From Desulfovirgula sp. (lineage in GTDB: Bacteria > Bacillota > Desulfotomaculia > Desulfotomaculales > Desulfocucumaceae), in NCBI GenBank assembly GCA_020725625.1, contig DYET01000196.1, positions 1 to 64,000 on the forward strand: a stretch of DNA of 64,000 bases, read 5' to 3'. This document shows, one piece after another, positions 1 to 64,000 of the stretch (its first letter is position 1; every line of letters begins with the position of its first letter). Made by a program: the position numbers and the translations under genes. The notes beneath the pieces were generated by a model that was given only the letters and a program-made list of their open reading frames with translations, was not told the DNA's origin and made no database searches.

Positions 1-119
1 ATAGAAAAAATACCGGGAGTTCTACCTGCTAAATCTTGACGCAGACCATCGCCGCTCCGGCACTTGACGGGAATAGAAAGATATGCTAAAATTCAAGTGT
101 TCAAGCCATAAGTAGAAGC

Positions 120-268
120 CATCCGCTTCTCACCGGGCGGCGCCCCCCGGCTGTCAGCCCCGGTCAGGTGCACAGTAACGACAGGAACCAACAAAAGAAA
201 TTTTGTCAGATTTTCTTTTGTCTGTCAGCGGGTGGTGATACCCGTTTTTTTATTTGTGGAGGTGATAA
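120..268 (+). promoter_or_regulatory. Probable L20/IF3 operon leader (autoregulatory attenuator region)
   Basis: Lies directly upstream of infC-rpmI-rplT. Contains hairpin-forming segments (aaaagaaa...ttttctttt; cgggtggtgatacccg followed by ttttttt). Position matches the known L20 leader in Firmicutes. Confidence 0.5.
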
Positions 269-269
269 C

Positions 270-794
270 ATTTCCAAAGATTTTCGCATCAATGAACAAA
301 TCCGTGTCCGGGAAGTCCGGCTGGTGGACACCGACGGCAACCAGCTGGGCATCATGCCTGTCCGGGAGGCCTTAAGAATCGCTGAGGAAAGGCAGCTGGA
401 CCTGGTCGAAATAGCACCCCAGGCCAAGCCCCCGGTCTGCCGGATTATGGATTTTGGAAAATATAAATACGAGCAAAGCAAAAAGGAAAAAGAGGCCAGG
501 AAGAAGCAAAAAATAGTAGAAATAAAGGAAATAAAGCTAAGGCCGAACATCGAGGACCACGACTTTTTCGTTAAGGTGAGAAACGCCTCCCGTTTTCTCA
601 GAGAAGGTGATAAAGTCAAGGCCACCATCATTTTCCGGGGGCGGGAGATTGTTCATACCCAGCTGGGCAAGCAGCTCCTGGTCAGGCTGTCTGAAGAGCT
701 GAAGGACCTGGGAAACGTTGAAAGGCAGCCCAAGCTGGAGGGCAAAAACATGATTATGATACTTACTCCGAGACAGGATATCAAACAGGACTAG
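270..794 (+). CDS. infC: Translation initiation factor IF-3, probable AUU start
   Basis: Protein [30 protein letters not shown]... is classic IF-3. In-frame ATT at 270 preceded by ggaggtgat; the ORF-track start at 168 is upstream of the conserved N-terminus. Confidence 0.96.
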
Positions 795-810
795 AGAGGG
801 GAACTGGACC

Positions 811-1005
811 ATGCCGAAAATCAAGACGCACCGGGGCGCCGCGAAAAGGTTCAAGAGGACTGGGACCGGCAAATTCAAGGGTTATCACTCCTTCCACAGC
901 CATATTCTTGGCAAGAAGACTGCCAAGCGCAAGAGAAACCTGAGAAAATCGATTATCGTCCACGAAACGGACCGGCGCAAATTGGAAAGGATTCTGCCCT
1001 ATTGA
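811..1005 (+). CDS. rpmI: 50S ribosomal protein L35
   Basis: [23 protein letters not shown]; between infC and rplT. Confidence 0.97.
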
Positions 1006-1049
1006 GATTCCTGCAGTGAACTTTTGCATTATGATGAGGAGGGGTTCTT

Positions 1050-1403
1050 ATGCCACGGGCGAAAAGCAGTGTGGTTTCACGCCATAGGCACAGGAAGGTG
1101 CTTAAGCTGTCCAAGGGATACCGGGGGGCCAAGGGCAAGCTCTACCGGGTGGCCAACACACAGTTGCTTAAGTCCCTTGCCTATGCATACAGGGACAGGA
1201 GGAATAAAAAGAGGGATTTCCGCAGGCTGTGGATCGCGCGAATCAATGCGGCCGCGAGGATGAACGGGATATCGTACAGCAGGTTCATGAACGGCCTGAA
1301 GCAGGCCGGGATCGACATAAACCGGAAAATGCTGGCCGAGATGGCGGTCAACGACAGCGGGGCCTTCGGGCAACTGGTGGAGGTCGCCAAGTCCAAACTG
1401 TAA
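1050..1403 (+). CDS. rplT: 50S ribosomal protein L20
   Basis: [28 protein letters not shown]... Confidence 0.98.
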
Positions 1404-1407
1404 AGAA

Positions 1408-1436
1408 GAGCATGGCTAAAGGCCATGCTTTTTGGC
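1408..1436 (+). terminator. Rho-independent terminator after rplT
   Basis: agcatggctaaaggccatgctttttgg: perfect stem agcatggc/gccatgct plus T run. Confidence 0.85.
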
Positions 1437-1469
1437 TGATGGCGGCGGCTCAAAGACGACCTGGAAGGA

Positions 1470-2306
1470 ATGCCTATGGATCCCATCAAGAGTGTACACA
1501 ATCCCCTGGTGAAGTACCTGTTCAAGCTGAAAAAGAGAAAATACAGGGAGCAGGAGGGAAAGTTTCTAATCGAGGGCGTCAGGTTCGTGGAAGAGGCCCT
1601 GGATTCCGGCTGGCCGGTGGAGAGCATAATTTACTCCCCTGACCTGATCGGGTCCGCCCGGGGAAGCCGGCTGGTAGCCGGGGCCGGGAGCCGGAACATA
1701 AAAATTGTGCCGGCCGAAAAAAAGGTTGTCGACGCCCTGGCCTTTACCGAGGCCACTCAGGGTGTACTGGCCCTGTGCAGGATGAAGGACCGCCGGCCGG
1801 AGGAAATAGCCGGGGCCCGGGGGGCCGGGAAGGCTGAACAAGACGCCCTCCTGGTGGTGGTGGACGGGGTAAGCGACCCGGGCAATCTGGGCACCATAAT
1901 CAGGAGCGCCCACGCCCTCGGGGCGGACGGGGCGGTTCTGCTTAAGGGAACTGTAGACCTGTACAACGACAAGGCGCTGAGGTCCACCATGGGATCGGTT
2001 TTCCACCTGCCGGTGGCGCACAACGTCAGGGCGGATCAACTGCGGCCCCTCTTGTCTGCCGGCGGGATCAGCCTGCTGGTGGGGGTTCCCCGGGGCGGGA
2101 TCCCGGTCGACTGCCTGAACGCGAAGCGGCCCCTGGCCCTGGTGGTGGGAAGCGAGTCTGAAGGACCATCCGGGGAAATTTTCTCCCTGCCCCACGAAAG
2201 GATAACCGTTCCCATGCCGGGGCAGGCCGAGTCCCTGAACGTGGCCGTGGCCCTCTCCATCATGCTTTACGAAATTGTGCGCCTCAGGTTCGGGGACAGA
2301 CAGTGA
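1470..2306 (+). CDS. TrmH/SpoU-family RNA 2'-O-methyltransferase
   Basis: N-terminal substrate-binding domain followed by SPOUT motifs VSDPGNLGTIIRSAHALGADGAVL, LVVGSESEGPS and VPMPGQAESLNVAVALSIMLYE. Confidence 0.92.
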   Translation: MPMDPIKSVHNPLVKYLFKLKKRKYREQEGKFLIEGVRFVEEALDSGWPVESIIYSPDLIGSARGSRLVAGAGSRNIKIVPAEKKVVDALAFTEATQGVLALCRMKDRRPEEIAGARGAGKAEQDALLVVVDGVSDPGNLGTIIRSAHALGADGAVLLKGTVDLYNDKALRSTMGSVFHLPVAHNVRADQLRPLLSAGGISLLVGVPRGGIPVDCLNAKRPLALVVGSESEGPSGEIFSLPHERITVPMPGQAESLNVAVALSIMLYEIVRLRFGDRQ

Positions 2307-2482
2307 CGGTAAGTTTCCGCCCGCAGCCCGGCTGCCCGAAAAAAGAGCAGGCCAAGGTAAGAAAGATTGAAATTGAAGCGTTGGGCGGGTCGCGCTGAGA
2401 ACCCGACCTTTTGTCTGAATTCTGCCGTCCAGAGGGCGCCGTTATACCGCCGGGCCCTGGATAAAGCGGGCAAAAACGCCGG

Positions 2483-3814
2483 TCAGTGGGCCACGACCAT
2501 GCATTTGGCCGGAACATTGTCGAAGATCCAGTCCAGGTCCGGCTTGTTCAGGAGGATGCATCCGTAGCTGGGGGGAAGCCCGGCCGTAACGTGGTTGTGG
2601 CTTTCCCCGGGGCGCAGGTGGTGAATCATGATGTCGGCATTCAGCCCGATATATCTTACCGGCGAGGGGTCATGGGGATTGAATTCCGCGCTGCTGCCCC
2701 TTTTTACCTCGTACATGGTGACGCGGGGGACTTTCTCCTGGACGATGGTCAGCCATCCCTGGCAGGAGGCCAGGGGCCTGTTTCCCTCGAAAACCCTGAC
2801 CGTGCAGGGATTGCCGACCTTGACGCTGATCCAGCGCTGGCTTCCCAGATTGGTGGTGCCGAACCAGAAATCCCTGCTTATCTTTTCCCCGTAAAGGGAT
2901 GTCAGGGTCATGCTCACCCGGTACTTCCGGGCTGGCATGAACAGTTCCTCCGGCTTGAACGAAGCGGTGTTGCCGTTCAACTGGACCTCTCCAGCCATTC
3001 CCTCCACCTTGATGGCGGCATCCTTCAGTTCCTGGTTTGTCCTTACGGTTATGTGCCGGCTGATCCATACGCTGGGATCATAAGGGCGGGGGTAGATTTC
3101 GGTTATTTCCAGGGCCGGGGCGGTGGTAAAAAAAAGCTCCTGGTTCTTGGGGGCCGTTCCCCCGCCGGTTCCGCGGAGGCCCCCGGTAATGGAAATCATG
3201 TGCCTGGAGTTATTGTCCAGTTTTTTTTCTGGCTGCAGCACCCAGCGGCTGTAATCGCACCCGGGGCCCGGCTTTCCGGGACCAGGCGGCCCGGGGGAGA
3301 AACTGCCCGGCGCGGTGGTGGTGACGTGTTTTCTGAAGCTCTCCGGGTCCACCGGGGTGTTGAAGATCAGGGTCACCGGTCCCGAGGTGGGAACGTTGTC
3401 CGCCGGTTCGAGGGCTATTAACCGGGGGGCCAGCGGCAGCCTCACCTTTTTGCCCGCCGTGACCGTGAAGGGGGGGATCAGGGCGGGCGCCTTTCTGAAC
3501 TCAATCCGGTATTCAAGCCCGCGGGGATATCCGGGCTCTTCGATGACCACCTGCACCTTGTTCCTTGACAGCCAGCGGGTCCGGTAGGAAACGGTTCTTC
3601 CCGGCACGTCGCTGCAGGTTACAATCAGCCGCTTTACCGCCTGGTCGTGGTTCATGGGGGCCAGAAAGGAAACATTTACCATTACCAGGCCTTCGGTGGA
3701 GTCCTCCGCCACCTCGAATCCGGCATAATGGCCCATCAGGATCCAGGTGGCCAGCAGGAGAGAGGAGGTGATGAAGAAGGTCCTGATCTGTTCGCGGGTA
3801 ATTTTGAAGATCAT
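2483..3814 (-). CDS. L,D-transpeptidase (YkuD) with N-terminal TM segment and Ig-like domains
   Basis: C-terminal IMIHHLRPGESHNHVTAGLPPSYGCILLNKPDLDWIFDNV (YkuD H...S.GC motif); N-terminal TM; central Ig-like segments. Confidence 0.8.
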   Translation of the reverse strand: MIFKITREQIRTFFITSSLLLATWILMGHYAGFEVAEDSTEGLVMVNVSFLAPMNHDQAVKRLIVTCSDVPGRTVSYRTRWLSRNKVQVVIEEPGYPRGLEYRIEFRKAPALIPPFTVTAGKKVRLPLAPRLIALEPADNVPTSGPVTLIFNTPVDPESFRKHVTTTAPGSFSPGPPGPGKPGPGCDYSRWVLQPEKKLDNNSRHMISITGGLRGTGGGTAPKNQELFFTTAPALEITEIYPRPYDPSVWISRHITVRTNQELKDAAIKVEGMAGEVQLNGNTASFKPEELFMPARKYRVSMTLTSLYGEKISRDFWFGTTNLGSQRWISVKVGNPCTVRVFEGNRPLASCQGWLTIVQEKVPRVTMYEVKRGSSAEFNPHDPSPVRYIGLNADIMIHHLRPGESHNHVTAGLPPSYGCILLNKPDLDWIFDNVPAKCMVVAH

Positions 3815-3981
3815 GCCGGATACCCTCCAGAGGAAGTCATTACTATATATTACCGACGGTTCCGGGTTATGACAGGAAGGGTTCCGGCATGGTAAAATCT
3901 TCAGAAAAGGTGGCCGTCTCCGGCTGTTTTGCGCTGGCAGAAATATTGCAAGGAATAAAGGGGTTTTTTAAGGAAAGTTCC

Positions 3982-4010
3982 TTGTTTTGAGGCTTTGCCT
4001 GTGATATAAT
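3982..4010 (+). promoter_or_regulatory. Sigma-A-type promoter upstream of pheST T-box
   Basis: TTGTTT-17 bp-TATAAT immediately upstream of the T-box leader. Confidence 0.6.
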
Positions 4011-4154
4011 CAGACCCGAAGGGTCCCAAAAAAAGTGGAAAGGTTGTGGTTAAAGTGTTTTTAACCGCAGAATTTTTTTGGAGGCTGTTCGAGGCAACCG
4101 GGTCTGTCAGCGCGTATATTTTGTACAGAAGGCTCGCTTTACATTGAAATATAG

Positions 4155-4432
4155 CCGGAAAAAGGTGATGACGGGGAGTAGTAGGGGACTTGCTCCTTGC
4201 AGGGAGGAAGGGCCGTGACTGAAAGCCCTTCCAGGGGACGGCGGTCCCGCGAATTCACCCCCGAACCGCAGCTGAAAGTGGGTTCCACCGTAGGTGTAGC
4301 CGGGGATTCCCTCCGTTAAAGGGGAGCGGGTGAGGGCCGGACGGCCTGAATCCGGGTGAGTGGTTTATGCAGCAAACAACAAGGGTGGTACCGCGAAGAA
4401 ATTCGTCCCTGAAGGGGCGATTTTTATTTTAA
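4155..4432 (+). promoter_or_regulatory. T-box leader (Phe) of pheST
   Basis: T-box core AAGGGTGGTACCGCG at 4381-4395 followed by terminator tcgtccctgaaggggcgattttta; stem I with gcgaaTTCaccccc (UUC specifier); upstream of pheS. Confidence 0.93.
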
Positions 4433-4474
4433 ACATAACGCTTTGAGGATGAGCGGAGCGGGAGTGATGGAAAG

Positions 4475-5497
4475 TTGGAACGGAAACTGCTGGAGATGCA
4501 GGCCAGGGCCCTGGCAGACCTGGAGGGAGCCGGAAGCCTGGATGAACTCAACGAAATAAGGGTCCGCTACCTGGGAAAAAAAGGAGAGCTGACCGGAGTG
4601 CTGAGGGGCATGGCGGCCCTGAAAGCCGAGGAGAGGCCACGAGTCGGGCAGATTGCCAACCAGGTCAGGGACAAAATCGAGGACAGGCTGAACGAAAGGA
4701 CGGCCCAGCTTAAGGACGTGATCAGAAGGGAAAGGCTGGCTGCCGAGATCCTGGACATAACCCTGCCGGGAACGGTTTTCAACGTCGGCAGGCTGCACCC
4801 GCTGACCGCGGTGACCCGGCAGATTGAGGACATCTTCCTGGGGCTGGGCTTTTCCATAGCCGAGGGGCCGGAGGTGGAACTGGACTACTACAATTTTGAG
4901 GCCCTCAACCTGCCTAAGGACCACCCGGCCAGGGACATGCAGGATACTTTCTTCATAACCCAGGAGGTGCTTTTGAGGACACACACCTCCCCGGTTCAGG
5001 TACGGACCATGGAGCGCACCGCCCCGGCCCTGCCGGTCAAAATCATCGCGCCTGGCAAGGTATACAGGCGGGACGACGACGCTACCCACTCGCCCATGTT
5101 CCACCAGGTGGAGGGACTGGCGGTGGACCGGAGGATTACCATGGCCGATTTGAGGGGGGTGCTGCAGGTTTTCGCACAGCAGATGTTCGGGCCGGAAACC
5201 AGGACCAGATTTAGGCCGAGTTACTTCCCCTTCACCGAGCCCAGCGCCGAGGTGGACATCTCCTGCGTGATGTGCGGCGGCAGGGGCTGCCGGGTATGCT
5301 CCCACACCGGCTGGCTGGAGATACTGGGGTGCGGCATGGTCCACCCCAGGGTGCTGGAGATGTCGGGCTACGATTCCGGAGAGGTAACCGGGTTTGCCTT
5401 CGGCATGGGGGTAGAGCGGGTGGCCATGCTTAAATACGGGATTGACGACCTCCGGCTGTTTTTCGACAATGACATCCGTTTTCTGGCCCAATTTTAG
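4475..5497 (+). CDS. pheS: Phenylalanine-tRNA ligase alpha subunit
   Basis: Class II motifs [16 protein letters not shown] and [37 protein letters not shown] start. Confidence 0.97.
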
Positions 5498-5562
5498 AAA
5501 AACGGCTGCGGTTCAAAAAGGATTGATCAAGCCAATCAGCCTTTGGGGAGGAGTAAAAACCA

Positions 5563-7986
5563 ATGCGCGTTTCACTGAAGTGGCTGCGGGAATATGTGGA
5601 TATAAACGTTCCGGCCCGGGAACTGGCCGAACTTCTGACCCTGGCCGGCCTGGCCGTGGAGGGCGTCCGGAACCCCGGGGAAGGCATCGACAGGGTGTGC
5701 ACGGGGAAAATACTGGGCATCGAACCTCACCCCAACGCCGACAAGCTTTTTATCTGCAGGGTGACCGTGGGGTCAGGCGATGACCTGCAAATCGTCACCG
5801 GGGCCACCAACGTCAAGCCCGGACACGTGGTGCCGGTGGCCCTGGAAGGGGCCCGTCTGGCCGGGGGACTGGTGATCAAAAAGGCCAGGCTGAGGGGCGT
5901 TGAGTCTCGCGGCATGCTTTGCTCCGGGCAGGAGCTGGGACTGGATGCCGGCGTCATGCCCCCGGACCAGGCCCACGGTATTATGCTTTTAGATCCTGAT
6001 TTGCCGCCGGGACTTGACGTCAAGGAGGTCATCGGCCTGAATGATACGATCTTTGAACTCGACCTGACCCCCAACCGCGGGGACTGCATGTCCATGGTGG
6101 GAGTGGCCAGGGAGGTGGCCGCCCTGCTGGGACAAAAAATGCGCCTGCCGGAAACCCGGTTGGCCGAAACCGGGCCGGGCGCCGGGGACGAGGTCAGGGT
6201 AGAAATAGAGGATCCCGGCCTTTGCGGCCGTTACGTGGCCAGGCTTTTCCGAAATATAAAAATCGGGCCGTCGCCCCGGTGGATGCAGGAAAGGCTCCGG
6301 GCAGCCGGCGTCAGGCCCATCAGCAATATAGTGGACATCACCAACTACGTCATGATGGAGCTGGGCCAGCCGCTCCACGCCTTCGACTACGACACCCTGA
6401 AGGACGGCCGGATCATTGTCAGGCGTGCCCGGAAGGGAGAGGTGCTGGTTTCCCTGGACGGGAACGAGAGGAAGCTGGCGGAAGACATGCTGGTCATCGC
6501 CGACCCCGGCGGCCCGGTGGCGGTGGCGGGGGTAATGGGCGGCCTGGCTACCGAGGTGACCAAAAATACGACCACCGTTTTGCTGGAATCCGCCTTTTTC
6601 AACCCCATCAGCATAAGGCGGACCTCCCGGGCCCTGGGGCTCCGGTCGGAATCGTCTTCCAGATTCGAGAAGGGTGTTGATATCACCGGGTGCCGGAGGG
6701 CCGCCGACAGGGCCGCCAGGCTGCTGCTGGACTTGGCCGCCGGGGTGGTGGCCCCGGGGGCTGCGGACAATTACCCGGGCCGGGCCGCTCCCAGGACCGT
6801 CATTTTGCGTCCCGAAAGGCTGGAACACGTGCTGGGGGTATCCGTGCCGCCAGAAGAGGCGGCCGGCATTCTGCGCAGGCTGGAGTTCCAGGTAAAGGAC
6901 GGCGGGCGGAAACTCCTGGTAACGGTGCCCGGGCACCGGGCCGACGTTTCCCTGGAAGAGGATTTAATCGAAGAGGTGGCCAGGGTCTACGGGTACAACA
7001 GAATTCCCTACACCCTTCCTTGCGGCGCTACCACCCGGGGGACCCGCACACCGCGGCAGGCCCTGGAATGGACGGTCAGGGACTGCCTTGCCGCCCTGGG
7101 CTTGTACGAGGTGGTCACCTACAGCTTTACCAGCCCGGCCTACCTGGACAAGGCCGGGGTACCCCAGGACAGCCCGCTGCGGATCCCGGTCCGCTTGCAA
7201 AACCCGCTGAGCGAGGACCAGTCGGTGATGAGGACCATGCTCCTGCCCGGTCTTCTGGAGGTGCTTTCCCGGAACGCCAGCCGGAGGGTGGCCGACCTTG
7301 CCGTTTTCGAACTGGGCAAGATATTCCTGCCCTCCAGGTCCGAACCCCTGCCTGTTGAAAAACCGGTGCTGGCGGCTGCCGCCGCGGGAAAATCTCCCGC
7401 CGGCTGGAACAGGCCGGGCCAGCCCTATGACTACTATTACTTCAAAGGCGTGTTGGAAACGCTCTTTGACAGGGTTTCCATCGGGGACTACACCTTGGAG
7501 AGGAAAACCGGAAACGGACTTTTCCACCCGGGAAAGGCGGCCAGGGTAATCGCAGGCGGTACTGAAATCGGCGTGGTCGGCGAACTTCACCCCGACGTGC
7601 TGGAAAACTACGACCTGGCCGAAGGCGCGGTGGCCATGGAGGTGGACTTCGGCGCCCTGGCGGACCTTGCCGGGCAGCCCAGGAAATACCGGCCTTTGCC
7701 CAGGTACCCCGGGATGGAAAGGGACCTGGCGGTGGTGGTGGGCCGAAATGTGCCGGCCCGGGACATCATCGGGGTGATCAGGAAATTCGGCGGCCCTTAC
7801 CTGCGGGAGGTCAGGCTTTTTGACGTGTACCGGGGGAAGCAGGTCAGGGAAGGCCGTCAGAGCATGGCCTTCTCCTTAAGCTTCCGGGCTGATGACCGGA
7901 CCTTGACCGACGAGGAAATAAGCGGGCACATGGCCGCTGTGGCCGAAGCCCTGGCCGGGGAATTCGGTGCCGAGCTCAGAAGTTGA
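5563..7986 (+). CDS. pheT: Phenylalanine-tRNA ligase beta subunit
   Basis: MRVSLKWLREYVDI..., tRNA-binding, B3/B4, B5 and FDX-ACB domains. Confidence 0.98.
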   Translation: MRVSLKWLREYVDINVPARELAELLTLAGLAVEGVRNPGEGIDRVCTGKILGIEPHPNADKLFICRVTVGSGDDLQIVTGATNVKPGHVVPVALEGARLAGGLVIKKARLRGVESRGMLCSGQELGLDAGVMPPDQAHGIMLLDPDLPPGLDVKEVIGLNDTIFELDLTPNRGDCMSMVGVAREVAALLGQKMRLPETRLAETGPGAGDEVRVEIEDPGLCGRYVARLFRNIKIGPSPRWMQERLRAAGVRPISNIVDITNYVMMELGQPLHAFDYDTLKDGRIIVRRARKGEVLVSLDGNERKLAEDMLVIADPGGPVAVAGVMGGLATEVTKNTTTVLLESAFFNPISIRRTSRALGLRSESSSRFEKGVDITGCRRAADRAARLLLDLAAGVVAPGAADNYPGRAAPRTVILRPERLEHVLGVSVPPEEAAGILRRLEFQVKDGGRKLLVTVPGHRADVSLEEDLIEEVARVYGYNRIPYTLPCGATTRGTRTPRQALEWTVRDCLAALGLYEVVTYSFTSPAYLDKAGVPQDSPLRIPVRLQNPLSEDQSVMRTMLLPGLLEVLSRNASRRVADLAVFELGKIFLPSRSEPLPVEKPVLAAAAAGKSPAGWNRPGQPYDYYYFKGVLETLFDRVSIGDYTLERKTGNGLFHPGKAARVIAGGTEIGVVGELHPDVLENYDLAEGAVAMEVDFGALADLAGQPRKYRPLPRYPGMERDLAVVVGRNVPARDIIGVIRKFGGPYLREVRLFDVYRGKQVREGRQSMAFSLSFRADDRTLTDEEISGHMAAVAEALAGEFGAELRS

Positions 7987-8105
7987 AAAAACGCCGCCGG
8001 ACAGAATGCGGATTGTAGAAAGTTGCGGCGGCGAATATTTTAAGCGGACGAAGGGAGGAATTTGTTGGCATACGACGAAATCTACCCTCAACCGGGGGTG
8101 AGTCG

Positions 8106-8378
8106 ATGTCGGAAAAAATAAACAAGGTCGAGGTAGTTATCAGTAATGAAACCTATATCCTGAAGGGGACCGATCCGCCGGAGTACATGGAAATGCTGGC
8201 CGCACAGCTGAGCAGGAGGCTCGGCGAGGTGCAGGTTATGAATCCCCGGCTGAGCATGTACCAGTCTGCCATTCTGACCGCCCTCAACATACTGGACGAG
8301 TATGTGAAGCTCAAGGAGGACCACCGGAACCTGGTGGAGTTGCTGGAAGAGAAGCCAGGGGAGAAGGCAAAGAAATAA
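8106..8378 (+). CDS. zapA: Cell division protein ZapA
   Basis: KVEVVISNETYILKGTDPPEYMEMLAAQLSRRLGEV...SILTALNI-type ZapA sequence downstream of pheT. Confidence 0.88.
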   Translation: MSEKINKVEVVISNETYILKGTDPPEYMEMLAAQLSRRLGEVQVMNPRLSMYQSAILTALNILDEYVKLKEDHRNLVELLEEKPGEKAKK

Positions 8379-8461
8379 TACGGCCGGCGGCCGCCGGCCG
8401 GGACCGGACGCTGAAGGCGACTGCCGGACAACGCCCGCCCTCTTCGCAAGGAGAGGGCTTT

Positions 8462-10261
8462 ATGTCGCTGCAGCGCTTACGGCGGTTAGCCGCGGCTTCG
8501 CGGGGGAAAATAGTCAATAAACGCGTACCAGGGGCGATTCAGGTGCATAATGTTGAAATAGCCTGGGCCTTTAATGAACTGGCCGACCTGATGGAGTTGA
8601 AGGGGGAAGATTTCTTTAAAATCCGGGCCTACCGCCAGGCGGCCAGGATCATTGCCGGCCTGGAAGAACCGGTGGAGGTAATGTACCGCAGGCAGGCCTT
8701 GTCCCGGGTTCCCGGCATAGGCAGGAACATAACCGCCAAGGTGGGGGAGTTAATCGAAAAGGGCAAAATGGACAAACTGGAAAAGCTCCGGGCTGAGATA
8801 CCCCGGGGCCTGCTGGAAATCATGGCCCTGCCCGGCATCGGCCCGAAAAGGGCCGCCTTTCTGCACCAGAGCCTGGGAGTGACAAACATCGACGAATTGG
8901 AACGGGCGGCCAGGAAGGGGAGGATAAGGTTCCTCAAGGGTATGGGGGCCAAGACCGAAATGGACATAATTAATAATGTGCAAATGATCAGGAACAGAAC
9001 GGGAAAGTTCCTCCTGGCGGTGGCCCGGGATCTGGCCGGGGAATTGTCCGGGTACCTGGAAGGCATCCCGGGCGTGGAAAGGGTGGCCGTAGCCGGAAGC
9101 GTCCGCCGCTGGAGGGAGATGGTGGAGGACGTGGACCTTGTAGCCGCCTGCCGGGATTTCGGTGCCGCCCTGGACGCCCTGGCCTTTCATCCGCGTGCCA
9201 GGGAAGTGGCCGATCGCCGGGAAAACTACATCAGGATTATAACCTGGTGGGGCATCCCGGTGGAACTGGTGACGGTGAGTCCCGGGGATTTCTGGCCGGC
9301 CCTGCTTTGGGAGACGGGTAGTGAGGGCCACCTGGAAGAACTGGCCCGGTACGCCCAAAACCGGGACTGGGAGCTGACTCCCACCGGCGTGAGACACCGG
9401 GGTCATGGGGATGGCCATAGCCCCCCGGAGTCCGAGGAGGACATCTATGCCCGGCTGAACCTGGAGTATATACCGCCGGAGCTCCGGGAAGGGACAGGGG
9501 AGGTGGAGTCGGCCGGGGCCGGAAAACTGCCGTCCCTGGTTCAAACAGGAGACATCCGGGGCGACCTGCACCTGCACTCCCAGTGGAGCGACGGGGCGGC
9601 GTCCATCGGCGACATAGCCGCCAGGGCCCTGGAAAAGGAGTACGGCTACGTGGCCATCACCGATCACTCCAGGTCCCTGAAGATTGCCAGGGGTCTTACC
9701 CCGGAAAGGCTGGCCGAACAGTTTGACTACATAGACCGGCTGAACAGGGAACTGGACGGCATCACGGTCCTGAAGGGGGTCGAGGTGGACATCCTGGCCG
9801 GAGGCGGCCTGGACTTGGAAGACCCGGTCCTGGAGCAGGCCGACGTGGTGATTGCCTCTATCCACAGCGGATTCAGGCAGGACCGCGGGACGATTACCGC
9901 CAGGATCATGAAGGCGCTGGAAAACAGGCACGTCGACATCATCGGGCACCTTACCGGAAGGCTTCTGGGACACAGGGAGGCCTACGACCTCGACGTTGAG
10001 AAAGTGCTGGAACAGGCCGGAAAGGCCGGCAAAATCATGGAAATCAACGCCTCCCCGGACAGGCTGGACCTGAACGAAAAGCACGCCCGCATGGCCGTGG
10101 AGTATGGCGCCAAAATAGCCGTCAACACCGACGCCCATGATTTGAGGCGGATGGACGAGATGGAGTACGGTGTGGCCGTAGCCAGGCGGGCCGGCCTGGA
10201 ACGCGGCGATATTGTGAATACACTGGAATTGGAAGAACTTATGAAAATTCTCAAGGGGTAA
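8462..10261 (+). CDS. polX: DNA polymerase X family with C-terminal PHP domain (true start probably GTG at 8543)
   Basis: HhH motifs [38 protein letters not shown]-terminal [16 protein letters not shown]...VAITDHS. Confidence 0.93.
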
Positions 10262-10286
10262 ACTGGAGACAGCGGGGTTTAATATC

Positions 10287-10886
10287 TTGGGAAGGTTGAA
10301 ATACGGTGATGAGAATGCCCTGCCCAGGAGTTTTTACAGCCGTGACACGGTCCTGGTGGCCCGGGAACTGCTCGGCAAAGTACTGGTTCACGATTCAGGC
10401 GAGGGGTTGACGGCGGGGATAATCGTGGAGACCGAGGCGTACGTCCGGGGCGACCCGGCCTGCCACGCCTACCGGGGAATGACTCCGCGCAACCGGGCCA
10501 TGTTCGGCCCCCCGGGCCGCGCCTACATCTACTTTACTTACGGGATGCACTACTGCTTCAACGTGGTCACTGCCGCCGAGGGGGTTGGAGAGGCCGTTCT
10601 GATCAGGGCCCTGGAGCCCCTGGAGGGAACGGACCTGATGCGCCGGAGAAGGGGCCGTTTCAGGCTTCCGGAGCTTTGCTCCGGCCCTGCCAGGCTGGTG
10701 CAGGCCATGGGTATAGAACCAGGGATGTACGGCCACGACCTGACCCGGGAGCCCCTGTTTATCGTCAGGGGCCGCGAAATTGAGGCGGCGGCGGTGGTGG
10801 TCACCACCAGGGTGGGCATCAGGGCTGCCGCGGACCTGCCGCTGAGGTTCTACGTAAGAAATAATATGCATGTGTCGAAAAAATAG
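10287..10886 (+). CDS. 3-methyladenine DNA glycosylase (AAG/MPG family)
   Basis: [11 protein letters not shown]...[49 protein letters not shown]. Confidence 0.96.
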
Positions 10887-10956
10887 AGTTGTTGGCTGCC
10901 AACTACAAAAAGTCTGCAGCTGCATACAGCGCAAAAAAAACATGGAGGTTGATCCG

Positions 10957-11910
10957 ATGAAGGTAGGGGAAATTTACGACCTTGCGGTATCCATGGGCAT
11001 GGAGGCCGATCCCAGGGGCCTTGATAAGGTCAGGGAAATGCTTGAGAAAGAAAAGAAAAAGTACGAGGAAATGAAGGAAGATGAAAAGAAGGACTTCGAC
11101 CTGGAGAGCCTGGCCAACCCTTACAGCGACACCAGGATACTGGTGGGGGAATGGGACCGGGAGGTGAAGAGGCTTTTGGTGGGAATCGACATGGAGGTGG
11201 GGGAGGTGCTTTTGGCCGACCGCCTGTCCGAAAAGGGCCGGCCTGTTGAGCTGATCCTGTCCCACCACCCGGAGGGAAAGGCCCTGGCCGCGCTCTACAA
11301 GGTGATGCACCTGCAGGAGGACGTTCTGGCCCAAGCCGGGGTTCCCATAAACGTGGCCGAGGGCATCATGTCCGCCCGGATCGGGGAGGTCAAGCGCACC
11401 GTTCTGCCCCTTAACCACAACCGGGCGGTGGACGCCGCCAGGCTGCTGGGCTACGCCCTCATGTCGGTTCATACGCCGGCGGACAACCTGGTCACCTCGG
11501 CCCTGCAGAAGGCCATGGACTTGAAGAAGCCCGAAACGGTGGGCGACGTGATCAAGGTACTCAAAGAGGAGCCCGAATACGCGGAGGCCGCCAGGCTGGG
11601 GGCCGGTCCCACCGTCATCGTCGGGTCGAAGGAGCGCCGGGCGGGCAAAATCATGGTGGATATGACCGGGGGCACCAGCGGTTCCGAGGACGCCTACGGC
11701 AAACTGGCCCAAGCCGGGGTGGGCACGCTGATTGTCATGCACATGGGTGAGAAGCACCGCAAGGAGGCCGAAAAGAGCCATCTTAACGTGATCATCGCCG
11801 GGCACATGGCCAGCGACTCCATGGGTATGAACATATTCCTGGACAGGCTGGAGGCGAACGGGGTGGAAGTGGTTCCCTGCGCCGGCCTGATCAGGCACAG
11901 GAGGAGCTAA
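10957..11910 (+). CDS. NIF3-like (DUF34) family protein
   Basis: LSHHPEGKALAALYKVM..., SVHTPADNLVT, VIIAGHMASDSMGMNIFLDRLEANGVEVVPC; ATG with RBS at 10957. Confidence 0.65.
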   Translation: MKVGEIYDLAVSMGMEADPRGLDKVREMLEKEKKKYEEMKEDEKKDFDLESLANPYSDTRILVGEWDREVKRLLVGIDMEVGEVLLADRLSEKGRPVELILSHHPEGKALAALYKVMHLQEDVLAQAGVPINVAEGIMSARIGEVKRTVLPLNHNRAVDAARLLGYALMSVHTPADNLVTSALQKAMDLKKPETVGDVIKVLKEEPEYAEAARLGAGPTVIVGSKERRAGKIMVDMTGGTSGSEDAYGKLAQAGVGTLIVMHMGEKHRKEAEKSHLNVIIAGHMASDSMGMNIFLDRLEANGVEVVPCAGLIRHRRS

Positions 11911-11961
11911 CGGGAAAGTCTCTCCGGCCAGGAGACAGGAGACAGAAGATAGGGAGAACAT

Positions 11962-14496
11962 ATGAAAAAGCCGGAATTACTGGCTCCCGCGGGCGGCTGG
12001 GAGGCCCTGGTGGCGGCCGTGGAGAACGGAGCAGACGCCGTGTACCTGGGCGGGCGGATGTTCAACGCCAGGCAGTCGGCCGCAAACTTCGACGAGGGCG
12101 AACTTTCCAGGGCGGTGGAGTACGCCCACCTGCGGGGGGTAAAGGTATACGTCACCGTGAACATACTTATTTCCGAAGCTGAAATGGAGGAAGCCCTGCA
12201 GTTCCTGTTCAGGCTGCACAACCTGGGGGCCGACGCCGCCATCATCCAGGACGCCGGGCTGGCCTCCCTCGCCCGCCGGGTCGTACCGGAACTGCCCCTG
12301 CATGCCAGCACCCAGATGACCGCCCACAACACGCCGGGGGTGTGCAAGCTCCTGGAATCAGGTTTTTCCAGGGTAGTCCTGGCCAGGGAGATGAGCCTGG
12401 AAGAGATAAGGAAAATCAAGGATTCGACCGGGGCCGAACTGGAAGTCTTCATCCACGGCGCCCTGTGCATTTCCTACTCCGGCCAGTGCCTGCTGTCCAG
12501 CATGATCGGCGGCAGGAGCGGCAACCGGGGCCGCTGCGCCCAACCCTGCCGGATGCGGTACGCCCTGCTGGACCGGGGCGGCAGGCCGGCGGCCGATTCC
12601 GCCGAAACCGGGGAATACCTGATCAGCCCCAGGGACCTGAACACAAGCACCCGCCTGCCGGAACTGATTGCCTCCGGGGTGGATTCCTTCAAGATCGAGG
12701 GACGTATGAAAAGGCCGGAATACGTGGCTACGGTGGTCCGGATATACCGCGGCCTGATCGACCGGGCGGCTTCCGGGGGGCCGTATGGTGTCGGCGAAAA
12801 AGAGGAGGAGGAACTGGCCCAGATATTCAACCGGGACTTCACAACCGGGTATTATTTCAGCCGGCGGGGCCGGGAGATGATGAGCTACAAGAGGCCCAAC
12901 AACCGCGGCGTCCGGCTGGGCAGGGTGCGGTGCCTGGACAGGAAGGCCGGCCTTGTGGAGGTGGCCCTGGAGAGGCCCCTGCAGGTAGGCGACGGGCTGG
13001 AAATCTGGGTGTCCGAAGGGGGCCGGGTGGGCTTCACGGTCGGTGAGATTTTCGTCCGGGGGATCAGGGTGGACCGTGCCGGCGCCGGCCAGGTGGCCGG
13101 CCTTGCCGTACCCGGCAGGGTGAGGCCCGGCGACAGGGTATTCAGGACCCACGACGCCGGCCTGATGGAAAAGGCCAGGGAAAGCTTCGCCTCGCCCAGG
13201 GGGGCCAGGCGGAAGATCCCCCTGATTTTCAGCGTGCAGGCCTGGCCGGGTTTACCCCTGGTCATCAACGTCACCGACCCCGAAGGGCGGACGGCCTCAG
13301 CGTCCACCGCATCGGCAGGCCAGCCCGCAGGCAAAAGGCCGCTGGACCGGGATTTTCTGGCAGAACAGCTGGGCAGGCTGGGCAATACCCCCTTTGAAAT
13401 GAGTGCCCTGGCCTGCGACATCCGGGGCAGGGTCATATACCCCGTAAGCGAGATCAACCGGGCCCGCCGGGAGGCCCTGGCCGGCCTTGAAAAAATGATC
13501 CTGGAGGCCCGCCGGCGGCCGCCCCTGGACCCGGGGGTCTTCAATTCCAGGATGGAAGGGGAACTAAAAAGGCGGGACGCCGGACCGGGATCCCCGGGCC
13601 GGAGCGGAACGCCCCTGCTGGCGGTTGCGGTGGGAGACATGGAGTCCCTGCGGTCGGCTTTGGCCGCAGGGGCAGACGCGGTTTATTTCGGACCTGACCG
13701 GTTCCGCCCGAAACCCCCGGCGGGCCGGGAGGAACTGGAGGAGGCGGCCGAAATCTGCAGGAAGAACCGGGCCGGCCTGATCCTGGCCACTCCCAGGATC
13801 ACCAAGGACGCGGAAATAGAAGGACTGGTGGAACTTTTCCGGGGCATCCCGGCCGAGGGGGCGCTGGCCGGCAACCTGGGCCTCCTGCCGGTGCTGGTTC
13901 GGGGTTTGCCGGGACTCCCGGTGGTGGCCGACTTCGGCCTGAACGCCTTCAACGGTTATGCCGTGGACTACCTGCTAAAGCAAGGGGCGGCCAGGGTGAC
14001 CCTTTCTCCGGAGCTTACCATGGAACAGGTGAGGGAACTGGCCGGGTCATACCCGGTGGAGGTGCTGGTGCAGGGGGCCCTGGAGCTGATGGTATCGGAA
14101 CACTGCCTGCCCGGGGCGGTCCTGGATGAAGGCCCGGAGGGCGGTCGCTGCCGGGGCCCGTGCCGGAAGGGGGGCTTTTTGCTGAGGGACAGGACCGGGG
14201 CGCTTTTCCCGGTGGAAACGGACCGGCACTGCCGCATGCACGTATTCAACTCCAGGGACCTTTGCCTGATTGAGGACATCCCGGAACTGGCCCGGGCGGG
14301 GGTTTCCTGCGTGCGCATCGAGGCCCGCAGGGAGTCGCCGCAGTACGTGGCCCGCGCGGTAGAGATATACAGAAAGGTCCTGGACGGGCTGTCCTCCGCC
14401 TGGAGGGGCCGGCCGGATCTCGGGGAGGCCCGGGAAAAGCTGCTGTTCCTAAGCCCCGGCGGGTTGACCAAAGGCCACCTGTACAGGGGGGTATAG
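11962..14496 (+). CDS. Peptidase U32 family protein (double U32 with DUF3656)
   Basis: MKKPELLAPAGGWEALVAAVENGADAVYLGG..., IHGALCISYSGQCLLSSMIGGRSGNRGRCAQPCR. Confidence 0.95.
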   Translation: MKKPELLAPAGGWEALVAAVENGADAVYLGGRMFNARQSAANFDEGELSRAVEYAHLRGVKVYVTVNILISEAEMEEALQFLFRLHNLGADAAIIQDAGLASLARRVVPELPLHASTQMTAHNTPGVCKLLESGFSRVVLAREMSLEEIRKIKDSTGAELEVFIHGALCISYSGQCLLSSMIGGRSGNRGRCAQPCRMRYALLDRGGRPAADSAETGEYLISPRDLNTSTRLPELIASGVDSFKIEGRMKRPEYVATVVRIYRGLIDRAASGGPYGVGEKEEEELAQIFNRDFTTGYYFSRRGREMMSYKRPNNRGVRLGRVRCLDRKAGLVEVALERPLQVGDGLEIWVSEGGRVGFTVGEIFVRGIRVDRAGAGQVAGLAVPGRVRPGDRVFRTHDAGLMEKARESFASPRGARRKIPLIFSVQAWPGLPLVINVTDPEGRTASASTASAGQPAGKRPLDRDFLAEQLGRLGNTPFEMSALACDIRGRVIYPVSEINRARREALAGLEKMILEARRRPPLDPGVFNSRMEGELKRRDAGPGSPGRSGTPLLAVAVGDMESLRSALAAGADAVYFGPDRFRPKPPAGREELEEAAEICRKNRAGLILATPRITKDAEIEGLVELFRGIPAEGALAGNLGLLPVLVRGLPGLPVVADFGLNAFNGYAVDYLLKQGAARVTLSPELTMEQVRELAGSYPVEVLVQGALELMVSEHCLPGAVLDEGPEGGRCRGPCRKGGFLLRDRTGALFPVETDRHCRMHVFNSRDLCLIEDIPELARAGVSCVRIEARRESPQYVARAVEIYRKVLDGLSSAWRGRPDLGEAREKLLFLSPGGLTKGHLYRGV

Positions 14497-14537
14497 GGGC
14501 GGCCGCAAGGATTTGAGCCGCCGCCGGCCCGGAGGAA

Positions 14538-14576
14538 GCAGTCCCGGGTATAAGTAGCCCGGGAAGGCTTTTTCAT
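14538..14576 (+). terminator. Probable terminator after U32 peptidase gene
   Basis: cccgggtataagtagcccgggaaggcttttt. Confidence 0.55.
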
Positions 14577-14747
14577 TTGTCGGTCAGTAAAAAATTCCTC
14601 CCGGATTGCCGGCCATTAAGGCTTAAATTATGGTATTATACTGTGATGATAATTCAAGCGATTCCGGGAGACCTGCCGGGGGAGACAGTCCGATTCGACC
14701 CGGGGAAGTCGGCCGGCGGTTGAAACCGGGGAAACTGGGAGGCAGCG

Positions 14748-17102
14748 TTGGACGAAAAAAACCTTGGAAGGCTGGAATATCACAAAGTTCTTGAGCGGCT
14801 GGCCGGGTTCGCGGGTTCCCCCTTGGGCCGGGAGTTGGCCCTTATGCTGTCTCCCTCCACCCTGCTTGAACAGATCAGGAGGTGGCAGTCGGAAACCACA
14901 GAAGGCAGGGAGTTGATGCGGCTGGACCCGGGCGCCGAAATCGGCGGCTGGTATGACGTCCGGGGACAGGTTCGCCAGGCACGGAGGGGGATGGTGCTGG
15001 AACCGGAGGACCTGCTGGCCGTTGGGCGGACCCTGTCCGCGGTGAGAAGGATAAAAAAGTTTTTCCTGGAGAAAACGGACCGCTATCCCCTCCTGGCCGA
15101 GATATCGGAGGGCCTGGGGAATTTCGTCGACCTGGAACGGCGGATCACTTCATCCATCCTGCCCGGCGGAGAGGTGGCCGACGGTGCCTCGCCGGCCCTG
15201 GCCCAGATCAGGCGGCAGCTGGCCGGTGCCCAGGCCCGGGTGAAGGCCCGGCTGGAGGGTTTTATCCGGTCTGCGGCCTATCAAAAGTACCTCCAGGACC
15301 CGATTGTAACCATCAGGGAAAACCGCTACGTCATTCCGGTCAAGCAGGAGTACCGGGCCCAGGTGCCCGGCATTGTCCACGACCAGTCGGCCAGCGGGGC
15401 CACACTTTTTATCGAGCCCATGGCGGTGCTGGAGGCCAACAATGAGGTCCGGCGCCTCCAGGCCGCCGAAAAGCAGGAGGTAAACAAGATCCTGAGCGAT
15501 CTCTCGGCAGCAGTTTCCATGGTTTCCGGGGACATACTGGCCTCCCTGGACGCCCTGGGCCGGCTGGACCTGGCCATGGCCAAGGCGAGGTACAGCCTGA
15601 GCCTGGACGCCTGGGAGCCGGTTATCAAACCGGGCGCCCACCTGGACATAAGAGGCGGGCGCCACCCCCTGCTGGAGGGCGAGGTGGTGCCCATCACGGT
15701 GAGCCTGGGGCACGACTTCGACACCCTGGTGATTACCGGCCCCAACACCGGGGGGAAAACGGTCGCCCTGAAAACCATAGGGCTTCTGGTAGTCATGGCC
15801 CAGTCCGGACTGCACGTACCCGCCGAAGAGGGAACGGTGATCGGTATTTTCGGCCGGGTTTTCGCGGACATCGGCGATGAGCAGAGTATCGAGCAGTCCC
15901 TCAGCACTTTTTCCTCCCACCTGACAAACATCGTGGGGATATTGAAAAAGGCCGGCGAAGACAGCCTGGTGTTGCTGGATGAACTGGGGGCCGGCACTGA
16001 TCCCGCCGAGGGTTCGGCCCTGGCCCAGGCCATCCTGGATCGGCTGCATTCGGTAGGGGCCAAGACGGTGGCTACCACCCATTACAGTGAACTTAAAAAT
16101 TTTGCCTTTGAGCGGCCAAGGGTGGAAAACGCCAGCGTGGAATTCGACACGGTGACCTTGAGGCCCACCTACCGCCTCCTGATCGGCCGGCCGGGCCGCA
16201 GCAACGCCTTTGAAATAGCAGCCAGGCTGGGCCTGGAACCGGATCTGGTGGAGAGGTCCAGGCAGTTCATGTCCGCGAACCAGCTAAAGGCTGCCGATTT
16301 GACGGTCCAGCTGGAGAGGGCCCGGCAGGAGGCGCAGCGGGACCGCGAGGAAGCGGCCCGGCTGCTGGAGGAGGCCCGCCGGATCGAGGAGCGCCACCGC
16401 AGCCTCGAACAGGACCTGGCTGAAAAACGTGAGGCCTTGCTGGCCAAGGCCAGGGAGAAGGCCGAATCACTGGTCCGCGGCGCCCGCCGGGAGGCCGAGG
16501 AAATGATCAGGGATCTCAGGGAGAAGCTGTCCAGCGAGGCCGCCCGGGAGCGGGAGGCGGGCATCAGGCGGGCCCGGGAGCGGCTGGCCGCCATGGAGGC
16601 CGGTACCCGCTTAAAACCCCGCCCGGAACCGCACCCGGGCGAAATCCCGGACGAGGTGCGTCCAGGCGAGGAGGTGTTTATCCCCCGCTTTAACCAGAAG
16701 GGATACGTGGTGGATCCCCCCGAGGAGGGCCAGGTCCAGGTGCAGGTGGGGATTATCAGGCTGACGGTACCCCTGACCGACCTACGCCGGCCGGGCCGTT
16801 CCGGTGCCGGCGCCGGCAGCGTTCAGGTGGCCGGGATCATGGCCGCCAAGGCCAGGGAAATCTCCACCCGCCTGGACTTAAGGGGCATGACTGCCGACGA
16901 GGCCCTGGCCGAGGTTGAAAAGTACCTGGACGACGCCAGCCTGGCCGGGCTGCCCAGGGTCTACATCGTCCACGGGAAAGGCACCGGGGCATTGAGGGCC
17001 GCGGTCCAGGGCCGGCTGAAAAACCACCGCCGGGTAAAATCCTTCCGGCTGGGCGAGGTGGGGGAGGGCGGGGCGGGCTGCACCGTGGTGGACCTTCAAT
17101 AA
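14748..17102 (+). CDS. mutS2: Endonuclease MutS2
   Basis: Walker A ITGPNTGGKTVALKTIGL; Smr domain LDLRGMTADEALAEVEKYLDDA...VYIVHGKGTGALR. Confidence 0.98.
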   Translation: MDEKNLGRLEYHKVLERLAGFAGSPLGRELALMLSPSTLLEQIRRWQSETTEGRELMRLDPGAEIGGWYDVRGQVRQARRGMVLEPEDLLAVGRTLSAVRRIKKFFLEKTDRYPLLAEISEGLGNFVDLERRITSSILPGGEVADGASPALAQIRRQLAGAQARVKARLEGFIRSAAYQKYLQDPIVTIRENRYVIPVKQEYRAQVPGIVHDQSASGATLFIEPMAVLEANNEVRRLQAAEKQEVNKILSDLSAAVSMVSGDILASLDALGRLDLAMAKARYSLSLDAWEPVIKPGAHLDIRGGRHPLLEGEVVPITVSLGHDFDTLVITGPNTGGKTVALKTIGLLVVMAQSGLHVPAEEGTVIGIFGRVFADIGDEQSIEQSLSTFSSHLTNIVGILKKAGEDSLVLLDELGAGTDPAEGSALAQAILDRLHSVGAKTVATTHYSELKNFAFERPRVENASVEFDTVTLRPTYRLLIGRPGRSNAFEIAARLGLEPDLVERSRQFMSANQLKAADLTVQLERARQEAQRDREEAARLLEEARRIEERHRSLEQDLAEKREALLAKAREKAESLVRGARREAEEMIRDLREKLSSEAAREREAGIRRARERLAAMEAGTRLKPRPEPHPGEIPDEVRPGEEVFIPRFNQKGYVVDPPEEGQVQVQVGIIRLTVPLTDLRRPGRSGAGAGSVQVAGIMAAKAREISTRLDLRGMTADEALAEVEKYLDDASLAGLPRVYIVHGKGTGALRAAVQGRLKNHRRVKSFRLGEVGEGGAGCTVVDLQ

Positions 17103-17149
17103 CAACTATTCCCATTTATATGTTTACAAACACTGCGAGGAGTGATGTT

Positions 17150-17593
17150 ATGCCGTTATTGACTTTCAAGGCCACGTCGAGAAAGCTGCCCGAAGGCATG
17201 GCAGTGGAAAGCCGGGCCCGGGGCTTCAGGATCCTGGTGGACGAACCCCCGGCCCTGGGCGGCGCCGACAGTGCCATGAGCCCGGTGGAATTGCTTCTCT
17301 GTGCCCTGGGGTCCTGCCAGAGCATTGTGGCCGCCTTTTTCGCCCGGGAGGCGGGGGTTAACCTGCAGGGGTTCCGGGTGGAACTGGAGGGCGATATCGA
17401 TCCCGCCGGTTTTGCAGGGAAGGGGGGGGCCAGGCCCGGTTTCAAGGAAATCCGCTACAAGATGTATTTTAAGACCGACTCCCCCCGGGAAAACGTCGAG
17501 AAGCTGGTGGAAATCGTGGAGAGCAGGTGCCCGGTGGGGGACAGCCTGAACAAGGGGGTGAAGTTCTCAGCCGCCGGGTTTGATATTGAATAG
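17150..17593 (+). CDS. OsmC family protein
   Basis: MSPVELLLCALGSCQSIVAAFFAREAGVNLQGFRVELEGDIDPAGF; RBS gcgaggag before ATG 17150. Confidence 0.92.
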   Translation: MPLLTFKATSRKLPEGMAVESRARGFRILVDEPPALGGADSAMSPVELLLCALGSCQSIVAAFFAREAGVNLQGFRVELEGDIDPAGFAGKGGARPGFKEIRYKMYFKTDSPRENVEKLVEIVESRCPVGDSLNKGVKFSAAGFDIE

Positions 17594-17730
17594 GAAACTA
17601 CTTCACCCCCATGGAAATCACCTTTGTCACAGCTAAAAAAGCCGCCTCTTTCTCCCGCTATACAAAATCTGAAAAATGGGCATTCTATACAAGATATAGT
17701 TTCCTTTGCAGGAACACGGCGGGAGGCGTT

Positions 17731-18402
17731 ATGGAACGGCGAAAGTTCAAGCGACTGCCTAAGCATGTCGGAATAATTCCGGACGGGAACCGGAGGTGGG
17801 CTGTAGACAACGGCCTGCGGAAGCAGGACGGTTACCAGAGGGGCCTGGAACCGGGCCTGATGCTGTACGAGATGTGCCTTGAACTGGGAATTCCGGAGCT
17901 TACCTTTTACGGCTTTACCCAGGACAACACAAAGCGGCCTGCGGATCAGAGGAAAGCCTTTCAGAGGGCCTGCGTCGACGCCGTGAAGATGCTTTCCAAC
18001 CGCGACGCGTCCCTTTTGGTGGTCGGCGATCACACCTCGCGGTTCTTTCCCCCCGAGCTGATCGAATTCACCAGGAGGAAAACCTTCGGGAAGGACCTGA
18101 TTCGCATCAACTTCCTGGTCAATTACGGGTGGAAGTGGGACCTGCACCACCTGGTGGCCCTTCAGCCCCCCGCAGGGGGAAGGCGCGCCAACCTTCTGAA
18201 AAAGGTGGCCTCCTCCGACGTTTCACGGGTGGACCTGATCGTACGCTGGGGCGGCAGGAGAAGGCTCAGCGGCTTTCTCCCGCTGCAGGCCATCTATTCG
18301 GATATATACGTGGTCGAAGAGATGTGGCCGGATTTCAAGCCGGATCACTTTTACCAGGCCCTGGAATGGTACGAGACCCAGGACGTCACCCTGGGCGGGT
18401 AG
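17731..18402 (+). CDS. Cis-prenyltransferase / undecaprenyl diphosphate synthase-like protein (divergent)
   Basis: HVGIIPDGNRRWAVDNGL, ELTFYGFTQDNTKRP, VDLIVRWGGRRRLSGFLPLQAIYSDIYVVEEMWPDF; recognisable UppS layout with altered motifs. Confidence 0.85.
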   Translation: MERRKFKRLPKHVGIIPDGNRRWAVDNGLRKQDGYQRGLEPGLMLYEMCLELGIPELTFYGFTQDNTKRPADQRKAFQRACVDAVKMLSNRDASLLVVGDHTSRFFPPELIEFTRRKTFGKDLIRINFLVNYGWKWDLHHLVALQPPAGGRRANLLKKVASSDVSRVDLIVRWGGRRRLSGFLPLQAIYSDIYVVEEMWPDFKPDHFYQALEWYETQDVTLGG

Positions 18403-18445
18403 AAGGCCTCGGGCGAATATACGGGTGTATAAGAGAGGATTTAGT

Positions 18446-18480
18446 TCGGTAAGGAACCGGCTTTAACCGGTTTCTTGTCA
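18446..18480. terminator. Probable terminator between convergent uppS-like and tyrS
   Basis: ggaaccggctttaaccggtttctt hairpin between convergent genes. Confidence 0.5.
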
Positions 18481-18501
18481 CCTCATGACGCATACCGCGA
18501 A

Positions 18502-19809
18502 CTAGGGTTCCAGGATCACCAGGTGGTAGTTTTTCTTTCCCTTCCGCATGACGATGTACTTGTTGTATAGCCTTTCGACGGCCGACACTTTCAGGCCGGG
18601 GTCGGTTTGCTTGGCGTCGTTGACGTATATGGCGCCGCTTTCGATGTCGTTTCTGCCCCGGGACCTGGAGGGGCTCAATCCCGTCTCCACCACCAGGTCC
18701 AGCAGGGTCATGCCGTCCTTTTTTTCACCCCCCAGGGAGGTGGTGGGCACGCCGGACAGGGCGTCCTTAAACTGGCTTTCGGTGAGGGAGGCCAGTTCCC
18801 CCCTGAACAGCGCCCCGGCTATTTTCCTGGCCATGGCGGCCTCGCTCTCGCCGTGCACCAGGGAGGTCACCTCGTAGGCCAGCATCTGCTGGGCCTCCCT
18901 CTTCTCAGGCCTACTGGCCACGGCCTGCTCCAGGCCGGAAATGACGTTCCGGTCCAGGAAGGTGAAGTACTTGATAAACCTGATCACGTCCTGGTCGCTG
19001 ACATTTATCCAGAACTGGTAAAACTGGTAGGGCGAGGTTTTTTCGGCATCCAGCCAGATGGTGCCGGTTTCGGTCTTGCCGAACTTTTTCCCCTCCGAGG
19101 TGGTAATCAGGGGGAAGGTCAGGGCGTAGGCGGGTACCTGCAGGGTGCGGCGAATAAAGTCGATGCCGGCGGTTATGTTTCCCCACTGGTCGCTGCCCCC
19201 GATTTGCAGCTTGCAGTTATGGTTTTTGGCCAGGTAGTAGTAGTCGTACGACTGCAGGATCATGTAGCTGAACTCGGTGTAGGAGATGCCCACGTCCTTG
19301 TTTTCTATCCTCGCTTTAACCGAATCCTTGGCCAGCATGGCGTTCACCGAAAAATGCTTGCCGACGTCCCTAAGGTACTCAATGACGTTGAGCTGCGAAA
19401 TCCAGTCGTAGTTGTTAAGCAGCATGGCGGGGTTGGTCTTGGAGTTGAAATCAAGAAAGCGGGACAGCTGGGCCTTTATGTTTTCCAGCCAGGAGTCCAC
19501 CACTTCCTTGGGGTTGAGGGACCGCTCAACGGTTTTCCCGCTGGGATCGCCGATCAGCCCGGTGCCGCCCCCGGCCAGGGCGATGGGCCGGTGCCCGGCC
19601 CGCTGGAAGCGGACCAGGCCCATCAGGGGCAGCAGGTTCCCTATGTGCAGGCTGTCCGCCGTTGGGTCGAAGCCGCAGTACAAAACTACCTGCTCACTGG
19701 ATAAAAGCCGTCTTAGGCCTTCGGGGTCGGACAGGTCGTTGATCAGGCCCCTGTACTCCAGGTCGTCCAAAAAATGCATTATTATCCCCTCTGAAGACGA
19801 TTTTACCAA
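18502..19809 (-). CDS. tyrS: Tyrosine-tRNA ligase (TyrS1-type)
   Basis: YCGFDPTADSLHIGNLLPLMGLVRFQRAGHRPIALAGGGTGLIGDPSGK; KFGKTETGTIWLD (KFGKS-like); C-terminal S4 domain. Confidence 0.98.
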   Translation of the reverse strand: MVKSSSEGIIMHFLDDLEYRGLINDLSDPEGLRRLLSSEQVVLYCGFDPTADSLHIGNLLPLMGLVRFQRAGHRPIALAGGGTGLIGDPSGKTVERSLNPKEVVDSWLENIKAQLSRFLDFNSKTNPAMLLNNYDWISQLNVIEYLRDVGKHFSVNAMLAKDSVKARIENKDVGISYTEFSYMILQSYDYYYLAKNHNCKLQIGGSDQWGNITAGIDFIRRTLQVPAYALTFPLITTSEGKKFGKTETGTIWLDAEKTSPYQFYQFWINVSDQDVIRFIKYFTFLDRNVISGLEQAVASRPEKREAQQMLAYEVTSLVHGESEAAMARKIAGALFRGELASLTESQFKDALSGVPTTSLGGEKKDGMTLLDLVVETGLSPSRSRGRNDIESGAIYVNDAKQTDPGLKVSAVERLYNKYIVMRKGKKNYHLVILEP

Positions 19810-20064
19810 ATTTGAAAAAGCACAACATAAATATATATTCCTTTCCCGGTGGTGTCAAGGCACCGCCAGTTCCCATAATAAAGAACATTAAAGGGGCCGG
19901 AAGGCGGCCGCAAGTCACGACGAATGTCTTCTTGTGAAACGATGGACGCCGGCAATGACGGTTCAAAGCTGAAATTCGCCCTTAAGAGGTTGAAGCGTTG
20001 CCTGAAATATGCAGCTGTTATATATATTTATGTATAGCCTGAAATTTACGGTGGAGGTGTTTGT

Positions 20065-20565
20065 ATGCAAAACCGGATGGATACCGTGGGCGATCTGATG
20101 ATACCCCTTACCGACTATACCACCATCCGCAAAAACGCCACCTTTGAAGAGGCTGTAAACCTAATGCATATCTCGGCGAAGGAAAAGGGCTACCGCTGGG
20201 TGCTGGTGCTCGACGACAGCGGGAAAATCATAGGCATCCTGACCTTAAGAGCGGTGTACGAGGCCCTGGGCACCCTGGCCCCCAGGGCCGGGGGCTGGCT
20301 GGGCATATCCTTCAACCGGCCCGACCTTTTTTTCTGGGAAGGGCTCAAGCTGATCAAGGATACTCCGGTGACCAAGTTCATCCGCCCGGTGGTGGAGTCC
20401 TACGTGATGGACAGCGACCCCCCGTCCAGGGCGGTGGAAGTGATCCTGAAGCGCCGCATAACCATTGTGCCGGTTCTCGACAAAAACCTGAAGGTGGTCG
20501 GCGTGATCAGGCCGGTGGACCTTCTGCCGTTCATAAAAATGCTGTTCGAAACCCAGCTCTCCTGA
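20065..20565 (+). CDS. CBS-domain protein
   Basis: Two CBS repeats: VGDLMIPLTDYTTIRKNATFEEAVNLM... and SYVMDSDPPSRAVEVILKRRITIVPVLDKNLKVVGVIRPVDLL. Confidence 0.85.
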   Translation: MQNRMDTVGDLMIPLTDYTTIRKNATFEEAVNLMHISAKEKGYRWVLVLDDSGKIIGILTLRAVYEALGTLAPRAGGWLGISFNRPDLFFWEGLKLIKDTPVTKFIRPVVESYVMDSDPPSRAVEVILKRRITIVPVLDKNLKVVGVIRPVDLLPFIKMLFETQLS

Positions 20566-20573
20566 CGGCCCTG

Positions 20574-20606
20574 GGCCGCAACACACGGGATTGCGGCGTT
20601 TGTTTT
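20574..20606 (+). terminator. Probable terminator after CBS gene
   Basis: gccgcaacacacgggattgcggcgtttgtttt. Confidence 0.65.
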
Positions 20607-20713
20607 CCGGGACCCGGCCTTCGCGCGTCGGGTCTTCATATTTCATGGCGGTATTTTGACTGCCGGGGAAGGAGGATTTTGGCCGCCGCCGGAGGTAATA
20701 ATTAACAGGATCC

Positions 20714-21178
20714 TTGTTCTTTCTGCAGATTACCATGACGGGCGGGGACGGTATGCGGTGGCGAAAGGCAGCGGCCGATTTTTTTGAGACCTTGCGGGTG
20801 CCGGTTTTCGGGGCGGGATTTATTAAGCCCGGGACTAATCCTGCGGGCCACCCCAACCTGATTTCCTTTGACGGCCAGAGTGCTTATTTTTTCGGCCTGG
20901 GGGAGAAGGAAGCGGCCAGGCTGCTGGACGGGATAACCCTCCTGAACGGGCGTACGGGCTGGCTGGCATACATGCTGCAGGAAGTCTTTTACGACGAACG
21001 GGCCGGCGAGGAACTTTACGAAGCCCTCTTCGACGGGATTGACTCCGGGGAGTTGAAGGGGCCGCGGGAACTGTCCAGGGAGTCCATTTACCGCTGGGTG
21101 GAAAGCATCGCCCCGGAGGTTGAGCGGATCAGAAAAAATGTCATCGGCCGCAGGCGGGACCCGAGATCAAACCTATAA
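20714..21178 (+). CDS. Conserved-looking protein of unknown function upstream of cca
   Basis: Intact ORF, likely internal start near 20735-20753; no family recognised. Confidence 0.55.
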   Translation: MFFLQITMTGGDGMRWRKAAADFFETLRVPVFGAGFIKPGTNPAGHPNLISFDGQSAYFFGLGEKEAARLLDGITLLNGRTGWLAYMLQEVFYDERAGEELYEALFDGIDSGELKGPRELSRESIYRWVESIAPEVERIRKNVIGRRRDPRSNL

Positions 21179-21194
21179 ACGGCAGGAGTTTTTC

Positions 21195-22547
21195 ATGGAC
21201 AAAGGCGGTAACCCTTCAACCGGGGAAAAAATCGAACCGGGGATCGTTCCTGCCGGGGTGAGGGAGGTCCTGGACAGGCTGGAACGGAACGGCTTCAAGG
21301 CTTACCTGGTGGGCGGCGTGGTCAGGGACATCGTTATGGGCAGGGAGCCCAAGGATTACGACGTCGCCACCAGCGCCACCCCCGCCCAAGTCCGCCGCCT
21401 GTTCCCGAAGGTGCTGCCGACGGGCGAAAGGCACGGCACGGTGACGGTTTATTGCGACGGCGGGCCGGGCGTGGAGGTTACCACCCTGCGCAGGGAGGGA
21501 AGGTACTCCGACCACCGCCGGCCGGACAGCGTGGAATTTACCGGCAGCCTGAAAGAAGACCTGTCCAGGAGGGATTTTACCATCAACTCCCTGGCCGCCG
21601 GGCCGGACGGAACCGTTTACGATTTTTTCGGGGGCTTAAGGGACATCACCGGGGGCGTCATCCGGGCCGTGGGCGACCCCGCAAAACGGTTCCGGGAGGA
21701 TGCCCTGCGCATGATGAGAGCCGTCAGGTTTGCCTGCCAGACAGGCTTTTCCATCGAGGAAAAGACGCTGGAGTGCATAAAGGCAAACCGGAGGCTGATC
21801 ACCAGGGTGTCGGCGGAGAGGATCAGGGAGGAGCTTAACGCCATCCTGGTGAGCGGGCTGCCCCACCGGGGGCTGGATCTTATCCGGCGCTGCGGCCTGA
21901 TGGACTACATCCTTCCGGAGCTGGCGGACTGGGCCCAGATTGCGGGGGAGGCCGGCGGGGGCGACTCAATCGGCCGCACCCTGGAGGTCCTGAGGCATAC
22001 CCCGGCCAGGCTCAATGTCAGACTGGCCGCCCTGCTGCATGACTTCGGCAGGCCGAACCGCCCGGCCGGGGCGAAAGTGGAGACCTTCGGCTTACACTCC
22101 GGCGCTGCCGCGGCCGCCGGGGAAGTTTTGGAACGGCTCAGGTACGACCGCAGGACCGTCAGGTCGGTGACCGCCCTGGTGGCCCATCGCTGGATTGTCC
22201 GTACCGGGGAGAGAAAGGAAATAAAAAGGGTTATGGGCCGGATCGGGACGGGCGACTTCAACGACCTGATCGCGCTTCTGCAGGCCGAGGCCAGGGCCTC
22301 CGGCAGGCCCGGAGGGGAGGAGGCGGTGGAGGGTCTCAGGCAGGCGGCTGAATCCATTGTGGCAGGAAAAGAACCCCTCCAAATCAGAGACCTGGCCATA
22401 AACGGCAACGACCTCAAGGAATTGGGGGTCAGGCCCGGCAGGGAAATGGGTTCCATTCTGAACGGGCTTCTGGAAGTGGTGCTTGACAACCCCGAAATGA
22501 ACGATAAGGGCGTGCTTCTGGGCCTGGCCCGGCGGTGGAGGAGGTGA
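21195..22547 (+). CDS. cca: CCA tRNA nucleotidyltransferase / poly(A) polymerase family with HD domain
   Basis: AYLVGGVVRDIVMGREPKDYDVATSATPAQVRRLFPKVLPTGERHGTVTV; RRDFTINSLA; HDFG HD motif. Confidence 0.95.
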   Translation: MDKGGNPSTGEKIEPGIVPAGVREVLDRLERNGFKAYLVGGVVRDIVMGREPKDYDVATSATPAQVRRLFPKVLPTGERHGTVTVYCDGGPGVEVTTLRREGRYSDHRRPDSVEFTGSLKEDLSRRDFTINSLAAGPDGTVYDFFGGLRDITGGVIRAVGDPAKRFREDALRMMRAVRFACQTGFSIEEKTLECIKANRRLITRVSAERIREELNAILVSGLPHRGLDLIRRCGLMDYILPELADWAQIAGEAGGGDSIGRTLEVLRHTPARLNVRLAALLHDFGRPNRPAGAKVETFGLHSGAAAAAGEVLERLRYDRRTVRSVTALVAHRWIVRTGERKEIKRVMGRIGTGDFNDLIALLQAEARASGRPGGEEAVEGLRQAAESIVAGKEPLQIRDLAINGNDLKELGVRPGREMGSILNGLLEVVLDNPEMNDKGVLLGLARRWRR

Positions 22548-22565
22548 GGTTCCGAGCAGGGCGGC

Positions 22566-23162
22566 TTAGTGAACAGCCCCGGCCCAGATTACCGCGGGCA
22601 CGCCCCGCAGGGTCCTCTCCCTCTCCCTGGAGTCCTCCTCGACCAGCTTAAGAATCCTGGGATCTTTCAGCAGCACCTGCCAGGCCAGGGCCGTGACCTC
22701 GATGAAATCGCCGCGCAGGGGGACGTTCCCGGCGATGAGGGGGCACTTGTAGGGCAGGCGGGCCGTCTCGTGGATCAGGAGGAGGGTCCCGTCGGTCAAA
22801 AGGTGCGGGGCCAGGGGGAAAAACCTGCAGGCCAGGGGCCTGGCCTCCCTGGGGCAGGGGGAGTGGCACTTTATGAAGTGGACCGGGCCCGTCCAGTTGT
22901 CGGGAAAGTCGTATTCCTTCGGATCGTGGTGTTCCCGGGCAAACCAGCTTCCTTTTTCCGGGAAAAGGGATTCCTCGCCCGGGAAGAGGTAGACGCCCAG
23001 GCTGTTTTTGCGGTCGGGCCGGCAGCAGATGCTGCCGCAAAGGAGGCCGCAGTCCCCGTCGAGGGGGGTGGCCCGGCCGGTGAGCACGTAAAGGTATTTG
23101 TAATCCACAGGTGGAGTTGTCAAGGCGGTATCCCCCGAGTCAAGCTTCAGCCGAATGTCCAT
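22566..23162 (-). CDS. Cys-rich protein, YkgJ-like zinc/iron-chelating type (tentative)
   Basis: CGLLCGSICCRPD ... CHSPCPREARPLACRFFPLAPHL cysteine pattern. Confidence 0.6.
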   Translation of the reverse strand: MDIRLKLDSGDTALTTPPVDYKYLYVLTGRATPLDGDCGLLCGSICCRPDRKNSLGVYLFPGEESLFPEKGSWFAREHHDPKEYDFPDNWTGPVHFIKCHSPCPREARPLACRFFPLAPHLLTDGTLLLIHETARLPYKCPLIAGNVPLRGDFIEVTALAWQVLLKDPRILKLVEEDSRERERTLRGVPAVIWAGAVH

Positions 23163-23210
23163 TCTGAGTTCTGGGTCCCGAATCCTTAGTTCTGAGTCCT
23201 GTATTCTGCC
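23162..23210. repeat. Heptameric tandem repeat array (7 units)
   Basis: ttctgag ttctggg tcccgaa tccttag ttctgag tcctgta ttctgcc. Confidence 0.75.
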
Positions 23211-23226
23211 GCCCGCAGGGCGGCTT

Positions 23227-23958
23227 TTATTCCAGGGCGGCGATGTTCCCTTTCACCTTTTCGGTGACGGTTCTGAAAAATTCCTCCACGTCGTTCTCCA
23301 CCATTTCGGCGGCAATCCGGATCAACCTGGCCACCTCGGCTTTGTCGACCCGGATCCGGTGCTTGTAATACATCTGGTAATCGTACTTGGCGGCCAGGCT
23401 CTCGGCCGTGGAGGGGGTAAGGTCGATGTAGGAGGGAAAATTCGACAGCCGCTGGATGAAGGGGAGGGTGCCCCGCCCGAAAAACGTCCCCAGTTTTTCA
23501 CAGATTTCCCGGATCAGGTTATGGTTGGCGAAGGCCGTGTGAAGGTACCGGCCGTAATCCCCGCATGCGCCGACCCGCATTTCAATGCCCATCTCCACGA
23601 TATTGTGGGATTTCCACCAGCCCATTTCAGGGGGTATGTTGCAGGCCCTGATGGTGGCCTCCACCAGGCAGCGCCCCTTTTCAAAGCAGTATCCCCGCTC
23701 AAAGGGGGGGTTTATTTCGTCCCCGTAGTAGTCGAGCCCATCGGGGTTAACCCCGTGGGTGATATTGGCCAGGGCAAAATCCCGGAGCTGATCCTGATCC
23801 TTCAAAAATTCGAGTATTTCAAGCCCGCTGCCGTGGGACAGATCCCTGTGCACCCCGGCCCCGATGGCCATGTCGGGGAATATGCTGCCCAGGGCTACGG
23901 CATCGTTCATCCTTCCCAGGACCCTTTCGGCAAAATAGACGTGGGTTTGCGGGTACAT
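23227..23958 (-). CDS. Conserved hypothetical protein (possible zinc-dependent phospholipase/hydrolase-like)
   Basis: MYPQTHVYFAERVLGRMNDAVALGSIFPDMAIG...HGVNPDGLDYYGDE; distinct His/Asp pattern but family not firmly recognised. Confidence 0.6.
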   Translation of the reverse strand: MYPQTHVYFAERVLGRMNDAVALGSIFPDMAIGAGVHRDLSHGSGLEILEFLKDQDQLRDFALANITHGVNPDGLDYYGDEINPPFERGYCFEKGRCLVEATIRACNIPPEMGWWKSHNIVEMGIEMRVGACGDYGRYLHTAFANHNLIREICEKLGTFFGRGTLPFIQRLSNFPSYIDLTPSTAESLAAKYDYQMYYKHRIRVDKAEVARLIRIAAEMVENDVEEFFRTVTEKVKGNIAALE

Positions 23959-24216
23959 CGATCTCCCCCCGGAAAAAGGTTCCGGCCGGTTCGCCGGACC
24001 TGAAAGAACGGAGCTTTTGTCCTATTTTATCTTAGTTTCAACCGGCAATTCAATTATGCAACTGACGTAAAAGGTACCGCCTCATTCCGGCCTGCCCGCG
24101 GCGGACGGGCCGGGGGCAGGCACTTTGACCGGCCAGGGCTGGGGCTCTTTCGGCCGCCGGCCGCAAGTACAAGGCTAGGCATTCCTGCGCGGAATGCGGC
24201 AGTGGGGCCAGTTCCG

Positions 24217-25596
24217 TCAATATTCCCACTGGAAGGGGGCCACCTCCGGGTGCATGGTCAGGGCCTCCTTCACGGCTGCCGCTATCTCCTCCAGCCTTTC
24301 GGGGGTTTTGGCCTCGCAGCGGGCTACCAGGACCGGCTGGGTGTTGGAAGCCCTGACCAAGCCCCACCCGTCGCCGAAAAGCACCCTTACACCGTCAACG
24401 TCTATTACCTCGTGCCTGGTCCGGAAGAAATCCTGCAGTTTTTTCACCACTTCGAATTTCGCCCCGTCGGGGCACGGCACCCGTGTTTCCGCCGTGGAAT
24501 AATAACGGGGCAGTTCCTCCACCATGGCGGAAAGGGGCCTGCCGGCACCGGACAGCAGCCTTAGCAGCCTGCCGGCGGCGTAAAAGGCATCGTCATAACC
24601 GTAGTATTCATCGGCGAAAAACATGTGCCCGGACATCTCGCCGGTAAAGGGAGCATGCAGTTCTTTCATCTTGGCCTTGATCAGGGAATGGCCGGTCCTG
24701 TAGAACACCGGTTTTCCACCGAGGCGCACCACTTCGTCGACCAGCGCCTGGGAGCACTTCACCTCGATTATGGCCGGGGCTTCCGGGTGTTTTTGCAGGA
24801 TTTCCCGCCAGAAAAGGGCCATCAGCTGGTCGCCCCAGATTACGGATCCCTTGTCGTCCACTACACCTATGCGGTCGGCATCCCCGTCGAAGGCTACGCC
24901 GAGGTCGGCTCCCTGTTCCAGCACCAGCCCGATCAGGTCGGTGAGGTTTTTCCTCTTCACCGGGTCGGGGTGGTGGTTGGGGAATGAGGGGTCGGAGTCG
25001 CAATACAGGCACATAGTTTCGCAGCCCAGGGAGGAAATGAGTTCCCTGGCGAAGTAGGAAGCCGTCCCGTTCCCGCAGTCCACGGCCACTTTCAGCTTTT
25101 TGGGGCCCAGCTTGATTTTCTCCGCAATCATGGCCATGTAGGCCGGAACCGGGTTGGCCCCGGTTTCCTCACCCCGTCCCGTTTCGAAGTCTCCGGCCTC
25201 GATCAGCCTTCGCAGGTCTTGAATTGCTTTGCCGTAGATGGTTCCCGGCCCCAGGGCGATTTTGAAGCCGTTGTCTTCGGGAGGGTTGTGGCTTCCCGTG
25301 ATCATCACGGCGGCCTCGGTGTCGTAAAGAACCCGGGCGAAATAAAGAATGGGGGTAACCACCGTTCCTATGTCGATCACCCTGCATCCGGTTGACACCA
25401 GCCCCCCGGTCAGGGCCTTTTTCAGCCTGGGGGAACTGGACCGGTTATCCATGCCCACCAGGACGTCCTTAAGTCCCCTTCTCCTGGCAGTGGTTCCGAA
25501 TGCCTTCCCCAGAAGCGTGACCGTTTCGTCGGTGAGGTCCCGGCCGGCCACGCCCCGAACGTCGTATTCCCGGAAAATATTAGGATTTACCAGCAT
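24217..25596 (-). CDS. Phosphomannomutase/phosphoglucomutase
   Basis: FREYDVRGVAGRDLTDETVTLLGKAFG; VMITGSHNPPEDNGFKIAL; VAFDGDADRIGVVDDKG. Confidence 0.97.
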   Translation of the reverse strand: MLVNPNIFREYDVRGVAGRDLTDETVTLLGKAFGTTARRRGLKDVLVGMDNRSSSPRLKKALTGGLVSTGCRVIDIGTVVTPILYFARVLYDTEAAVMITGSHNPPEDNGFKIALGPGTIYGKAIQDLRRLIEAGDFETGRGEETGANPVPAYMAMIAEKIKLGPKKLKVAVDCGNGTASYFARELISSLGCETMCLYCDSDPSFPNHHPDPVKRKNLTDLIGLVLEQGADLGVAFDGDADRIGVVDDKGSVIWGDQLMALFWREILQKHPEAPAIIEVKCSQALVDEVVRLGGKPVFYRTGHSLIKAKMKELHAPFTGEMSGHMFFADEYYGYDDAFYAAGRLLRLLSGAGRPLSAMVEELPRYYSTAETRVPCPDGAKFEVVKKLQDFFRTRHEVIDVDGVRVLFGDGWGLVRASNTQPVLVARCEAKTPERLEEIAAAVKEALTMHPEVAPFQWEY

Positions 25597-25865
25597 AGTC
25601 TTCCTCCTAAAAAAGGTTGTTCTTGCCTACCACTAATATCCGGTTTATTATTATGTACGTTGTCCTTCCGGCCAATTCCTTCAAGGCATGACCTCGGACT
25701 GAATTAAAACCGCACTGGTTATTTTTACCTTCAGGCATTATTTTATACCTTTTCTCTTTGCAGCCCTGCCGTAAACACGGTTAAAATATAAAGGAATAAG
25801 GCATCAGCCGTCGAATGAGAAGTAGGGGGGCGTTCCGGCCCCCCGGTGCAGGAAGGTGCTTTGCC

Positions 25866-26732
25866 ATGCAGGCTGATTTGCACGTGCACACCACCGCCTC
25901 TGACGGCACCGACAGCCCGGAGGAGGTGGTGGCCCAGGCCGTCTCCATCGGGCTCAAAACACTGGCCGTGGCCGACCACGACACCCTGGAGGGGATTCAC
26001 CCGGCCCTCGAAGAGGGGCGCCGGCGCAACCTGGAGGTAATCCCGGCCGTCGAGCTGGCCACCGATTACTCCGGAAGGGAGATTCACGTCCTGGGATACC
26101 TGGTCGATATCGAAAGCGGCAGCCTGCATTCCGAACTGGCCTTTTTCCGCCGCACCCGGCTGGAGAGGGTGACCAGGATGGTACACAGGCTCAACGGGAT
26201 GGGATTGGCCATCACCCTGCAGAGGGTGCTGGAAATCGCGGGTGGTGGTTCTGTGGGCAGGCCCCACATTGCCAGGGCCCTGGTCGAAAAAGGATTCGTG
26301 GAGTCTGCGGAGGAGGCCTTTGGCCTGTACATAGGGGAAGGAAAGCCCGCCTTCGAGCCCAGGTTCAAGTACACCCCGGCCCAGGCGGTGGCCGTGGTCA
26401 GACTTGCCGGGGGGGTGGCCGTTCTGGCGCATCCCGGCCTGTCGCCGGACGACGGCCTTATCCAGGAACTTGTGCCCGAGGGGCTGCAGGGAATAGAGGT
26501 CTATCACCCCTGCCATACCCCGGAGATGGTCAGTCACTACCTTAAGCTTTGCCGGCAGTACGGGTTGGTGGCCACGGGAGGATCGGACTACCACGGGAAG
26601 GACCACAGTAAACACAACCGCCTGGGGGCGTGCGCGGTGTCCCGCCGGGTGGTGGAGGAAATCAGGCTCCTGGCCCGGGAAAACCGGGAAAAATTAAAAG
26701 CCGGGAGGCGGGAACCGGAAGCCTGGAGTTAG
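25866..26732 (+). CDS. PHP-domain phosphoesterase (TrpH/RNase AM-like)
   Basis: MQADLHVHTTASDGTDSPEEVVAQAVSIGLKTLAVADHDTLEGIHPAL. Confidence 0.93.
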   Translation: MQADLHVHTTASDGTDSPEEVVAQAVSIGLKTLAVADHDTLEGIHPALEEGRRRNLEVIPAVELATDYSGREIHVLGYLVDIESGSLHSELAFFRRTRLERVTRMVHRLNGMGLAITLQRVLEIAGGGSVGRPHIARALVEKGFVESAEEAFGLYIGEGKPAFEPRFKYTPAQAVAVVRLAGGVAVLAHPGLSPDDGLIQELVPEGLQGIEVYHPCHTPEMVSHYLKLCRQYGLVATGGSDYHGKDHSKHNRLGACAVSRRVVEEIRLLARENREKLKAGRREPEAWS

Positions 26733-26778
26733 GGTTCGGGCTTCCTTTCAGGATAATATAAACGGGGGGATTTGCGCG

Positions 26779-27948
26779 ATGCGGCTGGCGGACCGGATGA
26801 AAGGGCAGGAATCCGGAATTTTCAACGAAATGGAAATCCGCAGGAGACAGGTAGAGGCCAGGGGAGTGACCGTGATCAACCTGGGGGTGGGGACTCCCGA
26901 CCGTCCCCCTGCCCGTCATGTAATAGAGGCCATGCACAGGGCGGTGGACCGGGTAGAGAATTACCGTTATCCCCTGGTGGGCATGCCGCGGCTGTACAGG
27001 GCGGCGGCCGGCTGGTACCGCCGCAGATTCGGCGTCGACCTGAACCCCGAAAGCGAAATTTTGGTTCTGATGGGGTCCCAGGACGGCCTGGCCCACATCT
27101 CACTGGCCTACGTCGATCCGGGTGATATCGCTCTGGTGCCCGACCCCGGATATCCCATCTACAGCTTCAGCATCTCCATGGCCGGAGGGGTGATCTACCC
27201 GATGCCCCTGCTGGAGGAAAACGATTTTCTCCCTGTATTCTCTTCCATTCCCGAGGAAGTGGCCCGAAAAGCCAAAATGATGTGGATTAACTACCCAAAC
27301 AACCCGGTGGCGGCGGTGGCCGGGAGGGAATTTTTCGAACAAGTCGTAGAATTTGCCAAAAAGTATGACATACTGGTCTGCCATGACGTGGCCTATTCCG
27401 AACTCTGCTACGACGGCTTCAAACCCATGAGTTTCCTCGAGGTGGAGGGGGCCAGGGAGGTCGGCATCGAATTTTTTTCGCTTTCCAAAACTTACAATCT
27501 GGCCGGTTGCCGTATCGGCTTTGCGGTGGGCAACAGGGAGGTCGTCGGAAACCTCCAGCGGCTGAAGTCAAACGTGGACTACGGTGTCTTTTACGTTGTC
27601 CAGGAGGCCGGCATTGCCGCCTTGGAGGGGGACCAGATCTGCGTTGAGGAGAACGCCAGGGCCTACCAGCGGCGGAGGGACCTGCTGGTGGACGGGCTGG
27701 CCTCCATCGGCTGGCGCATGCCCAAGCCCAAGGCCTCCATGTTTGTCTGGGCCCCCCTGCCGCCCGGTTACAGTTCATCCACCCTGTTCTCCCTTGACCT
27801 GCTGGAGAAAACCGGGGTGCTGGTCATTCCCGGGATAGCCTTCGGGTCCAGGGGGGAAGGGTATGTCCGCATCGCCCTGGTTCAGGAGGAGGAGGTTCTC
27901 AGGGAGGCCGTCGACCGGATAGGTAAAGCATACAATTTCGGATCCTGA
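26779..27948 (+). CDS. Class I/II aminotransferase (LL-diaminopimelate aminotransferase-like)
   Basis: INLGVGTPDRPP, WINYPNNPVAAVAGREFFEQVVEFAKKYDILVCHDVAYSELCYDG, SLSKTYNLAGCRIGFAVGN. Confidence 0.93.
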   Translation: MRLADRMKGQESGIFNEMEIRRRQVEARGVTVINLGVGTPDRPPARHVIEAMHRAVDRVENYRYPLVGMPRLYRAAAGWYRRRFGVDLNPESEILVLMGSQDGLAHISLAYVDPGDIALVPDPGYPIYSFSISMAGGVIYPMPLLEENDFLPVFSSIPEEVARKAKMMWINYPNNPVAAVAGREFFEQVVEFAKKYDILVCHDVAYSELCYDGFKPMSFLEVEGAREVGIEFFSLSKTYNLAGCRIGFAVGNREVVGNLQRLKSNVDYGVFYVVQEAGIAALEGDQICVEENARAYQRRRDLLVDGLASIGWRMPKPKASMFVWAPLPPGYSSSTLFSLDLLEKTGVLVIPGIAFGSRGEGYVRIALVQEEEVLREAVDRIGKAYNFGS

Positions 27949-28082
27949 CAATCGAAGCCCTAACTAAGGGCGTTCAAGCCAAATGTGTCTAATTTCACCC
28001 CCGGGGGCATATACTTAGAGCAAAGCTTTTATCCGGGAGACTTGAGAGTTCCCGGTCAGACTCATGCAGGGGTGAGAAACAG

Positions 28083-28358
28083 GTGAATTACGACGGCGAC
28101 GTAATTTACTTGCAGAAAAGGGTAAAGGAACTGGAGGAAAAAGTTGAGCAGCTCAGGCTGAGCCGCAGGGTTTTAATGAACCTGATAGAAAAGCTGGAAA
28201 AAGAGAAAACAAGCTTTCAGACCCGCCTGGAAAGGGAGAACAAGAAACTTCTCCACACTAATTACCGGTACGCCCGCTGGCTGCTGTGCAAAAACCGGCA
28301 AATAGCGGAACTGGAATCAAAACTGCAGGAACGGCAGCCCGGCAATTCTGCAAATTAA
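28083..28358 (+). CDS. Small coiled-coil protein of unknown function (GTG start)
   Basis: YLQKRVKELEEKVEQLRLSRRVLMNLIEKLEKEKTSFQTRLERENKKLL heptad pattern; RBS-like ggggtgag upstream. Confidence 0.65.
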   Translation: MNYDGDVIYLQKRVKELEEKVEQLRLSRRVLMNLIEKLEKEKTSFQTRLERENKKLLHTNYRYARWLLCKNRQIAELESKLQERQPGNSAN

Positions 28359-28619
28359 TTACTTATCCACAAAGATATGCACAGCTGGGGATAATGGAAA
28401 TATATACCATTTTGCGACATGGACTGATTGATCCCGATAACAATTGAGCTAAGGCGCCTTTTTTATGGTCGCCCCGGACCCCCGGGACCCGGATTTTTGT
28501 CGGCCCGGCAGGAGCGGACCGGAACCCAACCGCTCTATTTTTGTTGGTTAAGCTTCAAAATTAAGGAACACGGGAACTTTTTTGTTTACTTTTTGTGGTA
28601 TAATATATAACCGGGGCGG

Positions 28620-29054
28620 TTGAATGTGAGGATTGCAGTGATTGACGGCCAGGGCGGCGGTATAGGAAGGCACATAGTGGAGAAGCTGAGGCGTGAACTT
28701 TCGGAGGATGTTGAAATACTGGCCCTCGGCACCAATGCGCTGGCCACCTCGGTAATGCTGAAAGCGGGGGCCAACGAGGGGGCCACCGGGGAGAACGCCG
28801 TCGTTTTCAACGCGGCCAGGGTCGACTTAATCCTGGGGCCGGTAAGCATCATGTTTCCCAACGCCATGACCGGTGAGCTTACGCCCGGCATGGCCGCCGC
28901 GGTAAGCTCCAGCCCCGCGAAAAAGTTGCTGATCCCGCTGGTCCGCAGCGGGGTTGAGATCGTGGGGATAAAGTCCGAGCCTCTTCCCCACCTGATTGAA
29001 GAACTGCTTGCCCGGGTAAGGGAAATCGCAGGCAGACCGCCGGCCTCCCGGTGA
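28620..29054 (+). CDS. DUF3842 family protein
   Basis: RIAVIDGQGGGIGRHIVEKLRRELSEDVEILALGTNALATSVMLKAGANEGATGENAVVFN. Confidence 0.85.
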   Translation: MNVRIAVIDGQGGGIGRHIVEKLRRELSEDVEILALGTNALATSVMLKAGANEGATGENAVVFNAARVDLILGPVSIMFPNAMTGELTPGMAAAVSSSPAKKLLIPLVRSGVEIVGIKSEPLPHLIEELLARVREIAGRPPASR

Positions 29055-29184
29055 TTTCCGGTTGTGAGTACACCGAAGCGACTGTAATCCGCCAAAGGGG
29101 GATTATGATTTTACGTCCATCTGGGGGAGGGGTCCCGGGATGCCCCTCTGCGGGAAAAACGGTCCTTGCAGAAAATATATTTCG

Positions 29185-29354
29185 CGAAAATGTGAAACTG
29201 CCGGGTGCCCTTATAGGGATAATAGGGAATCAGGTTAAATGCCTGAGCGGTCTCCGCCACTGTATCCGGTGAGCCCCCCTCACTGTGCCACCCTGCGGGG
29301 GAAGGCGAGGGAAGGCCGTGACCCGGGAGCCAGGAAACCTTGCCCGGCAGGATG
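29185..29354 (+). promoter_or_regulatory. Cobalamin (AdoCbl) riboswitch
   Basis: gaaactgccgggtgcccttatagggataatagggaa...gcggtctccgccactgtatccggtgag...gtgacccgggagccaggaaaccttgccc; B12-box (gccaggaaacc) upstream of cobalamin genes. Confidence 0.92.
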
Positions 29355-29385
29355 AAAGCCTCTTCGCGAGCAAAGAGGGCTTTTG
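29355..29385 (+). terminator. Riboswitch expression-platform terminator
   Basis: aagcctcttcgcgagcaaagagggcttttg hairpin directly 3' of the B12 box. Confidence 0.75.
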
Positions 29386-29454
29386 CTAGGGATTTTTCCC
29401 CGGTCGAGGGCCGGGGATTTGTATTTCGGCGGCCGGCTTTTTAGGAGGAAGGTC

Positions 29455-30072
29455 ATGAAGGACAAGAGATTCGTGCTGGTCCTCGGCGGGGCCCGCAGCG
29501 GCAAAAGCGAATTTGCCGAGCAGTACGCGGCCGGGATGGGCGGCCGGGTAACCTATATAGCCACCCTTTCCGCGGGTGATGAAGAGATGTCCTTCCGGGT
29601 GGCCCTGCACAGGGACAGGAGGCCGCCGGATTGGGTTACGGTGGAGGAAACGCACGACCTGCCCCAAAAGGTTGAAGAAATCGGGCGGGAGCCCGGTGTC
29701 CTGCTGGTTGACTGCCTGACCGGCTGGATAGCCAACCTCCTTTTGGACGACCGGCTGCCCCGTTCCGGGGCTTCCCCCCGGGAGAAAGAGGATTACATAA
29801 TCTCCAGGGTGGCCCATCTGGTCAGCGCCGCGGTCAACTCCAGGGCAAGCGTGCTGGTAGTTTCCAGCGAGGCCGGCTTGGGCCTGGTGCCGCCCTACCC
29901 CGCCGGCCGGGCATTCCGTGACGTATCGGGTCGGGCCAACAGAAACCTGGCCTCGGCGGCCGACGAGGTCTACCTGGTGGTGGCCGGGCTGCCGGTGGAA
30001 CTTAAATCTCTAGCGATAAATCTGGGGACAGGGGACAGGAGACAGGAGACAGGAGACAGAAAAAAAAGATAA
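29455..30072 (+). CDS. cobU: Adenosylcobinamide kinase / adenosylcobinamide-phosphate guanylyltransferase
   Basis: FVLVLGGARSGKSEFAEQYA...VTYIATLSAGDEEMSFRVALHRDRRPPDWVTVEE. Confidence 0.96.
   Translation: MKDKRFVLVLGGARSGKSEFAEQYAAGMGGRVTYIATLSAGDEEMSFRVALHRDRRPPDWVTVEETHDLPQKVEEIGREPGVLLVDCLTGWIANLLLDDRLPRSGASPREKEDYIISRVAHLVSAAVNSRASVLVVSSEAGLGLVPPYPAGRAFRDVSGRANRNLASAADEVYLVVAGLPVELKSLAINLGTGDRRQETGDRKKR
30024..30062. repeat. Heptameric tandem repeat array overlapping the cobU 3' end
   Basis: ggggaca ggggaca ggagaca ggagaca ggagaca gaaaaaa; encodes the TGDRRQETGDRKKR tail of CobU. Confidence 0.85.
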
Positions 30073-30128
30073 AATATGGTATTTTTGCTCTGTATTGTTA
30101 GTAGGTCTTAATTATCGGAGGTTTTGTC

Positions 30129-31682
30129 ATGGCCAGAACGATCATGGTTCAGGGGACCGCCTCCCATGTGGGCAAGAGCGTGCTGGTGGCGGCGCTCTGC
30201 AGGATTTTTTACCGGGACGGGTACCGGGTGGCGCCCTTCAAGTCCCAGAACATGGCTCTTAATTCCTTTGTCACCAGGGGCGGCGGTGAAATGGGAAGGG
30301 CCCAGGTGGTGCAAGCGGAGGCAGCCGGACGCGCCCCGGAGGTGGATATGAACCCAATCCTGCTGAAACCCACGGGGCAGGCCTCTTCCCAGGTGGTGGT
30401 GCTGGGCAGGCCGGTGGGCAACATGTCGGCCTGGGAATACCACCGGGACTTTGCCGGCAGGGCCTGGAAAACCATCTGCGAGGCCCTGGAAAGGTTGAAA
30501 AGCGACAACGACATCGTGGTCATCGAGGGGGCCGGCAGCCCAGCCGAGGTCAACCTGCAGGCCACCGAGATAGTCAACATGAAGGTGGCCAGGGAGGCCG
30601 GGGCGCCGGTGCTGATCGCCTGCGACATAGACAAGGGGGGCGCCCTGGCGGCCGTCGTCGGGACCCTGGAACTGCTTGAGCCGGAAGACAGGGACCGGGT
30701 GGCCGGGATAATCATCAACAAGTTCCGCGGGGACCTTTCCCTCTTTCAGCCGGCCATCGACTTCCTCGAGGTTAGAACCGGGAAGCCGGTAATCGGGGTG
30801 GTTCCCTACTTTCAGGGATTCAGGATCCAGGAGGAGGACACCGTCGGTGAGGAAGCCCTGGAAAGGTCCCGGCAGGCATGCACCCGGGACGTGGAAATCG
30901 CGGTCATCCACCTTCCCCACATTTCGAATTTCACGGATTTTGACCCCCTGGAGGACGAGCCGGACGTCACCTTGAGGTACGTGGGCAGGGGCACCCCCCT
31001 GGGCAGACCGGATCTGGTTATTTTGCCGGGCAGCAAGAACACCATCGAGGACCTGGCCTATCTCAAGCGCCACGGTGTGGCCGACGAGATTCGCAGGCTC
31101 AGCGCGTCCGGAGTGCCGGTGATCGGCATCTGCGGGGGCTTCCAGATGCTGGGCAGGGAACTACACGACCCGATGCACGCGGAGTCAAACATCCCGTCCA
31201 TTGACGGGCTGGGGCTGCTGGATATTACCACCACCTTTGCCAGGGAAAAGGTAACCACCCAGGTCAGGGCCGTCACCTGCGGCCCCGGGCCGATGCTGGA
31301 GGGGGCCCGGGGAACGGAGGTGGCCGGCTACGAAATCCACATGGGCCGGACCGACCCGGGCGGCGAGGTGGATCCTGTTTTTGAAATCACCCAGCGCTTC
31401 GGGGAGTCCCGGCGAACTCTGGACGGGGCCGCCAGGGGGGACGGAAGGGTATGGGGCACCTATATCCACGGAATTTTCGATACTCCCGGATTCCGCCGAA
31501 AAATTATCAATTCCCTGAGGGTGATGAAGGGGCTGCCCCCCCTGGAGGGATCGGTATCCCTGTCCGCCTGGGAGCTGCGGCAGAGGGACTACGACAGGCT
31601 GGCCGAGGTGGTCCGGGGTAGCCTGGACATGGGAAAAATCTACGGCTTGCTGGGGCTGCCCGCCGGGAGGGGGCGGCCTTGA
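30129..31682 (+). CDS. cbiP: Cobyric acid synthase
   Basis: MARTIMVQGTASHVGKSVLVAALCRIFYRDGYRVAPFKSQNMALNSFVTRGGGEMGRAQVVQAEAA. Confidence 0.98.
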   Translation: MARTIMVQGTASHVGKSVLVAALCRIFYRDGYRVAPFKSQNMALNSFVTRGGGEMGRAQVVQAEAAGRAPEVDMNPILLKPTGQASSQVVVLGRPVGNMSAWEYHRDFAGRAWKTICEALERLKSDNDIVVIEGAGSPAEVNLQATEIVNMKVAREAGAPVLIACDIDKGGALAAVVGTLELLEPEDRDRVAGIIINKFRGDLSLFQPAIDFLEVRTGKPVIGVVPYFQGFRIQEEDTVGEEALERSRQACTRDVEIAVIHLPHISNFTDFDPLEDEPDVTLRYVGRGTPLGRPDLVILPGSKNTIEDLAYLKRHGVADEIRRLSASGVPVIGICGGFQMLGRELHDPMHAESNIPSIDGLGLLDITTTFAREKVTTQVRAVTCGPGPMLEGARGTEVAGYEIHMGRTDPGGEVDPVFEITQRFGESRRTLDGAARGDGRVWGTYIHGIFDTPGFRRKIINSLRVMKGLPPLEGSVSLSAWELRQRDYDRLAEVVRGSLDMGKIYGLLGLPAGRGRP

Positions 31683-32668
31683 GCGTTCCGGCCCTGGTGG
31701 CGGCGGCCTTCCTGGTGGACCTGGCGGTGGGCGATCCTCCCCGCTTTCCCCACCCGGTAGTTGTCATGGGAAAAGTGATCACCCGGCTGGAAAGGGCCCT
31801 GTATGCCCCCGGGAAGCTTCCCGGCCTGGCCGGAGGGACATTGACGGCCCTGGTCGTGGTAATCTCGGCTTACGGGGTGACGGCCGGGATTATCTATCTA
31901 TTGCAGGGGATTCATCCCTGGCTGGCCGCGGCCGCCGAAATCTGGCTGATTTCCACTACCCTGGCGGCCAGGGGCCTGGCCGGGGCCGCCGGGGACGTCC
32001 TGCGCCCGCTTTCCGGCGGTGACCTGGGCCTGGCCAGGGAGATGGCGGGCCGGATAGTGGGGCGGGAAACGGGCTCCATGAACGCCCGGGAGGTAACCAG
32101 GGCGGCCGTGGAAACGGTGGCCGAAAACACCGTGGACGGTGTTATAGCGCCGCTTTTTTACGCCTTCATAGGAGGCGCTCCCCTGGCCATGGCCTACAGG
32201 GCTGTCAACACGCTGGATTCCATGGTGGGGTACAGGAACGACAGGTACCTTTACTTCGGCAGGTTTTCGGCCAGGCTGGACGATGCGGCCAATTACCTGC
32301 CCGCCAGGATCGGCGGGCTGATGATCCTGGCGGCTGCCTGGATTACCGGCCGCCGGGCAGTGGGGGCCCTGCGGGCGGTGATCAGGGACGCCCGCCGGCA
32401 TCCCAGTCCCAACAGCGGCGTTCCGGAGGCAGCCATGGCCGGGGCCCTGGGTGTACGCCTGGGGGGTATCAATGTTTACGGGGGAAAAGAATCCTTCCGC
32501 CCCTACCTGGGGGACGACATTTACCCCCTGGCCCCGGTTCACATCCGGCAGGCCGTTGACTTGATGTTCATGAGTTCGTTCCTGGCGCTGTCGGCGGGGG
32601 TGGCGGCAAGGGCTGCCGTCGACCGCCTGCTGGAGAGTGTTCCGGTATTTAGATTTTTTTGGATTTGA
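31679..32668 (+). CDS. cbiB: Adenosylcobinamide-phosphate synthase CbiB
   Basis: LVDLAVGDPPRFPHPVVVMGKVI; ETVAENTVDGVIAPLFYAFIGGAPLAMAYRAVNTLDSMVGY. Confidence 0.97.
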   Translation: MSVPALVAAAFLVDLAVGDPPRFPHPVVVMGKVITRLERALYAPGKLPGLAGGTLTALVVVISAYGVTAGIIYLLQGIHPWLAAAAEIWLISTTLAARGLAGAAGDVLRPLSGGDLGLAREMAGRIVGRETGSMNAREVTRAAVETVAENTVDGVIAPLFYAFIGGAPLAMAYRAVNTLDSMVGYRNDRYLYFGRFSARLDDAANYLPARIGGLMILAAAWITGRRAVGALRAVIRDARRHPSPNSGVPEAAMAGALGVRLGGINVYGGKESFRPYLGDDIYPLAPVHIRQAVDLMFMSSFLALSAGVAARAAVDRLLESVPVFRFFWI

Positions 32669-32683
32669 GGCGGGGTTGCAGCC

Positions 32684-34093
32684 ATGAAATTGCCGAGGGT
32701 GATTATCGCGGGAACACACAGCGGGTCCGGCAAGACCACCGTGGCCACCGCCCTGGTGCGGGCCCTGGCCCGGTCGGGTGCCAGGGTGCAGCCCTTCAAA
32801 GTGGGGCCTGACTACATCGATCCCGGCTACCACACGGCCGCCGCCGGGCGACTCAGCCGGAACCTGGATGTTTGGCTTCTGGGGGAAGACGGAGTGCGGG
32901 AGATGTTCCTGCGATCGGCCGCCGGGGCGGAGATATCGGTAATCGAAGGGGTCATGGGTCTTTATGACGGCAGGGGGTCCGGCGGGGAAGGGTCGACGGC
33001 CCACGTTGCCCGGATCCTGGACGCCCCGGTGGTTCTGGTCCTGGACGCCAGGTCCATGGCCCGCAGCGCCGCCGCCGTGGTGCTGGGTTATAAAAGCTTC
33101 GATCCGGAACTGGATCTTTGCGGGGTAATCCTCAACCGGGTCGGATCCGAGAGGCATTTCCTTTTCCTCAAGGAGGCAATCCAGGCGGCCACGGGCGTGC
33201 CGGTGATCGGCCGGGTGGCCTACAGTCCGGAAATGGGGCTGCCTGAAAGGCACCTGGGGCTGCTTCCCACGGCTGAGAAGGACGACCTTGCCCGCCTGCT
33301 GGACCTGATGGCCCATAAGATTGCCGAGGCGCTGGACCTTGAGGAACTGGTCCGGCTGGCCCGCGCAGCCCCCGCCCTGCGGCCGCCGGCGTCCCGGATC
33401 TTCCCCGGAGAGGCGGTCCGGCCCGAGGTGAATATCGGACTGGTCCAGGACCGGGCCTTCAATTTTTACTACCAGGACGGGATAGACCTTCTGGCCGCCC
33501 TGGGCGCCCGGCTGGTCCCCTGCTCCGCCCTGGAGGGGGCGCTTCCCCCCGGTCTGGACGGCCTGTATATAGGCGGCGGGTTTCCGGAAATTTTTGCGGA
33601 AACCATCGCCCAGAATATTGAGTTCATGGCGGGAGTCAGGCGGGAGTTCGGCCGGGGGATGCCGGTTTACGCCGAGTGCGGGGGCATGATGTTCCTGTCC
33701 AGGGGCATTACAGACTTCAGCGGCCGTGAATACCCGATGGCCGGGATTATACCCGGGAAAACGGTGATGCTTGAAAAAAGGGCCGGCTTGGGCTACGTCA
33801 CCGCCCGGGCACTGAAGGACAACATCCTGGCTCCCGCCGGAAGGCGGATAAGGGGACACGAGTTTCACTACTCGGTCCTGCACCTGGACCGGCCGGATTA
33901 CGCCTACCTTCTGGAGCGGGAGGGGGAGGAAGCGCGGCCCGACGGCTATGCCTCAGGGTCCCTGCTGGCTTCATACCTGCACATTCACTTCGCGGGCTGC
34001 CCGGAGGAGGCTGTAAACTTCATCCGTACCTGCATGAAATACCGGGAAAAGAAATCGGGGGTAGAATTAGGAATTCAGACCTCCATGCCATAA
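32684..34093 (+). CDS. cbiA: Cobyrinate a,c-diamide synthase
   Basis: RVIIAGTHSGSGKTTVATALVRALARSGARVQPFKVGPDYIDPGYH. Confidence 0.97.
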   Translation: MKLPRVIIAGTHSGSGKTTVATALVRALARSGARVQPFKVGPDYIDPGYHTAAAGRLSRNLDVWLLGEDGVREMFLRSAAGAEISVIEGVMGLYDGRGSGGEGSTAHVARILDAPVVLVLDARSMARSAAAVVLGYKSFDPELDLCGVILNRVGSERHFLFLKEAIQAATGVPVIGRVAYSPEMGLPERHLGLLPTAEKDDLARLLDLMAHKIAEALDLEELVRLARAAPALRPPASRIFPGEAVRPEVNIGLVQDRAFNFYYQDGIDLLAALGARLVPCSALEGALPPGLDGLYIGGGFPEIFAETIAQNIEFMAGVRREFGRGMPVYAECGGMMFLSRGITDFSGREYPMAGIIPGKTVMLEKRAGLGYVTARALKDNILAPAGRRIRGHEFHYSVLHLDRPDYAYLLEREGEEARPDGYASGSLLASYLHIHFAGCPEEAVNFIRTCMKYREKKSGVELGIQTSMP

Positions 34094-34175
34094 AAGAAGG
34101 CACCACGGTGGGAGATACGTTCATTGCCGAGGGTTTTTGGATTCCGGGTTCCGCTTGTAAGATGGGGGTGTTTCG

Positions 34176-34934
34176 TTGTCCAGCTTTGTTTTTGCCCTGC
34201 AGCACCTCACCCGCCTCCCCGTTTGGAACGTGCCCTTTGACGAGAGGCGGCTGGGACGGTCCGGGATGTTCTTTCCCCTGGTGGGACTGATCCTGGGGGG
34301 GTTAATCCTGGCCGTCGACCGGCTGGCCGGGTTTCTCTTTCCGCCCGCCGCCCAGGCAGCGGCAGTGGTGGTGGGGTTGGTGGCGCTTACCGGCGGCATC
34401 CACCTGGACGGCTTCATGGACACCGTGGACGGGGTGTTCAGCGGCCGGCCCAGGGACAAAAAGCTGGAAGTAATGAGGGACAGCCGGGTAGGGGCCTTCG
34501 GCGCCCTGGCGGCGGTCTGCCTTCTTTTGTTTAAATTTGCCCTGGTAACCGGGCTGTCCGGGGGCGGCGGTTTTCCGGCGCTGATTATGATGACTGTATT
34601 CGGCAGGTGGGCCATGACCTATGCCATTGCCAGGTTTCCTTACGCCAGGGAGGAGGGCCTGGGCAGGCTATTTGCGCGGCACACCGGCCCCTTTGAGCTG
34701 GCGGTGGCCTCCCTTACGGCCCTTGCGGTGGCCGCCGCGGCCGCCGGTGCCGGCGGGGTCCTGGTTCTTCTTGCCTCCGGGCTGTTGGCCCATCTTGTTT
34801 GCTCCTATTTTAAAAAAATACTGGGAGGCCTGACCGGGGACACTTACGGGGCGCTTAACGAAATCCTGGAGGTCTTCGTCCTGGCCCTGTACCTTCCCCT
34901 GCACAGGTATGCCCCTTTCCTCTTTCCGGTCTGA
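34176..34934 (+). CDS. cobS: Adenosylcobinamide-GDP ribazoletransferase (cobalamin synthase)
   Basis: FALQHLTRLPV...GGIHLDGFMDTVDGVFSGRPRDKKLEVMRDSRVGAFGA. Confidence 0.95.
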   Translation: MSSFVFALQHLTRLPVWNVPFDERRLGRSGMFFPLVGLILGGLILAVDRLAGFLFPPAAQAAAVVVGLVALTGGIHLDGFMDTVDGVFSGRPRDKKLEVMRDSRVGAFGALAAVCLLLFKFALVTGLSGGGGFPALIMMTVFGRWAMTYAIARFPYAREEGLGRLFARHTGPFELAVASLTALAVAAAAAGAGGVLVLLASGLLAHLVCSYFKKILGGLTGDTYGALNEILEVFVLALYLPLHRYAPFLFPV

Positions 34935-35044
34935 GGAAGGAGAAAGGGGAACTTTCATCAAAATCTAGTAACATAGTGTTTTTCATCCCCCGGATTGCCG
35001 CTTTTGGCGGCATGGAGGCCTGAAATTTAAATATTTATAAAGAG

Positions 35045-35710
35045 GTGAAGGCTTTGAGCTGCCGGATTTTTTTGATCAGGCACGGGGAAACCCTCTGGAA
35101 CACCGAAATGAAATTTCAGGGCCACGCCGACATTCCCCTCTCGGAAAAGGGGCTTGATCAGGCCAGGGCCCTGGCTGGCCGACTTTCAAACCAGAAAATC
35201 TCGGCTGTATACAGCAGCGACCTGGGCCGGGCGGTGGAAACCGCCCGTCAGATAGCGGATCCCCGGGGCCTCCGGGTAATTACCCTGCCGGCCTTGAGAG
35301 AAATGAATTTCGGCCGCTGGGAAGGCCTCACCTTCAAGGAAATCAGGGAGAGTTACGGGGACCTGCTCAAGCGGTGGTGGGCCGAACCCCTGGGAATGGC
35401 CGTTCCCGGCGGCGAGTGCCTCTCCGACCTCGTTGCCAGGGTGGTGGAGGCAGCCAGGGCGATTGTGGAAAAGCACATGGGAGAGCAGGTGGCCGTGGTG
35501 TGCCACGGGGGACCGGTGAGGTGCCTGGTAGGTACGGTATTGAACATGGATTTGAACAGGTACTGGAAAATCCGGCAGGATAACGCGGCACTGAACATAC
35601 TGGATTTTCCCGACTGGGAAAACGGCATAGTGGCCCTGCTGAACGACCGCAGCCACCTGCCGGGAGACCTTGAAATCCCGTACTGGGCGAGCAGGTATGC
35701 GGGGAAGTAA
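35045..35710 (+). CDS. cobC: Histidine phosphatase family, probable alpha-ribazole phosphatase
   Basis: IFLIRHGETLWNTEMKFQGHADIPLSEKGLDQA; directly after cobS. Confidence 0.85.
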   Translation: MKALSCRIFLIRHGETLWNTEMKFQGHADIPLSEKGLDQARALAGRLSNQKISAVYSSDLGRAVETARQIADPRGLRVITLPALREMNFGRWEGLTFKEIRESYGDLLKRWWAEPLGMAVPGGECLSDLVARVVEAARAIVEKHMGEQVAVVCHGGPVRCLVGTVLNMDLNRYWKIRQDNAALNILDFPDWENGIVALLNDRSHLPGDLEIPYWASRYAGK

Positions 35711-35768
35711 TGCCAGCGGGCGGGGGCTTTACCCCGCCGCAGGCCTCTTCTAGTCAGGGGGTGGGCGG

Positions 35769-37964
35769 GTGGCGGAAAACTGGTTCTCCAAAAAAAGACT
35801 GGCGCTGACTTTCATAATCATCACGGTACTCTTTGTTTGCCTTCTGTTCAGGCTGTCCTGGCTGCAGCTGGTGCAGGGGGAGGAGCTCAACAGGATGGCA
35901 GTGGAGGTCAGGTCGAAGGAGGAGGTCCTGGAGCCCAGGAGGGGCATAATTTACGACCGTAACCGGGTGGAACTGGTGGGCAACTACCCGGTCAAATCTA
36001 TATACGCCAACCCGGATATTTTTTCCGTCCAGGTAAAGGTTCAGGCCGGTGAAGACAGGCAGGTCAAGGAAAAGGCCGCCAAGGAGAAAGTAGTCGGGCA
36101 AATGGCCGCCATCCTGGGGGCAGACGAAGCAGAACTTTTAAAAATCATGGAATCGGGAAAGCCCTTCGCCTGGATCAAGCACCGGGTCGACTACGGGACC
36201 TGCCAGAAACTGACAAGTTTGCTCAAGGAAAACAAGGTCAAAGGAATAAATTTTGTTGACGGAACCAGGCGCTACTATCCCCGGGGGACGATGGCAGCCC
36301 ACGTTCTGGGTTTTGTAGGCATGGACCCCTCCGCCCGGGGAGGACTCGAAAAAAGCTACGACAGCGAGCTTTCCGGTATTCCGGGCCGGCTGTTGACCGA
36401 AATCGACGCTGGGGGCCGGGAGCTTCCCCAGGCAAGGTCCCAGTACATTCCTCCGGTTCCGGGCAAAAACCTCATCCTGACCCTGGACCAGACGATTCAG
36501 TACTACGTGGAGCGGGAACTGGACAAAATCGACGAGAAGTACAAGCCCAGCCGGGCCTCCATTATCGTGATCGACCCGGGCAGCGGGGAAATACTGGCCA
36601 TGGGGTCGAGGCCCACCTACGACCCGGGAAGGTACACCTCCTATCCCCAGAAGGTCTGGGACTTCAACCCGGCGGTGCATTTCAACTACGAGCCCGGATC
36701 GACCCTGAAAATGTTCGTGGCCGCCATGGCCCTGGAAGAGGGTGTGGTGACGGAGGGTCAAAGGTTTTACGACCCGGGCTATATAGTAGTCAAGGACAAA
36801 AAAATCCGCTGCTGGGACCTGGCCGGCCACAAGGACCAGTCCTTCGCCGAGGCGATTCAGAACTCGTGTAACCCGGTGTTCGTCGAGGTAGGGCTTAAAT
36901 CGGGCAAGGACATGCTTTACAAGTACCTCAGAGGTTTCGGATTCGGCCAGCGTACCGGGATTGACCTGCCGGGAGAGGAAATGGGCCTGCTGATCCCCGA
37001 GACCCAGGCCGGTGAAGTGGACACGGCCGCCATGGCCATAGGGCAGTCCGTTGCGGTTACGCCCATACAGATGGTTACCGCACTCTCGGCCTTGGCCAAC
37101 GGCGGCTACCTGGTCAGGCCGCACCTGGTCAGGGCGGTGGAAGACCCCGAGACCGGGGCGGTAAAAAATGTCGGGCCCCAGGTGGCCAGGCAGGTGGTGT
37201 CAAGATCCACCGCCGGCCAGATGAACAGGCTGCTGCAAAAGGTGGTCCTGGAGGGAACCGCCAAAAAGAGCTATCTGGAAGGTTACGCGGTGGCAGGAAA
37301 GACCGGGACCGCGGAGATTCCGGGGCAAAAGGGGTACCAGGCGGGCAAATACGTCTCTTCATACGCCGGCTTCGCGCCGGCTGAAAACCCAAGGATTGCC
37401 GTTCTGGTGTTGGTGGCCGAGCCCAAGGGACCGCTGTACCACGGGGGCGACGTGGCCGCCCCGGTGTTTCAGATCCTGGGTCGGGACATCCTGCAGTACC
37501 TGAATGTTCCCGAAAACCCCAATCAGCCAAAGCCGAAGGCCTTTCAAAAAAACGAGGAGGAGCCTCCCGCCCCGGCCGCCGGGCTGACCAGGGTTCCCAA
37601 CGTGGTCGGCTTTCCGCTGGAGGAGGCCCGCAGGTTCCTTGAGGAAACCGGGTTTCGCCCCGAAGTTTCCGGAAGGCAGGGGATTGTGGCGGAACAGAAC
37701 CCTGCCGGCGGCAGTCACGCGAAAAGGGGTTCGGCGGTGAGCGTGAAGACGGCCCCCTTTGACAGGTCCAACCCCCCCGCCGACGTCCTGGTGCCCGACT
37801 TAAGGGGGCTGACCATCCGGAGGGCCGGATTGCTGCTGCACGGTCTGGGCCTGAATTTCAGCGCGTCGGGAAGCGGCCTGGCGGCAAGCCAACTTCCTCC
37901 CCCGGGATCAAGGGTGCCCCGGGGCGCCCTGGTGACGGTTGAGTTCGTCCCGCCGGGGAAGTAA
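35769..37964 (+). CDS. spoVD: Penicillin-binding transpeptidase with C-terminal PASTA domains (SpoVD-type)
   Basis: NYEPGSTLKMFVAAMALEEG, AGKTGTAEIP, PASTA-like C-terminus VPNVVGFPLEEARRFLEETGF / VPDLRGLTIRRAGLLLHGLGL. Confidence 0.9.
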   Translation: MAENWFSKKRLALTFIIITVLFVCLLFRLSWLQLVQGEELNRMAVEVRSKEEVLEPRRGIIYDRNRVELVGNYPVKSIYANPDIFSVQVKVQAGEDRQVKEKAAKEKVVGQMAAILGADEAELLKIMESGKPFAWIKHRVDYGTCQKLTSLLKENKVKGINFVDGTRRYYPRGTMAAHVLGFVGMDPSARGGLEKSYDSELSGIPGRLLTEIDAGGRELPQARSQYIPPVPGKNLILTLDQTIQYYVERELDKIDEKYKPSRASIIVIDPGSGEILAMGSRPTYDPGRYTSYPQKVWDFNPAVHFNYEPGSTLKMFVAAMALEEGVVTEGQRFYDPGYIVVKDKKIRCWDLAGHKDQSFAEAIQNSCNPVFVEVGLKSGKDMLYKYLRGFGFGQRTGIDLPGEEMGLLIPETQAGEVDTAAMAIGQSVAVTPIQMVTALSALANGGYLVRPHLVRAVEDPETGAVKNVGPQVARQVVSRSTAGQMNRLLQKVVLEGTAKKSYLEGYAVAGKTGTAEIPGQKGYQAGKYVSSYAGFAPAENPRIAVLVLVAEPKGPLYHGGDVAAPVFQILGRDILQYLNVPENPNQPKPKAFQKNEEEPPAPAAGLTRVPNVVGFPLEEARRFLEETGFRPEVSGRQGIVAEQNPAGGSHAKRGSAVSVKTAPFDRSNPPADVLVPDLRGLTIRRAGLLLHGLGLNFSASGSGLAASQLPPPGSRVPRGALVTVEFVPPGK

Positions 37965-37988
37965 CTACCCTACCTGAAAATCTTACCG

Positions 37989-38023
37989 GTCAGGAGACAG
38001 GAGTCAGGAGACAGGAGTCAGTG
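37989..38023. repeat. Heptameric tandem repeat array (alternating gtcagga/gacagga)
   Basis: gtcagga gacagga gtcagga gacagga gtcagtg. Confidence 0.85.
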
Positions 38024-38034
38024 GAGTGTACGGA

Positions 38035-38243
38035 GGGGGTGGATTTCAAAGCCGAGCGGATATTCCGGAGGCTGGCTACCGGCACTTGGCGACGGAGCAT
38101 ACGGGATGCCGAGAAGGCTGCAGGAAGCAGCCGCAGCTTAAGTGTGCATGGACGCACGTACGGAGGCGGCCGGCAGACCGTAAGCGACGAGCTTAGAGCC
38201 GGTACAGCCGGAGGATCGAGTAGCGAGGCTTTAATCCACCCCC
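38035..38243 (+). ncRNA. Candidate large structured non-coding RNA / RNA-like mobile element (family unassigned)
   Basis: Closing stem gggggtggatt(38035-45)/aatccaccccc(38233-43) extended by aaagcc(38048-53)/ggcttt(38227-32). Nested ggctg..taccggc(38070-83)/gccggtacagcc(38198-209). Internal hairpins cgga-tat-tccg, gcat-acggg-atgc, ggctgc-aggaa-gcagcc, gtgc-atggac-gcac. No convincing CDS. Strand of transcription is assumed. Confidence 0.5.
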
Positions 38244-38247
38244 GGCC

Positions 38248-38278
38248 CCGAATTTTCATTGTTCGTGGTGCCGCTTGC
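38248..38278 (-). repeat. Dispersed 31-nt repeat, copy 1 (inverted relative to copy 2)
   Basis: Reverse complement GCAAGCGGCACCACGAACAATGAAAATTCGG matches 52334-52364 at 29/31 positions. Confidence 0.9.
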
Positions 38279-38668
38279 CCTGATTTCCACTTTTCCAGCA
38301 CTGAACGGAGCTTCCTTAGTATGCAGTGACTAAACTTTTGCCTTAATTTAAAGCATCCCGGGCCGCCGAAAGGCTGGCCCGGGTATTGATGTAGGGACAA
38401 TATTCGTCTATAATAAAAGCTAATTAAATAATGTACAAGCATGTCAGCCCTTGGGAAAAGGGGTTCAAAGGACTCGACTTGCCGGGGTGGGTGTTCTTTT
38501 TCACGGCTTCACCCTTTTTATTTGTGAAGGCCGAGATTTAAACCAGGCGGAAGCCGGGAAGGCAGCGCCCTTTTTTTTGAGATATTTTACCGGGAGGTGG
38601 GGAGGGAATAGGGCCGGATTGGCGAAATAATTGAATATTCTTGTAATTGTTAAAGGAGGAAGGGAGTA

Positions 38669-40087
38669 TTGTCCGAACAGAGCCAAGTAATCTTTGCCAC
38701 TGCGGTTTTTTTGATTACTTACGGGGTTATTGTGTCTGAAAAAATACATAGGGCCGTAGTGGCCCTGGTGGGCGCCTCCCTGATGGCGCTGACCAAGATC
38801 CTCAGCGTGGAACAGGCCGTGGAGGCCATTGATTTTAACACCATCGGCCTCCTGGTGGGGATGATGATCATCGTCGGGATTACCAGGCAGACCGGTGTGT
38901 TCGAGTATCTGGCCATCAAGGCGGCCAAGCAGTCGGGCGGGCACCCCCTCAAGATAATGGCCGCCCTGGGCCTGGTGACGGCCGTCCTCTCGGCCTTCCT
39001 GGACAACGTGACCACGGTTCTCCTGATTGTGCCGGTCACCTTTGCCATCGCGAAAAAGCTGGAGATAAGTCCCCTGCCGTACCTAATCGTGGAAATCCTG
39101 ACCTCGAACATCGGGGGTACGGCAACGCTTATCGGCGATCCGCCCAACATCATGATCGGCAGTGCCACCGCCCTGGGGTTCATGGACTTTGTCATCAACC
39201 TTACGCCTGTGGTTGCTGTCGTCTACATCCTGACGGTGTTCCTGCTCAGGATTGTGTACAGAAAGCAGCTGGTATCCGACCCCGAACGCCAGAAAAGCAT
39301 AATGGAACTAAACGAAAACGACGAAATAAAGGACCCGGCCCTGCTTAAAAAATGCCTCTTGGTACTTTTCCTGACCATAACGGGCTTTATCCTGCACCAA
39401 TTCGTTCACCTGGAGTCCTCAGTAATCGCCTTGAGCGGCGCCAGCCTCCTTCTCCTGATCACCAGGGAGGACCCCGAGCACGCCCTGCACGCGGTGGAGT
39501 GGCCGGTGATTTTCTTCTTTGTGGGCCTGTTCATAATCGTCGGCGCCCTGGAGCACGTAGGCGTGATCGAAGCGGTGGCCAGGTTCTGCATCGAGGTTAC
39601 CGGCGGGGAAGTGATTTCAACAGGGATCCTGATTCTCTGGATTTCGGCCATCGCCTCGGCCTTTGTGGACAACATCCCCTTCGTGGCCACCATGATCCCG
39701 CTCATTAATGACATGGGCAGGCTGGCTTCGATTGAAAACCTGAATTTTCTCTGGTGGTCCCTGTCCCTGGGCGCCTGTCTGGGCGGCAACGGAACCGTCA
39801 TAGGGGCCTCGGCCAATGTCGTGGTAATCGGGATGGCTGAAAAGAGGGGCACTCACATCAGTTTCATCGGCTTTATGAAGGTGGCCTTTCCCCTGATGAT
39901 CATGTCCATCGTTGTCTCCATGTTATACCTACTCTTCTGGCTGTTTTTCCCGGGGATGGTCTCCCTTCTGGGCACGCTGGCCTTCTGCGTATTTCTCGGC
40001 CTTGTCCTCGTGCCGGCCAATAGAAAACTGGACAGGGCCGCCGCGTCACCCGGGCTGACCAGGCAGGGAGTCCCGGGACCGGAGTAG
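38669..40087 (+). CDS. ArsB/NhaD-type (IT superfamily) ion transporter
   Basis: VGMMIIVGITRQTGVFEYLAIKAAKQSGGHPLKIMAALGLVTAVLSAFLDNVTTVLLIVPVT...NIGGTATLIGDPPNIMIGSA. Confidence 0.92.
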   Translation: MSEQSQVIFATAVFLITYGVIVSEKIHRAVVALVGASLMALTKILSVEQAVEAIDFNTIGLLVGMMIIVGITRQTGVFEYLAIKAAKQSGGHPLKIMAALGLVTAVLSAFLDNVTTVLLIVPVTFAIAKKLEISPLPYLIVEILTSNIGGTATLIGDPPNIMIGSATALGFMDFVINLTPVVAVVYILTVFLLRIVYRKQLVSDPERQKSIMELNENDEIKDPALLKKCLLVLFLTITGFILHQFVHLESSVIALSGASLLLLITREDPEHALHAVEWPVIFFFVGLFIIVGALEHVGVIEAVARFCIEVTGGEVISTGILILWISAIASAFVDNIPFVATMIPLINDMGRLASIENLNFLWWSLSLGACLGGNGTVIGASANVVVIGMAEKRGTHISFIGFMKVAFPLMIMSIVVSMLYLLFWLFFPGMVSLLGTLAFCVFLGLVLVPANRKLDRAAASPGLTRQGVPGPE

Positions 40088-40230
40088 AAGGCTCATCAGG
40101 AAAGCCCGCCACGCGTACCTGGAGGGATGGCCGCCGCGGCGGCCGTCCCTTTTCCTCCGCGTCCGCGATGCGCGTAACCGCCAGCCGGGCTATAATGGAA
40201 ATGAGGATTTTTTGAAAAGGAGGTCGGCAC

Positions 40231-40431
40231 ATGTTCATCATCGACCGCCTGGAGGACCGCTGGGCAGTCATCGAACACGGCAGGGAAACTTTCAACCTCC
40301 CGCGGGAACTGATTCCTCAGGGGGCCATGGAGGGGGACGTCATCGTCATAAGTGTAACCGTCGACACCAAGGCCACGGAGGACCTGAAAAAGGATGTACG
40401 GGCACTGGCCGGCAATCTGTTCAAGGATTAA
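40231..40431 (+). CDS. DUF3006 domain protein
   Basis: MFIIDRLEDRWAVIEHGRETFNLPRELIPQGAMEGDVIVI; pairs with the downstream MBL-fold gene. Confidence 0.85.
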   Translation: MFIIDRLEDRWAVIEHGRETFNLPRELIPQGAMEGDVIVISVTVDTKATEDLKKDVRALAGNLFKD

Positions 40432-40438
40432 GGCCGCC

Positions 40439-41290
40439 GTGAAAAGGTTGATTGCCGTTGTCCTTGCCGTACTGCTTCTGGCCGGGTGCGCCGGTGGCAG
40501 GCTCCAAACGGCCGTGGAAAAGGCTGCCGGCCTTGAGGTTCACTTCCTGGATGTCGGCCAGGGCGACTGCATCCTGGTACGGTTTCCGGACGGGCGAAAC
40601 ATGTTGGTGGATGCCGGCTCAACCAAAAGCGCCGGTACCGTGGTCAACTACCTGAAAAAAAACGGGGTCCGGAAGCTGGACTTTGTGGTGGCCACCCATC
40701 CCCACGAAGATCACATCGGGTCCCTTGACGCGGTCATTAAGGCCTTTGAAATCGGTGAGGTATTCATGCCCGGGGCGACCACCACCACCAAGACCTTCCG
40801 GGATGTCCTGGCGGCCGTAAGGGACAAGGGGCTAAAGATAACCACGGCCAGGGCCGGCCTGAACATACTGAGGTCCGACAATCTGTCGGCGGACATCATC
40901 GCCCCCCATGGCAGCCAATACGAATCCCTGAACAACCACTCGGCGGTGGTTAAAATTACGTACGGCCGGGTCGGTTTCCTTTTAACCGGTGACGCCGAGG
41001 CCCAGTCCGAGGCGGAAATGCTGGCCGGCAGCGCTTCCAGCCTAAAGGCGGATGTCCTCAAGGTCGGCCACCACGGAAGCAAGACGTCAACCTCAACCCC
41101 GTTTCTGAAAGCCGTCGCCCCCAGATATGCGGTCATCAGCCTTGCGGCTGACAACGACTACCACTACCCCCACAAGGTTGTCCTGGACAGGCTAAAAAAA
41201 GCCGGAGTACAGGTCCTGAGGACGGACCAGAAGGGAACAATAGTGTTTGCGACAGATGGAAAGGATATCACCTTCAGTACTGAGAAATAG
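40439..41290 (+). CDS. ComEC/Rec2-like MBL-fold hydrolase, probable lipoprotein
   Basis: Lipobox LLLAGCAGG; VHFLDVGQGDCILVRFPDGRNMLVDAGS; ATHPHEDHIGSLDAVI; VLKVGHHGSKTST. Confidence 0.93.
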   Translation: MKRLIAVVLAVLLLAGCAGGRLQTAVEKAAGLEVHFLDVGQGDCILVRFPDGRNMLVDAGSTKSAGTVVNYLKKNGVRKLDFVVATHPHEDHIGSLDAVIKAFEIGEVFMPGATTTTKTFRDVLAAVRDKGLKITTARAGLNILRSDNLSADIIAPHGSQYESLNNHSAVVKITYGRVGFLLTGDAEAQSEAEMLAGSASSLKADVLKVGHHGSKTSTSTPFLKAVAPRYAVISLAADNDYHYPHKVVLDRLKKAGVQVLRTDQKGTIVFATDGKDITFSTEK

Positions 41291-41300
41291 TAAACCCTTT

Positions 41301-41326
41301 TAACCCGGGCGGCCGCCCGGGTTTGT
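41301..41326 (+). terminator. Palindromic terminator after MBL-fold gene
   Basis: aacccgggcggccgcccgggtttg. Confidence 0.65.
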
Positions 41327-41557
41327 ATTCATGAATTTCCGATGGCGCGGGGAATTTTACTCTTTAAACTTGATGCAGAAAAAGGTCGGATTGTATTCAG
41401 TTATTTCAGCAATTATAAAGAAATTTATTTTATTTTTTATATAATTAATGTATATATTTAATTTTTGCCGGGATCTTGTCATAAAGGATCTGTAAATGTT
41501 AAACTAAATAGGGTAATTATAGGCTTGAATTACAAAAAAAGCTTGCGGGTGATAAGG

Positions 41558-41812
41558 ATGCCTTCTTACAAAGGCGCAAGAAATTTCTGGGTTCTGGTTG
41601 CTCTTCTTCTCATCGGCGGGCTGGCGGGCACCGCTGCGGCCGACGCGCTGGGGCCGTACGTTCCCTTTTTGAAGTCCACGGCCAGGATAGGTTTTGACCC
41701 TTTCACCCTGGACCTTCGTTTTATGACCATGACCATCGGGTTTAAAATGGGGCTAAGCGTCCTCACCGCCCTGGGGCTGATAATCGGGTACTGGGTGTAC
41801 AGGAAATTATAA
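41558..41812 (+). CDS. DUF4321 small membrane protein
   Basis: FWVLVALLLIGGLAGTAAADALGPYVPFLKSTARIGFDPFTLDLRFMTMTIGFKMGLSVLTALGLIIGYWVYRKL. Confidence 0.8.
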   Translation: MPSYKGARNFWVLVALLLIGGLAGTAAADALGPYVPFLKSTARIGFDPFTLDLRFMTMTIGFKMGLSVLTALGLIIGYWVYRKL

Positions 41813-41892
41813 TACAGGGATTTCTTCCGTAGCACCAGCACCGCACTTTTGACGGATGGGGGCCGGCGATTATTAAACCGGGGGGTTGGTTT

Positions 41893-42510
41893 GTGCCGCT
41901 TATATACCTGGCTTCGGCTTCGCCCAGGAGAAAGGAGCTGCTGGAACAGCTGGGCCTGCCGTTCACCGTGGTGATAAGAAATGTCGACGAAAGGGTAAGG
42001 GAACTCCTGCCGCCCGGGAGGCTGGTGGAAACCCTGTCCGAGAGAAAGGCCAGGCAGGTGGCCGGGGAACTGGACCAGGGACTGGTTATAGGATCGGACA
42101 CGGTGGTGGTCTGGCGGGACCGGATTCTCGGAAAACCCGGAAGCAGGCGGGAAGCACTGGAGATGCTGGCCTGCCTGCAGGGAGACGAGCACAGCGTTTA
42201 TTCGGGCCTGGCCGTAATCGACGTTGAAACCGGGGCGGTTCACGTTTCCCACGAGCGCACCCGGGTTTTTTTCAGGCCGGCCGCCATGGCCGAGCTTGAA
42301 GCGTACGTCGACACCGGGGAACCCATGGACAAGGCCGGGGCGTACGCGGTTCAGGGTCTCGGGGCGGTTTTTGTAACCGGCATCGAGGGCTGTTACTTCA
42401 ACGTGGTGGGGCTTCCGCTGCCCAGGCTGGCCCGGGTGTTAAAGGGTTTCGGGGTCGATGTGCTCGGCTTGAACTCAAAAGCCGGGTGCAATGATCAGGT
42501 TGTTTTTTAA
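41893..42510 (+). CDS. maf: Maf-like nucleotide pyrophosphatase
   Basis: LIYLASASPRRKELLEQLGLPF; GSDTVVVWRDRILGKP; DKAGAYAVQGLGAVFV. Confidence 0.97.
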   Translation: MPLIYLASASPRRKELLEQLGLPFTVVIRNVDERVRELLPPGRLVETLSERKARQVAGELDQGLVIGSDTVVVWRDRILGKPGSRREALEMLACLQGDEHSVYSGLAVIDVETGAVHVSHERTRVFFRPAAMAELEAYVDTGEPMDKAGAYAVQGLGAVFVTGIEGCYFNVVGLPLPRLARVLKGFGVDVLGLNSKAGCNDQVVF

Positions 42511-42524
42511 AGGATAGATGCAAG

Positions 42525-43211
42525 ATGCGGTACCGCGCCAGGATAAAGGACATGCCTTCGGATCAGCGGCCCAGGGAAAGGCTGATCAGGGAAGGATCCC
42601 GGGCCCTCAGCGACCCGGAACTGCTGGCCATTTTGCTGCGCACCGGGTCGTCAGAAAAGAGCGCGGTTGAGCTGGCTACTGAGGTTTTGAACTGTTTCTC
42701 AGGGCTGAAGAACCTTGTCCAGGCCGGGGTGGAGGAGTTAAGCTCAATTAAGGGGATGGGCCCGGTTAAAGCCGCCCAGTTGAAGGCAGCCCTGGAAATA
42801 GGCCGCAGGCTGGCTTTAGTTTCGGTAAGTGAGCGGCCGTCGATAAGGGGGCCGCAGGATGCCGCCGCCATGGTCATGGAGGAAATGCGGCACTTGGACA
42901 GGGAGCACTTTTGCGCCCTGCTCCTGAATACGAAGCACCAGGTGCTGGCAAAGGAGACAATCTCCATCGGCACCCTTAATTCCTCCGTGGTGCACCCCAG
43001 GGAACTGTTCAAGGCGGCCATAAAAAGGAGCGCCTCGGCGGTAATCCTGGTGCACAACCACCCCAGCGGCGACCCCACGCCCAGCAGGGAGGACAGGGAA
43101 ATCACCCGGCGCCTTCAGGATGCCGGATCAATAATCGGCATTGAGGTCTTAGATCACATCGTCATTGGGGATAATAGATTTATCAGTTTCAGGGACAAGG
43201 GCATGTTATAA
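42525..43211 (+). CDS. radC: RadC/JAB-domain DNA repair protein
   Basis: RERLIREGSRALSDPELLAILLRTGS; VILVHNHPSGDPTPSREDREITRRL. Confidence 0.97.
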   Translation: MRYRARIKDMPSDQRPRERLIREGSRALSDPELLAILLRTGSSEKSAVELATEVLNCFSGLKNLVQAGVEELSSIKGMGPVKAAQLKAALEIGRRLALVSVSERPSIRGPQDAAAMVMEEMRHLDREHFCALLLNTKHQVLAKETISIGTLNSSVVHPRELFKAAIKRSASAVILVHNHPSGDPTPSREDREITRRLQDAGSIIGIEVLDHIVIGDNRFISFRDKGML

Positions 43212-43226
43212 GGCTTCGCTTCAGGT

Positions 43227-44291
43227 GTGCAATCAGATGATCGGAGGGGACAGAAGATGAGGTTGGGGCTTTTCTCCAGGGACATGGGCATAGATCTGGG
43301 CACCGCAAACTCGCTGGTGTACCTTAAGGGGAAGGGGATAGTTTTAAGAGAGCCCTCGGTGGTGGCCATACAGAAGGACTCCGGCCAGGTGCTGGCCGTG
43401 GGCGAGGAGGCCAAGCAGATGATCGGCCGGACCCCCGGAAACATTATTGCCATCCGGCCCATGAAGGACGGCGTGATTGCCGATTTCGACGTCACCCAGA
43501 GCATGATTAAATATTTCATAAGAAAATCCCTGAGGGGAAAAACCTTTCTGGTTCATCCCCGGGTGGTGGTTTCTGTTCCCTCCGGGGTGACCGCCGTGGA
43601 GGAAAGGGCCGTCAGGGAGGCGGCCATGCAGGCCGGGGCAAGGGAGGCCTACCTGGTTGAAGAGCCCATGGCGGCGGCCATCGGGGCAGGATTGCCGGTA
43701 CACGAACCCACCGGGAACATGGTCGTCGATATTGGCGGCGGGACCACCGAGGTGGCGGTGATTTCCCTCGGGGGGATAGTAACCAGCCGGTCCATACGTA
43801 TTGCCGGGGACGAGATGGACGAGGCCATAGCCCAGCACGTCAAGAAAACCTACAACCTGATGATTGGCGAAAGGACTTCCGAAGAGATTAAGATCGAGAT
43901 AGGAACGGCCTATCCTCCGGAAAGAAACGAGATTTTCGACGTGCGCGGAAGGGACCTGATTACCGGCCTTCCCAAGACCGTTCAGATTACCTCCGAGGAA
44001 GTGTACAAGGCGCTTTCGGAACCAGTTTCGTCGATCCTGGAGGCGATCAGGTCCACCCTGGAAATAACGCCGCCGGAACTGGCTGCCGACATCATGGACC
44101 GGGGAATTTTCATGGCCGGGGGAGGGTCCCTGCTGAAGGGACTGGACCGGCTGGTCAGCCAAAACACGGGGATGCCGGTACACCTGGCCGACGAGCCGCT
44201 GCTGGCGGTGGCTTACGGGACCGGGAGGGTGCTGGAAAACATCGATATGCTGAGGAAGGTCCTGATTAACCCGCGCAGGATTTCAAAATAA
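43227..44291 (+). CDS. mreB: Rod shape-determining protein MreB
   Basis: [30 protein letters not shown]. Confidence 0.98.
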
Positions 44292-44480
44292 CTGGGGATT
44301 TGAAAACTGGATGACAGCCTCCCGGATCCCGGTTCCTGACCTCCGCTTCCAGCCTCGAGATAAATTTCCTGGTGCTTTAACCTGCGTTAAGTTATACAAT
44401 ATTTGTGGCGGTTTCAGCCCGACACCGATCAAAGGGCCCGGAGCCGAACCGACGGTAAACCTGCCGCCCGGGGTGATGCT

Positions 44481-45437
44481 GTGATTCGCAGGAACAACAC
44501 CAAAAGGATAATTCTTTTGGGCATGCTGGTCATCTTCATGCTGACACTGATGAACTACACCAAATTCGACCGGGCCGGTGTTTCCCCGATGGAGTCTTCA
44601 CTAAGGGACCTGTTCGCTCCCGTGCAGGGCCTGGCGATGAACCTGGGGCACCGCTTAAGAGAGCTGGTGTCCTTTCCTTTTACCCTTGCCAGGGCGGCCG
44701 ATGAAAATCAGTTGATGAAAAAGAAAATCTCCGAGTTGGAAGGGCGCCTTAGGGAGTACGAGGAGTTGAGGTCCGAAAATGAAAGGCTGAAAAAACTCCT
44801 CGACTTTAAAACGGGCGTGGCCCCGGTAATGGGCTACGACCTTACAGCGGCGGCCGTGATTGCCAGGGACCCCGGCAACTGGTTCGGCCTTATTACCTTA
44901 AACAAGGGATCCCGGGAGGGCCTTCAGCCCAACATGGTGGTTTTGAACTCCCAGGGACTGGTCGGCCGGATAACGTCGGTGACTCCCCAAACCGCCGAAG
45001 TGCTTCTGATTACCGATCCCAGGAGCGGGGTGGCGGCGCTGATTCAGGAAAGCAGGGCCCCGGGACTGGTGGAAGGAGTGGCCAGTTCTCCGGGCAGGAT
45101 GAAGATGGTGCGCATCCCCATCGGAACAGATTTCAGCGGCGGGCAGGTGGTGGTCACCTCCGGCTTTGGCAGCCTGTACCCCAAGGGAATTCCCATCGGG
45201 CGGATTCTGGACGGGGACAGGGAGCCCTCGGGGCTGTTCAGCAGCGCGGTAATTATACCTTTTGTTGATTTTAACCGGCTGGAGGAGGTAATGGTGATTA
45301 CAGGCACCCGTACTTCTCAGGCGGCGGCTAGAGTCACCGAACTGCCTTACCCCTGGGGTGAGGGTAAAACCGACCTGATGGGGCGATCGCCAGGAGCCAT
45401 CAGGGCCGGTGAGGGGAACGGGGTGGTCCGCCGGTGA
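44481..45437 (+). CDS. mreC: Rod shape-determining protein MreC
   Basis: Between mreB and mreD; coiled coil then LTAAAVIARDPGNWFGLITLNKGSREGLQPNMVVLNSQGLVGRI. Confidence 0.95.
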   Translation: MIRRNNTKRIILLGMLVIFMLTLMNYTKFDRAGVSPMESSLRDLFAPVQGLAMNLGHRLRELVSFPFTLARAADENQLMKKKISELEGRLREYEELRSENERLKKLLDFKTGVAPVMGYDLTAAAVIARDPGNWFGLITLNKGSREGLQPNMVVLNSQGLVGRITSVTPQTAEVLLITDPRSGVAALIQESRAPGLVEGVASSPGRMKMVRIPIGTDFSGGQVVVTSGFGSLYPKGIPIGRILDGDREPSGLFSSAVIIPFVDFNRLEEVMVITGTRTSQAAARVTELPYPWGEGKTDLMGRSPGAIRAGEGNGVVRR

Positions 45438-45934
45438 GATTTTACCTCTTGGTCTTTTTGCTGGCTGCAGCCCTGTTCGTCCAGGCAACCCTGCTTAATC
45501 TCCTTTCAGTCTGGGGAGTCAAGCCGGATCTGGTGATTATTATCGTCACCTTCAACGCATTTTTGCGGGGGTCCCGGGAAGGCGCCCTGGTGGGGTTCCT
45601 GGGAGGTCTTTTTAAAGACCTGGCTGTGGGCGGCTATATCGGGATGAACGCCCTTTCCGCCATGGCTGCGGGCTACCTGATTGGCCTGACTGAATCGAAG
45701 CTTTACAAGGACAGCGTCCTGATCGTTTTTTTTCTGGTCTGGCTTTCATCCTTCACCTCCCAGTTTTTGAACTATATCCTGCTGACCACGGTTGACGTTT
45801 ATATTTCTCCCGGGGTTGCCCTGTTCAACGTGATCATCCCCACGGCCACCTACACGGCCTTGCTAACGCCGCTTTTCTACCGCAGGTTTTACCGGTCGAA
45901 CCAAAGGGGCCTGTTGTATACCGAAAAAATATAG
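45434..45934 (+). CDS. mreD: Rod shape-determining protein MreD
   Basis: Hydrophobic MreD-like protein overlapping the mreC stop. Confidence 0.92.
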   Translation: MRFYLLVFLLAAALFVQATLLNLLSVWGVKPDLVIIIVTFNAFLRGSREGALVGFLGGLFKDLAVGGYIGMNALSAMAAGYLIGLTESKLYKDSVLIVFFLVWLSSFTSQFLNYILLTTVDVYISPGVALFNVIIPTATYTALLTPLFYRRFYRSNQRGLLYTEKI

Positions 45935-46053
45935 AAAATTGTCCTTTCCCGCCTGCGCCGGGATAAACCGGGGGCAGGGAGCCCCGCACAGGCGGGCCGG
46001 GCCCGGCAGGGGATGCCCGATAAACTATTCCCGTATTTAGAAAGGGCATTGAG

Positions 46054-48327
46054 TTGGAAAAGAGATCAATTGAAAAAAAAATCAAAATACTGAGCGGCAT
46101 ACTGGCGGCATTGTTCCTCCTGCTTCTGGGAAGGCTGGGTTTCATGCAGATAGTGGAGGCGAACCGGTACCGCACCCTGGCCACCCTCAACCACCAGCGC
46201 CTGATTACGGTTCAGGCTCCCAGGGGGGAAATTATCGACCGCAACGGCGTGCGCCTGGTTATGAACAAGCCGGTGTACACCGTTTCCCTGGTCTATCTCG
46301 GACTGGCGGATTCCGGGCGGGTGGTCAAGCTTCTGGCTAAACTCCTGGAGGGCGACAGCAGCCTGAAGGGGTTGACCGCCCAGCAAATCCAGCAGGATAT
46401 CGAAGAAAAAATCAAAGACCACAAGCGTTTGTACGAACCGGTCCGGGTGGCGGTGAACGTTTCCCAGGAAACCGTAAACAAGCTGGAGGAGCAGCGCCTG
46501 GAGCTGCCGGGGGTAATTATCGACGTGGAGCCCGTCCGTCACTACCCTTTTGGGGACCTGCTGGGCGAGGTGCTGGGGTATGTCCGGGAAATCACCGGTG
46601 ACCAGCTTGAGTCCCACCGGGATCAAGGTTATCAGATGGGGGATTCCTTCGGCCAGGTCGGGCTGGAAAACGCTTACGAAAGTTACCTGCGCGGCAAAAA
46701 AGGGGCCAGGCAGGTGGAAGTCGACGCCCAGGGACGCCCGGTGAGGGACCTGGGATTCAAACCGCCGGTACCCGGCAACAACCTGATTACCACCATTGAC
46801 CACCGGGTTCAGAGGACCGCCCAGGACGCGGTTGCCTGGGCCGTCCAGCAGACCAGGAAGGGCATTGCCAAGGTTCCGCCCGACCAGCCCATCACCGGCG
46901 CCGCCGTAGTGATTGACGTAAACACGGGGGAAGTTCTGGCCATGGTTTCCATCCCGTCGTACGACCTGAATATCTTTTCCCAGCCGCTTCAGGCCAGGAA
47001 GTACAACGAGCTGTTGAAAACCGGCGCCCTGCGCAACCATGCCATACAGACCACCTATACCCCCGGTTCAACCTTCAAAATGGCCATCCTTACGGCTTTT
47101 TTGGAGGGTAAAATTGTCACCCCCAAGACCGCCATCAATGACCCCGGCTACTACAAGTATAAAAAGGACTGGAAGGAGGGCGGGCATGGGATCGTGGACG
47201 CCGTGGGGGCAATCAAGCATTCCTGCGACACGTACTTCTACCAGTTTGGAATTATGGCGGGCCCGGATCTGATGGGCAAGTACGCCGCGGAATACGGCCT
47301 GGGCCAACTTACCGGCGTCGACCTGCCCGGAGAGGAGGCGGGCACGGTGGCCTCCAGGGAATTGAAGAAAAAAATCTGGGCGGGGAACACCTGGGAGTCC
47401 CGGTGGCATGAATACGACAGCATGGACATGGCCATCGGCCAGCAGGAGACCAAGTTAACCGCCGTGCAGCTGGCGAACTACGTGGCCGCCATTGCCAACG
47501 GCGGCACCATCTACCGCCCTCACCTGGTCAAGAAGGTGGTCAGCCCGGACGGGGCGGAACTCAAGGTCATCGGGCCGGAGGTCGTCAGGAAAATCAACGT
47601 GTCGGCCGAAACCCTCGGAATTGTCCGGGAGGGGATGCGCCAGGTGGCCACGGGTGACGGCACCGGGTCCGCCGCGTTCTGGGGGGCTCCCTACCGGGTG
47701 GCCGCCAAAACCGGAACCGCCGAGGTGGGGGACAAGGCCCAGAACGCCCACGCCCTCTATGTCGCCTATGCTCCTTACGAAAAGCCCGAGGTGGCCGTTT
47801 CCGTAATTATAGAGTTCGGGTACCAGGGAAGCTCCCTTGGAGGTCCCGTGGCCAGAAAAATCCTCGATGCTTACTTCCAGTCAAAAAAGGAAGGCGCCCA
47901 GGAAAGCGCCAGGGAACCTGCCCCGGGCGCGGTCCGGGAGGTGCCTCCGGCGGCCCAGGAAGCTGCGGGCGTGGTCCGGGCCCCGGTTTCCGGGGGATCC
48001 GGCGCCGGTTCCTCCCCCGGGCAGGAAGGAGCCGCAGCAAACCGTGATCAGGGGCGGGGGAGCGGAACAGCAAGCCCGCCGGGACAGGACGCCACAGGGG
48101 CGGTCCGCCCGCCGGCGCAGGGGGGAACAGCCCCGGGCAGTCCCAGACAGGATAATGCCGGCAGGACGGATACCGGTAACGGCGCCCGGCAGCCGGCGAA
48201 TGCACCGCCGGCATCAGGCGCCGGCCAGGGCGGTCAGCCCGGGCAGGGCCAGCCGGCCGGAACCGGGACGCAGCCGGCCGCCGGCAACGCCGGGACCCAG
48301 CCCCGGGACAGGGAAACCAGTCACTAG
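46054..48327 (+). CDS. mrdA: Penicillin-binding protein 2 (MrdA) with long low-complexity C-terminal tail
   Basis: TPGSTFKMAILTAFLEG, AAKTGTAEVGDKAQNAHALYVAYAP; tail ~150 aa rich in G/P/Q/A. Confidence 0.94.
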   Translation: MEKRSIEKKIKILSGILAALFLLLLGRLGFMQIVEANRYRTLATLNHQRLITVQAPRGEIIDRNGVRLVMNKPVYTVSLVYLGLADSGRVVKLLAKLLEGDSSLKGLTAQQIQQDIEEKIKDHKRLYEPVRVAVNVSQETVNKLEEQRLELPGVIIDVEPVRHYPFGDLLGEVLGYVREITGDQLESHRDQGYQMGDSFGQVGLENAYESYLRGKKGARQVEVDAQGRPVRDLGFKPPVPGNNLITTIDHRVQRTAQDAVAWAVQQTRKGIAKVPPDQPITGAAVVIDVNTGEVLAMVSIPSYDLNIFSQPLQARKYNELLKTGALRNHAIQTTYTPGSTFKMAILTAFLEGKIVTPKTAINDPGYYKYKKDWKEGGHGIVDAVGAIKHSCDTYFYQFGIMAGPDLMGKYAAEYGLGQLTGVDLPGEEAGTVASRELKKKIWAGNTWESRWHEYDSMDMAIGQQETKLTAVQLANYVAAIANGGTIYRPHLVKKVVSPDGAELKVIGPEVVRKINVSAETLGIVREGMRQVATGDGTGSAAFWGAPYRVAAKTGTAEVGDKAQNAHALYVAYAPYEKPEVAVSVIIEFGYQGSSLGGPVARKILDAYFQSKKEGAQESAREPAPGAVREVPPAAQEAAGVVRAPVSGGSGAGSSPGQEGAAANRDQGRGSGTASPPGQDATGAVRPPAQGGTAPGSPRQDNAGRTDTGNGARQPANAPPASGAGQGGQPGQGQPAGTGTQPAAGNAGTQPRDRETSH

Positions 48328-48389
48328 GGTTTAGACATTTTGGCTTAGATTCCGCCCCTTGAATAGTGTTTTTGGGGATTTACTGGCAA

Positions 48390-48428
48390 CCTGGGGTCCG
48401 GTGCAAATCACCGGACTTTAAAATTTTT
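48390..48428 (+). terminator. Rho-independent terminator after mrdA
   Basis: ggtccggtgcaaatcaccggactttaaaatttttt. Confidence 0.85.
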
Positions 48429-48490
48429 TAGCAGGATTTGGTTGCCGCCTGTAGAATTCATTAACCAGCCAGTAAACGGGGTGAGGCAGG

Positions 48491-48883
48491 TTGGACAACC
48501 GGAGGAAAACTGCCGGCAAACAGATCCTGGACGAAATAGAAGGAGATGAGAATACAATCCTGATCAGGCGGACGCTGAGATCGGGACAGAAGTTTCACTA
48601 CAGCGGAAACGTGGTGGTTATGGGCGATGTCAACCCCGGCGCTGAGGTGGTGGCAACGGGTAACATCATAGTCATGGGTCAAATAAGGGGGATGGTGCAT
48701 GCCGGGGCCGAAGGCGACGAGTCGGCCATGGTCATGGCCTTCCGCCTGCAGCCCACCCAGCTCAGGATAGCGAACCATATAACCCGTCCGCCGGATGACG
48801 AGGTGGCGGACAGCTCCGTGCCGGAGATGGCAAGGATAAAGAACGGAGTGGTGACCATCGAAAGCTATCCTGCCAAAGCATAG
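48491..48883 (+). CDS. minC: Septum site-determining protein MinC, C-terminal domain only
   Basis: ILIRRTLRSGQKFHYSGNVVVMGDVNPGAEVVATGNIIVMGQIRGMVHAGAEGDESAMVMAFRLQPTQLRIAN; directly before minD. Confidence 0.93.
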   Translation: MDNRRKTAGKQILDEIEGDENTILIRRTLRSGQKFHYSGNVVVMGDVNPGAEVVATGNIIVMGQIRGMVHAGAEGDESAMVMAFRLQPTQLRIANHITRPPDDEVADSSVPEMARIKNGVVTIESYPAKA

Positions 48884-48914
48884 AGGATCGACACTCATCA
48901 AGGGAGGACGTTTT

Positions 48915-49706
48915 ATGGGTGAGGTAATAGTTGTCACTTCAGGGAAGGGCGGAGTGGGAAAGACCACCACCACCGCCAATCTGGGAACCGGGCTGGCCCA
49001 GCTGGGATACAAGGTCGCCCTGGTGGATGCCGACATAGGCTTAAGGAATCTGGATGTGGTTTTGGGCCTGGAGAACAGGATAGTTTACGATATAACCGAT
49101 GTCACGGGCGGGCACTGCCGCCTCCGCCAGGCGCTGATTAAGGACAAGCGCTATGAAGGGCTTTTTCTTCTGCCCGCCGCCCAGACCAAGGATAAAACGG
49201 CGGTAAGTCCGGACCAGATGAAGGCCCTCTGCGAAGACCTGAGCCAGGAGTTTGACTACGTGATTATAGACTGTCCGGCGGGCATAGAACAAGGCTTCAG
49301 GAACGCCATAGCCGGTGCTCACAGGGCTATTGTGGTGACGACCCCGGAAGTTTCCGCGGTAAGGGACGCCGACCGGATTATCGGGCTGCTGGAAGCTGCC
49401 GAACTCAGGGACCCCAAGCTGATCATCAACCGGGTCCGGCATAAGATGGTGGCTGCGGGGGACATGATGAGCATCGACGATATAATCGACATTCTGGCCG
49501 TCGACCTGCTGGGGGTGGTCCCCGAAGATGAGATGGTGATTATTACCACCAACCGCGGTGAAGCGGTTATCCAGGACGACCGCTCCCGCTCCGGGATGGC
49601 GTTCCGGAACATAGTCCGGCGTATAACCGGCGAGCAGGTTCCCCTCCTTCCCCTTGAGGAAGGCGGGCTGTTCAGCAAGCTTCGCCGTTTGATGGGTTTT
49701 AAATAG
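48915..49706 (+). CDS. minD: Septum site-determining ATPase MinD
   Basis: MGEVIVVTSGKGGVGKTTTTANLGTGLAQLGYKVALVDADIGLRNLDVVLGLENRIVYD. Confidence 0.98.
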   Translation: MGEVIVVTSGKGGVGKTTTTANLGTGLAQLGYKVALVDADIGLRNLDVVLGLENRIVYDITDVTGGHCRLRQALIKDKRYEGLFLLPAAQTKDKTAVSPDQMKALCEDLSQEFDYVIIDCPAGIEQGFRNAIAGAHRAIVVTTPEVSAVRDADRIIGLLEAAELRDPKLIINRVRHKMVAAGDMMSIDDIIDILAVDLLGVVPEDEMVIITTNRGEAVIQDDRSRSGMAFRNIVRRITGEQVPLLPLEEGGLFSKLRRLMGFK

Positions 49707-49716
49707 AACGGGAGGG

Positions 49717-50001
49717 GTGAAAGCAATGCTGGATTTCATTACCCGGATCTTCAACAGGGAGAGCACAGCCAGCAAAAACATAGCTAAAGAGAGGCTGAGG
49801 CTGGTACTGGTGCACGACCGGGCCAGCGTTTCGCCGCAGCTTCTGCAGACCCTCAAGGAAGACCTGATCAGGGTGATTTCCAATTACATGGTCATTGATG
49901 AGGAGGCCCTGGAGGTAAACCTGGAGAACAGCGAAAACCAGGTGGCCCTTATTGCCAATATACCGATTAAGAGCATGAAAAGAAACGTCAATGCCGTTTA
50001 A
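49717..50001 (+). CDS. minE: Cell division topological specificity factor MinE
   Basis: FITRIFNRESTASKNIAKERLRLVLVHDRASVSPQLLQTLKEDLIRVISNYMVID. Confidence 0.96.
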   Translation: MKAMLDFITRIFNRESTASKNIAKERLRLVLVHDRASVSPQLLQTLKEDLIRVISNYMVIDEEALEVNLENSENQVALIANIPIKSMKRNVNAV

Positions 50002-50051
50002 AGTCCCGGGAAATAACAATAATAGAATGAAAGATTAGAGTAAAAGCCGGA

Positions 50052-50078
50052 GCAGGGGGTACCCTGCCTTTTTTTAAT
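50052..50078 (+). terminator. Rho-independent terminator after minE
   Basis: gcagggggtaccctgccttttttt. Confidence 0.85.
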
Positions 50079-50216
50079 ACGGCGCGACTGCCATAAATAA
50101 CATATCGAAAACGGCAGCCGGAAGTTATATAATTTATTATTGACAGTGTTTCGGCAAGATGCCGGACCTATGCAGAACGCCCCGACGGGGCCGGTACCTG
50201 GGAAAGGGGTAGCCGC

Positions 50217-51593
50217 TTGTACAGGCGTCTGGTTAAAAATATCGATTACCCGCTGGTGGTAACTACTCTGGCGCTCCTTTTTTTCAGCCTCCTGACCATC
50301 GGCAGCGCCACCCTGGAGTTTACCGATTCCTCCATTGAAAAAATCCAGGAAATGAACTTCTTTTTACGGGTCCTGCACATGGACTATTATTTCGTGGTCA
50401 GGCAGGTGGCCTGGATTTTCCTCGGCCTGGCGGCGGCCGCGGCGCTCCTTTACGTTGACTACGAGGATATGTCCAGGTATTCCAGGCACCTCTACGTGAT
50501 CAACCTAGCCTTGCTGGCCGCGGTCATATTTGTGGGGCATACCGCCTTGGGCGCCCAGAGGTGGATTTACCTCGGCCCTTTTTCGTTTCAGCCCTCCGAA
50601 TTTTCCAAGCTGATCATCATTATTACCTACGCTGATTTTCTCGCCAAGCGGCAGGGGAGGCTGAACAACCTCCGCGACTTGATTCCTTGTTTTATCTATA
50701 TCGCTATTCCCGTGCTGCTCATTCTGAAGCAGCCGGACCTGGGCACCTCCCTCGTCTTCCTGGCCATCATGTTCGGGATGCTGTTCGTGGCCGGGGCCAG
50801 GCCGGCCCTCCTGGCGGGCATAATTGTCCTGGGGCTGGTGATCTCCTTTTCTGTATATCAGGTCCACGGCTTCCTGCACCGTACCGACGCCGGGCTGAAG
50901 GAGAAAATCGCCCAGGTCAACAGGGCCATCAGCAAGAATGACTGGTCCCTGAGCGGCAACGAGGAACTCCGCAAGGAACTGGAAAAGAAGGGCTACCTGC
51001 TGAACGCCGGGGATCTCAACGAATACCTGGAGTTGCTCAAAAAGGATCACCGGCAGGCGGAAATGCGGCATGAAGCCTTTCACAAGTACACCCTGAAGGA
51101 ATACCAGATGACCAGGCTGACCATATTCATGAATCCCGAAAGCGATTTGCTCGGGGCGGGCTACCATGTGTGGCAGTCCCGGATTGCCATCGGTTCGGGG
51201 GGGCTTACCGGCAAGGGGCTGCTTAAGGGTACCCAGAGCCATTACACGTTCCTGCCCATCCGGCATACCGACTTCATCTTTTCGGTGGTGGGCGAGGAGT
51301 TCGGTTTCGTAGGCGTAACCCTGCTCCTGGGACTGTATTATGTGCTTCTGCACCGGGGCATCCGGATGATTGCCGCGGCCAGGGACACTCACGGGACCCT
51401 CCTGGCAACCGGAATCGTTTCCATGTTCGCCTTTCACATCATTATCAACATCGGCATGACCGCCGGCGTTATGCCGGTGACCGGTATTCCCCTCCCCCTG
51501 TTCAGCTACGGGGGCAGCAACATGATCATGAACCTGGCCGCCCTGGGAGTGCTGCTGAATGTTTACGTGAGGAGGCAGAAGCTGATTTTTTAA
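50217..51593 (+). CDS. rodA: Rod shape-determining protein RodA (SEDS family) with loop insertions
   Basis: SEDS motifs ALGAQRWIYLGPFSFQPSEFSKL, MNPESDLLGAGYHVWQSRIAIGSGGLTGKGLLKGTQ, FLPIRHTDFIFSVVGEEFGFVG, GIPLPLFSYGGSNMI. Confidence 0.95.
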   Translation: MYRRLVKNIDYPLVVTTLALLFFSLLTIGSATLEFTDSSIEKIQEMNFFLRVLHMDYYFVVRQVAWIFLGLAAAAALLYVDYEDMSRYSRHLYVINLALLAAVIFVGHTALGAQRWIYLGPFSFQPSEFSKLIIIITYADFLAKRQGRLNNLRDLIPCFIYIAIPVLLILKQPDLGTSLVFLAIMFGMLFVAGARPALLAGIIVLGLVISFSVYQVHGFLHRTDAGLKEKIAQVNRAISKNDWSLSGNEELRKELEKKGYLLNAGDLNEYLELLKKDHRQAEMRHEAFHKYTLKEYQMTRLTIFMNPESDLLGAGYHVWQSRIAIGSGGLTGKGLLKGTQSHYTFLPIRHTDFIFSVVGEEFGFVGVTLLLGLYYVLLHRGIRMIAAARDTHGTLLATGIVSMFAFHIIINIGMTAGVMPVTGIPLPLFSYGGSNMIMNLAALGVLLNVYVRRQKLIF

Positions 51594-51623
51594 CTTTCCC
51601 GCCGGTTTTGCAAAAAACAGGGA

Positions 51624-51670
51624 AAAGGCCTGCCAGGGGCATGCTGGGCCCTTGCTTGCAGGCCTTTTGA
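51624..51670. terminator. Bidirectional terminator between convergent genes
   Basis: aaaaggcctgc...gcaggcctttt. Confidence 0.75.
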
Positions 51671-51687
51671 ATGGCCGGGGGGCGGTC

Positions 51688-51900
51688 TCACCAGAAACTG
51701 AGCCTGAAGAGGATTAGGGCCAGAACCACGATCAGGAATATGCCCGCCCCAATGTAGAAGTTCCTCCTGTCCCTTCGGGCCTGCTTCCGTTCTTCCAGCA
51801 ACTGCTTTTTTTCCGGAGATACATAGTTGACCGATTTTAACTTTTTCTTCCTGTCCGGGTCAAACCGGTAGACCCTGGAACGTCCGCCGCCGTCTTTCAT
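51688..51900 (-). CDS. Small single-TM protein
   Basis: Basic N-terminus then FYIGAGIFLIVVLALILFRLSFW. Confidence 0.6.
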   Translation of the reverse strand: MKDGGGRSRVYRFDPDRKKKLKSVNYVSPEKKQLLEERKQARRDRRNFYIGAGIFLIVVLALILFRLSFW

Positions 51901-51907
51901 CTCCCGT

Positions 51908-52207
51908 TTATTTCAGTTCTTTCAGCATGGTTACTTCCGGGGGGCCGGCCAGGAGATCCTTGAATTTTTCAGATGCCGCCTTATAGTGCGGGGTCTGCCG
52001 GTGGTTGTCCAGGTCTTCCTGACCGGCATACTGTTCGAAAAAGACAATTTCGGCGGGGTCTTTTACAGATACGTGGGGTATGTATGCCAGGCAGCCCCTT
52101 TCCTGGTTCCTTACCGCCTGCGCCAGCCGGACGCACTCCTCGGCCAGGAGGGTTTCCTTTCCCGGCCGGGCCCTTAGTTTTGCCACCAAACTGATCAATG
52201 TAATCAT
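51908..52207 (-). CDS. Antibiotic biosynthesis monooxygenase (ABM) domain protein
   Basis: LVAKLRARPGKETLLAEECVRLAQAVRNQERGCLAYIPHVSVKDPAEIVFFEQYAGQEDLDNHRQTPHYK. Confidence 0.92.
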   Translation of the reverse strand: MITLISLVAKLRARPGKETLLAEECVRLAQAVRNQERGCLAYIPHVSVKDPAEIVFFEQYAGQEDLDNHRQTPHYKAASEKFKDLLAGPPEVTMLKELK

Positions 52208-52284
52208 CCCCTTTTACTCAAAAAACTAAATATATATAACTCTATATCCATTATTCCCCCCAGTCAACGGTTTCTCGCCTGCCC

Positions 52285-52321
52285 GTCTGCGTCAAGATTC
52301 TGCGTCAAGATTTAGGAGGTA
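52285..52321 (+). repeat. Tandem 13-bp repeat plus 22-nt dispersed repeat shared with window start
   Basis: ctgcgtcaagatt x2 (52287-52312); ctgcgtcaagatttaggaggta matches the reverse complement of 23-44 at 21/22. Confidence 0.85.
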
Positions 52322-52333
52322 ATTGCCCATGCC

Positions 52334-52364
52334 GCAAGCGGCACCACGAACAGTGGAAATTCGG
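52334..52364 (+). repeat. Dispersed 31-nt repeat, copy 2
   Basis: gcaagcggcaccacgaacagtggaaattcgg; 29/31 to the reverse complement of 38248-38278. Confidence 0.9.
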
Positions 52365-52488
52365 TCCCCCTAAGAGCGGCCCAGCGGCGGGCAATTCCGC
52401 CGCCCGCCGGAGAGCTTGTCATATTTGTCCACCCCGCCGACATATATATTCTATAACTCGACCAAAGTAACTACCGGGGGGGATTGCC

Positions 52489-53307
52489 TTGTTCAGGGAC
52501 AAGAAGGACAAGAAGTCGCAGCCTCTACATGAATTTTTCCAGAACAAGAAATACGACCAGGACTACAACTGGATAGACTACTACCGGCCCAACAGGAAAA
52601 AGGGCGGCTACGGGTGGGGGGAAGCCCCGGGCCGGGAAGGGGGGCCGGGAAGGAAGACCGTTTGCAGGGTTGTGGCCGTACTGTCGATACTGGCCCTTCT
52701 GCTGGCGGTCAGGGAATTCAACCACCCGGTGGGGGAGAACGTCAGGGAGGGGCTGCGCTATGTTCTTACCACCGACTGGAATGTGCGGCCGGCCATGGAG
52801 AAGGCGGTCAAGTTTGGGCTGCAGATGGCCGGAGTGGACACCCAGCTTGACAGCGGCATGCCCCAGGAAGGGATGGTCAGGGAGGCCATGGGCAAGTTGC
52901 CCCCGGCCAGACAAATCCTGATCCCCGTTTCGGGCAAGGTCGTCAGGCCTTACGGCTGGACCAGGGACCCCCTGGACAACCTGGAGAGGTTCCACCACGG
53001 CATTGACATCGCGGCCAGTCCGGGAACACCCGTAAAGGCCGTGCTGCCGGGAAAGGTGGACAAGATAGGTTCAAGCCCCCATTACGGTCAGTACATCAAG
53101 ATAGACCACGGCGACGGCTTGTTTTCCCTGTACGCGGGCTTGGGCGGCGTCAGGGTCAAAGAGGGACAGGCGGTCAAAGCCGGGGATGTAATTGCTGAGG
53201 TGGCCAAGACCGGCGATGTCAAGGACGGGGGCCTGCACTTTGAGCTGAGGGAAAACGGCGTCCTGGTCGACCCTCTGGGCAGGATCGAGTTGCCGCCGGC
53301 GAGTTAG
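52489..53307 (+). CDS. spoIVFA: M23-family / SpoIVFA-like peptidoglycan-binding protein
   Basis: Single TM then M23 domain (YGWTRDPLDNLERFHHGIDIAASPGTPVKAVLPGKVDKI...HFELRENGVLVDP); immediately before the SpoIVFB-like gene. Confidence 0.8.
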   Translation: MFRDKKDKKSQPLHEFFQNKKYDQDYNWIDYYRPNRKKGGYGWGEAPGREGGPGRKTVCRVVAVLSILALLLAVREFNHPVGENVREGLRYVLTTDWNVRPAMEKAVKFGLQMAGVDTQLDSGMPQEGMVREAMGKLPPARQILIPVSGKVVRPYGWTRDPLDNLERFHHGIDIAASPGTPVKAVLPGKVDKIGSSPHYGQYIKIDHGDGLFSLYAGLGGVRVKEGQAVKAGDVIAEVAKTGDVKDGGLHFELRENGVLVDPLGRIELPPAS

Positions 53308-53319
53308 GGGGCTGGTTGT

Positions 53320-54201
53320 TTGAAAATAGGCAGGCTTTTTGGCATTAATCTTTACCTGAACCCGTTTTTCCTGGCCCTTCTGGGCCTGTTTTTTGTGGCC
53401 GGGATCCTCGACAAGGGGCTGACTGCCTTCGGCGTGGTCCTGGTCCATGAGTTCGCCCACGCAGCGGTGGCCAGAAGGCTTGGGGTTACGGTGGCAGACG
53501 TGGAGCTGCTGCCCTTCGGAGGGGTGACCAGGATGGGCGGGGACATGGCGGTTAATCCCCGGAAGGAGATATGCATAGCGGCGGCCGGCCCCGCGGCAAA
53601 CCTGGCCCTGTTTCTGGCCGGCATGGCCTGTAGGAATCACGGTCTCTGGGACGACGCCCTAGGTCCTTTTTTTCTCCAGTGCAACATGGTTATCGCCGCC
53701 TTCAACGTACTGCCGGCCCTGCCCCTGGACGGAGGAAGGGTCTACAGGGCCTGCCTGGCCGGAAAGATCGGCCTCAAGAGCGCCACGTACCGGGCCGCCG
53801 GCCTGGGCCAGGCCTGGGCGGTGATCATCATCCTGGCCGGGGCGGGGGGCCTCGCACTGGGCTGGGCGGGCGTGGACATTTTAGTCACCGGTCTTTTTCT
53901 TTTTTACGCCGCCACCAGGGAGAGGGCGGCGGCGCCCTACCTTTTTATCCGCCACATGATGCAGAAAAAAGACGACCTCCTGGAGGAGGGCGTTATTCCG
54001 GCGGTAATACTGGTCGCCCGCGAAGACGCCCCCCTGGGTGAAGTGGTCCGGCACTTCATGCCCCGCAGGTTTCATTTCGTGGCCGTGTTTTCGGAAAAGC
54101 TGGAGTTGAAAGGGGTGCTTCCGGAGGATAAAGTGGTGGACGGCCTCTTTGCCTTCGGCCTTGATTACCCCGTCGGCCGCATCGGCGGGCCGGCAGGATA
54201 G
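53320..54201 (+). CDS. spoIVFB: M50 site-2 protease, SpoIVFB-like
   Basis: VVLVHEFAHAAVARRLGVTVADVELLPFGGV; NVLPALPLDGGRVYRA. Confidence 0.9.
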   Translation: MKIGRLFGINLYLNPFFLALLGLFFVAGILDKGLTAFGVVLVHEFAHAAVARRLGVTVADVELLPFGGVTRMGGDMAVNPRKEICIAAAGPAANLALFLAGMACRNHGLWDDALGPFFLQCNMVIAAFNVLPALPLDGGRVYRACLAGKIGLKSATYRAAGLGQAWAVIIILAGAGGLALGWAGVDILVTGLFLFYAATRERAAAPYLFIRHMMQKKDDLLEEGVIPAVILVAREDAPLGEVVRHFMPRRFHFVAVFSEKLELKGVLPEDKVVDGLFAFGLDYPVGRIGGPAG

Positions 54202-54314
54202 CAATCAACCAGGGGCATGGATTCATCATGTTGAGGTAATACTCTTAATATGGAAGGCCGGATAAATCGCTTCTGCCATACCGGAAATTTCTAAGGGGAC
54301 AAGGGGGTGACGGT

Positions 54315-55070
54315 TTGGAGGTAAAAAGCAAGGTGGCGATTTTTGTCGACTACGAAAATCTTTTTTACAGTATGTACAACAAGTTTCAGACCCAGCCGGA
54401 CCCCATGGAGTTTATCAGAATAGCGCGCCAGTACGGCCAGATTATAACGGCCAGGGCCTATGGGGACTTTGAAAAAAACCCCTACATAAAAAACGAGGTG
54501 CCAAAACTGAGGGCTGCCAGTTTCGAGGTGGTGCACACGAGGACCGAAGTGGTGGGGGGTAAGGAAAAATCTTACACGGATTTTAAAATAGTGGAGGACC
54601 TGTTTGTTTTCAAAGAAGAAAACAGGGATGTGGAAAACATCATTCTGGCTACCGGGGACGGCCACTTTTCCAACATCGTGGCCAGGATGAAAATCAGGGA
54701 CGGGAAGCGGGTAATCGTCGTAGGAGTGAAGGGGTCCATCAGCCGGGAGCTGCAGATGGCAGCAGGCCGGGACGATGTGATTGAAATTTCCGGGTTCGGC
54801 TACGAGGTGGACCCTGAGGATTTGAAACGCTTTATCCTGGTTCAGGAGGATCGGTACAGGTACCTGACCTTCATCAGGACCGCCCAGGCCTACCTGGAAA
54901 AAATGAAGATACCGGAAGAACACAGGAACTGCTGCCTGAAGAAGATTACCGCGGCCATGAACAGGTTGATTGAAGAGGGATACCTTGAACAGGTAAGGAT
55001 AATGAGAAACAACGTGCCGGTAAATATTATAAAAGTGACCGCGCAGAAGGAAATGGAAAACTATGGTTAA
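54315..55070 (+). CDS. NYN-domain (LabA/DUF88-like) protein with C-terminal extension
   Basis: VAIFVDYENLFYSMY...KSYTDFKIVEDLFVFKEENRDVENIILATGDGHFSNIVARMKIRDGKRVIVVGV. Confidence 0.85.
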   Translation: MEVKSKVAIFVDYENLFYSMYNKFQTQPDPMEFIRIARQYGQIITARAYGDFEKNPYIKNEVPKLRAASFEVVHTRTEVVGGKEKSYTDFKIVEDLFVFKEENRDVENIILATGDGHFSNIVARMKIRDGKRVIVVGVKGSISRELQMAAGRDDVIEISGFGYEVDPEDLKRFILVQEDRYRYLTFIRTAQAYLEKMKIPEEHRNCCLKKITAAMNRLIEEGYLEQVRIMRNNVPVNIIKVTAQKEMENYG

Positions 55071-55234
55071 GGTTCCCGGCCATTCTTTTTCCAACCGGCG
55101 CAGGTAAAAAAAGGGGGCTGGTAGAAGATAATTAAACTACAGGCGGATTGTTCCGGCAAACAAAGGGCGGCAATACCGGCTTAATTTTCCGGCCGCCGCC
55201 GGAAGGCGGGGGTAACGGCCGGGGAGGGATATTT

Positions 55235-57136
55235 TTGGCATCCATAAAGAAGCGGGACTACGGCGAAGTACTGGACGGGCTTCTGGACCGCGTCCAGAAG
55301 CCCGCACGCTACGCGGGGGGCGAGTTGAACTCGGTCCGCAAGGACTGGGAGCGGACTGAGGTCAAAATAGCCTTCGCCTTTCCCGACCTGTACGAGGTGG
55401 GCATGTCCCACCTGGGCCTGCAGATTCTCTACCACACCGTCAACCGCCGGTCCGACACACTTATGGAAAGGGTTTTCGCACCCTGGAAGGACATGGAGGG
55501 GCTTATGCGGGATCAGGGGCTTCTCCTTTTATCCCTTGAGTCCAGAAGGCCGGTAGGCGACTTCGACATTCTGGCTTTTACCCTCCAGTATGAAATGACC
55601 TTTACCAACATTCTCAACATGATCGACCTGGCCGGCATACCGCTGCGGTCGTCCGGGCGGGGGCAGGGGCATCCCCTGGTTATCGCCGGGGGCCCCTGCG
55701 CATTCAACCCGGAGCCGCTGGCGGATTTTATCGACGCCTTCGCCATCGGGGAGGGGGAGGACCTCATCCACGACATTATCGACGCTTACCGGGCCGGAAG
55801 GGACCTGGACCGGAGGCTGCTGCTGCGCAGGCTGGCCGGGATAGAGGGGGTTTACGTGCCGGGGTTTTACCGGGTGAGGTACAACAGTGACGGCACCATC
55901 GGGTCGATTGACCCCGCGGTGGAGGGAGTTCCCGGAAAAATCCGCAAGAGGCACGTTTCCGGCTTTGAGCGGGCGGACTACCCGGTAAATCCCATAGTCC
56001 CAAACATGGGCGTGGTTCACGACCGGATTATGCTGGAGGTGATGAGGGGGTGCACCCGGGGCTGCAGGTTTTGCCAGGCCGGTTCCATTTACCGCCCGGT
56101 GCGCGAGAAGTCCCCGGAAACCCTCATCCATCAGGCCGGTCAGTTGGTAAAAAACACCGGCTACGACGAAATATCGCTGGTTTCCTTAAGTTCGGCCGAT
56201 TATTCGGGGTTGAAGCCCCTGGTCAGGGGACTGCTGAACCGGTTGGAAGGCATGGGCGTGGGGGTGTCCCTGCCCTCGCTGCGGGTTGACGCCTTTTCGG
56301 TGGATCTGGCCAAAGAAATTCAGAGGGTGCGCCGGTCCGGCCTGACCTTTGCGCCCGAGGCCGGCACCCAGCGCCTGCGGGACGTGATCAACAAGGGAGT
56401 GACCGAAAAGGAGTTCCTGGAGGCGGTGTCGGCCGCCTTTGGCGCCGGCTGGCATGCGGTGAAGCTCTATTTCATGATCGGGCTGCCCACCGAAACCCGG
56501 GAGGACCTGGACGGGATTGCCAGGATGGCCCTGCTGGCGCTGAAAAAGGGCGAGGAGGCCGGGGTCGGCAGGGGGAGGCTCAGGGTCACGGTGAGCGTTT
56601 CCTCTTTTGTTCCCAAGTCCCAGACCCCATTCCAGTGGGAGCCCATGAACACGCTGGAGGAAATAAAGGAAAAGCAAAGGTATCTGAAGAACCTTTTGAA
56701 GGACAAGAGAATGGCCTTCAAGTGGCACGACCCGGAGGTCAGCTTTCTGGAAGGTGTCCTGTCCAGGGGCGACCGGAGGTTGTCCGCCGCCCTGGAGAGG
56801 GCCTGGCGGTTGGGCAGCCGTTTTGACGGGTGGTCCGAGTGCTTCGACTTCGGGACCTGGCTGAAGGCCTTCGAAGACACCGGGATAGACCCCCGATGGT
56901 ACGCCCACCGGCGCTATACTTACGGGGACGTTCTGCCGTGGGATCACATAGACGCCGGCCTGAGCAGGGAATTTCTGGTCAGGGAGCACAGCCGGGCAAT
57001 GGAGGCCGTCCCTACGCCTGACTGCCGCGGCGGCCGGTGCCCGGCCTGCGGCGTCTGCACCGGCGCGGGAGCAAAACCCGAGATTTTTGCCGCCGGAGGT
57101 GAAGACCGTGCCCCGCTACCGGGTCAGCTACTCTAA
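55235..57136 (+). CDS. TIGR03960 family B12-binding radical SAM protein
   Basis: MEVMRGCTRGCRFCQAGSIYRPVREKSPETL; FPDLYEVGMSHLGLQILYHTVN. Confidence 0.94.
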   Translation: MASIKKRDYGEVLDGLLDRVQKPARYAGGELNSVRKDWERTEVKIAFAFPDLYEVGMSHLGLQILYHTVNRRSDTLMERVFAPWKDMEGLMRDQGLLLLSLESRRPVGDFDILAFTLQYEMTFTNILNMIDLAGIPLRSSGRGQGHPLVIAGGPCAFNPEPLADFIDAFAIGEGEDLIHDIIDAYRAGRDLDRRLLLRRLAGIEGVYVPGFYRVRYNSDGTIGSIDPAVEGVPGKIRKRHVSGFERADYPVNPIVPNMGVVHDRIMLEVMRGCTRGCRFCQAGSIYRPVREKSPETLIHQAGQLVKNTGYDEISLVSLSSADYSGLKPLVRGLLNRLEGMGVGVSLPSLRVDAFSVDLAKEIQRVRRSGLTFAPEAGTQRLRDVINKGVTEKEFLEAVSAAFGAGWHAVKLYFMIGLPTETREDLDGIARMALLALKKGEEAGVGRGRLRVTVSVSSFVPKSQTPFQWEPMNTLEEIKEKQRYLKNLLKDKRMAFKWHDPEVSFLEGVLSRGDRRLSAALERAWRLGSRFDGWSECFDFGTWLKAFEDTGIDPRWYAHRRYTYGDVLPWDHIDAGLSREFLVREHSRAMEAVPTPDCRGGRCPACGVCTGAGAKPEIFAAGGEDRAPLPGQLL

Positions 57137-57821
57137 AGACGATACCGCCAGGTTCATGTCTCACCTGGACCTGGTCAGAACATTCGGCCGGGCGCTGCGC
57201 AGGGCCGGACTTCCGGTGACCCTGAGCCGGGGCTTCAACCCCCATGCCAGGATCTCCTTCGCCTTCCCTCTGCCAGTGGGGGTTTCCGGCCTGGAGGAGT
57301 ATGCCGATATAGAACTTGACCGGGAAGTTTCCCCGGAAGAGATTGTCCGAACCCTGAATGCCGGCATGCCCCAGGGCTTGAAGGTCACCGGTTCCTGCCG
57401 GCTGGAGGAAGGATCCCCCGCCCTGATGGCCGAGGCCCATAGATCCACCTACCTGGTCCGGCTTGACCGGGAGAATGTGCCGGGCCTGGAAGCGGTCCTG
57501 AAGTGCCTGGAGAAGATCGCGGAAGTGCCTGAGTTGCCCGTCACCCGCCGCAAAAAGGACGGATCGGCGGCTCAGTTCGACATCCGCCCCGGCATTCTGG
57601 CCCTGTCGGCCCGGGAGGAGGAAGGCCGGGTGGTTATAGAGATGGATCTTATGACCGGGAGCAGCCTTAATGTGCGTCCCGCCGAGGTCATCCAGGCCGT
57701 CCGGGAGAGCTGCGGTATTTTTGACGAAGGCTGCCGCCTGGAGATAACCCGCACCCGTATCCGCGGCCGGGGGGGAAAAGAACTGTTTCACCGCTGTTCA
57801 GGCGAGGGACAAAAATGTTAA
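57108..57821 (+). CDS. TIGR03936 family radical SAM-linked protein (DUF2344)
   Basis: YRVSYSKDDTARFMSHLDLVRTFGRALRRAGLPVTLSRGFNPHARISFAFPLPVGVSG. Confidence 0.94.
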   Translation: MPRYRVSYSKDDTARFMSHLDLVRTFGRALRRAGLPVTLSRGFNPHARISFAFPLPVGVSGLEEYADIELDREVSPEEIVRTLNAGMPQGLKVTGSCRLEEGSPALMAEAHRSTYLVRLDRENVPGLEAVLKCLEKIAEVPELPVTRRKKDGSAAQFDIRPGILALSAREEEGRVVIEMDLMTGSSLNVRPAEVIQAVRESCGIFDEGCRLEITRTRIRGRGGKELFHRCSGEGQKC

Positions 57822-57869
57822 AATGTAATTATTATTCAGGCTGGTTTATATAGTGTCGGGGATGGTTTT

Positions 57870-59558
57870 ATGCTGAAGGAAATAGTGATCAGTGTCAGCG
57901 ACGAGGAGACCAGGGTGGCCGTCCTGGAGGACCGGAACCCGGTTGAGCTGTATATAGAAAGATCGGTCACCCAGAGGCTGGTAGGAAACATATACAAAGG
58001 CAGGGTGGAGAACGTCCTGCCGGGTATGCAGGCCGCCTTTGTAGACATCGGCATGGACAAGAACGCCTTTCTTTACGTGGAGGACGCCCTTCCGGCCAGG
58101 TCCCCGGACGGGCACGGCCACCACGGATCGGTGCTGGGGACGAACATCTGCGACGTGCTGAAACACGGACAGGAAGTAATCGTGCAGATCGTCAAGGAAC
58201 CCATCGGGACCAAGGGCCCCCGGGTGACCACCCACATCACCCTGCCCGGCCGCTTCCTTGTAATCATGCCCACCGTGGACTATATAGGCATTTCACGGCG
58301 GATAGAGAGCGAGAAGGAACGGGAGCGGCTGAAGGACCTTGCCGCCAGGGTAAAGCCCCGGAACATGGGAGTTATTGTCAGGACGGTGGCCGAAGGGGTG
58401 GACGAAGAAGACCTGCGGCAGGACATAAACATCCTTACCAAGCTGTGGCGGAAAATCCAGCACCGGGCTTCCCACGGCCCCGTTCCCAACCTGCTTCACC
58501 GCGACCTGGAGCTGATTCAGAGGATCATGAGGGACGTCTTCACCGAGGACGTCGACCGGCTGATTATAGATTCCCGGTCCGAGTACGAAAAAATTCTGGA
58601 CCTGGTGGATATCACCGGGCCGCGGCTGAAATTCAAGATATCCCTTGATGAAAGGGACAACATCTTCGGGGACTACGGCATTGAGCAGGAACTGGAAAAG
58701 GCGCTGAAAAGAAAGGTCTGGCTCAAGTGCGGGGGCTACATAGTCATCGACCAGGCCGAAGCCCTTACCGCCATTGACGTCAACACCGGAAAATTCGTGG
58801 GGTCCACCAACCTGGAGGATACGGTACTGCGCACGAATTTGGATGCCGCGGTGGAAATCGCCCGCCAGCTGAGGCTTAGGAATATTGGCGGGATTATCAT
58901 CGTGGACTTTATCGACATGCAGAAGGAGGATCACCGTCAGCAGGTACTCCAGGTGCTGGAGGAAGAATTCAGGAAGGACAAGACCAAGACCAACATCCTG
59001 GGCATCACCCAACTGGGCCTGGTGGAAGTGACCCGCAAAAAGGTGCGGCCCAGCCTGAGCGAGGTCATGCAGAGGCCGTGCCCGTACTGCGAGGGCAGGG
59101 GCAAGGTGCTTTCCGAGGAAACCGTGGGCATTCACTTTAAAAATTACATCTGCCAGCTGGCGCGGCAGACCACCGCCGATACCATCCTGGTGGAGGCCAA
59201 CCCACTGGTGGCGGCCAGGCTCATCGGCAGCGGGGGGGCCAACCTCAGGGAACTTGAGCAGCGCACCGGCAAGACCCTGTACATCAGGGGATCCCAGGGC
59301 CAGCACATCGAGTCGGTGAACGTGCGACCCCTGCACAACCAGGCCGACATCCAGGCCAACACCCTGCCGGTCCAGCAGGGACAGGTCCTGGAGGTCAGGG
59401 TCGAGGAGCCCCACATCAACAACATGAACGACGGCATAGCCAGGATAGACGGCTTCATCCTGGACATCGAGGGCGCCGGATCCCTGGTGGGGGAAACGGT
59501 CCCGGTGGAGGTGTCCAGGGTCTACCGCACATATGCCAAGGCCCGCCTTGTCAGGTAG
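57870..59558 (+). CDS. rng: Ribonuclease G / Rne-Rng family
   Basis: MLKEIVISVSDEETRVAVLEDRNPVELYIER; NIYKGRVENVLPGMQAAFVDIGMDKNAFLYVED; AIDVNTGKFVG. Confidence 0.97.
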   Translation: MLKEIVISVSDEETRVAVLEDRNPVELYIERSVTQRLVGNIYKGRVENVLPGMQAAFVDIGMDKNAFLYVEDALPARSPDGHGHHGSVLGTNICDVLKHGQEVIVQIVKEPIGTKGPRVTTHITLPGRFLVIMPTVDYIGISRRIESEKERERLKDLAARVKPRNMGVIVRTVAEGVDEEDLRQDINILTKLWRKIQHRASHGPVPNLLHRDLELIQRIMRDVFTEDVDRLIIDSRSEYEKILDLVDITGPRLKFKISLDERDNIFGDYGIEQELEKALKRKVWLKCGGYIVIDQAEALTAIDVNTGKFVGSTNLEDTVLRTNLDAAVEIARQLRLRNIGGIIIVDFIDMQKEDHRQQVLQVLEEEFRKDKTKTNILGITQLGLVEVTRKKVRPSLSEVMQRPCPYCEGRGKVLSEETVGIHFKNYICQLARQTTADTILVEANPLVAARLIGSGGANLRELEQRTGKTLYIRGSQGQHIESVNVRPLHNQADIQANTLPVQQGQVLEVRVEEPHINNMNDGIARIDGFILDIEGAGSLVGETVPVEVSRVYRTYAKARLVR

Positions 59559-59644
59559 CAGCAGGCCGGCCATATAATTCCGGCAACTAATTATATACAA
59601 AACCCGCTTGGGCGGTGATCAGCCGGGGACAGACCCGGAAGAAC

Positions 59645-59885
59645 AGGTGCGGCGTGGTCACCTCAGGCGGCACGGAAAGCATTCTTTTGGCCATGAAGGC
59701 ATACCGGGACTGGGGCCTTGACCAAAAGGGGATCACGGTGCCGGAAATGATTGTTTCCGCCACGGCCCACGCCGCCTACGACAAGGCCGTCCGCTGCTTC
59801 GGCATCAGGCTGGTGAGGGTGTCCGTGGACGCGGACTTCAAGGCCGACGTGACGGCCGTGCGGAAGGCGGTGAAAATCACCTCGC
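59645..59885 (+). pseudogene. Remnant of PLP-dependent decarboxylase / sphingosine-1-phosphate lyase-like gene
   Basis: CGVVTSGGTESILLAMKAYRDWGLDQKGITVPEMIVSATAHAAYDKAVRCFGIRLVRVSVDADFKADVTAVRKAV; only ~80 aa of a group II decarboxylase fold, truncated both sides. Confidence 0.85.
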
Positions 59886-59888
59886 CTC

Positions 59889-61448
59889 TTATATTCTCCG
59901 GCCGGGGACCGTTTCCTCCTTCTTCTTTCCGTTCCCCAGGAATAATGAGGCGGGTACGGCCAGGGCCACGAAGAGCGCTGCCACGATAAACGTGTCGTCG
60001 ATGGCCATGACCAGCGACTGCTTTACGGCCAGCCCGCTGACCAGCGCCAGGGCCGTTTCCTGCCCGGCTCCCGCCCCCGTTCCGGCGGCCGCACCCGTCA
60101 CTGTCCCCAGTTGCCTGATAATTGACGGAGCCATGGGTAATCCTACCGCCGCCGACTCCTGCAGGCTGGCGAAATGGAGGGCCTGGCGGCCCTGCATGAC
60201 GGTAGTGAGCATGGCGATGCCGAAGGATGCGGCCACTTGCCTGCAGACGTTGTTCAACGCCGACGCCCTGGCCAGGTGCTGCTGCGGAACGGCGTTCATT
60301 CCGGCGGTGGTCATGGGTATCATGGCCAGCCCCATCCCGGCCGACCTTATTGCCGCCACTACGGCAACGTAGGTGGCGGTGGAGTCGATGCTGAGGTTCT
60401 TGAATTCCCATGTACCCAAGGCCAGGACGGCGAGTCCCGTCAGGGTGATCAGGCGTGCCCCCATGCGGTCGAACAGCGCCCCGCTTACGGGCATCATGAC
60501 CACCGTCACCAGTGCGGCAGGCATAAGCATGAGGCCGGTTTCCAGGGCCGACTTGCCCATCAGGTTCTGAGTGAAGAGAGGAATTAAAAACACGCCCCCG
60601 AAAAGGCCGATGTTGATCAGGCTGCTCCCGAAGACGCTGACCGAAAAGATTTTATTTTTAAAGATTCTCAGGTCCAGCATAGGTTCCGGGGTGGTCATCT
60701 CGGTGATTACGAAAATCAGCAGGAGGAAAAAGGAGGCCGTCAGCAGCATGATTATATAGTAAGAATCCCAGCCCTCCTGCTGGCCCTGGCTCAGCGCCAG
60801 CAAGAGGGTGAGGCAGCCCAGGGTCGAGGTGGCGAACCCCCAGAAGTCAAACTTAAGGCCCTTTTTTACTTCACTTTCGGTGAGAATCATTCCCCCGAGG
60901 ACGATTCCGATTACTCCCACCGGCACGTTCATGGTGAACAGGAACCGCCAGTCAAGGTGCTCCACTATGTAGCCCCCCAGGGTGGGGCCAATGGCGGGGG
61001 CGGTAACGGCCGCCATGCCCCAGACCCCCAGGGCCAGCCCAATCATGTTTTTTGGGACGATCTTGTACACGATGACCATGCTCAGCGGAATGATCGCCCC
61101 GCCGCCGATGCCCTGGATGACCCTGGCCGCGATCATGGAGTTGTTGTTCCAGGAAAGCCCGCAAAGAACTGATCCCGCCGTGAAGACGGCAAGGGAGGCA
61201 AGGTAGGTCTTTTTTGTGCCGCAGGTGTCGCTTAAGTATCCTGTGACCGGTATGACGACGCCCGAAGCGAGCATGTACGCCGTCAGCACCCACTGGATCT
61301 CCTCCGCTGGCACCCCGAATATCGACATCATCCTGGGGAGGGCCACGTTGACCGAGCTGTTGTTCAGGATGGCCGCGAAGGATCCCAGCACCACCACAAA
61401 CAAGGGGATCCAGAAAGGACCGCTGCTGTTCTCGCTGCCGTTTTCCAT
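59889..61448 (-). CDS. DHA2-family MFS transporter (EmrB/QacA-like)
   Basis: SSVNVALPRMMSIFGVPAEEIQWVLTAYMLASGVVIPVTGYLSDTCGTKKTYL; 14-TM-type drug transporter. Confidence 0.95.
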   Translation of the reverse strand: MENGSENSSGPFWIPLFVVVLGSFAAILNNSSVNVALPRMMSIFGVPAEEIQWVLTAYMLASGVVIPVTGYLSDTCGTKKTYLASLAVFTAGSVLCGLSWNNNSMIAARVIQGIGGGAIIPLSMVIVYKIVPKNMIGLALGVWGMAAVTAPAIGPTLGGYIVEHLDWRFLFTMNVPVGVIGIVLGGMILTESEVKKGLKFDFWGFATSTLGCLTLLLALSQGQQEGWDSYYIIMLLTASFFLLLIFVITEMTTPEPMLDLRIFKNKIFSVSVFGSSLINIGLFGGVFLIPLFTQNLMGKSALETGLMLMPAALVTVVMMPVSGALFDRMGARLITLTGLAVLALGTWEFKNLSIDSTATYVAVVAAIRSAGMGLAMIPMTTAGMNAVPQQHLARASALNNVCRQVAASFGIAMLTTVMQGRQALHFASLQESAAVGLPMAPSIIRQLGTVTGAAAGTGAGAGQETALALVSGLAVKQSLVMAIDDTFIVAALFVALAVPASLFLGNGKKKEETVPGRRI

Positions 61449-61613
61449 ATTCGATCCCTGTCCCGCTATAAATTTTGAATGGTTAATTATTTATACAGAT
61501 AATTATATAGCCAACTACAGACCTGGGAAATGGGTAATCTTCTCCGGATCAGGCCCCGGGCAGTTTTTTTGGTTCTAATTTCTTGGGATTAACCCATTTT
61601 GATAAATTAATGG

Positions 61614-61642
61614 TTGACATTCGGAACTGAAGAGGCTAATAT
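61614..61642 (+). promoter_or_regulatory. Sigma-A-type promoter of T-box/symporter transcript
   Basis: TTGACA-17 bp-TAATAT. Confidence 0.8.
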
Positions 61643-61654
61643 ATCCATTAACGG

Positions 61655-62071
61655 AATAGTTTTAAAGGTGATGACGGGGAAAAGTAGGCAGGAAGACCAC
61701 CTTCCAGGGAGAAGGCGCCGTAGACTGGAAGCGCCTTCAGGGCAGGACCGGTTGAAGTTCTCCCCCGAACTGTGAGGCTGAAACCGCTTTGTTTACACGC
61801 GGAAAGTAGGCCGAAACGGGTTTCTCCCGTTACAGGGAAGGGGTATAAGGAATGACCGTTCCCGTACCTTTCAATGAGCCGGGCCTTAAAAGCCAAATAG
61901 GGTGGTACCGCGAGCCGTTCGTCCCTATCGACGAACGGCTTTTGATTTTGGGGAGGCTTTTTAAACGGGAGAAAGTCTTTCCTGTACCTATAAAGGGGGT
62001 TTCTTTGGAAACCAATATAGGGTGGTACCGCGGAAAAAAATTCCGTCCCTTTCCAGGGACGGCTTTTTTTT
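61655..62071 (+). promoter_or_regulatory. T-box leader with two tandem antiterminator/terminator modules
   Basis: AATAGGGTGGTACCGCG at 61896-61912 with terminator agccgttcgtccctatcgacgaacggctttt. A second TATAGGGTGGTACCGCGG ends near 62032, with terminator ccgtccctttccagggacggctttttttt. One apparent stem I. Confidence 0.92.
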
Positions 62072-62103
62072 GTCAAAAACGGCCGCTGTTTAAGGAAAAG
62101 GAG

Positions 62104-62220
62104 GTGAAACAAGTGCTTGGAATTCCCGACCCGCAGATCTGGCTGGTTTACCTTTTGTGCATAGTCTCCAGCGCCCTTTGCGTGATATACGGGACCATCA
62201 ACTGGAACAAGGATGTTTAA
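62104..62220 (+). CDS. Small membrane protein (symporter small accessory protein-like), GTG start
   Basis: VKQVLGIPDPQIWLVYLLCIVSSALCVIYGTINWNKDV, 38 aa with one TM, aaaaggag RBS, directly upstream of SSS transporter. Confidence 0.75.
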   Translation: MKQVLGIPDPQIWLVYLLCIVSSALCVIYGTINWNKDV

Positions 62221-62264
62221 GATGCCGCCGGGAAAGTTAATCCGGTTATTAGAATAACGGGGGG

Positions 62265-63857
62265 ATGTTTGTGAATAAGGCGGTTTTACTTACCATTATC
62301 GGAGTATACCTGGCCGTCACCATCGGGCTGGGTTACCTGGCCTACAGGCGCACCAGGACCACCGGAGACTACCTCATCGCCGGGGGCAATGCGCATCCTT
62401 TTTTAATGGCCATGGCTTACGGGTCCACCTTCATCAGCACGTCGGCCATCGTCGGTTTCGGGGGCGCCGCCGGCGTGTACGGCATGTCCCTTTTGTGGCT
62501 GACTTTCTGCAATATATTCATCGGCATTTTCCTGGCCTTTGTCCTGTACGGCAAGAAAACAACAGTAATCGGCAAGGATCTGGAGGCCAAAACCTTCCCG
62601 GAACTGCTGGGCAAAAGATACAATTCCGTTTTTATTCAGCGCTTCGCGGGGGCCGTGATCATGATCGCCATGCCGCTGTACGCCGCCGCGGTGATGATTG
62701 GAGCGGCCAGGTTCATCCAGGAAACGCTCGGAATTGGTTATACCATGGCCCTGCTTTCATTCGCGCTGATCGTGGCGGCCTACGTGATGTCGGGGGGGCT
62801 GAAGGGAATCCTGTACACCGACGCCTTTCAGGGTTCCATAATGTTCGCCGGCATGGGGATCCTGCTCCTCTTCACCTATAACAAGCTGGGCGGCGTGACG
62901 GCCGCGCACCAGGCCCTGACCGGTCTGGCTTCCAAGGTTCCGCCCAGCCTGGCCGAAAAGGGCCACCTGGGGTGGACGGCCATGCCCGTCCTGGGGTCCG
63001 AAATCTGGTGGATAGTCGTCTCCACCCTGGTGCTGGGCGTGGGGGTGGGCGTGCTGGCCCAGCCCCAGCTGATCACCCGCTACCTGACGGTGAGCGGCCC
63101 CCGGGAAATCAACCGGGCGGTGGTGGTGGGGGGCGTGTTCATCTTAATGATGACCGGGGTGGCCTTCGCGGTGGGCGCCCTTTCCAACGTCTACTTCGTG
63201 CAGGAAACGGGCAAGATTGCCCTCATGGCCACGTTTGACCCGGCGGTGGCTGGAAGCAAGCCCAACGTCGACCTGATTATACCGATGTATATAAACAAGG
63301 CCATGCCCCAGTGGTTCTCATACCTGTTCATGATCACCCTGATGGCCGCCGCCATGTCCACCTTAAGCGGGCAGTTCCACGCCATCGGGTCCTCCCTGGG
63401 GTACGACCTGGTCAAGAACAATTCGCTGAAGCTTAACCGGGCCTGCATAATCGTGGCGCTGCTGGCCACCCTTTGGATTTCGCTGAAGCTGCCGGTGAGC
63501 ATAATCGCCACCGCCACCGCCATTTTCTTCGGCATCTGCGCGGCCACGTTCCTGCCGGCCTACACCGCGGCCCTGTACTGGAAAGGCGCCAACCGGGCGG
63601 GGGTGATCGCCAGCATGATGGTCGGGCTTTCCGTGAGCCTTTTCATGCTCCTCTTCACCCACGGGAAGGAATCTTCCCTGTTGGGCCTGTGCCAGTACAT
63701 TTTCGGCAGGCCTTCCCTGGTCGGGTTCCCCTGGGTGGTGGTGGACCCCATCGTGATTGCGCTGCCCGTTTCAACCCTGGTAATGATAGGGGTCAGCCTG
63801 GCCACCAGGTCGGCGGCGGAGGTGCGGACGGCGGATCGGGCCGTGGCCGTGAAGTGA
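62265..63857 (+). CDS. Sodium:solute symporter (SSS family)
   Basis: GYLAYRRTRTTGDYLIAGGNAHPFLMAMAYGSTFISTSAIVGFGGAAGVYGMSLLWLTFCNIFIGIF...AAAMSTLSGQFHAIGSSLGYDL. Confidence 0.95.
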   Translation: MFVNKAVLLTIIGVYLAVTIGLGYLAYRRTRTTGDYLIAGGNAHPFLMAMAYGSTFISTSAIVGFGGAAGVYGMSLLWLTFCNIFIGIFLAFVLYGKKTTVIGKDLEAKTFPELLGKRYNSVFIQRFAGAVIMIAMPLYAAAVMIGAARFIQETLGIGYTMALLSFALIVAAYVMSGGLKGILYTDAFQGSIMFAGMGILLLFTYNKLGGVTAAHQALTGLASKVPPSLAEKGHLGWTAMPVLGSEIWWIVVSTLVLGVGVGVLAQPQLITRYLTVSGPREINRAVVVGGVFILMMTGVAFAVGALSNVYFVQETGKIALMATFDPAVAGSKPNVDLIIPMYINKAMPQWFSYLFMITLMAAAMSTLSGQFHAIGSSLGYDLVKNNSLKLNRACIIVALLATLWISLKLPVSIIATATAIFFGICAATFLPAYTAALYWKGANRAGVIASMMVGLSVSLFMLLFTHGKESSLLGLCQYIFGRPSLVGFPWVVVDPIVIALPVSTLVMIGVSLATRSAAEVRTADRAVAVK

Positions 63858-63897
63858 AGTTGGGGGAGGATTTTCAAGGCTTCAAGCCCGGGTTTTC

Positions 63898-64000
63898 TTG
63901 ACAAATCCGGACGTTGTGTTACTATATATTATTGTAAGCTCAAGTTTCATTAACCACCGCTCGGGGCGGGTTTACCAAAACGGCCGGCACGTACCTGGTC
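63898..64000 (+). promoter_or_regulatory. Promoter and probable start of ribosomal protein L21 (rplU) leader, truncated by window end
   Basis: TTGACA-17/18 bp-ACTATAT then ...ccgctcggggcgggtttaccaaaacggccggcacgtacctgg; position fits rng-rplU synteny. Confidence 0.45.

Follow-up and report, generated by a model that had tools for sequence, protein, structure and literature searches.

What is the strongly folded stretch of 209 nt that lies between spoVD and a transporter gene in Desulfovirgula sp.? The initial annotation of the window (the whole stretch of 64,000 nucleotides analysed here, from contig DYET01000196.1) took the segment 38035-38243 for an orphan structured element, a candidate for a novel non-coding RNA or for a solo element akin to the IscB omegaRNA (HEARO). 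According to our analysis it is most probably (we estimate a probability of about 0.8) a divergent copy of the TwoAYGGAY structured family, borne by a MITE-like mobile element that is dispersed and non-autonomous and has inserted between spoVD and a gene for a CitM/ArsB-type transporter. The dispersal is well supported; the mechanism of transposition is supported in part, by observations made in relatives.

The analysis confirms that the element at 38035-38243 is real: it is non-coding, highly structured and built with long-range helices. The minimum free energy of its plus strand (209 nt) is -113.3 kcal/mol, compared with a mean of -74.3 (sd 4.1) for dinucleotide-shuffled sequences (z = -9.4), and none of the 200 shuffles reaches this value. 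The minus strand also folds strongly (z = -6.8), as expected for a near-palindromic rod. The coordinates and helices proposed initially were right with one exception: the closing stem with its continuation (38035-38045/38233-38243 and 38048-38053/38227-38232) appears in the predicted fold, as does the inner long-range helix, and covariation supports the hairpins GGCUGC-AGGAA-GCAGCC and GUGC-AUGGAC-GCAC, but the local hairpin gcat-acggg-atgc is absent, its bases being paired over a long range instead (ACGG/CCGU and UGCCG/CGGCA). The two overlapping ORFs, already suspected to be spurious, gave no match in a Pfam search, and no single reading frame stays open across the copies of the element, which rules out a coding overlap. 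Likewise, the z-score of the shuffle test together with the covariation described below rules out a chance fold caused by high GC content.

The sequence is no orphan, as many further copies were found both in the host genome and in its relatives. A 291-base query recovers 44 pieces from the 3.1 Mb draft genome to which the window belongs (G000), several of them at contig ends, where repeats often sit in assemblies. A covariance model (R1), built from a 17-copy alignment (A1) whose seeds are copies of the window's family including those from G005 and G007, yields 15 hits plus many fragments in this genome, 16 hits in the congener HOT.CON.130 (G001), 10 in FK_Sedi_B_Bin.80 (G002), 32 in Peptococcaceae BICA1-7 (G005) and at least 139 in BRH_c4a (G007), with none in two other family members. 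Across the phylum, R1-positive genomes number 15 out of 399; they represent several families, and many of them hold multiple copies. The folded stretch represents a mobile element that is repeated 10 to more than 100 times per genome in this clostridial group, and its multiple, dispersed, non-coding copies are what is expected of a MITE. Phage records, plasmid records and viral contigs contained no match to the element, ruling out a phage or plasmid origin.

The structure is conserved by compensation, as proven by covariation. In an alignment of 38 sequences from about 12 genomes, made with MAFFT without structural information (A4), the 26 pairs tested are 91% paired, and compensatory substitutions do occur in the proposed helices, with 21 of the 26 pairs changed on both sides. 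The covariation score is 0.497 compared with 0.186 (sd 0.011) after shuffling, a test that is inflated by the relatedness of the sequences, and with at most 0.123 for slid partners, a control that preserves this relatedness. The outer closing stem has wholly different sequences in different copies and groups, with complementarity kept, and the stems of both apical hairpins have been replaced wholesale, with the loop GGA retained in nearly all copies, approximately 25-32 nt apart. In 34 of the 38 copies the fold of the plus strand is better than that of the complement. G-U pairs amount to only about 4%, with no difference in rarity between the two strands; the wobble test therefore does not separate selection on RNA from selection on DNA.

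To which family does such a structure belong? A HEARO element would share with it the general appearance of a dispersed structured element of about 200 nt that may occur without an ORF, and this is the full extent of the likeness. There is no match in sequence or structure: a search of the region with RF02033 at E-values up to 10 found nothing, no iscB/HNH nuclease ORF lies beside the window copy, and the proposed resemblance to an omegaRNA falls away with the gcat-N5-atgc hairpin, which does not form. RF02033 also gave no match in the rest of the window's genome, although its genome-wide absence is not proven by this, since no control genome gave a match either. Given that true homology was found to another family, RF01731, we reject HEARO at this locus and consider it to have practically no chance of being correct.

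RF01731 is the Rfam entry for TwoAYGGAY, with a gathering score of 43 bits. Distant copies found with R1 pass this score at matching coordinates (in G005, G007, G127, G222 and G277), as does the copy L020 from the window's own genome (48.3 bits), and close homologues score 45-66 bits. Searched directly with RF01731, BRH_c4a contains 81 matches, AS04akNAM_112 has 29, isolate 25 has 23 and G277 has 12, whereas the window's own genome has a single one, L020. The window copy itself gives no hit with the RF01731 model and formally falls short of its score, which makes it a divergent homologue. Nonetheless, it is homologous over the whole core to RF01731 members, as loci found with R1 also pass RF01731 and the alignments are full-length, and it has two adjacent hairpins with GGA-containing loops, the first without the full AYGGAY. 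Membership of the TwoAYGGAY family, in a lineage that lies below the detection of the Rfam model, is well supported. The initial proposal of a "novel ncRNA" thus holds in part: the family is already in Rfam, but this lineage escapes its model, and a mobile, high-copy nature does not figure in the papers accessible to us. The likeness to TwoAYGGAY comprises the rod, the two adjacent apical hairpins, the GGA loops and the conserved flanking helices; the window copy differs in its first loop (AGGAA, not AYGGAY) and in its setting within a long outer stem and mobile-element flanks, and the family differs from TwoAYGGAY as known by reaching 81 RF01731 matches per genome. As a side observation, one TwoAYGGAY copy (L094, G116:C50) has a Moco/tungsten riboswitch (RF01055, 72.7 bits) as a neighbour on the opposite strand, at a distance of about 130 nt.

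The window copy can be divided into the following parts, all on the plus strand:

37970-37982, +: 5' outer end of the element, CTACCTGAAAATC, placed by comparison of copies (as in G000/G001, where the consensus is TTCTACCCTGAAAAT), with the partner ATTTTCA at 38253-38259
37989-38021, +: heptamer array CAGGAGA/CAGGAGT between the outer end and the core (tandem repeat finder), missing from some other copies
38028-38249, +: conserved core of the TwoAYGGAY type (model R1, 232.9 bits)
38035-38045, +: outer closing stem, 5' arm, pairing with 38233-38243
38065-38090, +: long-range helices, 5' side (38065-66, 38070-74 and 38079-90), from covariation
38116-38132, +: hairpin 1, loop AGGAA (GGA at 38123-38125), double changes in 5 of 6 stem pairs
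38144-38157, +: hairpin 2, loop AUGGAC (GGA at 38150-38152), the "AYGGAY" loop, from covariation
38191-38214, +: long-range helices, 3' side, from covariation
38233-38243, +: outer closing stem, 3' arm
38250-38287, +: truncated 3' hairpin module (ATTTTCATTGTTCGTGGTGCCGC...), 21.5 bits

Sister copies have an intact 3' hairpin module, which is also dispersed alone in these genomes. The window contains further copies or remnants of the 51-nt hairpin module (ATTTTCAT..GGTGCCGC..GCGGCATG) at 52315-52362 (minus strand, 40.7 bits), 34071-34108 (minus strand, 25.9 bits) and 34977-35027 (plus strand, 25.4 bits), and this module is dispersed in 14 of the 15 genomes tested, including genomes without the core. 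Heptamer arrays of CAGGAGA/CAGGAGT also occur in the window at 11931-11946 and 30031-30060, besides the one at 37989-38021, and adjoin many copies in relatives; they resemble the short heptamers that occur as tandem repeats in cyanobacteria.

How does the element move? In BICA1-7 a variant of the core lies within elements of 334-340 bp that have 15-bp terminal inverted repeats (CAGACTGATGACAAA ... TTTGTCAACAACCTG). Three of the four complete copies are flanked by perfect direct repeats of 20-21 bp, each of them a different whole terminator hairpin; in the fourth (L344) the right-side repeat is shortened to CCCT. A 76-bp miniature relative in FK_Sedi_B_Bin.80 is likewise flanked by a duplicated hairpin, of 17 bp (the duplicated hairpins of both genomes are AGACGCTCAAAAGAGCGTCT, GCCCTGCCAGTTGGCAGGGCC, AGGGCCCCATAAAGGACCCC and GCCGCCCTCCGGGCGGT). 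The inverted-repeat pattern is directly adjoined by a hairpin of 6 bp or more at 11 of 24 sites, several of the 24 being chance intragenic matches, compared with 1.3% of random positions. The units in BRH_c4a measure about 450-500 bp; they are bounded by an A-run that usually has a hairpin behind it, in many cases one specific to the site. In the window copy the 3' end is truncated and no target-site duplication is recognisable, in contrast to the inverted repeats and duplications seen in BICA1-7 and FK_Sedi_B_Bin.80; with its 3' hairpin module truncated, its own breakpoints cannot be read. An unbiased search for direct repeats flanking 110 copies returned mostly shared internal modules, and at two apparent empty sites (L216/L195 and L171/L202) the breakpoints are unreadable. 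Since outer arms and ends differ between groups, a single mechanism of mobility common to all of them is not proven.

Near the ends that we examined, no autonomous element or transposase was recognised. The ORFs beside the BICA1-7 inverted repeats, judged by eye, include no obvious transposase, and a pair of 3' modules 1.2 kb apart in HOT.CON.130 (G001:C43) encloses none either. Relatives do have Y1 transposases, though always more than 1.5 kb away from the 3' module, whereas the window's genome yielded none; on these grounds we reject mobilisation of the REP/RAYT type. The element resembles bacterial MITEs and small interspersed repeats (BOX, RUP, ERIC, QMITE) in being non-coding, 200-500 bp long, dispersed and mostly intergenic, with inverted-repeat ends and target repeats in the sister genus and without a transposase of its own. 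It differs from them in that no parent IS was identified and in that its interior consists not of transposon remnants but of a structured family that covaries and extends across the phylum. Insertion at terminator hairpins is known for IS1272/TnSha1 (IS1182 family), which shows no sequence specificity there (PMC4923244); however, TnSha1 removes a portion of the hairpin and does not duplicate its target (PMC4923244), whereas three of the four complete BICA1-7 copies have the hairpin in full at either side. We propose that a transposase of the host may act in trans, recognising the ends of the element and cutting at palindromic terminator hairpins; insertion at such sites would spare the genes.

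The site between spoVD and the transporter gene (38669-40087; best Pfam hit CitMHS, followed by ArsB) allows the presence of the element to be compared among relatives. The neighbourhood is conserved in HOT.CON.130, FK_Sedi_B_Bin.80, BICA1-7 and BRH_c4a, and in all four the spacer lacks the element, which shows that its presence here is lineage-specific. In four relatives the leader of the syntenic transporter gene has a match to the Na+ riboswitch RF03071 that lies below the cut-off (24.8-32.1 bits; cut-off 40.5); the counterpart in the window, 38441-38499, has no RF03071 match and looks degenerate. Elsewhere, the window also holds a cobalamin riboswitch (29186-29361) and a T-box leader (61662-62053).

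It would be natural to regard the window copy as a cis-regulatory leader or a 3' UTR element of its neighbours, as it is placed between two co-directional genes and Rfam files TwoAYGGAY under Cis-reg. Against this, the copies are randomly oriented (44 in the same and 51 in the opposite direction with respect to the upstream gene, 95 copies in total), the syntenic spacers are empty, and Weinberg et al. 2010 (PMC2864571) present TwoAYGGAY as a candidate RNA of unexplained function and mark it as not cis-regulatory. On account of random orientation and empty spacers we reject cis-regulation, to which we concede only a very slight chance. Another reading takes the copies to be, or to contain, genes for small RNAs that titrate a putative target, CsrA, with their two GGA loops, high copy number making them a distributed sponge. 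Such a CsrA-binding sRNA has been put forward for TwoAYGGAY as a hypothesis (PMC4333381); it agrees with the near-invariance of GGA in both loops in spite of the replaced stems, which fits the CsrA motif, and with the finding of csrA in the window's genome and in all multi-copy relatives of its family. On the other hand, csrA is found in 281 of the 399 genomes of the phylum and in 12 of the 15 element-positive ones, hence there is no enrichment, and it was not detected in G277 with its 12 RF01731 matches. Random orientation and the failure to identify a common promoter also speak against each copy being a gene, and the equal rarity of wobble pairs on both strands lends this reading no support. 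Altogether, we find this reading rather unlikely.

The same scarcity of G-U pairs, the strong folding of both strands, and the terminal inverted repeats with hairpin-sized target repeats would suit a pure DNA palindrome. On this reading the element is a MITE without any function as RNA, and selection acts on its structure solely because it serves transposition or forms a terminator-like palindrome. This we regard as possible, but short of an even chance, as the conservation of the interior (two GGA loops and tandem GA mismatches) across families with differing ends is unusual for a plain MITE, and the plus strand outfolds its complement in most copies. Within our preferred reading, that of a TwoAYGGAY copy on a MITE-like mobile element, the role of the core can be stated only tentatively: it may be transcribed and offer its pair of GGA loops, separated by about 27 nt, to a CsrA-type RNA-binding protein or, with similar reserve on our side, it may be a folded DNA hairpin that the mobilising enzyme needs. 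What probability remains would go to an RNA role of another kind.

Since 2010 TwoAYGGAY has been an orphan in Rfam, where it is classed as a cis-regulator, while a role as a CsrA-binding sRNA has been suggested for it; the literature accessible to us contains no description of it as a repeat. The cis-regulator annotation looks wrong for the genomes studied here, and relatives that are high-copy, insertionally polymorphic elements reframe the family in such a way that copy number, ends and choice of target can be tested. It is tempting to speculate, with less than even confidence, that the whole "RNA family" is a class of mobile elements with intrinsic-terminator hairpins as their targets, which are duplicated upon insertion, the two-loop core being recognised by the mobilising machinery or by an RNA-binding protein captured from the host, for instance CsrA. 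If so, the same core would be combined with element ends that are unrelated from one clostridial family to another. The targeting of terminator hairpins combined with a conserved structured cargo poses a concrete question for both transposition and RNA biology.

Two further observations concern the architecture of individual copies. In BRH_c4a, the locus L144 (G007:C91) holds three copies of the core in direct order, spaced by about 440-480 bp, so that the unit has been amplified locally in tandem. Four copies of the window's own genome (L016, L014, L011 and L022) have the apical arm or the whole middle swapped for another imperfect inverted repeat, built of TTGGAAGTCGGAGG-type repeats, while retaining the outer ends of the element.
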